Below are positions 1 through 64,000 of a stretch of DNA of 64,000 bases, in pieces (position 1 is the stretch's first letter; each line of letters begins with the position of its first letter). Under the pieces are notes generated by a model. The model made no database searches. It was not told the DNA's origin and worked only from the letters and a program-made list of their open reading frames with translations. Made by a program: the position numbers and the translations under genes. The stretch is from positions 2,790,001 to 2,854,000 of the forward strand of contig CP021221.1 of NCBI GenBank assembly GCA_003999685.1. The letters run 5' to 3'. This DNA is from Taiwanofungus camphoratus. Its lineage: Eukaryota > Basidiomycota > Agaricomycetes > Polyporales > Taiwanofungaceae.

Positions 1-2439
1 CATCTCCTGTCGACGGCTCCCCCGCGATCTCCTCGATACCGAGTGGGGACCCGAAGGTCATGAAACTGGGTGATATCGAACCACCATGTAGATCGATAGT
101 CGCGCGGGCATTTATTCCGCCCAAACAATGCTTTCCCACACATGACACCCGCCCGTTGTCGACCACCACATCCGTTACGTCGCCCTCCTCCCCACCCACT
201 ATCTCTTCGATCCCGTCTTCACCCCTCACCCAGAGTTCCCTTACGTTCTGAAACAGAACTCTCCCGTCCTCCTTCTTCATATCCAGAGGCGGGAGCCCTT
301 CCCACTTGAGTGCGGACTTGCGCTCTTCATCCCAGTTCGGCACTTTGGGGACGTCCTGGAACTCCTTGCCTTCCTTCCCTTTACCGATGACAATGTGTTC
401 TTCGTCCGCGCCAACTTGAAGAATACCGTCGATCCAGACTTTCTGTGGCGTCGCCCCTAGCTGGAGAGGGTGGGAATCCCAGAGGACGACGTCGGCATCG
501 GCGCCCTCACGCAAAATGCCGATGCGATGCGACACCCCAGCGGCAGTGGCGGGAACAGCGGTCACAGAACTGAGAGCAAGGTGGGGTTGGAGGCCTACAA
601 TAGCAGACATTATGCCGCCTTCAAGCGAACAGAACGCAAGATATACATACCAAAATAATGCGCCTGCTGTGCTTCATACATGAGATAACGGCTATTGAGT
701 ACTGGGTGATCGGACTGCATGCAAGATCAATACGGTTTGATCTTCAAATGACCGACCGATGAGTCTACCTTCATCACGACCGGAATGGCTTCGTCCGCAA
801 GTACACGGGGCGCAAACTCCGATCCGCGGTATGACTCGCGTTTGTAACGGTGATTTGTGGCAAAGATTGCAATAGCAGGGGTCCCCCCATAGCTACAGCA
901 GGTCTTAGGAAGAATCAGAGTGAGATCAAGAAGTGCTCACGTTCGCTTGAGCACGTCCGGGACAAGCCAGGCCTCTGACGCATGGTGGAATGCAGCGATA
1001 GGGAACTGGAACTCGTTGGACAACTGTTATTGTGAAACCGATCAGCCTGAAGTTGATAGACCTCAAAAAGCAGTACGCACCCGAACGATGTCATCGAGGT
1101 CAACTCCCTCGTAACAATGGTTGGAAATCTAGTCAGTGCACAGCTGAAGCTGACCGTCACTTATGAAGATTAAAGGTCACCTACTTTGACCCTGCCCCTG
1201 AGGACGTCTACGAGCATCTCCCATTGCAAGTCCTCCGGATAGCTCTGGCCCTGGAGCTCATTCCAGAGTCCCGCCTCTGCCTTCGCGCAAAAAGCGTCCT
1301 GCGCGTTCTTGATCGTGCGGGCCTCGGCGTACGCGGCGCGGAACGACCAAATGCTGTCCATGCGGTTGCCGTAGCGTCGTAGGTTCTCGCCACACGCCTG
1401 TCTGCAGAGTAACTGAAGGTGAGAACGAAGAGCGGGTGGAGAACAAGATGGACATGCTTCATATGCCTCCAGCGCAGGGGTTGGTCCGGGTCAGGCTCAC
1501 TGCCGTTGAGTGTATGTGGCGGCTCGATGATCATGGATGTAGGGGATCTATCGGATGTCTTACGCAGCTTCACCATGAACGCTTGGCCGCCTGCATATGC
1601 ACGTAGTCAACAAGTAGCGTCTGTGCTCAGCTTCAGTCGCTCTAACTATCACTTCAGACAAGCGTACCGATGGCATTGGAGCTTCCTGGGAGGACCTGCA
1701 CAGACGTGACGCCGCCGGCAATGGCAAGCATGAACGCGTCATCGTGCGTGTTGAATCCGTCAATGCTTCGCAGCCATGGAAGGATAGGGCCGTGCATCGA
1801 GTTAACGTCGAACGTGCCACGCATGAACGGCGCGCTGAAGACGCCGACGTGCGAGTGGAGGTCCACTTCGTTGTATATCACCTGTTTCATTAGCCCGTCT
1901 CGTCATGCCTGATGGGTACACGACGTACCTAATCCAGGAGTCACCCATGCCCCCTTGGCATCAACGACTAACATGTTGTCTATTTCCGCATACAGGTGCT
2001 CAGGAATGTACCCAATACCCTTTACAATTCCCTGATCTAGATACACGTCGCCATACACAATCTCAGCACCATTGCGCGCACCCGTCCAGAGGGTCGCATT
2101 TTTGATGAGAGTGGGCTTGGTTCCGGGTTCAAACCTGTCTGAAACATGTCTCGCGAGGAAGTTGTCCGGAGGACCCGGGGTCGCTCGCAGTGCAGCACAT
2201 TGGCGGAAGACTTGCTGGGCATTTTGTGGGACACGCTGGATGCGAGTGGCAGTATTGATGTTTGAGGAATGTAGAAATGTGCTGCATGCCAAAAAGGTCA
2301 AGGTCGCGGCTAGAGCACAGAGAGTAAGGAGAAGCGGCTTCGTGGAAGGAGGACGGGGACGTCGTTTCACAGCTGGCGCACTAGCCAAAGGCAGGTCAAG
2401 AGGTAGCTTGTTGTTGGACATGACCGTCGCGGACAACAT
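1..2439 (-). CDS. Membrane-anchored amidohydrolase-family protein (3' end outside window)
   Basis: This is the 5' part of a metal-dependent hydrolase of the amidohydrolase superfamily; its 3' end lies beyond base 1. The first exon (about 2439-1906) gives a basic, proline-rich N-terminus and one hydrophobic segment near residues 31-53, suggesting a type II membrane anchor. It then gives the beta-sandwich edge of the amidohydrolase fold (LIKNATLWTG). Later exons carry the metal-binding HxH motif DLHSHVGV near 1855, SDHPVLNSRYLMYEAQQA near 735-670 and GADADVVLWDSHPLQLGA near 515-460, which are typical of imidazolonepropionase-like amidohydrolases. Several introns interrupt it. An internal Met at 2421 is an alternative start. 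Substrate cannot be told. I am sure of the family and only approximately sure of exon limits. Confidence 0.85.
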
Positions 2440-3099
2440 TCAAAATGTGAAGCCTATCTCATGCATACGTATCTTTATGTATGTAAGGGCACGCGTACCG
2501 CCGCCTAAATGTGCGGGGTGCCGTGGGATGGAAATCGTACCTTCAGCGCGAGGCTCCTCGTGGAGGCTACACTTCCACCTGTTATTATTTCTAATTGAAT
2601 GTCCATGTCGAGAAGCAAGCGGACACGTTGACCAGCATCATGAACGCGGACAAGCAGTAGTCCTTGCTGTCTTCGTCGATGGCAGCGTTGTGTCGGGCGT
2701 CGGTGTCGACCGCAATTGTCACGTGCCAGGGCGTACGCGGTGAGGAGATAAGACAGCAATGTCACCAAGGCGTTTCCGCCATTTTACGAAGATAAGGATA
2801 AGAAATAAGAAATAAAGTAGCGGTTATGTGCTGCAACACCTGCTAGATCGCTCCACTCATGACAACCTTTCCTGCAACCGACACTGAGGATGCGATGCAA
2901 TTGATACATGGTATACGTGATGAATGCTGGAATACATAAGTCATCTACAATGTGAAGTGTGAAGTGTAATGATCGTCCGCGTACTGTGTCGTACCTCAAG
3001 TGCAACGGGAAAGATCGTGATGCAAGGAAATAACATATTATCGAGTTAGCTCAGGATAGCATTAAAGAGGAACATATGAAAGGGTGTGCCGTGTTAAGA
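2440..3099. other. Intergenic, no gene seen
   Basis: This stretch lies upstream of the amidohydrolase start and downstream of the RhoGEF stop. ORFs in it are short and have no family character. I see no tRNA, repeat or transposon end. Confidence 0.6.
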
Positions 3100-6000
3100 T
3101 TAAGAGTGGGGATGGGGCTCCTCCACATCCATAGGTGTGAAAGAGTTTGAGCGCTGGAAGAACCATACGCTCTTCAGCGACTTGCGTGGGACCGCGGGTG
3201 GTGGTTCTGGAGCATTGTGTTGCGGACTTGAGTCTCGAAACCGAGTCGAAGGCGCGAACAGGGATCGACGTCTGCTTGGAATGGTATCGTTGAACGCGAC
3301 TCGCCGGTGATTGGACGGCGCTCGCGTCTCACCCCCATCAGGCGTGGGTTTTGAGGGTTGTTCCTCGGACGTGTCTGGAAGTCTCGTCGCGAAAAGGGAC
3401 GCACGGTTATCTTCCGATGCACGACCTGCAATCGCAAGCTGGGGCTCTTCCCCAGGAACCTCTGGTGAACTCTGTACTCGACGACGGAGCGAGCCCTTCC
3501 TCCACCACTGCACGAAACTGCTCGGAGGTTGACTCTCAGGCTCTTGCGCTACCAACGGAACAGGCAGCGGCGAGTTGTGACCAGAAGAAGACGAGGGAGA
3601 TGCAGGCCTTGATTGGAAGAAGTACCGTACGTTATCAACCATTGATCGTGTACGCTTCGGTCTGAATTCCTCCCCGCTCGCGATAATTACGTCCGATTGG
3701 CGAAGCGTGGCATCCGGCGCAAGGTCGGGAAGATGCAGAGGCATCGCAAGATCGACGGGACTAGGCAAAGCAGAGCCGGCGTTCGAAGAGGTAGTCGACG
3801 AGCATTGAGACGGGACACGTGGTGAGTCCAGCAGCCCTCCAGGACTTTGCGCTATTGGGATGTCGAGCTCGGCCTCCGACTCAACCTTCATCAAGTTCGA
3901 TGCGGCGGGTACGAGCGAAGGAAGAGGTTTCTTACGGCGCCTCGATGCGAGGGACTTTGCCCTCCCAGAGAGCGTAGTGAGGCTCTTTCCATTGACGTCC
4001 AGGTCGCTAGGGTGGTCACTTCCGCCATCGAGGGACCCCTTCCGCCGCGACGCAAGTACATTATCGTGTCGTCTCCTCTTCGCGGCCAGGTTCATCGCAC
4101 CCGTGATGCTCAATCCCGAATTCGAACGCGCCATGACTGCTCCAGGCTTCCTGCGCACCTGGAAAAGGTCTTCCTCGCGCATGAGCGCCTGCGACCGGGC
4201 AGCCATCAGATGCTCCGAGATGACATCGTGCAGCGCCTGGTCGACCTGCTGTCGCACTTGCGACGACGGCCTAGTGATGCGCGTTGACGGATCGAGCGAC
4301 AGCGGAGAGAAGAAAGCCTTGACGGATGCAGTGGAGGACCGACGGCTTACGGCTGCGAGGGACGTGACCTGCATCTGCTGCTCCTGCCGAAGCGCCATGT
4401 CCAGCCTCGAATTCGGTCTCTGTCTCGAATCTAACCTACTTTTAGGCCGCGTTGCGGGTTCGGGGACCAGCGGGTCAGCTTGGGATTCGAGTTCTGAGAG
4501 AGATTGAATTGTGGGGAGGGGTGTGCCGAACTCCAGCGGTGCATCATCGACGGCTGACGCAGACTGCGGCTTGTCGTCCGCTTGCAGACTTGACAATGGC
4601 TCGTAGAACCAGGTCGGAGAGACTGCGACGGCTTCATGGATGGCAGTCATCCAGATGACCTTCTCCGGATGGCATGCTGCGGCAAGCTGCAGGTGGTGAC
4701 CATGGCCCAGGAGATGGAAAGAGAACGGCAGTGCTGCTGCAATTTTTGCGTCAGGTCAAGTTCACGAGCACGACAGTGTACTGCCTTACCACTCTCGTCA
4801 TCCTCGAAATCCAAGACGTCGAAGCCGACCAGCGACAGCCAGTGTTTCGGCTCGTACACCCGCCCTCCCTTCGTGATCTTCACCAGAACGAGGTAGCCGC
4901 CCATGTACAGGAATGCACCGAGGTACTTCGCCCTCAGCGCGCCGCTGGGGAGGTGCGATGCCGACGGGTGATGCACCACATCCAGCGCACCCGCAAGGTG
5001 GTATGCCCCGAGCGACGCAACAAAGTCAGGGGTCAAGCCCTGCAACCTAGGCAGTGGCAATGTAGGCGAAGGCGACAGGCCATGCCCGGAGGACGACGAT
5101 CCGTGTCCGTGGCTGGAGGACGACGTGGGCGGCTGGGTGTACACGATGCGCGACGCGATCAGGGCCGACTTGACCACATGCGCCTGCGCCTCGCTCGCGC
5201 GGTCCACGAGACTCACGACAACGCGCATCGCCTCGCTCGCGCTCTCCACCGCGTCCACGTCCCCTCCCCCCGGGTGTGCATGGGTCGGGGACCGCGCCCC
5301 ATCCGCATCTCCAGCACTCGCCGTCCTCGCCCGCTTGGTCTTCAGCTGGTCGAGGAGCAGCGGGTACTTGCAGACCCGTTGCACAGGCTTGATGAGGTAG
5401 TCCAGGAACTTGAGCCGCGACGCCTGCGCCTGCGCGCCCTTGTGCCCGTGGCCCGAGCTCGAGCCCGAGCCGTGCCGCCTGCGATCGTGGTCAGAGGGAT
5501 CAGAGCGCGCCGCGCCCATCACGTTCATCTGCGCCGCAGCGTGCGCCACGAGGTCCATGGCGCTCCCCGCGCCGAGCATGGCAAGCGACGACGTCGAGTG
5601 CCTGCGCTTCTTCCGCGGAGATCCTAGCAGGGGCGGGCTGGGCGGCGTGACCGTCGTCGCGGAGGCCGGAAGGCCCTCGTCATCGTCCTCGAGGGCGCTC
5701 GGAGATGGCTCAGGAGAGCCCGATCGGGAGGCAGGGTCAAATGTATGCGCGACAAGGAGCGAGCACCGCTGCTCGTACGCGTCCCACTCGACGGGGTAGG
5801 CCTCCTGGATGGTGCGGACGACGTTCGTCGCCTCGCTGTGCCCCGGGCAGAACGTCTCGTAAATGCCAAACGAGGGCGCCTGCACGCACGCATGAGCCAC
5901 GTTCCTCGACATGCACACACACACACATAGAAACTCGAATCGAGGGTATTTCACGCACCTGGCTCACGAACTTCTCCGCCACGATCCACACGGCCTCGTC

Positions 6001-8784
6001 GATCCTCTCCACGTCCACCCGCTCGATCTCCACCTCGCCGTGCCCCATCTCGCTGCCCCCGCCCCCCTCCGCCGCACGCGCAGCCTGCACGAACGCCTGC
6101 GCAAACCCCCGCGCCTCCACCGCGTCCCGGAGCTCCCGCACGAACCGCTCGTGGAAGCCCAGCAGCTCCGCCGCGTTCCTGCACACCGCGCGCACGTCCC
6201 GCTCCGTCAGCAGCGCGCGGCGCGTGTGCTTGTTCTTGCCGTGCGGGTGCGGGTGCGGGTGCGGGTGCGAGTTCGAATTGTGCGAGTGCGTGGACGAGTG
6301 CGAGTTGGAGTGGGCGTGCGAGTGGGAGCGGACATGGGCGTCAGGGCCCTGGACGAGGTTCTCCTTCTCGCTCGACGCGACAGGCAACGTGTGCGCCCTG
6401 TCCACCTCGCGCTCCTTGCCCCGCGCTTCCTTTGACTTGTCGTCCTTGCCCTTCGCGTCCTTCGCCTTCTCCGTTTTTCGATTGTCCTTGTCCTTGTCCT
6501 TGTCCTTGTCCTTGTCCTTGTCCTTGTCCTTGTCCTTGTCCCTCTCCGTTTTGCCCTTCTCGTCCCTCGGCCTCTCCTCGCCAGGCGACCACGCGCCGCC
6601 GCCGGGCTCGACGCCCAGATGCGAGCCCGCAGACGCCGACGCCGACGGCGCTGGCGACGACGCCGACGGGCCGGGGTGCAAGAACGACGAGCGCGACGCG
6701 GGGAAGGAGCGTGCGAGCGCGGGGATGGAGAGCGCCGAGGGCGAGGGCTTCGCCGGGGACGCGAGGGGCGTGTGCGGGGCCGCGCCGTGCGGCGCGGGCG
6801 CGGCCGTCGTGAGCGTGGAGAGCTGCTCCAGATACACCTGTAGCGAACGACCACGGAAATGAGCAAGGAAGGGAGGAGCGAGAGAAGCAGCGCGCAGCGG
6901 GGAAGGGAGGAGCGGCAGCACGCGGCATCAGCAACGGTGAGACGAGGAAGACAAGAAGGGGCCAAAGAACCAAGGGTGCCAAACGAATGAATGAAGACGC
7001 ACCGTCACGAGCGCGCGCAGGTCCGCGAGGTACCCCACCTCTGTCGTGAGGAGCTCCATGAGCGCGTGGTACCGCCTCGTCCCCGCCCTTAGCCTCTCCA
7101 GCTCCGCCCTCGTCTCTGTCTCCCGCCCGCGCCTCTCCTCCGCCCCGGTATCGACCGTTACCACTTCCACCTCTACTTCCACCTCTACTTCCATTTCCAC
7201 TTCCACGACATCCAACGCTGTCTCGCTCCCCTTTTTCTTCAGCTGCACGTCGAGCTCCTCCCGCGGGATGTCCATCGCACGGCGCGGCTGCGCGCGCTCC
7301 ACCGAGTGCCGGCTCACCGTTCGTTCTCGTTCTCGCTCTCGTTCTCGTTCCCGACTCCCCCGCTTCGCCCGGCTCCTCGACCGCCTCCTCTTCTCCTTCT
7401 CCCTCTCCCTCTCCCTCTCCTCCCTATCCGACCCGTCCCCATCCAGATGAAACAATTTCCGCGCCGAGCCCTTCTTCGTCAGCCCCAGCCGCGCTTCCTC
7501 CCCGCCGCCGCCGTCACCGTCATCAATCGGACTCGGCACCAACGTCGTCAGCGCAGACTTGAACGACGCGTCCGACGCGTGCGAGTCGGACTGCACGAGC
7601 GCGGACGCGCGCAGCGGGCTCGGGCTCGAGCTGCCCTCACGGTTGTGGCGCTGCGAGAGCCAGCACACAAGCTCGGCAGGGGCGGGGCCGGGGTGTGTCG
7701 GTGCAGGCGGCGCAGGCAGCGGCTTCGACAGGTCCGGCGGGAGCGACAGCCGGCGCCTCGGGTGCGCCGCGTCGCCCGACATCGACATCGACATCGACAG
7801 TGGCAACCACGGCGCGGGCCGCGTCTGCGCAGACGACGGCGAGCTCGCGCTGCGCGCGGCGGGGAAGACCGCGACGGACGCCGGGCGCCGCCCCGCGCGG
7901 CTGGTGTTCGGCCCTGCAATCGAAGTGCTATCCCCCCGCGCCAGAGCAGGCCCCTGCCCCTGCCCCTGCCCCTGGTCGGGCGCGAGGCTCGCGGGGTGCA
8001 CCTGCGGCGGCGTCGGCGGCGTGGACGTCCACGTGGGCGGCGGGTCCTCCGCGGGCATTGCGACGGAGATCGTCGTCTCCGAGCTCGAGCGGCGGAGGTG
8101 CCGCGGCGGGCGGCGCAGCCCGCGCGTGAGGTAGTCGTCAATGTCCTGTGCGCCGACCTGGAATGCGCCCTTGTCCTTGCCCTTGTCCTTCTCCTTGTCC
8201 TTCTCCTGCAGCTGCCCCCGGCTGGGCTCCGAGGCGCCCAGGCTGGCGCTACCTCCCGTACCGAGCTCGGGCGTGAGGCGCGGGCTCGCAAGGATGGGCG
8301 TGAGCGGGACGAAGGGGAGCGCGGCGCCGGGGGTCTTACGCGGCGCGCGCAGCGTGCCCGTTGCCGTTGCGGGACTCATGACGACGCTCGGGCTCGCGGT
8401 GGGGGCGCGGCTGGGGCCCGGGCTGGCGGACAAAGGGGGGTCGCGGGCGCTGGTGGACGGGGGCGGCTGGGGGGCGTAGAGGAGGCTGAGCGCGGAGGAG
8501 GCGCGTGCGAGCGGCGGGCGGTGGCGCGGCGGGGAGGGCGGGGCGGACGATAGGGCGGGCGAGGAGGCGGAGGAAGAGAGCCCGAGGAGGGAGTCGAGCA
8601 GGTCGGGCCTGCGCGGGCGGTGGTCGAGCTGGGAGGGGCGGGGCGGCGAGGGCACGGGCGTGGGCGTGGGCGTGCTGGCCCTGCGCCGTGCGTGCATGTT
8701 GGCACGGGTGTGTGGGTAGGGCACGGGCGTCGGTGCGGCGGGCTGGGGCGGTGAGGGGGGCGAGGGGGGGAGGGCGACCTCCAT
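3100..8784 (-). CDS. Rho guanine-nucleotide exchange factor (DH-PH)
   Basis: This protein activates Rho-family GTPases through a Dbl-homology (DH) domain followed by a PH domain. Exon 1 (8784 to about 7001) is a low-complexity Pro/Ser/Arg tail ending with the first DH helix (LLTTEVGYLADLRALV). Exon 2 (about 6840-5953) continues the DH domain with VYLEQL and ERDVRAVCRNAAELLGF. Exon 3 (about 5880-4788) holds the hallmark FLDYLIKPVQRVCKYPLLL and the PH strands (GAFLYMGGYLVLVKITKGG). Exon 4 begins with the last PH helix (HPEKVIWMTAIHEA) and ends in a Ser/Arg-rich tail. Splice sites GTGCGT, GTGCGT and GTAAGG fit. About 200 residues of KD, HP and Ser/Ala repeats interrupt the DH domain, which is unusual. 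I chose Met at 8784; the frame is open to a Met at 9072 but that stretch looks like leader sequence. Confidence 0.88.
6241..6270. repeat. Hexanucleotide repeat encoding His-Pro
   Basis: About five copies of GTGCGG on the + strand read as His-Pro dipeptides on the coding minus strand, inside the RhoGEF DH insertion. His-rich sequence (HSHAHSNSHSS) lies directly N-terminal to it. Confidence 0.9.
6482..6541. repeat. Hexanucleotide repeat (TTGTCC)n encoding Lys-Asp
   Basis: Nearly ten perfect copies of TTGTCC encode a run of alternating Lys and Asp in the RhoGEF on the minus strand. The lack of interruptions suggests an unstable, length-variable tract. Confidence 0.95.
7162..7206. repeat. Degenerate hexanucleotide repeat encoding Glu-Val
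   Basis: Imperfect copies of ACTTCC/ACCTCT encode a Glu-Val alternation in RhoGEF exon 1, just before the DH domain. Confidence 0.85.
7319..7352. repeat. Hexanucleotide repeat (TTCTCG)n encoding Arg-Glu
   Basis: Five to six copies of TTCTCG with one change encode an Arg-Glu alternation in RhoGEF exon 1. Confidence 0.85.
7388..7423. repeat. Hexanucleotide repeat (CTCTCC)n in RhoGEF
   Basis: Pyrimidine-rich repeat units on the + strand encode an Arg/Glu/Lys-rich run on the coding strand, 35 bases from the Arg-Glu repeat. Confidence 0.8.
8169..8207. repeat. Hexanucleotide repeat encoding Lys-Asp/Glu
   Basis: Imperfect CTTGTC/CTTCTC units encode a second Lys-Asp/Lys-Glu run in RhoGEF exon 1, similar in type to the longer run at 6482-6541. 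Confidence 0.85.
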
Positions 8785-11700
8785 AGCGTTGGCAGGTGGT
8801 GGTAGTCGAGAGGAGACACGTTGCACGACGGTGTGGGAGCGGCGCGGGCCCTGTGTGTGCACGGCAGGGCGGGGGCTCCGGTTGGCAAGGCGGGCGGCCG
8901 GGGTGTGTGCGGGGCTGGTGGTGGGAGGCCCAGGAACGGACGAGGGCAGGGGATGCGGGGAGTGCGGGGTAGTGGTGGGCTGTGGGTGTGTGAGCGGGAG
9001 AAGTATGCGGAGAAAATGGAAGGCAGGACGGACGGACGAAGGGGATGCTGTCAGCCCTGTGCGTGTGTGCAACAGGTGGAGGCAGCGCTGGCCGGAGGAG
9101 TGACCGGGGATGGGCGAGGGAGATAAGAGGGGAAAGGAGCCGCGTTGATGGGGGAATGGTGATAGTAAGAAAACACTCGGCAGGATTGATTCCGAAGCTT
9201 CGTGTTCGCAATCAGGAAGACCGGGTGGTGGACCGAGCAGTCGCGAGGGCGCGGTGGTTTCGGGCGGTGTCTAGCGATATATAATACTTGAAGTGTGGGT
9301 ATCGATCGTCGAGGCGAAGGCGGCGTGGAGCAGGGCAGGGCCCCTGTGGTGGTAGAGCCAAACGAGAGAAGAGGAAAAAAGAAAAAAGAGAGGGAACAGA
9401 GGCCCGGTGCTTGTGCTCAACGTTCAGGCCATGGCTGGGCGGCAGCGGTCTGTTTTGTTATCTGCGAGAGCGGAGGCCAGCCAGGGCCACGTTCGTGTCG
9501 ACCCACCAGGCGCGGCTGTGGCTGGTGATATCGTCTGTCATCCCCTCTTGGTAACGCGACCCGTCACGCCATCCTCCTTCTCCCGCGCACCATTCGCTCT
9601 CCGACAGCCATCTGCCACGCTCCGTGCGTCCTGGGAACACCGCCCGTCTATTTTCGCGTCGGCACGCTATTTCCGTCGCGACCGACGCGCCCTGACGCCA
9701 TCGCTGACGTCGCCCCCGGCCCGAACCGCACCAGCCGCCCGCCGCCCAACCTGCCATATCGGGACACGTCCAAGGCCATTGCCCTCTTCGCACTCACTCC
9801 TCCCTGTGTCTGCCGCCTACCGCATACGGCCCCCACGTTCCCGTCCCCACATGAGCAGAACCCTCCCCCCGCGGAGACACCACGCCTTGTGCTCGCCCCC
9901 TCCTCTTCTGATGCGCCGGCCATCCATGCCCGTCCGCCCAACTGCACCCGAGATAAGCCGCCGGTGCAACGCACTCACGCATAAATGCAGCAGTGTTCCC
10001 CTTCCCTTCCCCTCCCTCTGCTGCGCCCCGTGTCGCTGGCTGCGGCGGCCCTCTGCGCTCTATTCGCCATGACATCATCGCGTCCGCACTCCCGCCTCGT
10101 GTCCGCCTCGCCTCCCTGATTCCTCGCCTCAGCCCCGGCTTCGGTCTCTCCCACGCCCGACGCGCTAGTGGTACTTGGTCCCAGTCGCCCGCGATGCGAT
10201 ATCGATCGCCGCCGGCACTCGACCAGAACAGCAGCCTGCAGGCCTTCTGCTCTATCGCAACTCAATCGCGACCCTTCCCCGCGGGATTCGCCAGCCTGCG
10301 CCGTTCTCTCGCAAGCGTGCCGCCCTGCGCGTCTGGCCTCTGCCAATGCAGCCCACATACCAGCTCTCACCGCGTCTCCTCTCTGAAGCAGCCCCGCCCG
10401 TCCCGGCCAACACATATCCTATCCCATCCATCCGAACCGCCCAGGCCCCCCCCTCTCGCCGCCCCTCTTGACGGTGACTCCTGACACGCTGCATCCCTCG
10501 TCCTTACCAGGCAGCCGCACTGTCCCGTGCGCGGGCCTCACACCCGAACACGAACGCGCAGCACCGCCACCCAATGGCGTCAGCGCGCGTTCGCATTCGT
10601 CCTGGCTCGGGCCCACCTCCTCCCGGCGCTCGACCCTCCACTCTTCACTCTTCCCGGATCCGGCGCAGGCCGGTGGCATCATGCATGCATCCACTGGTGC
10701 CTGCTCTGCGGACCTGGAGCCCAGTGACTGGCGGCGGCGCTAGCGCCAGCATCGAACGTGTCTTGATCCCTGGCAGCATCTGCATGCTAGTAACTACGCA
10801 TCCTCCCCTTCTCGCTAGACCCGGAACACACAACCACCATCGAGCCTGCCGTGGCCTCGAACATGTCTTATATCTACATCCGCACCCGTGCTGTATTCTG
10901 TATTCTGTTCTTAATATCAAGATGCTTACATACACAACGCATACACGCATTCACCCACCGCCCAGCACCGCAACTCACCTGCCCACAGTCCATATAACGC
11001 GTGCCACCGTCGTGTGCACAGCGCCGCGCGCACATGCACCCAGTACGCACCCACCAGCCGTCCGACAAACCCGCACGCCGATGCGATCTCTCCATTCCGA
11101 TCTCCCTTCCTCCCTCCCTCCCTCCCCTGAACAACGCACAACGCACAACGCACAAGTACACACCGCATCCCCCCAAACAAATGCGCGCACGCCACACCTC
11201 GTCCACGCAGGCACGCCCGCTCAAGTTCCAGCGCGAGTCAGCCCGCACGATCGGGCCCCACGCAGCAATGCCCACCCGCCGCGGTCCGCATCCACCGAGT
11301 GCACGCCATATCCAGCCGAGAGAGACTCCATCTGCGCCGCTCGAGCTACACCGAGCGGTGTCCCGGAATAGATTCCAGCAGCGGCTGGGGGCCTGGCTTG
11401 GACCCGGACCCGAACCCGGACCTGGATACCGCCAGCGGCTCCCGCCCGCGCGCCGATCTGCCAGAACGTAAGAATCCGCGCGCGCGGCCGGCCGCGGCCG
11501 TCCACTCTCGCGAGAACGCAGGCGTGCCTGGGTCGGGGGGGGGAGGGCGGAGATCCTGACGATCGTGGAGAGGGCACCGATATGTGGTGGCCGGTGATGC
11601 GTGATGGATGACGGGTGACGGGTGGTTGAGCTATGCGCCGCTCAGGGCAAGTCCTCAGCAGTGGATTGGTTGAATGGTGGCGGCGGTCCCGTCTTGGGGT

Positions 11701-12134
11701 AACGCGCGCATCGGGGTAGTGGTCGGACGGGAGCACCGCGCTGCGCTATCCACACTCGGACCGCGCAGATCCCCTCGATATCGTGCACGAGCGAGATCTA
11801 GCAGGAGACGCTGGCAGCCAGAAATTCAAGATCGACACGGCCGCCTGGCTGTTCGAGCGCAGGATCCGGAACTCGAACAGGCCGGAATCTGGGAAGATGC
11901 TAGCACCGGGATCGCAGCGCCAAGCATGCCGGCGAGACAAGGGACATCACACACGAGGAGGGCCGCTGTCAGCTGCACGAATGGACGGCGTCCTGGCGCC
12001 TGGGTCGCTCGGATCCGGGACGACGCTGCGCACATCAGGCTATCGCGCGATAAGCAGCGATGCTCGGTACATCGCAAGCCCTCACCGCACGGATAAAGCC
12101 CGCGGAGAGCACGGCGCGCGGCACCCGCTCGCGC
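8785..12134. other. 3.3-kb gene-poor, C-rich intergenic region
   Basis: The region lies between the RhoGEF start and the LRR gene stop. Both strands have ORFs of up to about 265 codons, but their Pro/Arg/Ala/His-rich content looks like the by-product of high GC with few AT-rich stops. From about 9540 to 11340 the + strand has far more C than G, with runs such as TCCCTCCCTCCC near 11105 and a short ACAACGC tandem near 11131-11155. From about 11560 to 11660 it turns G-rich. A TATATAATA box-like string lies near 9277. Part of it may be RhoGEF leader and promoter. I find no known family, RNA gene or transposon. Confidence 0.5.
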
Positions 12135-13857
12135 TCAGTACAGATCGGTGCTGTCGTCCGCGCGGGGCACGAAGAGGATGTTCCTGCGCTCCGCCTCGCG
12201 CCGCCGCGCGAGCTCCTTGTCGAGGAACGCCGCGAGCGCGCGCACGCGCTCGCCCTTGAAGACGCGGAACGCGCCCTGCGCGCGCTCGTCGTAGCCCTGC
12301 AGCCGGGTAGAAGCCCGGCGGGAAGGAATGCAAATGCAGACGTGAGCACATCAGGACGAGGCCCGCTTGGGGAACGGGGGAGGAAAGGAGGGGAAAGGGC
12401 AGCACGCACCTCCGGCGCCCGCTCCGAGAACCGCTCGACCCCGGGGCGCTCGAGCGCAGGCACGCCCGACGCGCTGAGGTGCTCGAGCGCAGGCACGCCC
12501 GACGCGCTGAGGTGCTCGAGCGCGGCGAGCCTGCGCACGGCGACGTGCACCGCGCCGAGCGACAGGCGCTTGCACTGCGAGAGGTGCAGCCGCGCGAGCG
12601 CGCCCGCGTGCTCTGCGAGGAAGAGCAGCGCGACGTCGGTCACGCGGGGGAGGCCCACCGCCGCGAGCCGGCGCAGCTGCGGGAGGGACGCGAGCTCGAG
12701 GAGGGACAGGTCCCTCAGGCGGCGGTTGACTGTGATTGGGGTGGGGGGGAGAGGGGGTGGTGAGCGGCGAGAGGGGCGGAGAGAATTCGTGGAGACGCGT
12801 GCTTACAGCTCACTTCCACCGACTTCAGCCGTGGGCACCCCCGTACCAGGGCCACGATGCCCGCGTCTGTGAGCTTCTCGACGCGTGTGAGCGCAAGCAC
12901 GTCGAGGTGCACGCCGAGCTTGGCAACGGCGTGCATCGCGGCGTCCGTGAGGCCCGTGCAGCCGGACAAGGTAAGATGCTGTATGCTCGGCGCGTGCGCG
13001 ATCACTCCCGCTATAGCCGCGTCCGTGAGCTTTGAGCAGTGGCTGAGGTCGAGCAGGCGGAGGTCAGGAAGAGTGTGTCCAGGAGTGAGGATCAACGGCG
13101 GAAGACTGTCGAGCCACGTAGGGGGCCTCGACCGCCTAGAAGAAGCAGACAGCCGGACATCTCGGGCAGCCTGTGCCGAGGAACGTATGCTCGCGACGCC
13201 TGGCGAGGACTTGGAGTGTGGCGCATAGGGGAAGGCCCTGTCATTCAGTTGCGGACAGTGTGCAAGCTTCAGCCGTCTCAGCTTCCTGCAGAACGTCCAT
13301 ATGTCCCGTACGGAGACGGCGGTGATGAGGGGTAGGTCGTTCATTTCGAGCTCTTGTAGGCGCGGCAGGGACCGTGTGATTGCGGAGACTGCGGGGTCCA
13401 TGAGCGTAGAGAGACCGCTCAGCTTCAGCACTTCCAACCCCATCAAGGTTGATGCTACCTCCAGCACGCCGACGTCTGTCACCCCTCTGCAGCCCGAGAT
13501 GTCTAGGCGTCTGAGCTTTGACGCGTAGGTGGCGAGCAGCACGACAGTTCGGTCTGTGAGATCCAGGAAGCCAGACACATGGACTGACTGAAGATTAGGG
13601 CACCAAGGAATGATATGGGCGAGGTCATCGTCGAAGATACCATGGTCGATTTCACGGGTAAGCTCCAGGTGCACGATTTCGTAGCACGAGTCCTCGGTGA
13701 GAGGGAGACGGTTAGAGTAACTCATGACCGCCGTACATCCGCACGTCCAGTGGAGGACGGCGATGATAAGAGACAAGGTAACAAACTCGACAGGGATCTC
13801 GGATTGCGTGTCCACGGGTTCTCTGCTCATATACCATCCAGGAAATCGCGTGTCCAC
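12135..13857 (-). CDS. Leucine-rich-repeat protein, AMN1/Grr1-like
   Basis: The protein is a chain of cysteine-containing leucine-rich repeats such as LRRLDISGCRGVTDVGVLEV, LRRLKLAHCPQLNDRAF and IQHLTLSGCTGLTDAAMHAV. This is the LRR type of F-box/SCF substrate receptors and AMN1. No clear F-box is visible; PVEF near residue 25 may be its degenerate start, so an upstream exon could be missing. Exon 1 ends after LKSVE near 12805. Exon 2 begins near 12725 and ends at 12410. Intron 2 (12409-12297, GTGCGT...CTGCAG) joins APE to GYDERAQGAF. The last exon ends in a basic helix (FLDKELARRREAERR) and TDLY, with stop TGA at 12135-12137. It likely mediates protein binding. The partner is unknown. Confidence 0.8.
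12448..12513. repeat. Exact 33-bp tandem duplication in LRR gene
   Basis: Bases 12448-12480 are repeated exactly at 12481-12513. The frame is kept and adds 11 residues (unit ALEHLSASGVP) to one leucine-rich repeat. Confidence 0.95.
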
Positions 13858-14384
13858 TGCGCGTGTAGGAGATTGACATCATCGGCTGCCGTGAAGCCCA
13901 AGCCCATGGGAATGCAACAGCAAGATTTCCTGATATGCTGCAGCGAAGATTGCAGTACGCCCGACCAAGCACCGGCAGAGATAAAGCAGAAGCAACAACA
14001 AAGCACAAAGGGAAGACATACGAAATCAGAGGGCAGGTACTCGCCAGAGTTGTGCCATGTGTGGGTTAACCTCGAGCAGCGTTGGTCAGAACAAGATAAT
14101 TGGATTCAGATGTTCGACAGATCTTGGATTGTCTGAAGAATTATTGCTCAAAAGTTGTCTCTTGAAGCTTAAGAGACGGTATCAGACTATAGCGGGATGT
14201 AATGTCGAGCTGAAATAAGTAGCATGTAGACCGAAATTTTGAAATTTCAAAGCTACTATGCGTTCGAGACAAGTCTAGAGGGAAAAGCTCGGCAGAACGA
14301 TCGTAAACATGGGCGAGCAAGCCACGATCATCGGTCACGCCCCCGCATCGGACTCGTTTATCACAGACTTCGACCACAACAGCC
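13858..14384. other. Divergent intergenic region between LRR gene and small membrane-protein gene
   Basis: This 527-base stretch separates two oppositely directed genes and presumably holds both promoters. If the LRR gene has an extra 5' exon with an F-box, it would be here. I could not identify one. Confidence 0.4.
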
Positions 14385-14738
14385 ATGAGCAGCCTTTCTT
14401 CAGCGTCCTCGTCGGTGACGGCCACTCCGGCCAACGTCAACAGTATCAATGACCCACATCATGGCCAACAGCCAGCACCAGCAGGCAGTCGCATACCAGT
14501 CACCCCTGCCGTCCTGCGTTCCATTTTCTCATCATCACGCAGCACCCTTGAGGAGCGTGCACTTTCCCGCATGGCCTTCTTCAGGTATGTCCCACGGTTG
14601 CCCGCCATGCTTTGTGCTCAGTTATGATGCCATAGGTTCACTGGCTTCTTGCTGAGCTGCATGGCCATCAGCCTAGCTGCTGCTCGAGGCCGAGGCATCA
14701 AGAGTGGTGCTGCCCTTCTGGGCGTCGGTGTCGTTTAG
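14385..14738 (+). CDS. Small predicted single-span membrane protein, 100 residues
   Basis: I do not recognise this gene. Two exons (14385-14584 and 14636-14738) are joined across a 51-base intron with GTATGT and CATAG. The product starts with a Ser/Thr/Pro-rich region of about 50 residues (MSSLSSASSSVTATPANV) and a basic stretch (SSRSTLEERALSRMAFFR). It ends with a hydrophobic segment (FTGFLLSCMAISLAAARG) and a Gly/Val tail (SGAALLGVGVV). The layout suggests a tail-anchored or single-span protein with the N-terminus in the cytosol. Splicing runs the frame straight into the hydrophobic segment and a stop, which supports a real gene. No function can be given. Confidence 0.6.
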
Positions 14739-15546
14739 GCCACACTGCTCTATATCCTGTTACAACCCTGTACATTAGTGCCAGATAATGATGTATTCTA
14801 TAATTCCCGGTGACAACCATCCACTTCGGATCCTCCCTATCTCAGAGCCAGCCTACCTGTAAGTCAACTGTACTCGACATTCATATATGTATCACTCATG
14901 TCTGTTCTCCCTCAGACATCATCTAGCATCATTGATTCCCAGATAGAAGCCCACTAGAACATCCTCACACTTTGCAAAGTGTGTTAGCACAGCTTATATA
15001 CTTTCTCTAATACCAAGTCACATTTTCTCTCCAATAACCGGTTTCCAATCTTACAAAAGACGACGAGCTCAAATTGTCAATGTCTCCTTGATATTGACTC
15101 GGGACCTGGCAATTACTGGCACAGTGATCCTCGCATCCGTTCTGTGAGTGCGCCACATGCATGTGATTACATGGAGGGATTTACTATTCAGACCTCTCTC
15201 ATATCTACCCTGGAAACATCCAAAGTACGAGGTGTATCTCTGCCTCCTGGCGCGCCCTCAAATCAGCTTGAGAGCGGGAACGAAGGATCAACGCTAAGGA
15301 CGGTAAAAGGAAGTCAATTGAGCTTTTGAGTTGCTGTGCGGCCCGCGCGTAAAAAGGGCGACTTTGAGGAAATGACATGTTTTTATCCTCTTCGGAATGT
15401 TGATTACTTTCGCTTCGCTTTGAGCAACCAGTAGTTGGCCTTGACCGCTAAACCAAGAACGACCAAGGCGTCCGGACGTGTGTGTTGTCACGTGATACTC
15501 TATAGATGCGATTGGCTTGCGCTGCGTCGATTTCAATCGACCACTC
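14739..15546. other. Intergenic, no gene seen
   Basis: This AT-richer region lies between two + strand genes and probably holds the 3' end of one and the promoter of the next. Apart from a perfect 18-base palindrome at 14966-14983, I see nothing. Confidence 0.6.
14966..14983. repeat. Perfect 18-base palindrome
   Basis: CACACTTTGCAAAGTGTG equals its own reverse complement. It could bind a dimeric factor or fold as a hairpin in a transcript, or be chance. Confidence 0.5.
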
Positions 15547-17090
15547 ATGTCTGTTCTTCTGGAGACATCATTTGGAGATATTGTTATTGATCTTGAAGTG
15601 GAAGCTTGCCCGAAAACATGTCAGAACTTCCTCAAACTATGTAAAGTGTACTATTACAACCTGCATGCTTTCTTCAATGGTAGGTCTACTTCCTATTGCC
15701 GCGTTGCCAATGTCTAAGTTTCAAACCTCCACCAGTATCGAAAGACTTCTTGGCACAGGCTGGGGATCCCACAGCAGCTGGCACGGGAGGCGAGTGTATC
15801 TGGTCTTTCATAGCCTCGCAGCAAGGAAAACAAGAGCCTCGCTACTTCAGTCCTGAATTCGTTCCACGGCTAAAGCACAAGGAGAAGGGAACAGTGTCTA
15901 TGGCGGTTGCCCCGTCGGTTGACGGACAAAACAAAGGGGGTTGTGGAAGTCAATTTTTTATCACGTTGGGGGAAGATATTGACTACCTGGACGGGAAGCA
16001 TGCCGTGTTCGGGCATGTCGTGGAGGGGCTGGACACGCTCGACAAGCTGAATGACGCATTTGTGGACAAGGATGGACGACCCTTCAAGGATATTCGGATT
16101 AGGCATATCGAGATATTAGGTCAGTTCTACTCTCGTGCTGTGTTCGCGTTTTACAATTTGTGCCCTACAGATGATCCGTTTGAGGATCCTCCAGGGCTTG
16201 TGATTCCAGAATCGATACCGACGCGTCCACCAGACAACTCAACTCGCATTGCAGAGGACGAAGATCCTCTCGCTACACTACCTGAAGAGGAGGCGGAAGC
16301 GGAACGGCGCAAGCAGGCTGCAAGAGCTTCGGCATTGACATTAGAAATGGTCGGTGATTTACCATTCGCCAACGTTCGACCGCCAGAGAACGTTCTCTTT
16401 GTGTGCAAGCTGAATCCTGTGACGCGGGACGAGGACTTGGAACTCATCTTCTCTCGCTTCGGTACCATTATGAGTTGCCAAGTAATTCGGGACAAGAAGA
16501 CAGGAGACTCGCTTCAGTATGCTTTCATTGAGTTCGACAAGAGAGAAGAAGCGGAACAAGTATGTACGTTCAGTGCTCATCGCCCGATGTCATTTCCTCA
16601 ACTCAGAGTATAGGCATATTTCAAGATGCAGAACGTGTTAGTAGATGACCGTCGAATTTGGGTAGACTTGTGAGTATCGATTACGGTCTCATTATCGGTT
16701 CTTCTGACGTCACTTTACAGCTCGCAATCGGTGGCCCGTCTCAATACTACATGGTCGAACAATCCCAAAATCGGCCCGCGCCCAGCGCGAGGCAAAGGCC
16801 GCGGGGGAGGTTTCGGAGGTTTGGATAACCTGGAAGAAACGCGAAGATACAGGGAGGGTCCTAGAGGAGTTGATGGTGGCTATGGCATGGTATTTGACGT
16901 CCCGGATGATAGACACCATATGCGTCGGACTCGGAGTAGGAGCAGGTCGCCCCGCAGGGACCGTGACTCCTCAAGAGAGCGTAGAAAACGTTCAAGGTCT
17001 CCTCGGCCGAGGGAGCGTGGTGACCGAGATCGGCGTCGAAGTCGTAGCAGGGATAGACGCTCGAAGGACTTCTATAACCGTCAACGATAA
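15547..17090 (+). CDS. Cyclophilin-RRM peptidyl-prolyl isomerase, PPIL4 type
   Basis: This is the PPIL4-type nuclear cyclophilin, linked in other organisms to the spliceosome. It has a cyclophilin domain ([62 protein letters not shown]) at about residues 1-160. An RRM follows ([20 protein letters not shown] to [17 protein letters not shown]), then a C-terminal Arg-Ser/Arg-Asp tail ([15 protein letters not shown]). Five exons are supported by clean splice joins: intron 1 near 15680-15735 (HAFFN to VSKDF), intron 2 near 16120-16170, intron 3 16560-16612 (EQ to AYFKM), intron 4 near 16672-16720 (DF to SQS). The codons around each junction match the family. Start and stop match the family's ends. 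Confidence 0.95.
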
Positions 17091-17290
17091 GGCGCTCGTC
17101 CGCATGTTTCCTCTTGTCATCACTGTAATGGGACCTGTGCGCTGTTCTACTCGTATTGTTGGTTGCTGCCATACTCTTACAATCTGTCATTCTAATTCAG
17201 TCCGATGAATTTCTATCGAGGTAGATGCTGCGATCAGGTGATTGACTGCTCTTGATCCGCCCATACGCTGAGTAGTGCCTCAGTTGAGCT

Positions 17291-17297
17291 TATAAAA
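17291..17297 (+). promoter_or_regulatory. TATA box of BTB gene
   Basis: TATAAAA lies 41 bases before the ATG at 17338, implying a very short leader. Confidence 0.5.
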
Positions 17298-17337
17298 TCC
17301 AGAGGCTGCTAGCTGGTCTCCCGCACTATCATAATTC

Positions 17338-18153
17338 ATGACCTCCCAGTATTTTGATTTCGTCGATGCAGACCTCATTCTGCGTTCGAGCTCTCCCAAC
17401 GCGGCTGACTTCCGTGTTCATCGATCCCTTCTCTCCGCTGCCTCGCCATTCTTTAGAGACATGTTCACACTACCACAAACAGCCCCGGCCTGCGCGCAGA
17501 TACCGATTGTAGACGTCTCCGAAAGTCACGCTGTTACGGAGGCGTTGTTGCGGTTCGTCTATCCCATGCCCAATCCATCTATTGCCACATTGGACGAGCT
17601 AACGCTCGTGTTGGGCGCGGCGACCAAATACGACTTGACCATCGCTATCGAGAGCCTTCGCAAGCTGCTGGTTGATCCTCGCTTTGTCGAGGCCTTTCCA
17701 ACGCGGGTGTATGCTATCGCATCACGGTTTGATCTGGAGGAGGAAGCCAAGGCTGCCTCCCGGTACACGCTCGCAGTGAGCGTCCTCGACTGTCCTCTGC
17801 ACGAGGACCTCAAGCACATCACTGCATACTCTTATCATCGACTGCTGGACCTTCATCGACGACGAGCGCAGGCTGCGCAGGATCTCTTGCAAGTTTCTGA
17901 CGATGTCAAGTGCATGCAATGCAACGGCGCGTCGTATGCAGCTTTCATTCCACCAAAGTGGTGGCGCGACTTCCGGGAGCGGGCGAAGGAGGAGCTCCGC
18001 GTGCGGCCGACAACAGATGTTATTTTCTCCATGGCGTTCCTGGCGCAGTCTGCACAGGCAGGTTGTGAACGATGTGCGGGCAGCATTCTTGACGCACACT
18101 GTTTTCTGGAGGGGCTGAAGAAGAAGATTGACGACTTGCCTTCTACTATATGA
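17338..18153 (+). CDS. BTB/POZ-domain protein
   Basis: A single-exon protein of 271 residues. The BTB fold is plain in residues about 5-110: DADLILRSSSPNAADFRVHR, LLSAASPFFRDMF and ALLRFVYPMPNPS. The rest is alpha-helical with a Cys pair (CMQC) and later Cys residues (GCERCAGS). Basidiomycete genomes hold many such short BTB proteins, and most are uncharacterised. BTB domains make homodimers and can recruit Cullin-3, but nothing here shows a specific partner. The ATG follows a TATA box at a short distance, and the coding frame is open throughout, so boundaries are firm. Confidence 0.93.
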   Translation: MTSQYFDFVDADLILRSSSPNAADFRVHRSLLSAASPFFRDMFTLPQTAPACAQIPIVDVSESHAVTEALLRFVYPMPNPSIATLDELTLVLGAATKYDLTIAIESLRKLLVDPRFVEAFPTRVYAIASRFDLEEEAKAASRYTLAVSVLDCPLHEDLKHITAYSYHRLLDLHRRRAQAAQDLLQVSDDVKCMQCNGASYAAFIPPKWWRDFRERAKEELRVRPTTDVIFSMAFLAQSAQAGCERCAGSILDAHCFLEGLKKKIDDLPSTI

Positions 18154-18409
18154 ATATACCACCACACCCTCACCTTCAGTCCATAATTATCTCATGATTC
18201 TGCTCAGGACAGTCTTGATACCCAGCATATGTATTTTGTTATGGATCTGTACCGATCGGTCATGTATGTGGTGCCTAGCTGTATGGACTCAGGAGTCATA
18301 TTCGATTATCAGATAAATCTATTCACCGGATCCATATTACTCTGCATCATATAAGTCCTCATAAAGTTGTTGCTGGTGTAGGTTTACCACTTGCCACACT
18401 ACATTGACC

Positions 18410-20700
<2,291 letters not shown>

Positions 20701-20827
20701 ATTAAAGTACTGTATATGAAGACTGTATAGCATGGAAAGGGAAATGGAAACATGGATGTACTCACATATCCGCCACCGAGGGCAAAGTAATGTAAATAAG
20801 ATTTGGCTACCCTTACTTGCAACCTTT

Positions 20828-22323
20828 ATGACCTCGGCTCGTTCACTGTTTCCTGCAATCTCTTCGTTTCCAGTAAATCGCACAGTTTCAGCAAGCATCC
20901 AAAGCAGGGGATTCTCACATAATGCAGAGAGTCGCAATGAACATGATCATCGAGCAAGCTCGAAGCTCCTCGAGGATGCAGCTCGCGAGGAAGCGGAGGA
21001 GGCTGCCGCCCCTGCACGGCAGAGCAAGCTTTCCATCCTAGAGAACCAGAATGAAAATTGGACAGGCGAGGAATCCATGCGGGATGCAGTGCTGCGGATG
21101 CTGGTCGACAAATACAAGCCACTTCGTAGTGGTGTAATTAGGACCGCCGACGAGAAGCTAAAGCAGGCTCCCCCTCAGGTCATCATTCCAGATGATGCCC
21201 AGAGTAATTTCACCAGTGACACCAGCACAGTGCGTGTAGAAGAATCAGGTGCCATGGCAAATGAACCCCTACTACCGTCTATCGAGGGCCACAAACCATG
21301 GCATACGACGTTCAAGGTACCTTCGCACGCAACAACCAGTGTCCGATATGGGTATATCCCCACACCAGCGTCTAGGAGGCTCTCTCCTTCCGAACTGGAT
21401 GAAAGAACGAGGAGGAAAGAGAAAGAAGCTAGGAAACGGTCTGAGCACGCTGGCAGGTTGTCGAGAGCCAGAGAGTCAACCATAGACTATCGCCTTGGAA
21501 TCAAAGGACCTACAATGACCCAGCACAGACGACCGAATCCTGTTACTCTCAAAGGATGGGCTAGCCTGGTAGAGGAAAGAATAGAGGTTCGTGAAACGAC
21601 CTATACCGCCTACTGTGTGCTGACGACGAGACAGAAAGCTCGTCAGGAAGGACATTTCAATGTGATCAAGGGGCGAGGGCAGCCTTTGGCGTCCACCACC
21701 CAAGACAAGAATCCATTCATTGCCCGAGAAGAGTTTTTGATGAATCGTATCGTTCAACGGCAGGGCGCTGCCCCACCATGGGTGGAGATCCAAGGAGGTT
21801 AGTGCATCTCTGAGGGTTCTTTCTTCTAATATATTTGGCTAATGTTGATACAGAATTAGAATCTGCTATTGCATCCTTCCGAGAAGTGCTCAAGCAATCC
21901 TGGACGAGACGCGCTATCCGGATGTTGACTGTGTCCCAACCGGCTGCACTATTGCCTAAGCTAACGCTTACTGATGTGACTTCACTGCGTGACGCTGAAT
22001 GGGAAGCCCGAGAACGGGGATTTCACGATCAAGCCCTAGAAGAACTGAATGCCCTTGTGAGGAAATATAATGGCCTAGCACCATATGCTGTCCGTAGGGT
22101 GTATTACGCACGTGATGCAGAGCTGGAGAGAGCCTATCGGGATTCTGCAGAAGGTATCCTCCAAGGTCTCTCAGAGAGGGCCAAGGACGAAGGTGGCAAG
22201 ATCAGTGTGGGTGTAGATCACTCTGAGGAGGAGGCCAGTGGTTCTGGACCCACTGTGACTCTGACGAATTGGAGAATACGTGATATGATTCGGGATTTAT
22301 GGACAGCCCTAAGAGGCAGATGA
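20828..22323 (+). CDS. DUF1992 protein, DNAJC28-like, probably mitochondrial
   Basis: The conserved core matches the DUF1992 domain of DNAJC28: SLVEERIE joined to KARQEGHFNVIKGRGQPL, then DKNPFIAREEFLMNRIVQRQ and PPWVEIQGELE. No J-domain (HPD motif) is present, as in many fungal members. The N-terminus (MTSARSLFPAISSFPVNRTV) is rich in Ser and Arg and low in acidic residues, like a mitochondrial presequence. The first intron (about 21588-21631) and second (about 21800-21853) restore the domain in frame. The C-terminal part is helical, with a KLTLTDVTSLRDAEWEARER stretch. The molecular function of this family is poorly known. An in-frame Met at 20732 would add 32 residues; I prefer 20828 because the following sequence looks like a targeting peptide. 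Confidence 0.88.
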
Positions 22324-23000
22324 AGGGCTCTGTTGTGCATGTTCCCCTTGTGTTTTCCTGCGCGACCGTTACGAAGCATCTTGACGTCCTCTGTAGCGCC
22401 AGCTGTGGAATTAGTTACGGAAAGCTGTAGCAGTGTACGCAGCATGTCTTCATCGTTGATCATATATAACCAGCGATCATCTTTGTGGGCGCGCTGTAAC
22501 GAACGCCTGTCATGATTGTCGACAACTTGCTTGCCGAATCTGCAAGGGCGTTTTGATGGCGCGAGGCTTTGGTGCGCACGCTGACAGCATAGACAAATGA
22601 GGTGCACAAGTATCTAGGGCTGCACCGTTCACTCCCACAGAAACGGCGACAGCCTGATACAAGAAAATCCTCGCAGCAAGGGCGACCGAACGTGAATAAC
22701 AAGAAAAATAAAATACGCAATTGCCATTCGCTTGAGGCTGTAAACAGCTTATTTATATTGCTATATGGTCGGAACAAGCGCACAGACAATGAGTTCGGGG
22801 AAATTCGAGAATTCAAGGCAACAACCAATCGCCATGACCTGCCTCATGGCTGCCTCGTTTGACCGCACGATTCTTCCATAGCCAGCGCATCTTATCTATA
22901 AAAGCCTGTCCTTTTTGCTATATTTTTGTCTCTCGTATCCCCGCAACCCTTCGTCGTTTCGACCTAAAACCCGCCGTAAGTCTTCTCAAGCTCTCTCGTT
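22324..23000. other. Intergenic region with core promoter
   Basis: This stretch holds the 3' flank of the DUF1992 gene and the promoter of the 83-residue gene. ORFs in it are short shadows. The only clear signal is the TATA box at 22897. Confidence 0.55.
22897..22903 (+). promoter_or_regulatory. TATA box and pyrimidine-rich start region
   Basis: TATAAAA is followed by a T/C-rich stretch (CCTTTTTGCTATATTTTTGTCTCTC) and the ATG 98 bases downstream. This is the layout of a strong fungal core promoter. Confidence 0.55.
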
Positions 23001-23424
23001 ATGTCCTCTTCTGAAGAGATCACCGTGAGTCTGTCTTCTTGCGCGACAACTTTAACCTGCTCATCTACAGATTCGGGTGTATAGCCTGGAGATATCGTCG
23101 CCGTCCAACACGGACAATACGGAAGGAAAGAGGGTCTTGTCATCGGCACTCACATTGATTATGCTGTGAGTAGCATACATGATATTGAGAAGACTTTGTG
23201 CGGTGGCTGACCTTCTGCAATAGGGCCGACAAATCGTCGAGGTTCAGCTTGAGCCAGGAGAGGTCTACAATGCATGGTAAGTATCCCAGCCTATGTCATT
23301 ATAATTGGTGAAGAGCAATTCTCTTTCCAGGTATCCGTCTGTAACACGCGTGAAGCGTACTGTTTCATACACGCGCCCTTCCCCTCACAAGCAACGGACA
23401 ATAGAACGCCATATCTACTGGTGA
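23001..23424 (+). CDS. Small SH3/KOW-like protein, 83 residues, four exons
   Basis: This gene is visible only after splicing. Exons are 23001-23024 (MSSSEEIT), 23085-23165 (PGDIVAVQHGQYGRKEGLVI and on), 23224 to about 23276 (GRQIVEVQLEPGEVYNAW) and about 23331-23424 (YPSVTRVKRTVSYTRP to HIYW). Introns begin GTGAGT, GTGAGT and GTAAGT and end in AG, and all joins keep frame. The repeated Gly/Val pattern (PGDIVAVQHGQYGRKEGLV) resembles the KOW/SH3-like barrel of ribosomal and transcription-elongation proteins. That is a resemblance, not an identification. The strong promoter upstream suggests good expression. I do not know a named family for it. Confidence 0.7.
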
Positions 23425-23888
23425 TCGCTGCGCTCTCGGGCTACTACAGCCTTCTCCTATCGGAATCTGGATCAGGTGTCAGGACTCAGGCTAGGTCCTA
23501 TATATTCGTGTCACACTTTCCATACCTCGACCACGCTTCGGACGGCTGCAGCGCGGCGCATGTACTCTGAGCTTCGGGCTACCAGATGCGAGGCGCTGAG
23601 AGCGACATAGCAGACTGGCGGAGGGTGTATGTATATAGATTTGTCATTTATTTGTGGTACTCATTTTGGGTGATGTCTCGACACTGATTGGTTGGAAGTT
23701 GACACTTTCGTGATAGAGCTATGACTTTCTTACAACGCGACGCTACGTTTGATCCTGAGCAATGAGAGGTGGTCAAAGGATACAATAGCACGGTACCAGG
23801 GGCTGTTAGCAGTGGACGGTGAGAGCAGATACGCTGAGATTACTAGTGATACACTACAGAATCCAGAATGCTTTGTGAATGTGTTATG
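23425..23888. other. Convergent intergenic region, nothing seen
   Basis: This is the space between the 3' ends of the 83-residue gene (+) and the deubiquitinase gene (-). No gene or repeat is seen. Confidence 0.6.
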
Positions 23889-26416
23889 CTACGCGCGCAA
23901 GTCAACAGTCCTAGCTGGAGATATAGGACGTGCTGTTGGGGATGGTATGCGTTGCGGCGGTGACATGTGGACAGGCTGTGCTTGTCTAGCATAATATGGG
24001 GGAGATGATGATGGGGATGACGCCTGCTGTTTCGAGGGGGAGGAAGAGCGTACCGAGGCAGCTAAATCAGTGCCCGCCGAGGCTGATGCGGGGTCCAGTA
24101 CACCGTTCACTTCCAATGGCACATGATCCTGAACGAAGGGTTTTGCATGTCCATTCGGCAGCGACTTCCCACTCTGTTTAGATGGAAGAATAGATAGTGC
24201 TGGACTGAGGCTTGACTCTCGTTCTGATGGCGAGACTGACAAGCCTCTTACTCGATGCGTTGAAACACTCCGTACGATTCTTGGACCGATGATCTTTGGG
24301 ATAGGCTTCACCACCTTGACTTCACTGGCCTCTTCATCGATGCTCGTCAACGACGCACTAGAGCCATTCGCGTGTTGTACCTCGGGTCGTACAGTCTCCT
24401 CAGAGCTTCGTGGAGACCTCGACATGTACACACTCGGTCGCGGCACTGAGACACGCTCATAGTACAGCATAAAAGCACCAGATCCCTCCTGCAACACGGC
24501 CTCGATCCCACACTCTCGCACAGAGTCATCGCTGATCCTCAGCCAGCCGCACCCAAGTCTGGGCGTCTCGTCATCATCGCGCACGGGACCGTATTTTTCG
24601 CAGCGCTCGCATTCACACCCTAGTGGACATGACATCTTGGGTGGTGTGAAACGCCGGGCGCCGGTAGAAGGAGGCCGCGGCTTGCGACGGTAACAAACAT
24701 AGTGCCCAAAAGAATGTTCGCCGTAATGGCAAACAACAGCGGCTAGGCGGTAAAAAGTGCGCGGAGTTGCGAAAGTAGCGGGCGTTGGCGTAGTGCTGCG
24801 TGGGATGGGAGGCGGCGGTGTCGAAATTGGAACGGAGGGAGTAGTAGATAGCTGGCCGGATGTTGTGTATGGGGTGAGGTCGAGGATCTCAGAGAAAACT
24901 ACACGACAAGTGTTTTTGGCGGCATAGTGGCCATAGTGCAGGGAGCGGTTCAGATGGAGAGCGAGGACGCGTGGGGGCTGGAGACGGAAGTTGGTAAAAT
25001 CAAATGAGCAGGGAAAAGGACTTACTCGTGCGACCATTGCTTGCTTGGTGGATGCTTTGCTATAGACCTTCTCCATCTTTACGCCTTTGATGTCTTCTTC
25101 GATCCTGCCTTCGTCCAAAGCAGCCTTTACGCGAGCCATCACCTTCCTTGCCTCACGTGCTCGTCTCTTCTTCGACGAAGAGGGCTCACGGTCCGCTTGT
25201 GACGATTCCGTCAACTTTTCTGCTTCGTGTGCAAGCCGCTGATACGTCGCAAGCATGGAACACTTTCGGCAGATGCAGTCGGTCAGAATCTCTAGTCTGG
25301 TATAATCCTTCAAGCAGTCTTCTAGCCGACAGGCAGCCTGTGTATTGCGGTCAGCTTCAATCACAACACGAGTTGACGATATAGACTCACTACTCGAGGA
25401 ACGGCGAGTTGCCAATTATCGAAAGCAAAATGCATGACAGCTTCTGTGTACCCACATTCTATACAGCTGCGCCTGTTCGCCGTCAGCCCATCGAACACAC
25501 TTTTTCCGATTTCACGGCTCGCGGGGCCCGGCATTTGAGCGAGCGCTCCAAGTCCGCGATCGCGATGTCCTTCTTTCTGTACTGCGGCGGCCTCACTCTT
25601 GATACATTCTGTAAGTAATTGAAACAATTCCTGCGCGTCTTGATGTTCCCGTGAGGCGAACAGTGAGGTGTGTTTCCCGGGAGAGTGATTGGATAGGGCG
25701 TCGATGATTTGAATAGGTCGTTGCGCGTGGCGTGAAGATGTAGGAGTGTTAAGAGCTGTCCACACCTTAATATGAGCACTGAGAAGATGAACGAGAGGAC
25801 TCACTATGTAATAAATCCCGCAGAGCATCTACGACTGGTGTTGGTACATCTAACGCCACGGCCTTTGTGTGAATCTCTTCTAGATGCGGCTGTAAGAAAC
25901 ACAGAGAAGCCATGGCCTGCCAATCGATGGAGTAAATCATAAAAAGCTAATTACGGCAATACTTTAGCCTACCTGTAAGGTAGAGTTCATGAAGCAATAA
26001 GTGCCGGAAATGTTGACTAATCCGGGATAGTACCCTTCGTTGTGCATGCCAACCTCGGTCAGCTCTTCGAAGACATTCAGGATTGTATCGTATCGTTGCA
26101 GTCGGGACTAGCCCTCACCGTGAATGTCCCCCTCCCGTGCAAGCTGATCCGCCCGTATGCGAACATGCTTCTTCCTCGACTTCCTCTCTGGAGTAGAGCT
26201 CGTGCTAGGATTGCTGTCGAACCAGTTCCAGGGTAACACGAGCGCAAGCGTCTCTAGAACCATGGAGATAATTGAGATCACCGGCCCTCGGTGAGCGTTA
26301 ACTGTCAATACGAAGAGGGGGATGACAAGGACGACAATTAGGGGAAAGATCTGCTGAAATGCTGGACTCAAAAGTAAGTAATGTCCGAATTGACGAAGAT
26401 CATCCAGATTGTGCAT
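23889..26416 (-). CDS. Ubiquitin-specific protease, Ubp1-like, membrane-anchored
   Basis: A cysteine protease removing ubiquitin from proteins. The N-terminal exon (from 26416) has two hydrophobic segments (IFPLIVVLVIPLFVLTV and VISIISMVLETLALVL), as in yeast Ubp1, then a basic linker. The intron joins GDIHG to YYPGLVN. The Cys box reads GLVNISGTYCFMNSTLQ with catalytic Cys codon at 25994-25996. The usual GNTC is GTYC here, so the usual oxyanion-hole Asn is not in place. Other USP landmarks are REHQDAQELFQLLTECI, a CxxC pair (CICRKC), PRVLALHLNRS and the His box HYGEHSFGHYVCYRRK near 24700. WLRISDDSV follows. A long Ser/Pro-rich tail ends at 23889. Four or more introns interrupt it. Site of action is probably ER or another membrane, by analogy with Ubp1. 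Confidence 0.88.
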
Positions 26417-26576
26417 CTGCGCCGACGGGTCAAGCTTCGACAGACGACATCAGTTTGTCCGCAATCACTCGAGTCGGCGGTAGACAACGACAAGAACGTT
26501 GCAGCCTGGAGGAGGCGCTGCAAAAGCAAGTTTCAAACATTATATACATATGGACCAAGCTAGGTCCTTTGAATAT

Positions 26577-26659
26577 GGCTACCTGGCGCAATGGTAGCGC
26601 GTTTGGCTTCGATTGCCAGCGGCACCAAAAGGTTGCAGGTTCGAGTCCTGCGGTGGTCA
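26577..26659 (+). tRNA. tRNA-Arg (UCG) with 11-nt intron
   Basis: A cloverleaf folds cleanly: acceptor GGCTACC/GGTGGTC with discriminator A, D arm GCGC-AATGGTA-GCGC, anticodon stem TTTGG/CCAAA, T arm GCAGG-TTCGAGT-CCTGC. The anticodon loop CT-TCG-A is followed by the intron TTGCCAGCGGC one base 3' of the anticodon, then A, which is the standard intron site. The A box (TGGCGCAATGGTA) and B box (GGTTCGAGTCC) are intact and a T5 terminator follows near 26680. An alternative fold with a CGA (Ser) anticodon needs U37, so I reject it. This copy is identical to the one at 29461-29543. Confidence 0.9.
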
Positions 26660-26892
26660 TCCCAAATCGTTAACAGATTGTTTTTCTTCCGCCACCACGT
26701 GCAGTCTTGCAAACACATGGGACGCGACGCGCTTGGACTTCCAAGTTCTTAATATGTCAGGCTGTTCGTTTCACCTGTCTGTGTACGATTAACTGCTGTG
26801 TGCACCGTTGTCCTCTGATCACGAAACCAATTTCCCGTCAACGTGCATCTTATCGACTCTAGGTTCAGAACGTTGTCAGAGTCCTTGGATAT

Positions 26893-29254
<2,362 letters not shown>

Positions 29255-29460
29255 TTATTCTGTGGCCTATCTAGGTCTGTTTTCTCTACTGTTTCCGCTT
29301 TGCATCATGGATTCGGAATGGAACTCATACCCGCATCAGTCTTTCATGTATTCACCTAGCAGTAGCATATTGCCATCTTACCTTCGTTCCAGAAACAATT
29401 GCTCTCCGTGATTCGATCAGGAAATATAGCGTTCTATGGTGCCTTTACCCATCAAAAATA

Positions 29461-29543
29461 TGACCACCGCAGGACTCGAACCTGCAACCTTTTGGTGCCG
29501 CTGGCAATCGAAGCCAAACGCGCTACCATTGCGCCAGGTAGCC
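29461..29543 (-). tRNA. tRNA-Arg (UCG) with 11-nt intron, second copy
   Basis: The reverse complement is base-for-base identical to the tRNA at 26577-26659, including the 11-nt intron. A T5 terminator follows on the minus strand (near 29455). The flanks of the two copies differ, so the duplication is limited to the tRNA or is old outside it. It starts 206 bases after the CDC7 stop. Confidence 0.9.
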
Positions 29544-31641
29544 TTGCTAAAACTTTCTGGCATTTATAACTAGACTTGTTTTAGCTAGTACTCCGACCTC
29601 GTACGAAGGCACGAGCAGCCTACATGACATCGCTGGACCTTATGATCATGAACGTGAGTCCCTAAAAAGGCCACGGGACGAAAGCATACGAGCGCATGGG
29701 TCAGGCATAAAAGTACCTAAGGCTCTTGCAATCTGTTGAACCACTACTAGTCAAAGACAGTGTGGACACGTCGAACTTGTTAACATCCGGCTGTAGTCCA
29801 ATAAGTCCGGGTATCGATAGTCTCCCATACAAGGGGTTGTCTTTGAGGGGTAATATTGGACAAAATACGCCGGCTCAGCATAGCACGTCGCCCTTGTGAG
29901 ACACGGGCGGTTGTTCATGTATCCCTCAGAATGATTTTCGGGTTGCTGTCGGTCGATCCTCTGTGTAGTAACATTCAAGCACGATCGATGAGAAGGCCTT
30001 GACATCCTTGTCTTGTCTGATAGAATCTTATCTTATCTATTCCTGATGGCGACCATGTCCCAAGCAGACGACCGTCACTTACACCAAGCACGGAATATCG
30101 CGCATGCTCGTCGCCTGCAAGAGACATGGATACTTGGCGCGGCTACTGTCTGATTCCAAGATCAGAAGGCTCAGGCTGGGAGCCATGGGACGGAGTGGGA
30201 GGATCAAGCTACGTGCGTGATATCGCCGTTCGCGCAGCCTGTCGTTAATTGTACACTTCTGATACCCTCTTTATGGCTTGTATCCCTTGTTCATAGTGTT
30301 GCTGGCCCCAATATTAATGTTGCTGAAGGCAGTCATCCACGTCTAGATAAATTGCGAACCCTCTGTCCTCCCGACCGAGCTCGTCCTTCTGTACTATCGG
30401 AAGCCAATCAGCGTGAGTGCCCGCATCCATCCGAATCCATCCCGTGCGGAGACAGTTTGGTTCTTTGAAGTCTGTTGGTCGTTTGTCGTTAGACACAAGA
30501 TGAGGCTGATAGTAATCCCGATAGGAGCAGATGGGAGCATGTGAGAATGTGGTGGGAGTGGGAGGAGAACAGGAAAAAGAAGGGAAGTATGAATTCGGAC
30601 TCAAATGCATGCTACCTCCTTCCAATCTCTTGATCTGGGGATGATCAAGTACCAAGAAATGCCGCAGAAACTTGTCTCGGCGACGTCTAGCTTTCGATGA
30701 ATCGACAAGGGCCGTATGGCATCTACCTCGTCCTTTCGTAATTACGCTGTGTCTGTGACTCTGTATGAAAGCTGGTCAAATGTTAAAAGCATGTACGTAG
30801 GCAAACCCTGGATCTCAGCCGATCGATCTGGGGTAGCGTCGTTCCCCCGCTCGGCGTCTGACTGCTATTCTAGTCTTTGCATGTTCCAACAAGGCTATGC
30901 TCTTCATGGCACTGATGAAAGCTCTCGCTTCATCGGCCTCTCACACCGTCTCGATGGTGAGCTTGTTCGTCCAAATCCTCCCATGTACCTAACATCACTT
31001 CGTATCTTTCCGCCACGAGTTCGCAACTGTCGTCGCTCCCAAACGCTACGCGCTCTGACTTGACAATGTGTACTTCGAAACTCTAGAGGACATCTCAGTT
31101 ACTGTGAATGAGTGCACCTCGTGGTGGCGGGTAATAGTGTACATGCTCCATTTCTATGATTTACTAAGTTTGCGACCACAGCTTTTGTGACGGCTTCATA
31201 CTGGCGGATGGTGAATTGTGACTGGGGCACATGCGGTTCCGTTCTGTTCGTGCCACACCTCATAGCCGTTTTCCGCAAGATCATCGGAGTTACCAAATGC
31301 GCAGCTTCTTCTCTTCGTCGATCCCAAGCAAGTCCTCGTGTAGTGAGAACTTTCCGAATCTTTCCAAATGCAGACTTTATAGCGGACAATGGGATCCGCC
31401 CCGGATGAAGATTCATATATGTCATTCTTAGTCTCGTAACCTGGACATTCGAGCAGAATTTCCCATCGAGCGTGCGAGTCTGAATCATCACCGGAATTTT
31501 CGCCCCACTATTCAGGTACGCATTGACTTTCACACTCATGGTGTGCAGTATAAGAGGTCGTCGCGAATTTCTCAGGTATTGGTCTGCTTCTTCCTCCCCA
31601 AAACGCATCTGAGTCCCACTCTCACCTTGTTCGACTCCGAC
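29544..31641. other. 2.1-kb region without a recognised gene
   Basis: ORFs of up to 169 codons occur (a minus one at 31099-31608, a minus one at 30314-30655, a plus one at 30716-31063), but none resembles a family I know and their composition is not protein-like. The part nearest 31641 should hold the acetate-transporter promoter. There are no clear repeats or transposon ends. Confidence 0.45.
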
Positions 31642-32804
31642 ATGTCAGAGAAGTCCGGCGTAACCGTCATGACCAGGGCTCAGAATGATACCCCAGAACC
31701 GCAGGAATTACAGCCCGCCTCCATCCAGAATAATGCACCTCAACGGCACGTCATTGGCGACCCCGTTTGTGACCGTCTTATGTATCCTAACACCTATTCA
31801 CTTACCGCTGACGTGGACCAGGCGCCTCTGGGGATGTTGGCATATGGCACTGTCTTCCTATGTTCGTCGTTGATAACACTGGGCGCTGGTGGTGTACACA
31901 CAGAAAACCTCGTTCTCCTCTTCGCTACGTTGTGAGTATACGATCGACCATGATTGTCAAGTGGACATGTCGTGATAGGCATTTATAGCTATGGCGGTAT
32001 CTCTCAGACACTGGTCGGCATGTGGGAATTTTATCTTGGGTGCGCCGTCTGAATTTTGCCATGCCTCGCCAGTTCTGAACCAGTATTTTGCAGAAACACA
32101 TTTTCTGCGTGAGTGCTTGTCTCTCGTAAATCAATCAGACAGGATGCTTTACATCTAACACCATATTGACAGCACTGTCTTCACGACATATGGTGGATTC
32201 AACTTCAGTTACGGCGCTATGTACCTACCACAGATCGGAATCGCGTAAGTGTCCACCATTTCCCGTTGAGTCGCGAATTCAAAAACAAAATTTCCCGTAG
32301 GCAAGCATACTCTGTCAATGGCGTGCCCACAGAAGAATTTACACATGCTGTGGGCATCTATATGGCTATCTGGTGGTGCGTAGCGCTCAACCAAGCGTCA
32401 TTTTTATGTTGACGTACGACGAGCTGTTTAGTGCTATCACAGGCCTCTTCTGGTAAGTGATAGGGCTGAAACTCGGAGTGTGAAGTAATGATGTTCGTTT
32501 GTAGTATCGGCGCCCTTCGGACAACAGGTCCCATCGTCTTCACGCTGGGTAGCACGGTGATAGCCCTCGCCTGTCTTTCGGCCAACTGCTTCCATCGTGA
32601 GTCTCAGTCTTTCTCCGGATCACCGACCATTCAACGAGGGACAAACCAACAGCGAATACTCACTTGAACAAAGCCGGTGGCGCGTTCGGTCTTTTGGCAA
32701 CCGCCGGTGCTTACTATGGCGCACTATCAGGCATCTACACACCCCATTCCACCTTTAGGGCTGTCCGCATCCCACCTGCCGTGCTTGCATATGCCGAACC
32801 GTGA
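31642..32804 (+). CDS. Acetate transporter family protein (AceTr; GPR1/FUN34/YaaH)
   Basis: A six-span plasma-membrane protein of the Ady2/Ato family, which in yeast and Aspergillus moves acetate or ammonium. Exon 1 gives a hydrophilic N-tail and QAPLGMLAYGTVFLCSSLIT. The following small exons give FYGGISQTLVGMWEFYLG, NTFSATVFTTYGGFNFSYGA and AQAYSVNGVPTEEFTHAVGI. The last ones give CAITGLFCIGALRTTGPIVF and GAFGLLATAGAYYGALSGIY. At least six short introns are needed. GMWEF and TTYGGF are family landmarks. The family motif NPAPLGL reads DQAPLGM here, a divergence at the usual substrate-path motif, so its substrate is open. Length after splicing, about 250 residues, is normal. The start is the Met after a short upstream open stretch. 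Confidence 0.85.
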
Positions 32805-34188
32805 GGCGTGTAGGTTGATGTTTTGGATTACACATCCCCCATTCATCGACACACATTTGAATATTGGTCAGCAATTAAGATGCGTTCGGAACATCGTAGG
32901 ATGCATCGAAAGAAGACTATCTGATGAGGAATATTGTCCCTGCAATAATGATACGTAGATCCTACGTGTGCTGCATAGTCTTCGCACGTGGAAATTATCA
33001 CATTATGCCCGGAGCGAATGTGAAAGTGAGTTTCAAGAGACGTATGTTACGAAAGAATTCATGGAGCTTTCGAGTCATGGTCTTTCGAGTTGTGTGCTCT
33101 TATCGTTGGAGAGCAAGGCGGGTGGCTTGAGCGACGGACTTCTAACTTGACATATTTCAGCTTTGCACTAGCCGTGAAAAAGGAGACCCATCCAACTTCT
33201 ATCCAAATCGAACGTCAGCGATAAGAGCTTTTACCGTTTGATCCATCATGGGTCAGTTCATTTGCCACCTCTGTCCTGATACTCGAGCGGCGAGCAAGGA
33301 CATGACTGGCGAACATCTTGTCAATTACCAAAACATAGAATATCATTTGAGAACATACCAAGTATATAGTCCTGCGTTAGTGCTTGATAAACATTTGTGC
33401 TTAGAAATGGTGTCGCATCGCACATGGGTGGGCGAATGCGACAGTTTTTTTACAGAACGGCTTGCTTGTTTTTAGCTTATCATTGCAATGCATATCTAGT
33501 CACTTTGCTAGAAAAAAAAAGGCTGGATACACTTACAAGATAGATAGGAATTTACGGGTCACTGGTTGACTTCAAGACTCGAATGTCAAACTTCATACGG
33601 GTAGTGACGCAGCCCATTTTCAGCCAAGCTTGAACATCTACAGTTTCCAAATACGGACAAGCACAGCTGCCGAAGATCGTATACTCCTACTTATGTCTGC
33701 TCGATTGTAAACGCCTACTTCGGAAACTACAAAAAGGCTGTAGCTCACATTCACTGTACTTGTTATTTTTGAGGAGTGCCACGTACGCACCTTAGCGACG
33801 AGAGGCTCTCGGACTCACATTATTGTGTGCCCGCCCGCGGCTGGCACGATACATACCATGGACTTCGATTATTAGCAATATTCCTCGACTTCAGCGGGAT
33901 TGTAGACTCCTCCTATGTCACCATCCTCGGTTCACAGCCTTCTAAGCATAGTTTACCAATTACTCAGTGGATTTGTGTTCATAGACATAATACAAAATCT
34001 CGTCGGTTAGAATTTGCCCGAATTTACTTGATCACAATCGCGCTTGTCATGTGCCTCTATTTAATTTAAGTATATGTACTATAAGACGCCGTAATCTAGA
34101 CTTGAAAAGCACCACGACGAAGACATAGAACACACTGTTGCACGGCCAGACAACCTCCACCGATTTTCCCGGAGACGAACTTAATATC
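32805..34188. other. Intergenic, no gene seen
   Basis: An AT-richer 1.4-kb stretch between two + strand genes. Only short ORFs are present. An A-run near 33509 is the one simple-sequence feature. Nothing resembling a transposon or RNA gene was found. Confidence 0.55.
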
Positions 34189-34941
34189 ATGGCGCTTAAC
34201 TGGACTATGCTTAGTCCCGCACGTTCCCCGATACCCCTACCGGACGAGTTAACGATCAGAACTCTCAACAGTGGCGTAGAGCTCACTCTCCTCGTCCCAG
34301 ACGCGCCACCATCCGGCTCGTCGAGTTCTGGTGGATCTGGGGGGACGAAGAAGATGAAGGAGATGGGACGTCTTTGGCTCACTGATCAACGAGTGCGCCC
34401 GCGCTTTACTCTCAGCTCTGGACATGCCTCGTTGACTCGTCTTCTCCTCTTGTCGCCTCCTTCCGCGATCGCAGCTGATCTTTATCACTGACTCTAAGGA
34501 CGATGGGCCATCAATTAACACACCGAAAGACCCGCCGACCAAGCCATCGAGCAACTCGTCCTTCGAGTCGCTGACGGTCCCTCTGACTTCCCTTCTGTCA
34601 ACTAAGTTTGAGCAGCCGCTCCTCGGTCAGAACTATCTTGTGATTGAGATCCAGCCCGCGCCCGGGGGGAGTCTCACCGCAGGAACAAAAGCCGAGGTCC
34701 GCCTGAAAGACAAGGGTCTTTTCGAATTTGTGAGTGCGCTAGAGAAGACACGCGAACGGACAATATACATGAAGCGACAAGCAGCGGATGACGATGAGGG
34801 TCTACGTAGGTTCTGAGTTGCCCAAACTTCCCGCACTGACTGATGTTTTACGCTTGCTTAGCTGTATACACTTCCGGGGATGTTGGACCGTCGTACGCAT
34901 CTAGAATTCCAGATGACGCGCCTCCGAGTTATGATGCATGA
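34189..34941 (+). CDS. WBP2-like protein with GRAM domain and PPxY motif
   Basis: The first exon reads MALNWTMLSPARSPIPLPDE and RLWLTDQR. A GTGCGC intron (about 34391-34480) joins it to LIFITDSKDDGPS, giving the GRAM/PH-like fold seen in WW-domain-binding protein 2. Then come SFESLTVPLTSLLSTKFEQP and GQNYLVIEIQPAPGGSL. The second intron starts at GTAGGT near 34806, and the last exon gives VYTSGDVGPSYASRIPDD and APPSYDA. PPSY is a PPxY ligand for WW domains, placed at the very C-terminus, as expected for a protein that recruits Rsp5-like ubiquitin ligases. Its cellular role is an inference from the family. Confidence 0.8.
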
Positions 34942-35260
34942 TTCCCGCACATCCTACAACAAGCTACTCTACTGTAAATTGATAGGAAGGACTTGGATGT
35001 ACCACAGAACTGTACCCATACGTTGCTCCTGTTCAGATGTACTGATTACAGAAATCTAAGCCGATACATGTAATGCTGACTAGTCAAACATAGTAGGGTT
35101 CCACATACGCAATGTTGGTTGGCACCGCAAGAGCTGTAGTCATGGGCAGCTTCAGTCAATGACGATGGGAAGACAGATAGTAGTAGATATAAAGTCAGCT
35201 CCTTCCATTGATGCCAATTGCCAAAGAGCGAGGGCGCGAGCAATACCATGTAGTGTAGAG
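34942..35260. other. Convergent intergenic region, nothing seen
   Basis: This 319-base space lies between the 3' ends of the WBP2-like gene (+) and RRP7 (-). It holds only terminal flanks. Confidence 0.6.
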
Positions 35261-36312
35261 TCAGTATGGCTTGAACTTTCTCGACTGTTTCAACTTCTCT
35301 ACTTTCGCCTTGTCCTCCTCCCATTTTTTCTTCAGATCAATGAGTTCTACGTGTTTGCCGGTCAGCGTTCCCCATAGAACAGATCAGGATGTATACACTT
35401 GCCTTTCCGTTTCTTTTCGTGTACCTGGAAAGCATAGAATCCCTCCTTCTCCTTTTTCTCCTTCTTGTTCTTCCGATTTCTCTTCCCTCCGCCATCTCCA
35501 TGCTGTTCGTCCTGGAAGTTCTTGCTCGCCACCCCGACTCCTCCACCCAGTGTCTTGCCATACGCTCCGCCTCGGGTCACAAGTGTGAAACCATCTTCGT
35601 CCACTATTGCCTCTCCCATCTTGTACTTACTCTCTCGCTTCTTTTTCGCCTGTTCGTATTCAAACAGCTCCATCCACGAGTCCGCGTGCGCTTTCACAAC
35701 GTCGAGAGGTGGTCGGAGAGACTCCTGTAGAGCTGTATAGTGTGCAAGGCCGAAAGGCGCCGACGTGTCCATAGGCCATGGTCTCGCTTTGGAGGGGGGC
35801 GACAAGGCGCGCGTCAGTGAGGAGGTGTCAAGGAACACGACGTGTGCGGAACGGCCTGTTCGTCGCAGTCTCCTCAAAGTTGGTGCGGGTAATGGGACAA
35901 CACGGGGCGCAGCAACACCGGACGGTTGCCGCCTTTTACGGGGGCGTTCTTCTTGCTCATTCTCGTTGCCTGCAGCATTCTCGTCGTCCCCTTCTTCTAC
36001 CTCGCTATCGCTCTCCCCGCCTAGACCTTCGTCCAGACCTTCCGCATCACCATCAAACACGACTTTCTCTATAGTTCCACTGCTCTTGAAAAACAAGGTG
36101 ATCTCTCGTTCTGTCGCGTCTGGGGGGACATTGACCAAGAAAAGTGTCCGATCGTCCGGAAAAGCCACGCCCTTCCCTTTGGCATCTCGTTTTGCGTTCT
36201 TCGAGCCTGAATGTGCGCGCGCATACAGAATATGCGTTGACGTCTCTGAGTAGGAGACTGGGATAGGAGTAAAGCCTGCGACAGAAGATGGCAGCGCAAC
36301 AGACTGAGCCAT
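35261..36312 (-). CDS. RRP7: Ribosomal RNA-processing protein Rrp7
   Basis: A component of the small-subunit processome needed for 18S rRNA maturation in the nucleolus. Exon 1 (36312-35403) carries an RRM-like N-terminal fold (RTLFLVNVPPDATEREITLF), an acidic insert, and the conserved PDVVKAHADSWMELFEYEQA-type segment (DVVKAHADSWMELFEYE). It ends with GFYAFQVHEKKRK. Exon 2 (35346-35261) gives ELIDLKKKWEEDKAKVEKLK and the invariant end RKFKPY. The 56-base intron (35402-35347) starts with GCAAGT. The only GT donor nearby would bring a stop, so a GC-AG intron is required. The gene's 5' side is only 72 bases from the target-site repeat of a LINE insertion, which must have altered its promoter. 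Confidence 0.93.
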
Positions 36313-36384
36313 AGCTACTAGTTGGCGAAGATGATGCCAAATTTAATTAGCGCCCATATGTTACGGGATCACGTGGGTCCCTCC
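36313..36384 (-). promoter_or_regulatory. Remaining RRP7 proximal promoter with CACGTG
   Basis: These 72 bases are all that is left between the RRP7 start codon and the LINE target-site duplication. A palindromic CACGTG (E-box) lies at 36370-36375. It may bind a bHLH factor such as Cbf1-type proteins. That is an inference. Confidence 0.45.
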
Positions 36385-36395
36385 TCCCACCGCAC

Positions 36396-36397
<2 letters not shown>
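36385..36397. repeat. Target-site duplication, left copy (13 bp)
   Basis: TCCCACCGCACTC directly abuts the poly(T) end of the LINE and recurs exactly at 41182-41194, on its other side. Confidence 0.92.

Positions 36398-36424
<27 letters not shown>
36398..36424 (-). repeat. LINE poly(A) tail (27 A)
   Basis: An uninterrupted run of 27 T on the + strand, equal to a poly(A) tail at the 3' end of the minus-strand LINE. Confidence 0.95.
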
Positions 36425-36429
<5 letters not shown>

Positions 36430-36726
36430 CTACGGGTTTATACTCCATACGACGTAGGTACATGTAGAGTAATAATGATAATAAGTGGGCATCCGCGCCC
36501 TCATGAGCGGCACACCTACAGTTTTCGGTGACCTCGTTATGTGACGTGGGCATGTAATCCGACAAAGTCTGACAGGAAGCGTACAGTCGCCATATGACGC
36601 CATACCCGACCCCGACCCGTTTTTCACGTTCTGTGTGTTTGCTCGGCCCGGTAACCCGTTCTGTCAGCAAAACACTTAAGGAACTGAGTCTAGCCCTACA
36701 GGTTTCGGGCCTCAGTTGTCTGTTGG

Positions 36727-39700
36727 TTAGACGGGAGGGTCTTCGCGGATGCTAGGTTCCGCTATCCCCTCGTCTATCCAATTATGGTACATTTCGAACG
36801 CCTTTGCCTCGGCGTCGTACCACTCACAGAAATCCCGGTACTTTCCACCCAGGGCGGTGGTCATGCTAGGATCTAAATGTCGGTCCGCATGGAACCGCTG
36901 CCAGGCCGTTTGTCTTCCGACAGTGTGGCACATAAGACGTGCACGAGTGAACGTTCTCGTGCGCGCAGCTTCAGCTTCAAGCAGAGATTCTGCCAGAATC
37001 TCTGCCCAATCAAAGGTGGAGACCATCGGGTTGAGCCGAAGGAACTCCATGATGTCATCCGGGGTCCATCCCTTTTGTTCAGGGGGCCCCATCAGAAGCG
37101 GATCACGAGGACCCTGTTGGCGCTTCGTCCTGATCCAAAACGGACAGTCGAAGAGAACATGTTCCCTGGTTTCCTCTGCTCCGCATAAGCAGAGGTGAGG
37201 GCCAGGGATATTGAACCGAGAGCGGTATTCACCGCCAGGGAAATGGTTGGTAAGCACGCGGCATACGCGTGCCACCTCCTTGTTGGACTTGCCAGCTGCC
37301 TTCAAAACCCACGTGCCCTTGGCCGTAGTTCTGTGCAGCGGTAGGGCGTCTTCGGTTACTTTCCATAACCGTCGACCGCGATAACTGGGGTTGTCAACTA
37401 GTGTCCCCCACCGTTTTTTGACCCTTGCCTTGACCCGGGCAAGAGCCATCGATTGTGAGATGAATTCCGGTTGGGGATCATCCAATGCTTTCTTCGCGAG
37501 TTCATCGACGAACTCGTTCTGAAAAATGCCTTTATGGGAAGGAACCCAAAGAAGGACGATGCGTCGGCGTTCATCTGCATCGAGGAACGCTCGAACGTGT
37601 TGAGAAGCCATGATTGCCGCCATTTGTGACGATCCGACTTCCGGCTTAAAGATTTGGTTCAGTGCCGATTGGTTATTGGAACAGACCGTGAGGGTGGTGA
37701 TGTGGGCAGGGACGTCACGGACCGCTTCTCGCAGCCCACGCGCCAATGCCAACATCTCCGCATCGAAGCTCTGGACCTTGCCGGCCCCAAATCTTCCATG
37801 GGCAACGTGATCTTCCCCGTCAATGACGAGCCACGCGCTACCAGATCTTACTGTGGGTGCATTCTTATACGACCCATCAGTGAATAACATTCGCCCTTCT
37901 GGCTGGGCCAACTGGCGCCGGAATTCCAGCCACCAGGTGTACTCCAACCAGTCGGCGAATTCAGGAGAGCTTTTGTTTGGACCTTTTCCGTCCAAAAATA
38001 CCCGCTCGAAGCGATCAATGTACCGATCCACAACCCGATCGCCGGGCCGCGCCTCCGGGTGGAGTGGTGCAAAGTCTTCTGATGACTGCCTCCCGATGCG
38101 ATCTATGAACGTCATGGGAGTGACAGCCTGTTTTTTGCCACGTCGCGAGTTAAGCGGCCATGGTGCAGTGATATTGGTGACGTTGGTCGCCCAATATGGT
38201 GGAAGAACGGCCCTCATTGGGTGCCCTTCATGAACTCGCCGCGCTCTAAGTGCAGCTTTTTCCATGTACCGGTCGACCTGGATGCGGATGGGGACCAACC
38301 CACCCAACATCTCCATCGCCCCGATCGGTGTGGTCTTAAAGCAGCCGGTTATCCACCGAGCTGCTCTTGACTGAGCGGTCTGTAGTTCTTTTGCAGCCCA
38401 TTTGAGACCCTTCCACTGTGGGTTCCACCACAGTTGAGCGCCGTATAGCATCAACGGAACGACGTGCGCTATATAGAGCCGCCGCTTGTTGATAGGATGG
38501 AATCCGCGTGCCGAGTTACCGAGCATGCGGAGTGCATTGCACGTGCTGGCCGCCTTATTGGCGTAGAACCGCACGTGTGCGTGGAAGCTGAGCTTGGGGT
38601 CTAAAAAGAACCCAAGATAGTGCATTGTGTCCTTTGCTCTCAAAGTGACGTCATGTCCGTCGGTTTGGATAGTAAGATCCGGACCGAGGGGTCAGGAAGT
38701 CGAATACCCCTTCTGGCGCTTCCAGAAGTGCATCAGCTCCAGCTTGTCTCCTTCGACGCCTAAACCTAAACGGTTCAGGTCGCCTACGAGATTATGGAAA
38801 ACATCCGCCAAAATGGCGTTGTTCTTCAAAATAAGGGCTTGCGGGCTGTTGTCAACAGCCTTCGGCGAAGCCGCCATGATGAGACCATCGTCCACATAGA
38901 ACTGAGTCCCGGTTCGGCCCGGTTGTACCAAATGGACTGGTGCCCACTTGTGTATAACCGGTGCAATATAGATCCCGGATAGAATCGGGGATAAGCTAGA
39001 GCCCTGACCAACTCCGACATCAAAGTCAGATGGATCAGTCAGGGTACCGTTAAACAAGAATCGGGTTTTACGCCTGATCAAGTAATTTGCCATGAAATTA
39101 CAGAGCTTACTATTGAAGCCCTGCTTTCGCATGATTCCTACCAGTGCATCGTGATTGATGGACGGGTAGAATTGGGACACATCGAGCAATAGCACCGATG
39201 GGATAAGGTTGCGCGCCCATGCCTCTTTGACATTGTGCACAAGTTGAATACCAGCGTCAGTGGTGCTATGCTGCATAGCCCCACCGAACTGGCATGGGTG
39301 TAGGATTCCCCATTTCTGGGCATCCCACTGCATTTGCTTGGCAATGATCTTTTCGAACAATTTGCCGAAGCAGTTCAGCAAGCAGATAGGCCTGTAGGCC
39401 TTCGCTAGCGTATAATCTGGTTTGTTCGGTTTGGGTAGCACCACCGTAACAGACCGCTTAAAGACGCTCGGATAAACCTCGAAATCAAGGCAAGCGTTAT
39501 AATACGCGCGCAGCCATTGCCGCACGTGTATACCGAGATCGGTTTCGATGCCCTCCTCAGAGCGCTTGATCCGATCCATCATCCATTTAATCCACATCCA
39601 GTTCACGTGATCGGGACCGGGTGCGGATGTGTTGCTAGTGGATTTGAGATTCTCACGAATCTCAATCTCACTAATGTCTGGTAGAGTCAATTCCTCCCTT

Positions 39701-41151
39701 TGAGGAATTTCGTCTACGAATGACAGATCCACCGGCCGTGGGTTGGCAGGCGTGAACTGAGCTTGAAAAGCACGACTGAGCTCAGCCGCACTTTGAACTG
39801 GCGCACCATCAGCTTGCCGCAGCTGAATAGTGGCCTCTTGCCGTCTCGGCTTTGTCCATGCGACAAAGTCCGAGATCGATTGGGGATTGGATTCATCCAT
39901 GATCCGATCAAAGTGTGCTCGCTTCGCCCGCTTCGTGGCAAGGCGAAGTGTTGCACGTTGTTTATGCTGTTCGGACCGAAGTTCGGCGGCAAGATCGTAT
40001 GCGTCTGCAGTGGCCTGATCGCCAGGTCCCAACTGATGACGTATGTAGCGATACTGTCCCGACGCCGCACTGAGGCGGTGTTGGGTGTTTGCCAGCTTAG
40101 TGGCCGCATGGGAGCAAGCAGCATCCCACCACGACTTTGAACGTTTGGATGGTCGTTTTACTGACGAAAACTCCATCCATAATCGTTGGAGGTCTCGCTC
40201 TAGGCGATCCCCCATTCTTTCAACGCCTTGGGCGCTGCTGAAATGTGTAGGGTAATCGACGAATAATTTCGCTGTTGCCGTCACAAAATGTTGGGCCGCA
40301 TCTCCGGTACGAGGAATCCCCCGCGCCGGTTCTGGCTCAACTTCAATCGGCATCTCCCACCGCATGACCGCGTGGTCGCTGTTGTGACGATGTGACATGA
40401 GCACATGAAGGTCTTGGCCTTCATAGTACACTGGGTCGATCCACACCAAGTCTATGACTCCGGGTGTGAGAGCGATGTTGTGGGAACGCCAAGTGACTGG
40501 ACCGTCCTGGGCGTTCATCAAAACCAAATCGAGTTCGGCCTGGGCCAGCTCGATGAGGCGGTTGGAATCAGCGTAGTGCGGAGGCCGCACCCGAGATCCC
40601 GCAGCTCGTGTGTCCCACAATGGGTGGTGGAGATTGAAATCCCCGCACATACACGCAATGGGTGGAAGCGTGTGTACACGTGTTTCCAAATATCGGACTG
40701 CATCAAAGGTGGTGCTGTCGTTGTACACGTTCAGGACATTAAAGTCTCCGGACGGAAGCTTAAGCGCTACCATAAGGCAATCCTTATGGGAGACGCTGTG
40801 GGTGACAACTTGCGGAGAGGCCGAAGCCCACCGCTTGTTGACATAGATTGCTACCCGGGAATCTTTCGATGCCCCGAGGCACTTAAACGAGGCATGGGCA
40901 GACGTATTCTCATACGCTTCCCCGTCCCGTGACTTAGCTGAGGCCACATCCTTGATGCGGCCCCAGAATATCTCCTGGACGCAGATAATGTCGGCGTCCC
41001 TATGTCTCTCAAGCAGGATGCCCGTATTCTCCGCAGATTTCTGGACATTCGCACTTATGCATGTGAGTGCGAGCCTGGTAGGTTCGTCTCTCGGATTGTC
41101 GCCATCAGCCGTTGGGCTGGGCGTACGGGAGGGGTCCGCTTCCACCACCAT
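36727..41151 (-). pseudogene. LINE ORF2 polyprotein with one in-frame stop
   Basis: The frame is open from Met at 41151 to 36727 except for one TGA at 38692-38694, placed just after the RT palm (KLELMHFWKRQKGYSTS). The same frame resumes at once with PLGPDLTIQTDG and RYLGF-type HYLGFFLDPKLSFHAHVRF. Endonuclease residues are visible: CVQEIFW (Glu), CGDFNLHHPLWD, HRHNSDHAVM. RT: PICLLNCFGKLFEKI, VGVGQGSSLSPILSGIY and FYVDDG (catalytic Asp pair). RNase H: LFTDGSYK, SFDAEMLALARGL, CSNNQSAL (Asn where Asp is usual) and VPSHKGIFQNEFVDELA. The C-terminus has CLCGAEETREHVLFDC, a CCHC finger. The stop probably makes this copy inactive unless read through. Confidence 0.9.
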
Positions 41152-41181
41152 GGGGGAATCGGGCCGTTCATTATGTTGTGA

Positions 41182-41194
41182 TCCCACCGCACTC
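41182..41194. repeat. Target-site duplication, right copy (13 bp)
   Basis: TCCCACCGCACTC, identical to 36385-36397, marks the 5' boundary of the LINE. The open frame running past it to a Met at 41220 is host flank, not element. Confidence 0.92.
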
Positions 41195-41253
41195 AGGACG
41201 TGCAAACATTGAAACTTCAACGTTCAAGTCCTATACTGAGTAATGAGCAAGAG

Positions 41254-41957
41254 ATGATTTCTACTCGTCCTTACACTTGGTCTTACGATTCATCCTTCTC
41301 ACCTGGGACGACAGCGCTCGTTATTATCGACATGCAGAACGACTGCAAGTTCCGTTCTTGACCCTACGTAAAGGCCTACCATGAAACGTCTGGGTTTGAT
41401 GTCTAGTCTGCTTGGAATCCGGCTACCTGGCACAGGGATACTCAATTGCGAGTACCCGTGCAGTAGTTCCACAAATCCCCCTCTTAGAAGCATTTCGGCA
41501 TCATGGCTTCCCTATCTTCCACACGCGCGAGGGACACTACCCGGATCTCTCCACGCTCTCCACGCGAGCTGTCTCACTCCAGAAACAACCCAAGTAAGCT
41601 GGGTATCGCATCCACGACATCGTAGATGTGCTGTGCCCGGGCGAGCCCATCGTGGACAAGCCGGGCAAGTCGGCGTTCGCGTACACGGACCTTGAGCTGC
41701 TGCTGAAAGTATGCGGCGTGCGGAACCTGGTGGTGTGCGGAGTGACCACGGATGTGTGTGTCGCGTCAACGATGCGCGAGGCGAGTGATCGGGGATACGA
41801 CTGTCTACTTGTGGAAGACGCGGCGGGTGCGAGCGTGGAGAGCCTTCACCGGGCGGCAGTAGAAATAGTGCAGACTGAAGGAGGTATAATTGGAGCAGTC
41901 GCGACCACGGTGGAGGTCGTTGAAGGCCTCAGAAGCTGGTCAGAACAGACACACTGA
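41254..41957 (+). pseudogene. Decayed isochorismatase-family (cysteine hydrolase) gene
   Basis: The N-terminal part (MISTRPYTWSYDSSF, TALVIIDMQND with the usual Asp) and the C-terminal part (EPIVDKPGKSAF, LVVCGVTTDVCVASTMREAS with the usual Cys, and ASDRGYDCLLVEDA) clearly belong to isochorismatase-like hydrolases. The pieces do not join into one frame. A TGA at 41359 falls within PYVKAYHETSGFDV-type sequence, a TAG follows shortly, and the middle (LLEAFRHHGFPIFHTREGHY) lies in a third frame. The stretch that normally reads GPLGRLLIRGEPGHDI is mostly missing near 41600. Introns could explain one break but not all. The 3' part is undisturbed, so decay is recent. The LINE lies 60 bases upstream. 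Confidence 0.8.
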
Positions 41958-43425
41958 CGACGGATGAAAGCCTGCCATAGAGCAATAGTGTGTATACTTG
42001 TCTTCCGTTCTGCGTGCCATGATCTAACATTGTGATTTAGAAGCAGGAGCGCCCTTGGCTCACCTGATCCTTCCATTTTTTCACGAGACACTTGACAGGT
42101 GGCTTCGATTGTTACCACAAGGATTATTGAGTACCACCTCTACCCACTGCGTCGAAATGATATCGAGCAGTTCCAGGGAATAAGTTTACCCGGAGCAGGT
42201 GTGAAACCGTGGTCGGCGTCAGTGCTTTCTGGTCGCTGTGTTGCGGTCATTTCGTCCGAACGGCGCTGGCCAGATGACGACTGACACAATACCTTCTTTA
42301 CCTTTCCGGATCTGATCTTTGAAGCTATGCCGGATTGGGTTTTTTGTTAACACGACATGACCCACTATACTTAAGTGTGGGATGAATGCATATCACTGAT
42401 GCATGATGCACGTACATTTCCTTCAACACTAGTGCTTTGTGCATGCTGTTGGCGGGGGTCAGCATCTACTTCGTGGGCCTTTGAGCTCTGAACGTTGAAC
42501 TCTAGTCCTTGTTGTGAGTTTGCGTAGTTGCATAGGATGGAATACTAGACCCGATGATTAGCTGTGTCACACAGGGTACTATCCCGTATTCTGTACGTTG
42601 CATGGAAGGCGATCCCCCTAATTCTGTCCATCTGCTCGATGCGATCCTCAGTGGCGGTTTATGTCTTACGGCTGTTTTGAATTTGCGACCAAACTCACTT
42701 CGAGTCTTGCATGGTTCTCCGAGCTAACCATTTCTAAACGAGACAAGCGATGGCTGAGTGTCGTGAGGGTGAGGTGACCTTTACCCAGGCCCCCATTGTC
42801 GCTCGTTCGCCCGTTCTCCCGGTCGTGTTGATTCGTCTCCGCGTCACTGACTCACTGTTGTGTCTCATAAACTCGCGTCTCCGCTCTTCGCCAGTTAGAT
42901 CAGCGAACCTAGGTCTCCCGCATTGGCGCCCCTATTATTTGTTATGTAATGGCGTCCGATCAGGGCAAAACGCCTGCTTTACCCGTCTCTTTTTAATTTC
43001 GTTTCTGCTCCTGTGCCGTCGGATAACACTGCATTGCAGCCCGGGCGCTGATGACGGCCAGAAAGCATGAGGTGTGCAAGCTTCTCTATTCATGCATTCG
43101 GGTGTCACCCTTCCATTGTGGTGTACCGTACGCCCCCACCGAGGTCGTTATAACCGTAATTTTGATTGTGTCGGTCGCTGTCCATCCTCGCCCGTAGTTC
43201 AGGTTCCACAGGCACGGAAACTGCCCAGGTTCAGCAGTGGGCCATCACAGGAGCGGATAATTGATTCCATATAATCGTTGCACCTTCCGCATCCTAATCC
43301 TACACATCCGTCGATCACTTGATTTGCATCCGCTCATAAGTTTGGACCTCTCTAATTCTTGTCCTGTGTTTTCCTCGTGGTTTGCCGTCCCCGTTGATCC
43401 TCCTGCGTTCATTGACCGCATTGTC
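41958..43425. other. 1.5-kb intergenic region, nothing recognised
   Basis: The region between the isochorismatase pseudogene and the RGS gene. It has short ORFs only and a pyrimidine-rich segment near 43290-43420 directly before the RGS start, likely promoter or leader. Confidence 0.5.
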
Positions 43426-45400
43426 ATGCCTGACCGACCATCACGCTCCAGTAGTGGGGTGGACAGGACATATAGCGCCGTTCTCCAGCACTGTGTAGCA
43501 AAACTTAACGTGAACTCTCAGTTGACTGGAATCACCTTGGCGCATGTGCTCTCTGGCGACACTTGTAGTCCTATTGGGTTCGTATCTTCTATTTCTTTTC
43601 TGGGCCTTTAGCTCTTAGTCCTGGGGTCCTACCTGTGTGTGACCTTGTTAACGATTGGAGGCCGTTGCGGCTCTGTAATATTTCCGACTGTCTCAATGTA
43701 TCTGACTGCTTACAAGTCCTTCTACTCGTATCTAGCCTGTCCGACTTTGAGGCGTATCTTGCACGCAAGGTCGGTGCACTTCCATACCATAACTGAAATT
43801 ATAAAGACTGAATCACGATCCCGCCGCAGGAGTACACAGTGGAGAACCTCCAGTTCGTTGTATGGTTCCAGGACTATCGCAGGCGCTTCTTCGCGCTCCC
43901 CGATGAGATCCAGGCCAGCAGCCCCGGCCCCAAATCCTTCACATTCGCCGTTCCCAGCGCAGCGCGGACCACAGCGCGGATCGACAACAGCAAGCGCCAG
44001 GCAGATGCACTGCGGCACGGCGCGGGCGCCCCCATGATGGCGGACCCTTCATCGCCGGTGTCAGCGTCGTTTCCGCGCTCGCACAGTGGCCACCTCTCGG
44101 CCCCGGACTCGCCACTGGTGCAGCAGAGCTTTCTAGCGTCGAGGGGCCCGGGTCTCGCGCAGGCGGGGGAGCAGCCGTTCCGGGAAGAGTGCATGCGCAT
44201 TGTCGCGACGTTCTTGAGACCGGGCGCAGCCAAGGAGCTGCCTCTCGATCCTGCACTGCGCGATGCGGTCATCCGGGACCTGACATGGAATACCCACCCT
44301 GACATTGTGGGTCATCTCGCTCGCCCTTCTGCCCATCTGACGTATCTGTGCCACCAGTTCCTTCCTATATATGAAGAAATGTGCGATGTGCTGGAGAGGA
44401 CGAGCCTGCCGCGCTTTCTCGCCGCCGCCACCGCCAACATCAATCTGCCCAAACAGCTATACTGGTATGCTGTCGGTCTTGTGGACACCCTCGTCGGTGT
44501 CGTTATCGCCGTTGCCCTTATCACAACGCTCCCTGCACCACCGCAAGCAAGTCGCTCGTGGCGACTCTTCGCGGTACCGTTCTCCGCCTTGGGTGCGATG
44601 CAGATTTATTCCGCGTGGAGAGGGTATGTTTACTTGTTCCCCTTTCCTTCTGAAAACTCCACTAGCTGAGGATGTTGTTACTACGCAGGTTCTGCAGTCA
44701 AGTATGGGGGCGGGGCAACACACAGCTACGGGTATGGGAGATGCAGGAGATGGACGAAGAAGCTGCCGCGCACTGGGAGCGTGTCCTCATGCCAGACAAC
44801 GCGGACATCAAGCGGGACAGCTTTAAGGCCGAAATCCAGATGTCGGAGAGGGCTCCGTGGGACTCGCAGCCGGACATCGCCGGTGCCCGCGCCGCGCCGC
44901 CCAGCAGTCCCCCAAGCCCTCGGAGAGACGACATGGGCGCGATCGCTCCGTTCGCCGCCTGCGACGGCGTCCGCGACACACCGCAAGACGCACGCCGGCC
45001 CGCCCCCTCTGCCACCGACCGGCCTGGCCTCCCGCTTTCCCGCGCCGACTCCAACAGCAAGTTCACCCGGCCCTTCGTGCGGCGCTCTCGCACTCTCCAC
45101 CCGTGCCCGTCCCCGCATTCGAAGGAAGGCTCGGGCGGCGGGGCGAGTGTCAGCACATCGCGCAGCTCTCAGGCTGAGAGCGCGTACCGGAGGCCGCCTG
45201 TGTTCGGCCCGGAGAGGGTTGTGCTCGATCCGCGGATACAGGCGGTGCACCAGCGGGTGATGCGGGACATTGTGCATGTGGGCTTCTGGTGGACAATAGT
45301 GAGTCGGGGGCTGTTTCGGCTGTCGGGATGGTGCTGATGTGCTCGTCGCTGTCAGTGCTTTACCGCGATCATCCTTGCAGTGCCTGCTCTGCATCGGTAA
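43426..45400 (+). CDS. RGS-domain membrane protein (Rax1/Crg2-like)
   Basis: A regulator of G-protein signalling that should speed GTP hydrolysis by a G-alpha subunit at a membrane. Exon 1 (43426-43577) gives LTGITLAHVLSGDTCSPIG. After an intron (donor GTTCGT, acceptor near 43736) comes LSDFEAYLARK, then a short intron and EYTVENLQFVVWFQDYRRRF, the core of the RGS fold. FREECMRIVATFLRPGAAKE and HLTYLCHQFLPIYEEMCDVL continue it. Two membrane segments follow (WYAVGLVDTLVGVVIAVALI and LFAVPFSALGAMQIY). A Ser/Pro-rich loop and a final span (HVGFWWTI joined to CFTAIILAVPALHR) end at TAA 45398-45400. RGS plus three C-terminal spans is the Rax1/Crg2 layout. Exon joins are my reading. Confidence 0.85.
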
Positions 45401-45823
45401 TTGCAATACTGCGTCGTTTTTAAGCTTGGGCATGGAGTTCATTCATGAAATACCTTAGTCTTTTGTATATTGCCTGTTTTTAGTGAAGATATCTGTATTA
45501 CTGCACTATCTTAGAGGTGTATCTAATCGTATTTATCTCGAAATTGGTTATCGAGCGGCGTCCTACACTTGCAAAATCTTCTTGTGAAAGGGTATATTAA
45601 TTCCACAGTAGTACATGCGTTTCAACAATAACAGCAGAACTGCCTGGTTATGGTACAAATCCAAACATCAAAGCTGCAAACTCGTAAGGTAGTAAGTAGT
45701 ACATGTGAATGGAAGACATTACGGATCGTCAAGATAAAGCAATTCGCATCAAGCAAGAGTCAAGAACTGCAAGTGAAGCAAGATGAGCTACAATCAGACA
45801 CGCAGACCAGATACGCACCATTC
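45401..45823. other. Convergent intergenic region, nothing seen
   Basis: AT-rich space between the 3' ends of the RGS gene (+) and the stomatin gene (-). No gene or repeat. Confidence 0.6.
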
Positions 45824-47208
45824 CTAGATATCCGAAACGCTGTTCAAAACACCGATACGGCCAGCCGCGCCAATCCCCTCGCCGGTCTCGTCATGCAGCG
45901 CGGAGCCAGACGCCTCCGCATGGCGAGACATCTGGCCGACGACGTCGCTCTGGAGCTGCATGGGCACAAAGACGACCTTGCTGTTCGCCGTCTTCGCCAT
46001 CGTCTGGAGCGCCTCGAGCTGCCGGATCTGCATGGCGGCGGGCGACGCGAGGATGTCCGCGGCCTGGCGCATGAGGCGCGCGGCATCGACCTCGGCGCGC
46101 GCGGCGATGACCTTGGACTCGCCCAGGCGCTTCTGCTGCGCCGCGGACGAGAGCGAGGCGGCGACGTCGGCGCCGAAGACGATGTCTTTGATGAGGATGC
46201 CCTCGATCGCGACGCCCCACTTGTCCGCGACGTCCCCGACTATCTCGGCGATCTCGAACGCGATGGCTTCGCGCTCGGTGACGACGCTCTGGACCGCCCG
46301 TGCGCCGACGACGTGTCGCAGGGTGGTCTGCGCGCGCTCGACGAGGGCCTGGCGCAGGTCGGAAATCCCGAAGGCAGCACGATACGGGCTCGTGATCTGG
46401 AAGTACATCACGGAGTCGCTGCGGGGTAGAATCAGCACATCTGCTGCACAGAACAGGCATCTTTGGCATACATCTCGACGTCGACGTTATCGCGAGTGAT
46501 GACCTTCTGTCTGCCAATTGGAATGATCTGGATCTTGACGTCGACGATGCGGACATTTTCGGTGCAGACATTCAGCTGCACCAGACCGGGATCGACGGAC
46601 TTGTAGAACTTGCCGAATCTCGACACAAGTCCAACGGATCCTAGAACAGCTGTAAGGCTACTGCGTTGTTGCTCTTGCTACTCAGGCCCATACCTTGTGG
46701 GATGTTCCGGAAGGGATTGGGGAATGGGCAGCACGGAACTGCACCCAAACATCCGATGCATGAACCGAACGCTTGCATCATGGAACCGTAGAAGCCATGG
46801 GTAACCTATCACACTAGCGTGTTAGTTGAGTGAATCATGGCGCAATGTCGATATCATTCACCTCTGCAGTTCCCAGATCCTGAGCATAAGAAGGCTACCA
46901 CAACCATAGTCGGTTCAGAAAACTGTCAATGAATGCAGGCTGAGATTCGACATGCCTGCATCTCGCTTCGCTTCAACGGCTGCACCTTGATCACATGGCC
47001 CTCCCCATTAGGCCCCTGTTTCCTTTGTACGGGAGTGATATTATCTGTGACTTCGACATCGACGGTGGTCAGAAAGGCCAAAGACTGTTAAAAGTGCGGC
47101 GGACATAAAGAGTGTCTCACCATTAGGAGCGGTATGGTCTACAACATTGCCACGTGAGGAGCCGTCGCTCGAGGAGGGGCGGTACTTTGCGTCTGCTCCC
47201 TGAGACAT
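45824..47208 (-). CDS. Stomatin/SPFH (band 7) family protein
   Basis: A membrane-scaffold protein of the stomatin group. Six exons are needed: MSQGADAKYRPSSSDGSSRG (from 47208); NITPVQRKQGPNGEGHVIKV; PSYAQDLGTAE; HGFYGSMMQAFGSCIGCLGA with the membrane-insertion hairpin PCCPFPNPF; GLVSRFGKFYKSVDPGLVQL to NVDVEI; and DSVMYFQITSPYRAAFGISD to the end at 45824. The last exon carries the family core QALVERAQTTLRHVVGARAV, WGVAIEGILIKDI and GESKVIAARAEVDAARLMRQ, then SPAAMQIRQLEALQTMA. The Cys-rich hairpin may be palmitoylated. Each join restores family sequence, for example VEI to DSVMY across a GTATGC intron. The role is probably in plasma or mitochondrial membrane organisation. Confidence 0.92.
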
Positions 47209-48380
47209 GGTTCTTCGTTGTACAAAGAGGCTGAGATAGGCCTATTTTCTGCACTCAAGGTCCTTATAACCGATTTATGGGCTGTGCGCCTTCTTAGATT
47301 GCCAGGAACAGACTCGGATAGGAGCGCAAGGACGCGGCTGCTATATTTGCGCAGCAGTTGTCATCTGCACGTACAGCCTCGACCTGTTATTTAACATTCG
47401 TCACGAGGCTCGCGCTGTAGCTTTGCAATAGAGTTTTTATTGGAGTTACTTGGCGCTGTATTCTTGCGGTATCAACGGGAGTATTCGTACCGTTGTACGG
47501 TACGTCGAGGCGGTGTTTCGTGTACATGTCCTCACGCTGTCAGTTCTCATGAAACGACACATGACGAGGCCATCAGAAGCTTGTCCAAGACCTGCTCAGA
47601 GCTCCAGCCCGCAGCAAGACAGACACTCGCCGTCACAGTCGGCTTTGTCTGATGGGCAGAGTCGGAACATCTCGTCGGCACACGGTCTGACGGCACGCCA
47701 AGTGCGGTATTTTGGCTATTGCGGACAGGGATATGTGGAACATGTACAGTCGAGCTGCGCTTGATACACAACCCTCCGCCGGTCATCTGCTGTCTTGCAT
47801 ATCTGACCGTCTTTAGAGGAGCACTGTCCTTCTGCACAGCTCGAGGTCTCCCGCGCCGGGAGCTGTCTGCAACTATATTGCCGCTTTTCTTTCGAGCTCT
47901 GGCACGGACATAGCGAATTTGTGGCTGTTCTTGTCACTCCTGGAGACGGGCCATGAAGGCAACAAGATTTCGGTACACTTCCGTGTACGCTTATTTCGGC
48001 TAGAGTTCCAGTTGTCAGTCGCGTTCATGAAGAAGCTAGGCGTTCACTAAATGCTGTGGCTAGTATCTGTCGCAAGTCAGCGAATGCCATACGCAGCCCA
48101 AGATGTAAACCGTTAGATTGTTCACTTTGGAAATCACAGTGAACATACATTCAGAGACGAGTTTTATCAATACGCAATGTCATCTGGTATATACGATCTA
48201 CATTAAATGGAATCAATGGATACGCGAAGTACGCTACGATATGATGGATGAAGAGATAATTTACAGTGCTTTGAACAGATAATGTGGTAAATAAACAAAG
48301 ATCCTGACTCTAACATATATGCTATCCTAGATGGGTCCCCAATGAATTATCCAGACAAAGACAGATACGACGCGAAACTA
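47209..48380. other. Intergenic, nothing recognised
   Basis: A 1.2-kb region upstream of the stomatin gene and downstream of the coiled-coil gene. It becomes AT-rich after 48050. ORFs near 47440-47840 overlap on both strands and are not protein-like. Confidence 0.55.
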
Positions 48381-51300
48381 TCACAGATCCCTCTCTCGAG
48401 CCCACGTCCGATGCATGTACGCCTCTTCGCGAGGACTACTCGCCAGGTACTGCGAGGGTTCCATCGAGGGATCAAGCGCCGCGGCAGCCCACGATGACAA
48501 GTTCACGCTCTGGAACAACCCGGACGCAGTTGGCGAGATAGCCCGAGGAGACGATGCCCGCGCCCTAGTCGGAGTGGGCGCGCGGTCGGGACTGCTAGCA
48601 TCAGCCACACTTGACCTGTGGGCAGCAGAGACAGGCGTTTCGGGTCTCGAGATGGAGGGACCGGATTCTGCATTGGACGAGGGTCCAGCGAACCGGAAGC
48701 TCTGCATCCTCCTGCTCAGCGCTTGCAATACCGATTGTCGGTCGCGCCCAGGTGCCGCCGTCTCTTCGTCCGCAGACTGCCTAGGGCTGCCCTGCCCCTC
48801 CCCGTGGTTCATGAAAGTGGTGTGGATGGACGAGTCGGACATGCCCCGGCGGCTGAGAGTGCGTTCCAGAAGCGTGCTCTGCACGACGTCCTGTTCTTCT
48901 CCTTGTGCAGCATGAGAGTCGATTACAGCATCAACGGTGCGAGAAAGACGGCTGTTCATGTTCCGCACCGCCGACCGCCCAATTGTGGCTGTCCCTGCGC
49001 TTGACCCGTTTGCACCGCCAACGTTGGGCACGGTAGTGCCGCGTTGTGGACGCTGGATGACAACCCACGGGTCTGCACCTTCTGCCGGACGTGGAGCGCC
49101 AGCAAATATGCCCATAACGTTCTTGGAGACATCTTGTGCAGGCACAGGCTGCGCGAGAAGACTCTGCATATTCAGTATGCTGATGCTATCTTCCCGTTCC
49201 GGGTGCGCTGAATATGTGCTCGTCACCGAGCGTCCGACGGCGGTCCCGCTGAACTCGACATTGACAGTCATCGCGGACGCAGAGAGCGCCGCCTCGCGTT
49301 TCGGCACAATGCGCGATGGTACGCGGCTCCGTCCCCTGAGCCCAGGCGGAGCGGGAGGCGAGAGCGCACGGGTTGCAGCACTACCATTGCCGTTCGCGTT
49401 CGTGCCACCCCCGGGCAGTCCTAGCAATTTCGACAAGGGGGCCATCCAGCTTGGCCCAGAGGGATTCGTAGATGCATCGCGGCCTCCGCTTTCGGCTGAC
49501 CCAGCCTTTGCAGGATGCAACGCCATCTCGCTCACCTTGGCCGCGACGGATGGATCGAGGATGACGTCGTTAAGCGTCACACGCATTTGGCCCAACTCGG
49601 TGAACATATCCTTGAACAGTTTGAACAACCCACGCAGGTCACGCCTGGTACATGTCGTCGTGACTCGATCGTCCTCCAAAAATGCACGGAAGTGCGCACG
49701 CAGAGTATTAGCCTCGTGCAAGATGCTACCGACCGTACTGCGCGAGAGGTGGCTGACATCCGCCCCCAGTAAATGTTGGCGCTTGAGCCGGTTTGTCAGA
49801 GTAAGAGCGTCGGCTTGGGTCATGCGGCCAAGGAGCATTGCAACCCGGTCAATAAGTGCACTCAAGACACCAAATTGTCCATCTGTCAAAGAGGAAGATT
49901 CTGATTGTCCATCGTGAGACGTACCAGAAGACGCGCGATCGCCGAAGGTGTGCGGAACAGGAGAGGGTGCCAAAATACTACTCCCGTTCCATATACCATC
50001 TGTCTGTACTCCTCGCGAACGGGTGAGAAGCAGAAGAGACTTCTGAGCACGAGTTCGCTCAGGAGACATGGGCAGTCCATCGCGTTGGCTGCTCTCATCA
50101 AACTCAAGGCTGAGATGCGAAGGCGGGTAGCTCGGATGAGTGAAGGACGTCCACTTCGTATCTGGAGGAAAGAGAGAATCAGTCGGGGATAGTGGCCGAC
50201 CATCAGTCTCCGGTGTCAACGGCTCCTGAGAAACTCATGAGGGGGTAACAGATACGGACACGAGAACACTCACAAAAGCCCGTCTTGTCGAACGTTCCAC
50301 GCTTACGGCCCGCCTGTCTGAAATTGCACCTGCCTTGATGTTTCGATGCACTGCGTGCAAAACAGAAGGGGTAGGTGCCGTTCCCACATGGAAGGTAGGA
50401 GACAGTGGCGCAGAAAGGTCGTGGTAGCCAGATGAATGACCACTACTTGTGTAACGATGTCGTAAGTAGGACGAGTTATCCGCTCGGCGTTCCTCGACTT
50501 CCTCTTGAAGGGAACGGAGGTCCTCCCGTGCCTCCGTCAAGAGATTCTGTAATTCGGCATGATCCCGCTTCAAGGCTTCGTTGTCTGCAACTAGAGACTC
50601 AAGGACCTTCGTAACCTCCGCATCTTCGACTACCATGGAATGCCCTAGTTGCTAACGAGGCTGGAGCTGAGTAAAAGGAAATAAAAAAACTAGATATATG
50701 CGACTTCACACACCGATTGCTGCAGTTGTTCCAAGCGTTGACGAGCATCCTTGAGGACCTCTTGCGAAAGTTCCTGACGGTGCACTCTTTGCATCTCAAA
50801 ATCTTCTCGAAGTCTGTTAAGTTGAGCCTGCAATTTGGCTTTGATGAAAAATCAGCAAGAGAACATTTGAATGGCCAACCGGACCAACCGCATTTCTCCT
50901 TCAAGGAGCTAATTCGCGTCTCGGCTAACTTCGCTCTCTGTAGGGCACTGTCTCGTTCTTGCTGAAAGTCATCCCTCTCCTGGATGGCCACCGCGAGACG
51001 GTTCTCCCAGCCAACGGAACGTGCATGCTGTGTGCTTAAACGTGAAATGTTTACACGGGCCTCCTGCAACTCCTGTAGAGCACTCTTGTTTGATGCTTCA
51101 GCAATTTCATTGTTGATTAGGGCTTGAGTGAGTCGCTGATCGACCTAGTCAATTTGCTAGGTCCATGAAGGGTACGTCAATTGACTGACCTTTTCGAGCA
51201 CAGCGTTCTGAAGAAGATCCGTGATGTCATTGAGCGGACATACATCGGACTAGAGACCTACCTCCTTGACTAGATCCGCCACCCGAGCGTTTACTGGTTC

Positions 51301-51746
51301 TTCACCAGACTTCATGATGTCTAATTCCACTTGCGGCGAACGATTCGCAGACTGAGTGAGACCAAAAGTCAACGAACTCGAACACTGAAAAGGCAGACGG
51401 GAAATACAAGACCTCCTGCCTGCGAACGTACGCTTCGTGCCTCTCCAGCAGCGCTTGCCCAACCTCTTTACAGCATGTCAGCATACATGAGAATCTGAGA
51501 CTGAGGAGACAGACCTGCACTTAGGACGAGCCTACTTTCCATCTTCGCTTTGAAAGCCAACCATGCTTTGCTCGTCTCGCATTCTTCCCTTCCACAGCAA
51601 CACGTAGTAATATTTGGAGGTTCCGGAGAGGACATACGAGAGAAATTGGTCAATGCCAAAGTCAGATCGTCAATAGTGTTCGTTGCGTGGCGCAAGCTAT
51701 TGGACAACGGAGAGTCAGGTGTGGGGGGTCGTGAACACAGCGACAT
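48381..51746 (-). CDS. Uncharacterised coiled-coil protein with long Ser-rich tail
   Basis: I do not recognise a named family. The N-terminus (MSLCSRPPTPDSPLSNSLRH from 51746) leads to a helical, Cys-containing part (CCCGREECETSKAWLAFKAK, then VGQALLERHEAYVRRQE). Coiled coils follow over several exons (ALINNEIAEASNKSALQELQ, ENRLAVAIQERDDFQQERDS, VLESLVADNEALKRDHAELQ, LLTEAREDLRSLQEEVEERR). The last exon (to 48381) joins at EPLTPETDGRPLSP after a GTGAGT intron. It has a helical region (FGVLSALIDRVAMLLGRMTQ, HFRAFLEDDRVTTTCTRRDL) and a long disordered Ser/Pro tail. The layout suggests a scaffold or cytoskeleton-linked protein. Exon edges in 50.7-51.5 kb are uncertain. Confidence 0.7.
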
Positions 51747-52719
51747 GACAGCCTGGCGCTAGAAGCGTGTCGTAGAAGGGATTTATAAAATGGTCCACCT
51801 CGTTGTCGCCAGTTAAATGAACGGAAATGTAGATTGATGTTGTAGAGGTTCCGAAACTTGCGGTAAGTGTTCGTCACGGTGTTGACTTCACGTCTTCGCG
51901 AGCTTGGTGGAAGGTAGCCTGTTGTATTGACCGCAACGCAGACTACGTGATTCCTCTGCTGTGTCAAAAGCGGATTCAAACCATGTACAGGGCGTCTTCC
52001 GCCAAGTCAGACGCGAATGCAGGACCTAGTAGTAGTATTCCCAGTTACCAGTGTTGTGCCAATGGCAGTTACCCATTCGCGGGAAGCACGCCTATGGTAA
52101 GCCGCTGTGGATCGTTCCCAAACGAGGGATCCCACGTGGCCTGCGAACATGCTGGAGTCAATGTCGCGTCCATGCTCATTTGAGATGGCCAGGCTTCACG
52201 GAAAAGGCAAACTAGACTGGAGGATCAAACAAAATCCTCCTGTTGTCCTGTATGTTGAAGGGAGGAAGAGTGGGAACTATCCGTGGTATTTGATTAACTA
52301 AAGATGAGTTTTTTTCAAGACCTCAGACAAGGCCAGCTGCCATTCTCAAAGCTCAAAGATGCAGTACTATGTAAGTATATGCACTTGTTCTGCACAATAA
52401 CGCATCGGCGTATCAAGATGCAGATGTCGTCTTGATGAGGTCGTTGAAGAGCGCATTGAACATTGCATGGTATGCCGTACGTCAAAGTTAATGCTGAGAC
52501 AAACGCGACATTTGAGTGAGATCCGAAAAATAATCTACTAGGTAATACAAAACTAGATGGACAAGAAGGAAATGCGAAGTAACCGACAATTACACCCGAG
52601 TAGTGAACAACTGAAAGCAGAACAAAAGATGTACGAGACAGAAAGCGAGAATAGCTTAAGTTAGATGCAAGGTAGACCATGACACAATGCAACAGATCGT
52701 AGACTACAAATTCCCAACA
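51747..52719. other. Intergenic region with one possible small gene
   Basis: This stretch lies between the start of the coiled-coil gene and the stop of the RasGAP gene. Apart from the weak small-gene candidate at 51983-52301, nothing is recognisable. Confidence 0.5.
51983..52301 (+). CDS. Possible two-exon small protein (weak)
   Basis: An exon starting at 51983 (MYRASSAKSDANAGPSSSIP) could splice at GTAAGC near 52096 to an AG near 52182. The frame would then end with LDWRIKQNPPVVLYVEGRKS and PWYLIN at 52301. The second part looks protein-like, the first does not. There is no family match that I know, and splice sites are only acceptable. It may be chance. Confidence 0.25.
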
Positions 52720-55700
52720 TTACTCAATGATCTTCATCACTAGCTCCGAGATCCAGTTTATCATCTTCGTTGCATGGCCACGATTAGATGGCAAAAACTG
52801 GAAGCTGTTCGCGAGTCCCTGCATACCCTGTTCTTCCAGCGCATAGAGATGACTCCGGCCAGGCCCGTGCACAACACCATCATCAACAGTGCCCAAAGAC
52901 GATGCTGACCCTCGGACTGGCCCGGTCCTATCAGCATCATGCACAGCCACCCTGAACAGATTTGAGACAGCGGCCAATACGGAGGGGCTCGAAGAGTTGG
53001 CAAACGCCTCTCTAATCTTATCCTGAAGACTCTCATAACTGTTCGAAAGCATCAGTAAAGATCGTGATTCTACTGAAACAACGGGTACCGCTCACGTTAA
53101 CGACACGATATCAGGGGATGCGTCCGCGATATCTGACAAGAGGTTGAACAAAATTTGGGACTCTGCGTCGTCTCCTTGGGCGGTAGTGAGCATTGCACCC
53201 ACGAAGGACGTCACAAAGAGCACAGTGTTGTTATCGGTAAGTCCAAGGAGTGAGAATGGAATTCTGTTTACTGGATCATCATCACCTCTAGATAAAATGA
53301 TCTCTCCCGATCGCCAAGATGGGTCCACATGGGCTTCCTCGAGGAGACGTCCTGCGCTCTTTATTGTCGTCGACACCGATGTCAACGCGAGGAAATACCC
53401 CAATATTTCTTCACAAACGGGGGAACCTGGCCCATCGTCTGCATGCTCGACTTCTCCGCATGACCGTACAGTGATGGATAACAAGCTCCTGAGAGCCGCT
53501 TCCGCGGAATCTCTTAGACCGGAATGACGAAGTCCCTTGAAGATGATCGACGCAAGAGAAAAGGAGAAGCTTGCATCAAATGAGAGGCCCAGAAGTTGAT
53601 CCAATTGGCATGCTATTTCTTCGAGAGGTGACCGACCATCCAAAAGAGTGGCCGAGACTCCTTTCTCTTTGAATGCGCCCTGGTCATCCATAACCTCTAA
53701 CGTAACTCGCAGTAAGTGGATAGCCTCTATATATAGTCCGATATGACTTGACTGGAGGAGCGCGACCGCCAGCCAGAAAAGCTGACATAGATATCGCGAA
53801 TGACGAGGAAGCGCGGGAACCACGTTGCGAATACACCGCAACATGCTCATGACGGACGTTGTGTCATTCTCGTTCGATTGGGAAAGAGCAGTCTTGAACG
53901 CTACAAGCATTTGATAGAGAAGATCATCATCGACATCCGATGTCGCGAGTATCCCTAGGGATACAAATGCCCGGGTCTGGACCGCTGGCGAAAGTTGGAA
54001 AGCAGACGACGTGATCAAACTCATCCATCGAGCACGCCAGACGTTGAGCAGACCTTGCAAATGAGTTAGACAAGATATGGATACACGAAACCATGATACG
54101 ACACACACCTTTTGACCCAGCAATGGTATCCAAGACTCGGGCAAGGAAGCGTGTAAGGCTCTCCAACGTGTCCAAGTAGAGTTTGTCACTAGGAGAATCG
54201 AATGGGAAATAGTCACTTGTAGGTGTTGGTCGGGTCAGTCCAAACAACCGCAATGTTTCTGGTTGTTCACATTCAGTCATAAGCATCTGGATTTCTGGAC
54301 TCGCTGTTGAATCCACTAGTCGGGCCGAATATAAAGCACTGAGCAGATTGACCACAACGCCATATACCGACTTGCGGACGTAGGTCTGACCGGTTGCAGC
54401 AACAAGCGTGACAATATGAACAGTCTCTGGGATATACAGCTGCGCTTGTATCACATTCCTTGAGTGGTGGCTTGCGACAAGAACGAGGCGGATCAAGCAA
54501 GCAATCTCATTCCAATGTACGTTGTCAGCAAGGTTCCTGGTCGGTTTTGTAGATGTCTTCCCAATCACCTGAGTTGTCGAGAGTGAGGCCAGACGGACAA
54601 TGAAGATGAAGAGACGTGAAACTCACTTTGCGTAATCGAGCGAGAATCCGCCCTCGAACATTGATGGAAGAGATCGCGCCCATCGTATCAGCTACTCTCT
54701 CACATCTTGAGGAGCTGACTCCACCATCGACAGCCGCGCGCATCAATTCGTCTAGGACCACATTGACGACGCTGCTATCGAGTTTCCCAATCTCTCCCCA
54801 GACATATTTTTGGATCAAACAGTCAAGCTGTGTAGTATTGTCAGCAATTAACATGAGTTTCGCAAATCCTGACTTACTTCCTGGTCCGCCATTGTGAGAT
54901 CAACTAACACTCGTATGCAGTCACGGAATTTAGCGCCAGAGTGCTCGTAGTACGGACTTGCTGGATTTGTGAAATGTGCCAGATTTTTTAGCCAAGGGCC
55001 CATATAGTGCAGACAAAGAACACGTTCTGGAACGGACGCTCGACTCATCCCTGCAGATACTTCAGAAATGAAGTCCAAGGTTAGATGAGGAGCGAAAGAT
55101 GCCAGCCCATCGCTCAAGGGTACAAGGAAAGGTCCAGGAAGCCCGTTTATGAGACTAGCTATTTCAAATAGTTAAATGCTGCGACTTGAAGATTGTGGGA
55201 AGACTCACTTTTTGAAGGAACGATCGGCTTTCCTTCGAAGTCGAGATAGGTACAAACTGCAGCCAGCAGCTCATTTGCTGCCATCCGTGGCTCCTCTTCC
55301 ACTGACGCAATGCCCAACATCCCGACGTGCAAAAGCGTCGCGACAACATTAGAGAACCTTGAAAACCGTTCTGTGCCCGGAAGTTGCACAGCGAGCATGT
55401 TGCCTTTTGCAGCTCGGATCGTCTGAAGAAACATTCAGATCCAGCTAAGACATTGTCAAGGTGAACATACCTTCACGATAATATCACGAGAAGATGACGA
55501 AAAATAAAGAGTAACTCCGTGACGAATCTTACGGATGATGAATTCGTGAGATTCATGACCGGTCGAAACGTTGTACACATCATTGACGTCCGATAATGGG
55601 ACGATTTCTGTGGCTTTGCATGACAAAGAGTTGCATATCGGTTGTGCTTTCATCTATTGGGTGCTTGCGATGAGGATGGACACGCTAAATAGTGAATAGT

Positions 55701-58700
55701 CTTACCGTCGTGATTCGTAAATGGCTCTGGGCAACTTCTAAAGTTACAGGCACACGCATCGGATGAGTATGTCGCATTGTCACCTCTGTGAATGGTGTAC
55801 AGAGCTCCGCTTCCAAAGATTCTGCTCACAAATTAGTCAACAGCCAAACGTGAGTACCTAAGATAAACACACCTGCATAGGACAACGAGCTCAGTGTAAT
55901 GCCTTCAGGTAAGTGCTGTAAGAGCTCTTCCACCGAAGCATGCGTTAGATATGTCATGGAAAGGGGTGCTCCTAAAAGTGCGTAGTTGGGTTATATCGGG
56001 GAAGCAAAACATGGGTAAAAGCATACCGGAGGCAAGATTGTACACTCTCCTGAGATACCTCAGCGCCAAGATATTCGGCGTTAGAATATGTGCCGTGCGG
56101 AATCGTACTCGTATATCAAAGGGGATGACTTCGTGAGCGAACTTCAACCATTGAGCAGGTATTTGAGAACTCGACGAGAAAGACGTGAAGTCAAGAACAA
56201 TCTCGAACATCTGACTCTGATGTCTTGGAGAAGTCAAGGTCTACGGACACGGGCTCAGAGTCAGTTCAAGAGTAACATGCAACTAGACAATTACCTTAAA
56301 AATATAGTACAGTAGCAGCTCAATATCCAACACCTCGACATCAATCCTGGATACAGAAAGGACAAACACAGCCTGATTCTGAAGGGGACTGCCAATCAGT
56401 TAATGTCAGCCATCTTCCAAATTCATTATCATGCCTTCTGCGTGATCGCTTCCACGAATAAGTCCTGCACTGGACCCGTGTCTCTGTGTTCATACCTGCT
56501 TATCAGGTCAAGATATTCGCGGTGCTCCCGACTGTTAGAAGTAGCCACTCGTGGACTTTCCAGGGGCTGGCCAAGTTCAACCAAAGCAGCACACAAAGCA
56601 TCCCATACGCGCTTCCCGTTAGCAGCAGAAGCCTCGGCCTGCGGTGTGAGTTTCTCCGCAGGTGGTTTTGAAAGACTCAGCAGCTCTTTGCCAACCTTGT
56701 CTGCATGCTTCTCGAAGAATCGATGTAAAACGATCGTGTCCGTATCATCATATGTTGTATTCAGCCATTCATCAGTTTCTTCATCGGGACCTGGTGGTGT
56801 ATATTTCTTCATAATGCCTCAGTATGTGAGAAGAGAGGGATGCATAGTGGGGCAAGACAAACATTGAGCTCGCTCAAGAACCGAGTGACGTTCACAATAT
56901 TATCACTCAGGAAGTCATTGAGTACGATCATATGTGCCTCCTTTCCGAAGAAGATATTGTTCGCCAAATTCTGGATTATCTTCGCGACTACCATCAGTCC
57001 ACGGCGGATTACACCATCGTCTTTGGGTACTTCAACATCGACAATCTCGGGCGCAACAATCGCAGGTGAGATGAACCTAGAATGATCGTCAGATCGTGCT
57101 TCATGATATGTAACACGTACTGACCGCAAGAAAATGAAAGCGCCCACGGCTGCAAATTTGGCCTCTGGCCACACTTCATTACTAATGGCAAATTCAGAAG
57201 GGACACAAACGATGGATACGACGCTGACATACACAACTTTCGCGATATGAGCACATATTTCGCGAAGCATTCTAGAATTGTGTCTTAATCAGACTGCTTG
57301 ACTGAGAGTTAGAGAGCCATACGAAGGAACTGCGGGGATCGAAGACATGATGATCTCCAGAAACGACTGTGTGACAAGTAGAACATTCTGTTGATTCTGT
57401 TTGACATCTTGTTCACCAGCCTTCGCTGGATCCATTTCGTAACCATGTCCAGGGGGCAAAGCAGCCATTGTCTTGATGAGAGGGATGATGAGACTTCTCA
57501 AATAATTGTATCCGTAGATGTGGGCAAATGCAGATAGGAAACGAGTGCAAGTAGAGTTGCTTCTGAATAACGATGTATCGCTGTCTAAATTGCAAAAACT
57601 GTGTCGGGAGGAATGTCAACACGAATCAGATCACTTCATCCTTACCTGTGCGCCCAACTTCGAGGTCTATCATATTCTTGAGTAGCGTCATCAATGAAGA
57701 TCTCGTATCGAAAAGATTAAGCATCACAGAAATGAGATTGTCAACTTCTCCAGCTGGACATGTCTCACAAATAGCCAAAGCCAGCATCATCTACGACAAA
57801 ATGAGTAAGATAACGTGAATAATACTGGCTGACTTACATCCGGTCCTTTCACAAGCTATGTTGAATGGTGATAAGAAACAGTATGATCTATAGTAGTCTG
57901 AGATGCGTACCTCACACAATCGACTTTGACGAGCAATGACAGGTTGAGTATCTTGGGTGTTCAATGTAATTCCTTGAGGAAGTACTCTTGTAAAAACATA
58001 GGCGAAGACAATTCGCCTTGCTGGATCCTCCTCGTAAGCCAAAGGCAGCAGGTGTTTCACACCAACCTCAGGATTCGCACTGAGAAGAGAAGCCAATCCA
58101 GTGATAACCAGTTCCCGTAATTCTCCGTCACGTTGAACACCACGCAGCTAAACATAAGAAGTTCAATGAATGCAGTGAAGGGGGAAGACTGATTGGACTT
58201 ACGCCCGATAAGGACAATTTGTCGGTGGAACCGTCATCTGAAGTCTATGAAAAGAATGTTCGTTCATAGAAATTCGAAGGGGTGACAATTTCATTTACCA
58301 TAGAATCAGCGCGATTACATTCCCAAGCTCTCAGAAGAAAAGTCGAGTATCGTATGAAGAGTCGTGACACAACATGAGCAGCTTCTTCCCCATTAGTGCC
58401 ATCGGGGGGCTGGAGTTGTAGGCGATCGAATAATTTGACAGCGGTCCGGAAGGTAGAAGTATTGAGTTCGCGCTGTGCTGATATGAATTCTCGGTCGCAC
58501 TGTAATTCGATCAGATGGGATAGTGGAACATAGATGACGGTAAATTCACCGTAGATATATCCTGCATCCACTCGATCACAATGTCGACAATTTTTTGACG
58601 AGTGCTGTTATCCTTCCGCATGCTGATAGTCTCTGCCCTATTGAATACGCTATCACACAGGCTGCAGAACTTGATTCTGAGCCGATACGACACCGTATCA

Positions 58701-61700
58701 TGAAAGCGTCCAATGAAGCTGGCGATGACGAAAAGCGTAGAGCTGAACTCCATGCCGCGAATTTCTTCTATATTATGAACGTTTTCGACCAAAACTTTCA
58801 GGATAGCGACAAACTAAGTAAACGCAATATCAGCAATGCATCGGTACATGGGACGATTGCACAAGTACTGACTTGATCGACGAAGACCGCAAGATTTTCC
58901 CAATCAACACTTTCACCTTCAGCAAGTTGACGCACTACACTGCACATCAAGAATGAACGATATCCTATGAAAACGAAGAAACGTTCTCGCTTACTTGTCT
59001 AGCTCCTTGAAAACCCTTGTATATAGACGTGGGCTGAGTTCACTACTAAGAGCGTCTCTAGCAACGTCTCTTGCTTGGATAGAATCGGATACTAGGAGAT
59101 TGATGAGTTCCACTAGAAATGACTGCAGTAGCCCCATTGGTTCTCTCAAGACTCGTATTTGATCAGGGAGGTAATATGGAGAGATATTGAGAGTCAAAGA
59201 TGACGGGTCATGATTATCGGTGATACAGGTCGACCCAAAAGAGGCCATAAAGAGCGTCAAGTTCTGCCACTGCGCTTGTCTCTCCTGCGAGAGGCATTAG
59301 TTCGAGTCTCGAATATGGGTTTGTCTTCGTACCTCCATAGACAGTGCTTTGTCGCCCACAGGGGCGGTTCCACTATCGAAACCATCCGCTGTTGCATCTA
59401 TGGACATTCGTATCGTCATCTCATTCAAGGCACACCATCGCCAGTAACATTCCTCCCAGACGGCTGTATGCACAGGCGAAGAGAAAGCCATCAATCGCAT
59501 GAGCTTTCTAACACGTTTCTGATGTCCGACTCGACCTATCCTTTCATGAAAATAACATTTGAGCCAAAAGAAAAAGCGACGTACCGACTATCATGATTTT
59601 TGGATCACCCAGCTGCTCATAAATTGGGTACCGCTTCACTCTTTCGTCTTCGCTCAGGCTTGTAGTTATCGGTGCGTTTGGCATGGTCTCAGCTTGTGCC
59701 AGTAGACGTAGACAGTGGGCAGCGGTCAATGTAACATTCGTGTCTGCTGACGTCAACGAGACGAGAAAAGCTATTTCAGCGATGGCAAAAGCTGGGAGAC
59801 GCTCGTTTGTGAGTTGAATTTGCTTAATGTGGTCTTGCTTTTGGAATGTCAGTTGAAGTGAAAATAATTTTACTGATAGTACACCTACCGAAGATTTTTG
59901 TGTAAAGCGATACATGAGCTCATAAGCCATGTTAACCCACATGCGCTGCGCCTGTAAATCTGTCCGTGACTCAAGGAGATTCGTACACATGGCTGCCAAA
60001 GTAGCAGGACTACACGGCAAGTTTCAGTTATGTGAAAGGGAATACAAGAGACTAAACCATACGCTGTGTGTTGCAGCCAGCTACAAGCGATGTCAAAGAA
60101 GCGGGTTTCTGGTCCCAATCTCGCTATGGTGTCTACGATGCCTCGGAACATACGCGCCAATCCTAACTTTATCGCAGGATCAAGTGGAGCGCGCCAGACC
60201 TCGACTGTGGCCGGAATCCACGAGGACTCCTGGCTCTCATCCAAGCTGGTGAGATACCATACGGGAATGGCACGCAGCAACGCAATTATCGAAAACGCGA
60301 CTAGTTCACGATCAGGAAGGGTCTCAGATGTGTATCGTTTCGCTTTCGGTCGCAGGCCAACTTTCTTGAGGTTGCCCATCGCGTCCACCTCACTACGACG
60401 CACCGTACAACTCTGCAGTAGTATGAATTTTGTCAACACCTTGCGGAGGATAAGAGGAGAAAAACCCCATCACCTGAAATATGGGCGCGAGGCGGGGGAC
60501 CACGGCTGCCCTCAAGTTATCAAGAGATCGTTGCCACGGACACCGGGGTGCCTGTGTGCAAAACATGACATTGGGATCCGATCGTATTGGCGATACAAAA
60601 CCAGATCGTTGCACGAACCTCATTAATTAGCGTCATGCATGCTTTCAAGGCGCTGATCTTAACCGCATTCGAACGCTCCGGTTCAAGACAGAGTGTAAAA
60701 AGCGGTAAAACCTCCTCCTCTGGCAAGTAGCGGAAGAGTGTGACAAGGACATCACCGATGAGCGCGACGTCAATCTCGTCTGGACATTCCCAAAACGGCT
60801 TTGGGCCGCCCCATTTCCCGAGCGTACCCTGCAAGTAAAAAATGACCTTGTGAGACACAATTTTTCTGAGACTTGAACAGATCTACCTTGAGTTCATGTG
60901 CAATATCTAGCGCCCATGACTGCAAGGCTAGCTCCGCACCGTCCTCAGGACGGATCCGAAACGCCGCTCTGCACACGTCAAGAGAGCATATGATGGCCTC
61001 TTCCGAGAATTTTGTTTGTGAGACCATATTCCGAATCACAAGTTCAGCAAAATTCCGATCCTGAAAATAGACACATGAGATTCGAAGGTATTGTCCTGTG
61101 CAACGGAGCATACCCGACGGCCAGGATTAGCTCTCGGCACCCCTAATGAGTTCAAGGAGAACTCGGCCCGCATTCTCTCTGAGCTAATGCACACTAGTGC
61201 AGTCAGAGTAGGCCAGACATTGGCTTTATGCTGGGACTCATGCAGTTCGTATAAGATATCAAAAACCCGCTCAGGCGCTCCCTCTAAGCGACGATGATTC
61301 CGCATAGTGTCGTTGAACTCTTCGGGGTAGAGATCAATCCAGTTCCAGACAGCCGCACGCAAAGGTATCGCAATCGCGGCCTGAGCCTCCTGCTTCATGT
61401 TGACCAGGAGCGAAGACAATTCTGCATGCGCATATGTGAGGTAGACTCAAGACTGCGTCATTTAGAGACACATACCATGTAAAGATTGGATGAGGCGTGG
61501 CCTATCTAGAGCACTGTGGGTCATTAGCTGCAGGTCAATAATATCCGGGTCGTGCTCAGTCGTGCTCGCAAGATAGTATATCTTGTTCCTGATGCGGCTC
61601 AAGACAGTTTGCCAATTTGACGCAGACAAATGGTAAACAACGCGCCCCGCAAACTTCAAAATGAGCGTATTGAGCGATGGGATGGACTTTGAGGTAACCA

Positions 61701-62786
61701 GGGACGTCTTCTCGTATATGAGCGAATGCTTTGAGAAGCGGCTGAACGAGCCTGTACTAGGCGTAGTTGAGTTGAGCGAGGTCGACGACGCGTGCTTGGC
61801 ACGAGACATTGTACGGGGGAACGGCGAGATACTGGGTGGTATGATGGAGCCGCTGTTAACGAGATCCATGCCCGACGCAACCTCCGGCGTCTCAACAGAT
61901 TCGAAGTCGTGGTGCGATGCGGCGAAATTCATGTTCGCGGACGACATCAGGCGGTGCTTGGGCGGCGCGGTCTGCCGCAGCAACATCACCATCACGCTTA
62001 GGATGTACTTCGCGCAGGCGTCGTCGAGCGGCGGCGGCTCGACAAGTAGGGAAAGGTGATCTGAAGATGCCTGGCCGCGGCGTTTACTTTGTGTAGGTGG
62101 TGCGGAGGAGTCGGGAGTGCCAGGTTTAGCGGAGGGTTGTTTGCTGTTTTGGGAACCCGGGCGGGTGCCCTCTTGACGACGGCCCCAGCGTGAAGCCATA
62201 CATATGGACAACACCTTCAAGAAAAATAGGACTGATTGTAGGACGTCGATGCTTCTGTATCCAGTTGAATCCGTTTGCTATATAATATTGGACGCGTCAT
62301 TCGCTCGCATTGCTTCCCAGGAGGTATCATCTTACCTTGGCCAATTTCTCTAATTGCTCTGTTAGTGCCCAGGCGATCATATCCAAAGAGTCGCGCGAAA
62401 GCTCGACGAGGGACTCGATTACTTGTTGTATAGCATCATCGGCCTCTATCTCGGTAACAGTGATCCCAGAATTACATGGAAGCTAACGATAACATCAAGG
62501 TTAGCCCTCCCCTTTAACATTGACGCGCCGCACAGGCGCACGCTCGAAAGACGCGAAACAGAGGGAATGTGATGGTGCTTGCCTTGTTTTTGAGTCTGTT
62601 CACGAGAACATATACTACTTTTTGTTGGGGCGAGGCGGGAAGTGACGGGCTTGCGTACGGGAGATTCTGGGACTGCGCGAGAGGCGATTGGCCAGATACG
62701 CTGTTGTTTGAGCCGTTGCTCCTGTGCATACGTGCAGTCGTGTTCGCGATATTCTGGCCCGTGGCAGAGGCACGCCGGACTGGCAT
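52720..62786 (-). CDS. Ira/neurofibromin-type Ras GTPase-activating protein
   Basis: A very large negative regulator of Ras-cAMP signalling, homologous to yeast Ira1/Ira2 and human NF1. More than twenty short introns split it. Start: MPVRRASATGQNIANTTARM at 62786; first intron 62582-62483 (GC donor), joining VNRLKNK to LPCNSG. Early exons are helical (SLVELSRDSLDMIAWALTEQ, DVLQSVLFFLKVLSICMASR). The RasGAP domain spans about 58.1-56.9 kb: IVFAYVFTRVLPQGITL, DTSLFRSNSTCTRFL with the arginine-finger codon at 57562-57564, YGYNYLRSLIIPLIK, and FLR joined to FISPAIVAPEIV. The GAP domain ends IQNLANNIFFGKEAHM. A Sec14-PH-like module follows at about 56.3-55.9 kb (LDIELLLYYIFK, FEIVLDFTSFSSSSQIPAQW). 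HEAT-like helices lead to the C-terminus ATKMINWISELVMKIIE. Family assignment is firm; exact exon count is not. Confidence 0.93.
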
Positions 62787-64000
62787 GGCTTGCGTGTTGC
62801 TCTATCGATAGAAGACCCGAGCTGGTGGTGGAAGCGTAAGGGGAAATTAGTATGCGCTGTAAGAGAGTAAGAAATTGCAGGGTGTTGGCGAGAGACTGTC
62901 GACGCCGACCGTGCACCCTGGCAACTTGAAGCGCACGGAAAGCGCCTTGTCCCCGCCTCCAGGCGTCCAGTATTTGACATTAGTTACGTAAGCTACATAT
63001 CAGGCATCTGTTGCCATTTCGGCGAGCCCGAGTCGCTGCGCGTAACTCGCCAAGGGCTTCTAGTTCGGGTGCAGTTGTGCCAGAACTTGAGCAGCCTGCA
63101 AAAACGTCTACAAATCTACGTCTCCATCTAAAGTCCCCCTCGTATCCGCGATTATGACCACACCTATCGCTCGACGAGTCCAGTGCCGAGTATGCATGCT
63201 GGTTCGGCCTCTTACGGATCGAGGAAACAGAGTGGCTGCACTACTAGGATCTACATAAAGCTGACAACAAATTGATGTTATCGCCAGCCGGAAATCGAAA
63301 TGGAGTTAGCGTCATGCACCGCTACAATCGAGTCTCTTACCAGTCGATGCTGTCATTATTACATAGTAGAGAATGCATCTTATAAAGGGCTTCTGGGAAC
63401 GATTGAGACATTTGAAGATACCTCCAGTTCTTACTTGATTTACTGCGCTCTTTCTGCGCAAGTGTAACAAGATGGTTTGATGCGACTGTTTCGAGTCTGC
63501 TGCGCGCCCCCTATGGCGCATCAAGGTGTTTCGGGCGGAGAGGAGAGCGCTGGGCAGGTGACACGGCACTGCCATGGTGCGGACCCACGCGGACCCACAA
63601 CAGATGGCTATCTGGCATGAATAAAGTTACGCCATTTGGGATCGAAGATGCTTACTGAGCACGATGGATTGACTGCTCAAAGCATCCTGCAACTCCGGAC
63701 GGGGAGTAGCGATCCGCCCTCTGAGGTAACAAAACAAAGAATTACCATGTAGGGCTAGTCCATCTGCGGAAAATCGGCTGACATGCGGCCGGGTGGCCAG
63801 CACCGATGGTTGCTGCTCCGCCCTCGTTTGCCCCTTGCGAGCCTCGTGTGCTTTATAGAGGACATCGGACGGTTGACTGGCTTCATCGTATACGTTTACG
63901 AGCAGCTCAGAAACTCCGCCAGTGCAATCCGCACTCCGCAGTGCATCGTCACCCTTGCCTCCTCCCCTCCACCGAGGTCCCTATAACGGCCAGAGAATAC
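62787..64000. other. Upstream region of RasGAP gene, nothing else recognised
   Basis: The last 1.2 kb presumably holds the RasGAP promoter and leader. ORFs up to 87 codons show no family character. No repeat or RNA gene was seen. Confidence 0.5.

Follow-up and report, generated by a model that had tools for sequence, protein, structure and literature searches.

RRP7 is a ribosome-building gene that is essential in yeast, and in Taiwanofungus camphoratus a LINE lies 85 bp from its start codon. The locus raises the question of how this arrangement came about and from which DNA RRP7 is now expressed. Judged from sequence, the preferred reading (probability about 0.7) is that a member of a LINE family inserted by target-primed reverse transcription and was left truncated, and that RRP7 has stayed functional from the 85-bp remnant of its upstream DNA. 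Among the papers listed in a literature search, judged by title and opening of the abstract, none described this locus or a LINE in an RRP7 promoter. The stretch of DNA analysed (64 kb, hereafter the window) comes from contig 2 of an assembly of 33.2 Mb in 15 contigs, which was searched as a whole. The compactness of its genes, their short introns, and the type of LINE fit a fungal genome.

The LINE is a 4784-bp, 5'-truncated non-LTR retrotransposon copy on the minus strand (36398..41181). Its 27-bp poly(A) tail (36398..36424, minus strand; poly-T on the plus strand) is the only run of A or T of at least 10 in the window. An exact target-site duplication (TSD; 13/13) of TCCCACCGCACTC brackets the element, with one copy abutting the A tail on the RRP7 side (36385..36397) and the other, on the side of the isochorismatase-like neighbour (41182..41194), abutting the opposite end of the LINE at 41181. 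These are the only two occurrences of the 13-mer in the window, and across the assembly it occurs four times, including the two that flank this LINE. The original prediction of an exact 13-bp repeat around a 4784-bp LINE ending in 27 A was therefore correct, with junctions that abut 36398 and 41181, as was the direction assigned to the element, since its domains lie on the minus strand like RRP7.

Removal of the LINE leaves 144 bp (72 + 13 + 59) between the ATG of RRP7 (36312, minus strand) and that of the neighbour (41254, plus strand), the spacing that had been predicted. The remnant upstream DNA of RRP7 measures 72 bp (36313..36384), with CACGTG at 36370-36375 and an AT-rich segment at 36339-36349; the 72-base remnant with its box was thus recovered as expected, but 85 bp separate the ATG from the poly-A tract, as one copy of the 13-mer has to be added. 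Another 59 bp (41195..41253) remain upstream of the neighbour. A search for an empty site, as the joined flanks with up to 3 mismatches, found none in this assembly.

On its minus strand, the LINE encodes an APE endonuclease, a reverse transcriptase (RT), and an RNase H, in that order. The RT matched PF00078 (E 1.5e-19), and chains of R2 and LINE-1 ORF2 were among its 10 solved matches; the APE-like endonuclease upstream of it matched PF14529 (5.4e-9) and PF03372 (9.6e-8), and the RNase H downstream matched PF00075 (3.7e-9). An RNase H domain after the RT is a Tad1/I-like feature. The endonuclease and RT occupy the first part of the reading frame (38692..41151, minus strand), which an in-frame stop at 38692-38694 closes. 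The second part, counted from its first ATG (36727..38625, minus strand), holds the RNase H and a weak match to zf-RVT (zinc-binding) that falls under the Pfam cut-off. Both parts belong to one frame interrupted by this single stop, and a frameshift between them was thereby ruled out. At its 5' end, the window copy lacks 551 nt, comprising a leader of 53 nt and codons 1-166; the missing N-terminal part, taken from longer copies, matched no Pfam family. The prediction had treated the LINE as a whole element, which was not borne out, given the 551 missing nucleotides and the in-frame stop, and the copy is evidently dead, 5'-truncated, and interrupted.

The LINE is repeated in the genome. From 182 first-look candidates, 40 places were scored, the window copy included, and 20 other copies with their flanks (L012-L031, the 20 best of the 39 places other than the window copy itself) were compared. 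The copies have a common 3' end and a variable 5' end. At their 5' ends, L012, L014, L017, L020, and L025 reach beyond the first base of the window copy, and all of these except L025 begin at one common boundary 551 nt further 5', each with its own TSD of 14-15 bp. This longer form measures about 5335 bp and contains one 1650-codon frame, uninterrupted in three of the four copies. TSDs of 10-16 bp were present at 11 of the 21 copies examined, and scans at the other 10 (those with another 5' module, rearranged copies, L016, and L026) detected none; pure A tails of at least 20 were seen in 15 of 21. The RT, the APE endonuclease, the A tail, the TSD, and the shared 3' end with variable 5' ends together mark the element, as far as its sequence tells, as an APE-type non-LTR retrotransposon. 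Six of the 20 copies (L018, L021, L023, L024, L028, and L029) start to match the window copy only at element nucleotide 115 or 127 and carry another, mutually similar sequence 5' of the match, pointing to two putative 5' modules or recombinant subfamilies. At L031, another copy opens with its 5' boundary sequence 15 bases into the 3' flank, so that one LINE copy sits at the head of another.

The gene facing the A tail encodes RRP7 with 331 aa (35261..36312, minus strand) after removal of a proposed 56-nt GC-AG intron (35347-35402). The spliced product matches PF12923 over positions 3-120 of 120 (E 6.5e-30) as well as PF17799, the RRM-like N domain (E 1.2e-8); the unspliced frame covers only positions 3-92 of the C-terminal domain. 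It is the sole match in the 33.2-Mb assembly, in which no second copy was found. With the N domain and the full C-terminal domain present, the gene is recognizable as an intact, single-copy RRP7 orthologue. The intact frame and single copy of the predicted gene were upheld; its model gained an intron, and the stop codon moved from 35362 to 35261-35263.

The divergent neighbour, predicted to be an isochorismatase gene, does belong to that superfamily but reads as a biuret-hydrolase-like pseudogene (41254..41957, plus strand). The superfamily domain was recognized in its 3' piece (PF00857, 1.2e-24), the best solved matches were 6azo and 6xjm, and a proposed GC-AG intron (41345-41406) restores the conserved domain start. 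The reading frame is interrupted by an in-frame stop at 41595-41597, and the region around it has 18 codons, stop included, against 31 residues in 6azo (115-145 of 262), leaving about 13 codons missing. Because just one disabling region was seen, the pseudogenization may be recent. The bidirectional promoter that the 144 bp had been predicted to form would thus have a pseudogene on its other side. The only other genome match of the 3' piece is distant, with 37% identity over residues 8-76. In both genes flanking the LINE, the intron is best read as GC-AG (GCAAGT...TAG), restoring the conserved protein, and this genome may have many such introns. Elsewhere in the window, two tRNA-Ser genes with anticodon CGA occupy opposite strands some 2.8 kb from each other (26576-26662, plus; 29461-29543, minus).

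The truncated anatomy, the TSD, and the A tail, viewed in the light of known LINE biology, suggest target-primed reverse transcription with an early stop of cDNA synthesis. An APE-type LINE would have integrated at a GAGTGC site within the 144-bp intergenic space, and reverse transcription would have stopped 551 nt before the 5' end of the RNA, leaving a dead copy that points at RRP7. The site itself was compared across 40 insertions (the window, 20 large loci, and 19 short ones, including L034, whose flank begins inside an interrupted tail). The first base after the tail was G in 27 of 40 (P 5e-6, A set aside) and the fourth was T in 20 of 40 (P 2e-4), a family pattern that the GAGTGC of the window fits. 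A Pfam scan took in 30 of the 83 open reading frames listed in the flanks, drawn from 16 of the 20 loci, and matched seven of them to a family. Among the resulting eight neighbours, RRP7 included, the LINE lies on the 5' side of the gene in five (window, L015, L017, L027, and L030) and on the 3' side in three (L012, L019, and L026), with gene ends being approximate, and these eight showed no clear preference for upstream positions. Of these eight, only the window has a LINE that both lies upstream of its neighbour and points at it. A gene finder based on codon bias, with 16 open reading frames of the window as its training set, discriminated poorly and was dropped.

The insertion had also been called young, a description that stood only in part. 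Identity between the window copy and the 20 others is 91.7-97.3% over the last 870 nt, and the closest sampled copies are 95-97% identical to it. The comparison of nine copies gave it 56 private changes in 4554 ungapped columns (1.23%), of which the coding ones comprise 34 synonymous, 18 non-synonymous, and 1 stop. The neutral expectation is 16.5 (sd 3.3) synonymous changes, and the observed 34 was reached in none of 2000 simulations; the shared, and hence transmitted, biallelic differences number 221 synonymous versus 45 non-synonymous. With the neutral share obtained as a mixture from the private versus shared synonymous ratios, a procedure that ignores recombination and recurrent changes, the post-insertion share of the window copy was estimated at 0.36 (0.15-0.62) of the 1.23%, which would put divergence since insertion at roughly 0.2-0.8% (point value 0.44%). 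As the private changes are mostly synonymous, much of the divergence of this copy probably predates its insertion.

The same estimate gave neutral shares of -0.02 to 0.64 for the eight other copies, and the 0.44% of the window copy is among the highest of the nine, together with L012 and L020. By this measure, the window copy appears no younger than the eight siblings compared. Its A tail is of little use as an age clue because most family members have long pure tails; even L029, which has diverged furthest among the nine, has at least 20 pure A. The synonymous excess thus speaks for youth, but the tail is uninformative, the nearest copies reach at most 97% identity, and the siblings are not older, so that a recent insertion is weakly supported. 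An old insertion whose TSD and tail were unusually well kept is unlikely: the private changes, a terminal branch of 2.4% (last 870 nt) to 3.4% (nine-copy tree, about 4.5 kb), and a post-insertion divergence near the top of the range would all fit it, but the synonymous excess indicates that much of the change arose while the lineage was still replicating, and both the exact TSD and the pure 27-A tail argue against great age.

Expression of RRP7 from the 85-bp remnant is the most likely outcome of the insertion. The core promoter would lie in these 85 bp, CACGTG included. Poly(dA:dT) tracts disfavour nucleosomes, and the 27-bp tail, now the upstream edge of the remnant, would help to exclude them if it has any effect; such an edge makes remnant-driven expression the likeliest arrangement. 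Among Brix and CBF family loci (10 loci, about eight genes, most gene starts unsettled), CACGTG stands 99 bp ahead of a plausible start in one gene, and in a second it precedes the first ATG of a long frame by 258 bp. A literature search on CACGTG as a ribosome-biogenesis promoter box found nothing on such a link.

RRP7 might instead be driven by a promoter in the 3' region of the LINE or by read-through transcripts starting within it, as the two share one direction and the tail ends 85 bp from the ATG. This is doubtful: LINE promoters usually lie in the 5' leader, which is missing here, the 3' end of a LINE would tend to stop transcripts there, and a compact fungal promoter fits in 85 bp. About equally doubtful is that the LINE recruits silencing and leaves RRP7 as a weakened, barely tolerated allele. 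In Pleurotus ostreatus, around half of the genes that have a transposable element (TE) no more than 1 kb away on either side are repressed (PMC4905642), and unaffected expression of RRP7 should accordingly not be assumed. Genes near TEs are repressed in fungi with cytosine methylation (PMC4905642), and the 23 CpG-type changes among the 56 private ones, the largest share of the nine copies, would fit methylation; RRP7 is nevertheless single copy and intact, which argues against a crippled allele.

A still less probable idea departs from CACGTG itself, which is found no more than 70 bp from the tail at five of the 40 insertions (window, L015, L016, L030, and L046). With the window excluded, as its insertion had prompted the test, the box was found near the tail at 4 of 39 insertions where 0.65 would be expected (P 0.0045), or 0.51 when the window's own rate is used (P 0.002); on the 11 resolved 5' sides, none was found within 70 bp. 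This candidate enrichment on the tail side is a lead from small numbers. The LINE might favour open promoters by CACGTG, with its A tail facing the box and the poly(dA:dT) left behind keeping the promoter open. If this were true, insertions such as that at RRP7 would be tolerated, or would even strengthen a promoter, because of how the LINE integrates. Finally, an assembly artefact that wrongly joined a repeat to the promoter is hardly credible: a large repeat family could invite such an error, but the TSD is exact at both joints and the start of the target site matches the family pattern.

As a LINE insertion in front of a conserved gene, well preserved but 5'-truncated, the locus is ordinary, and the present evidence adds little to known TE biology. 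It is nonetheless a clean natural case in which a LINE stands only 85 bp away from where a gene essential in yeast begins to be translated, beside a pseudogene. It could reveal the minimum of upstream DNA on which a ribosome-assembly gene of a fungus can run, and whether the A tail of a LINE can serve as a poly(dA:dT) promoter element.

The LINE may belong with Tad1, Inkcap, Deceiver, or another named fungal clade, the likeness being one of domains (RNase H after RT). It shares the APE-RT-RNase H order, the A tail, the variable TSD, and 5' truncation with fungal Tad1 and related APE-type clades (clade names as in PMC3411680 and PMC9674265). Unlike Tad1-type LINEs, the longer copies here contain one 1650-codon frame without a separate Pfam-recognized ORF1. 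In Marasmius oreades, new LINE insertions were observed that are 5'-truncated to variable lengths (PMC9674265), showing variable 5' ends in a basidiomycete as here; those insertions were caught as events, whereas the present LINE is known from one assembly. The allele pairs of P. ostreatus with measured repression mostly involve Gypsy elements (PMC4905642), in contrast to the LINE of this locus, known from sequence alone, but in both cases a TE and a start codon are less than 1 kb apart.
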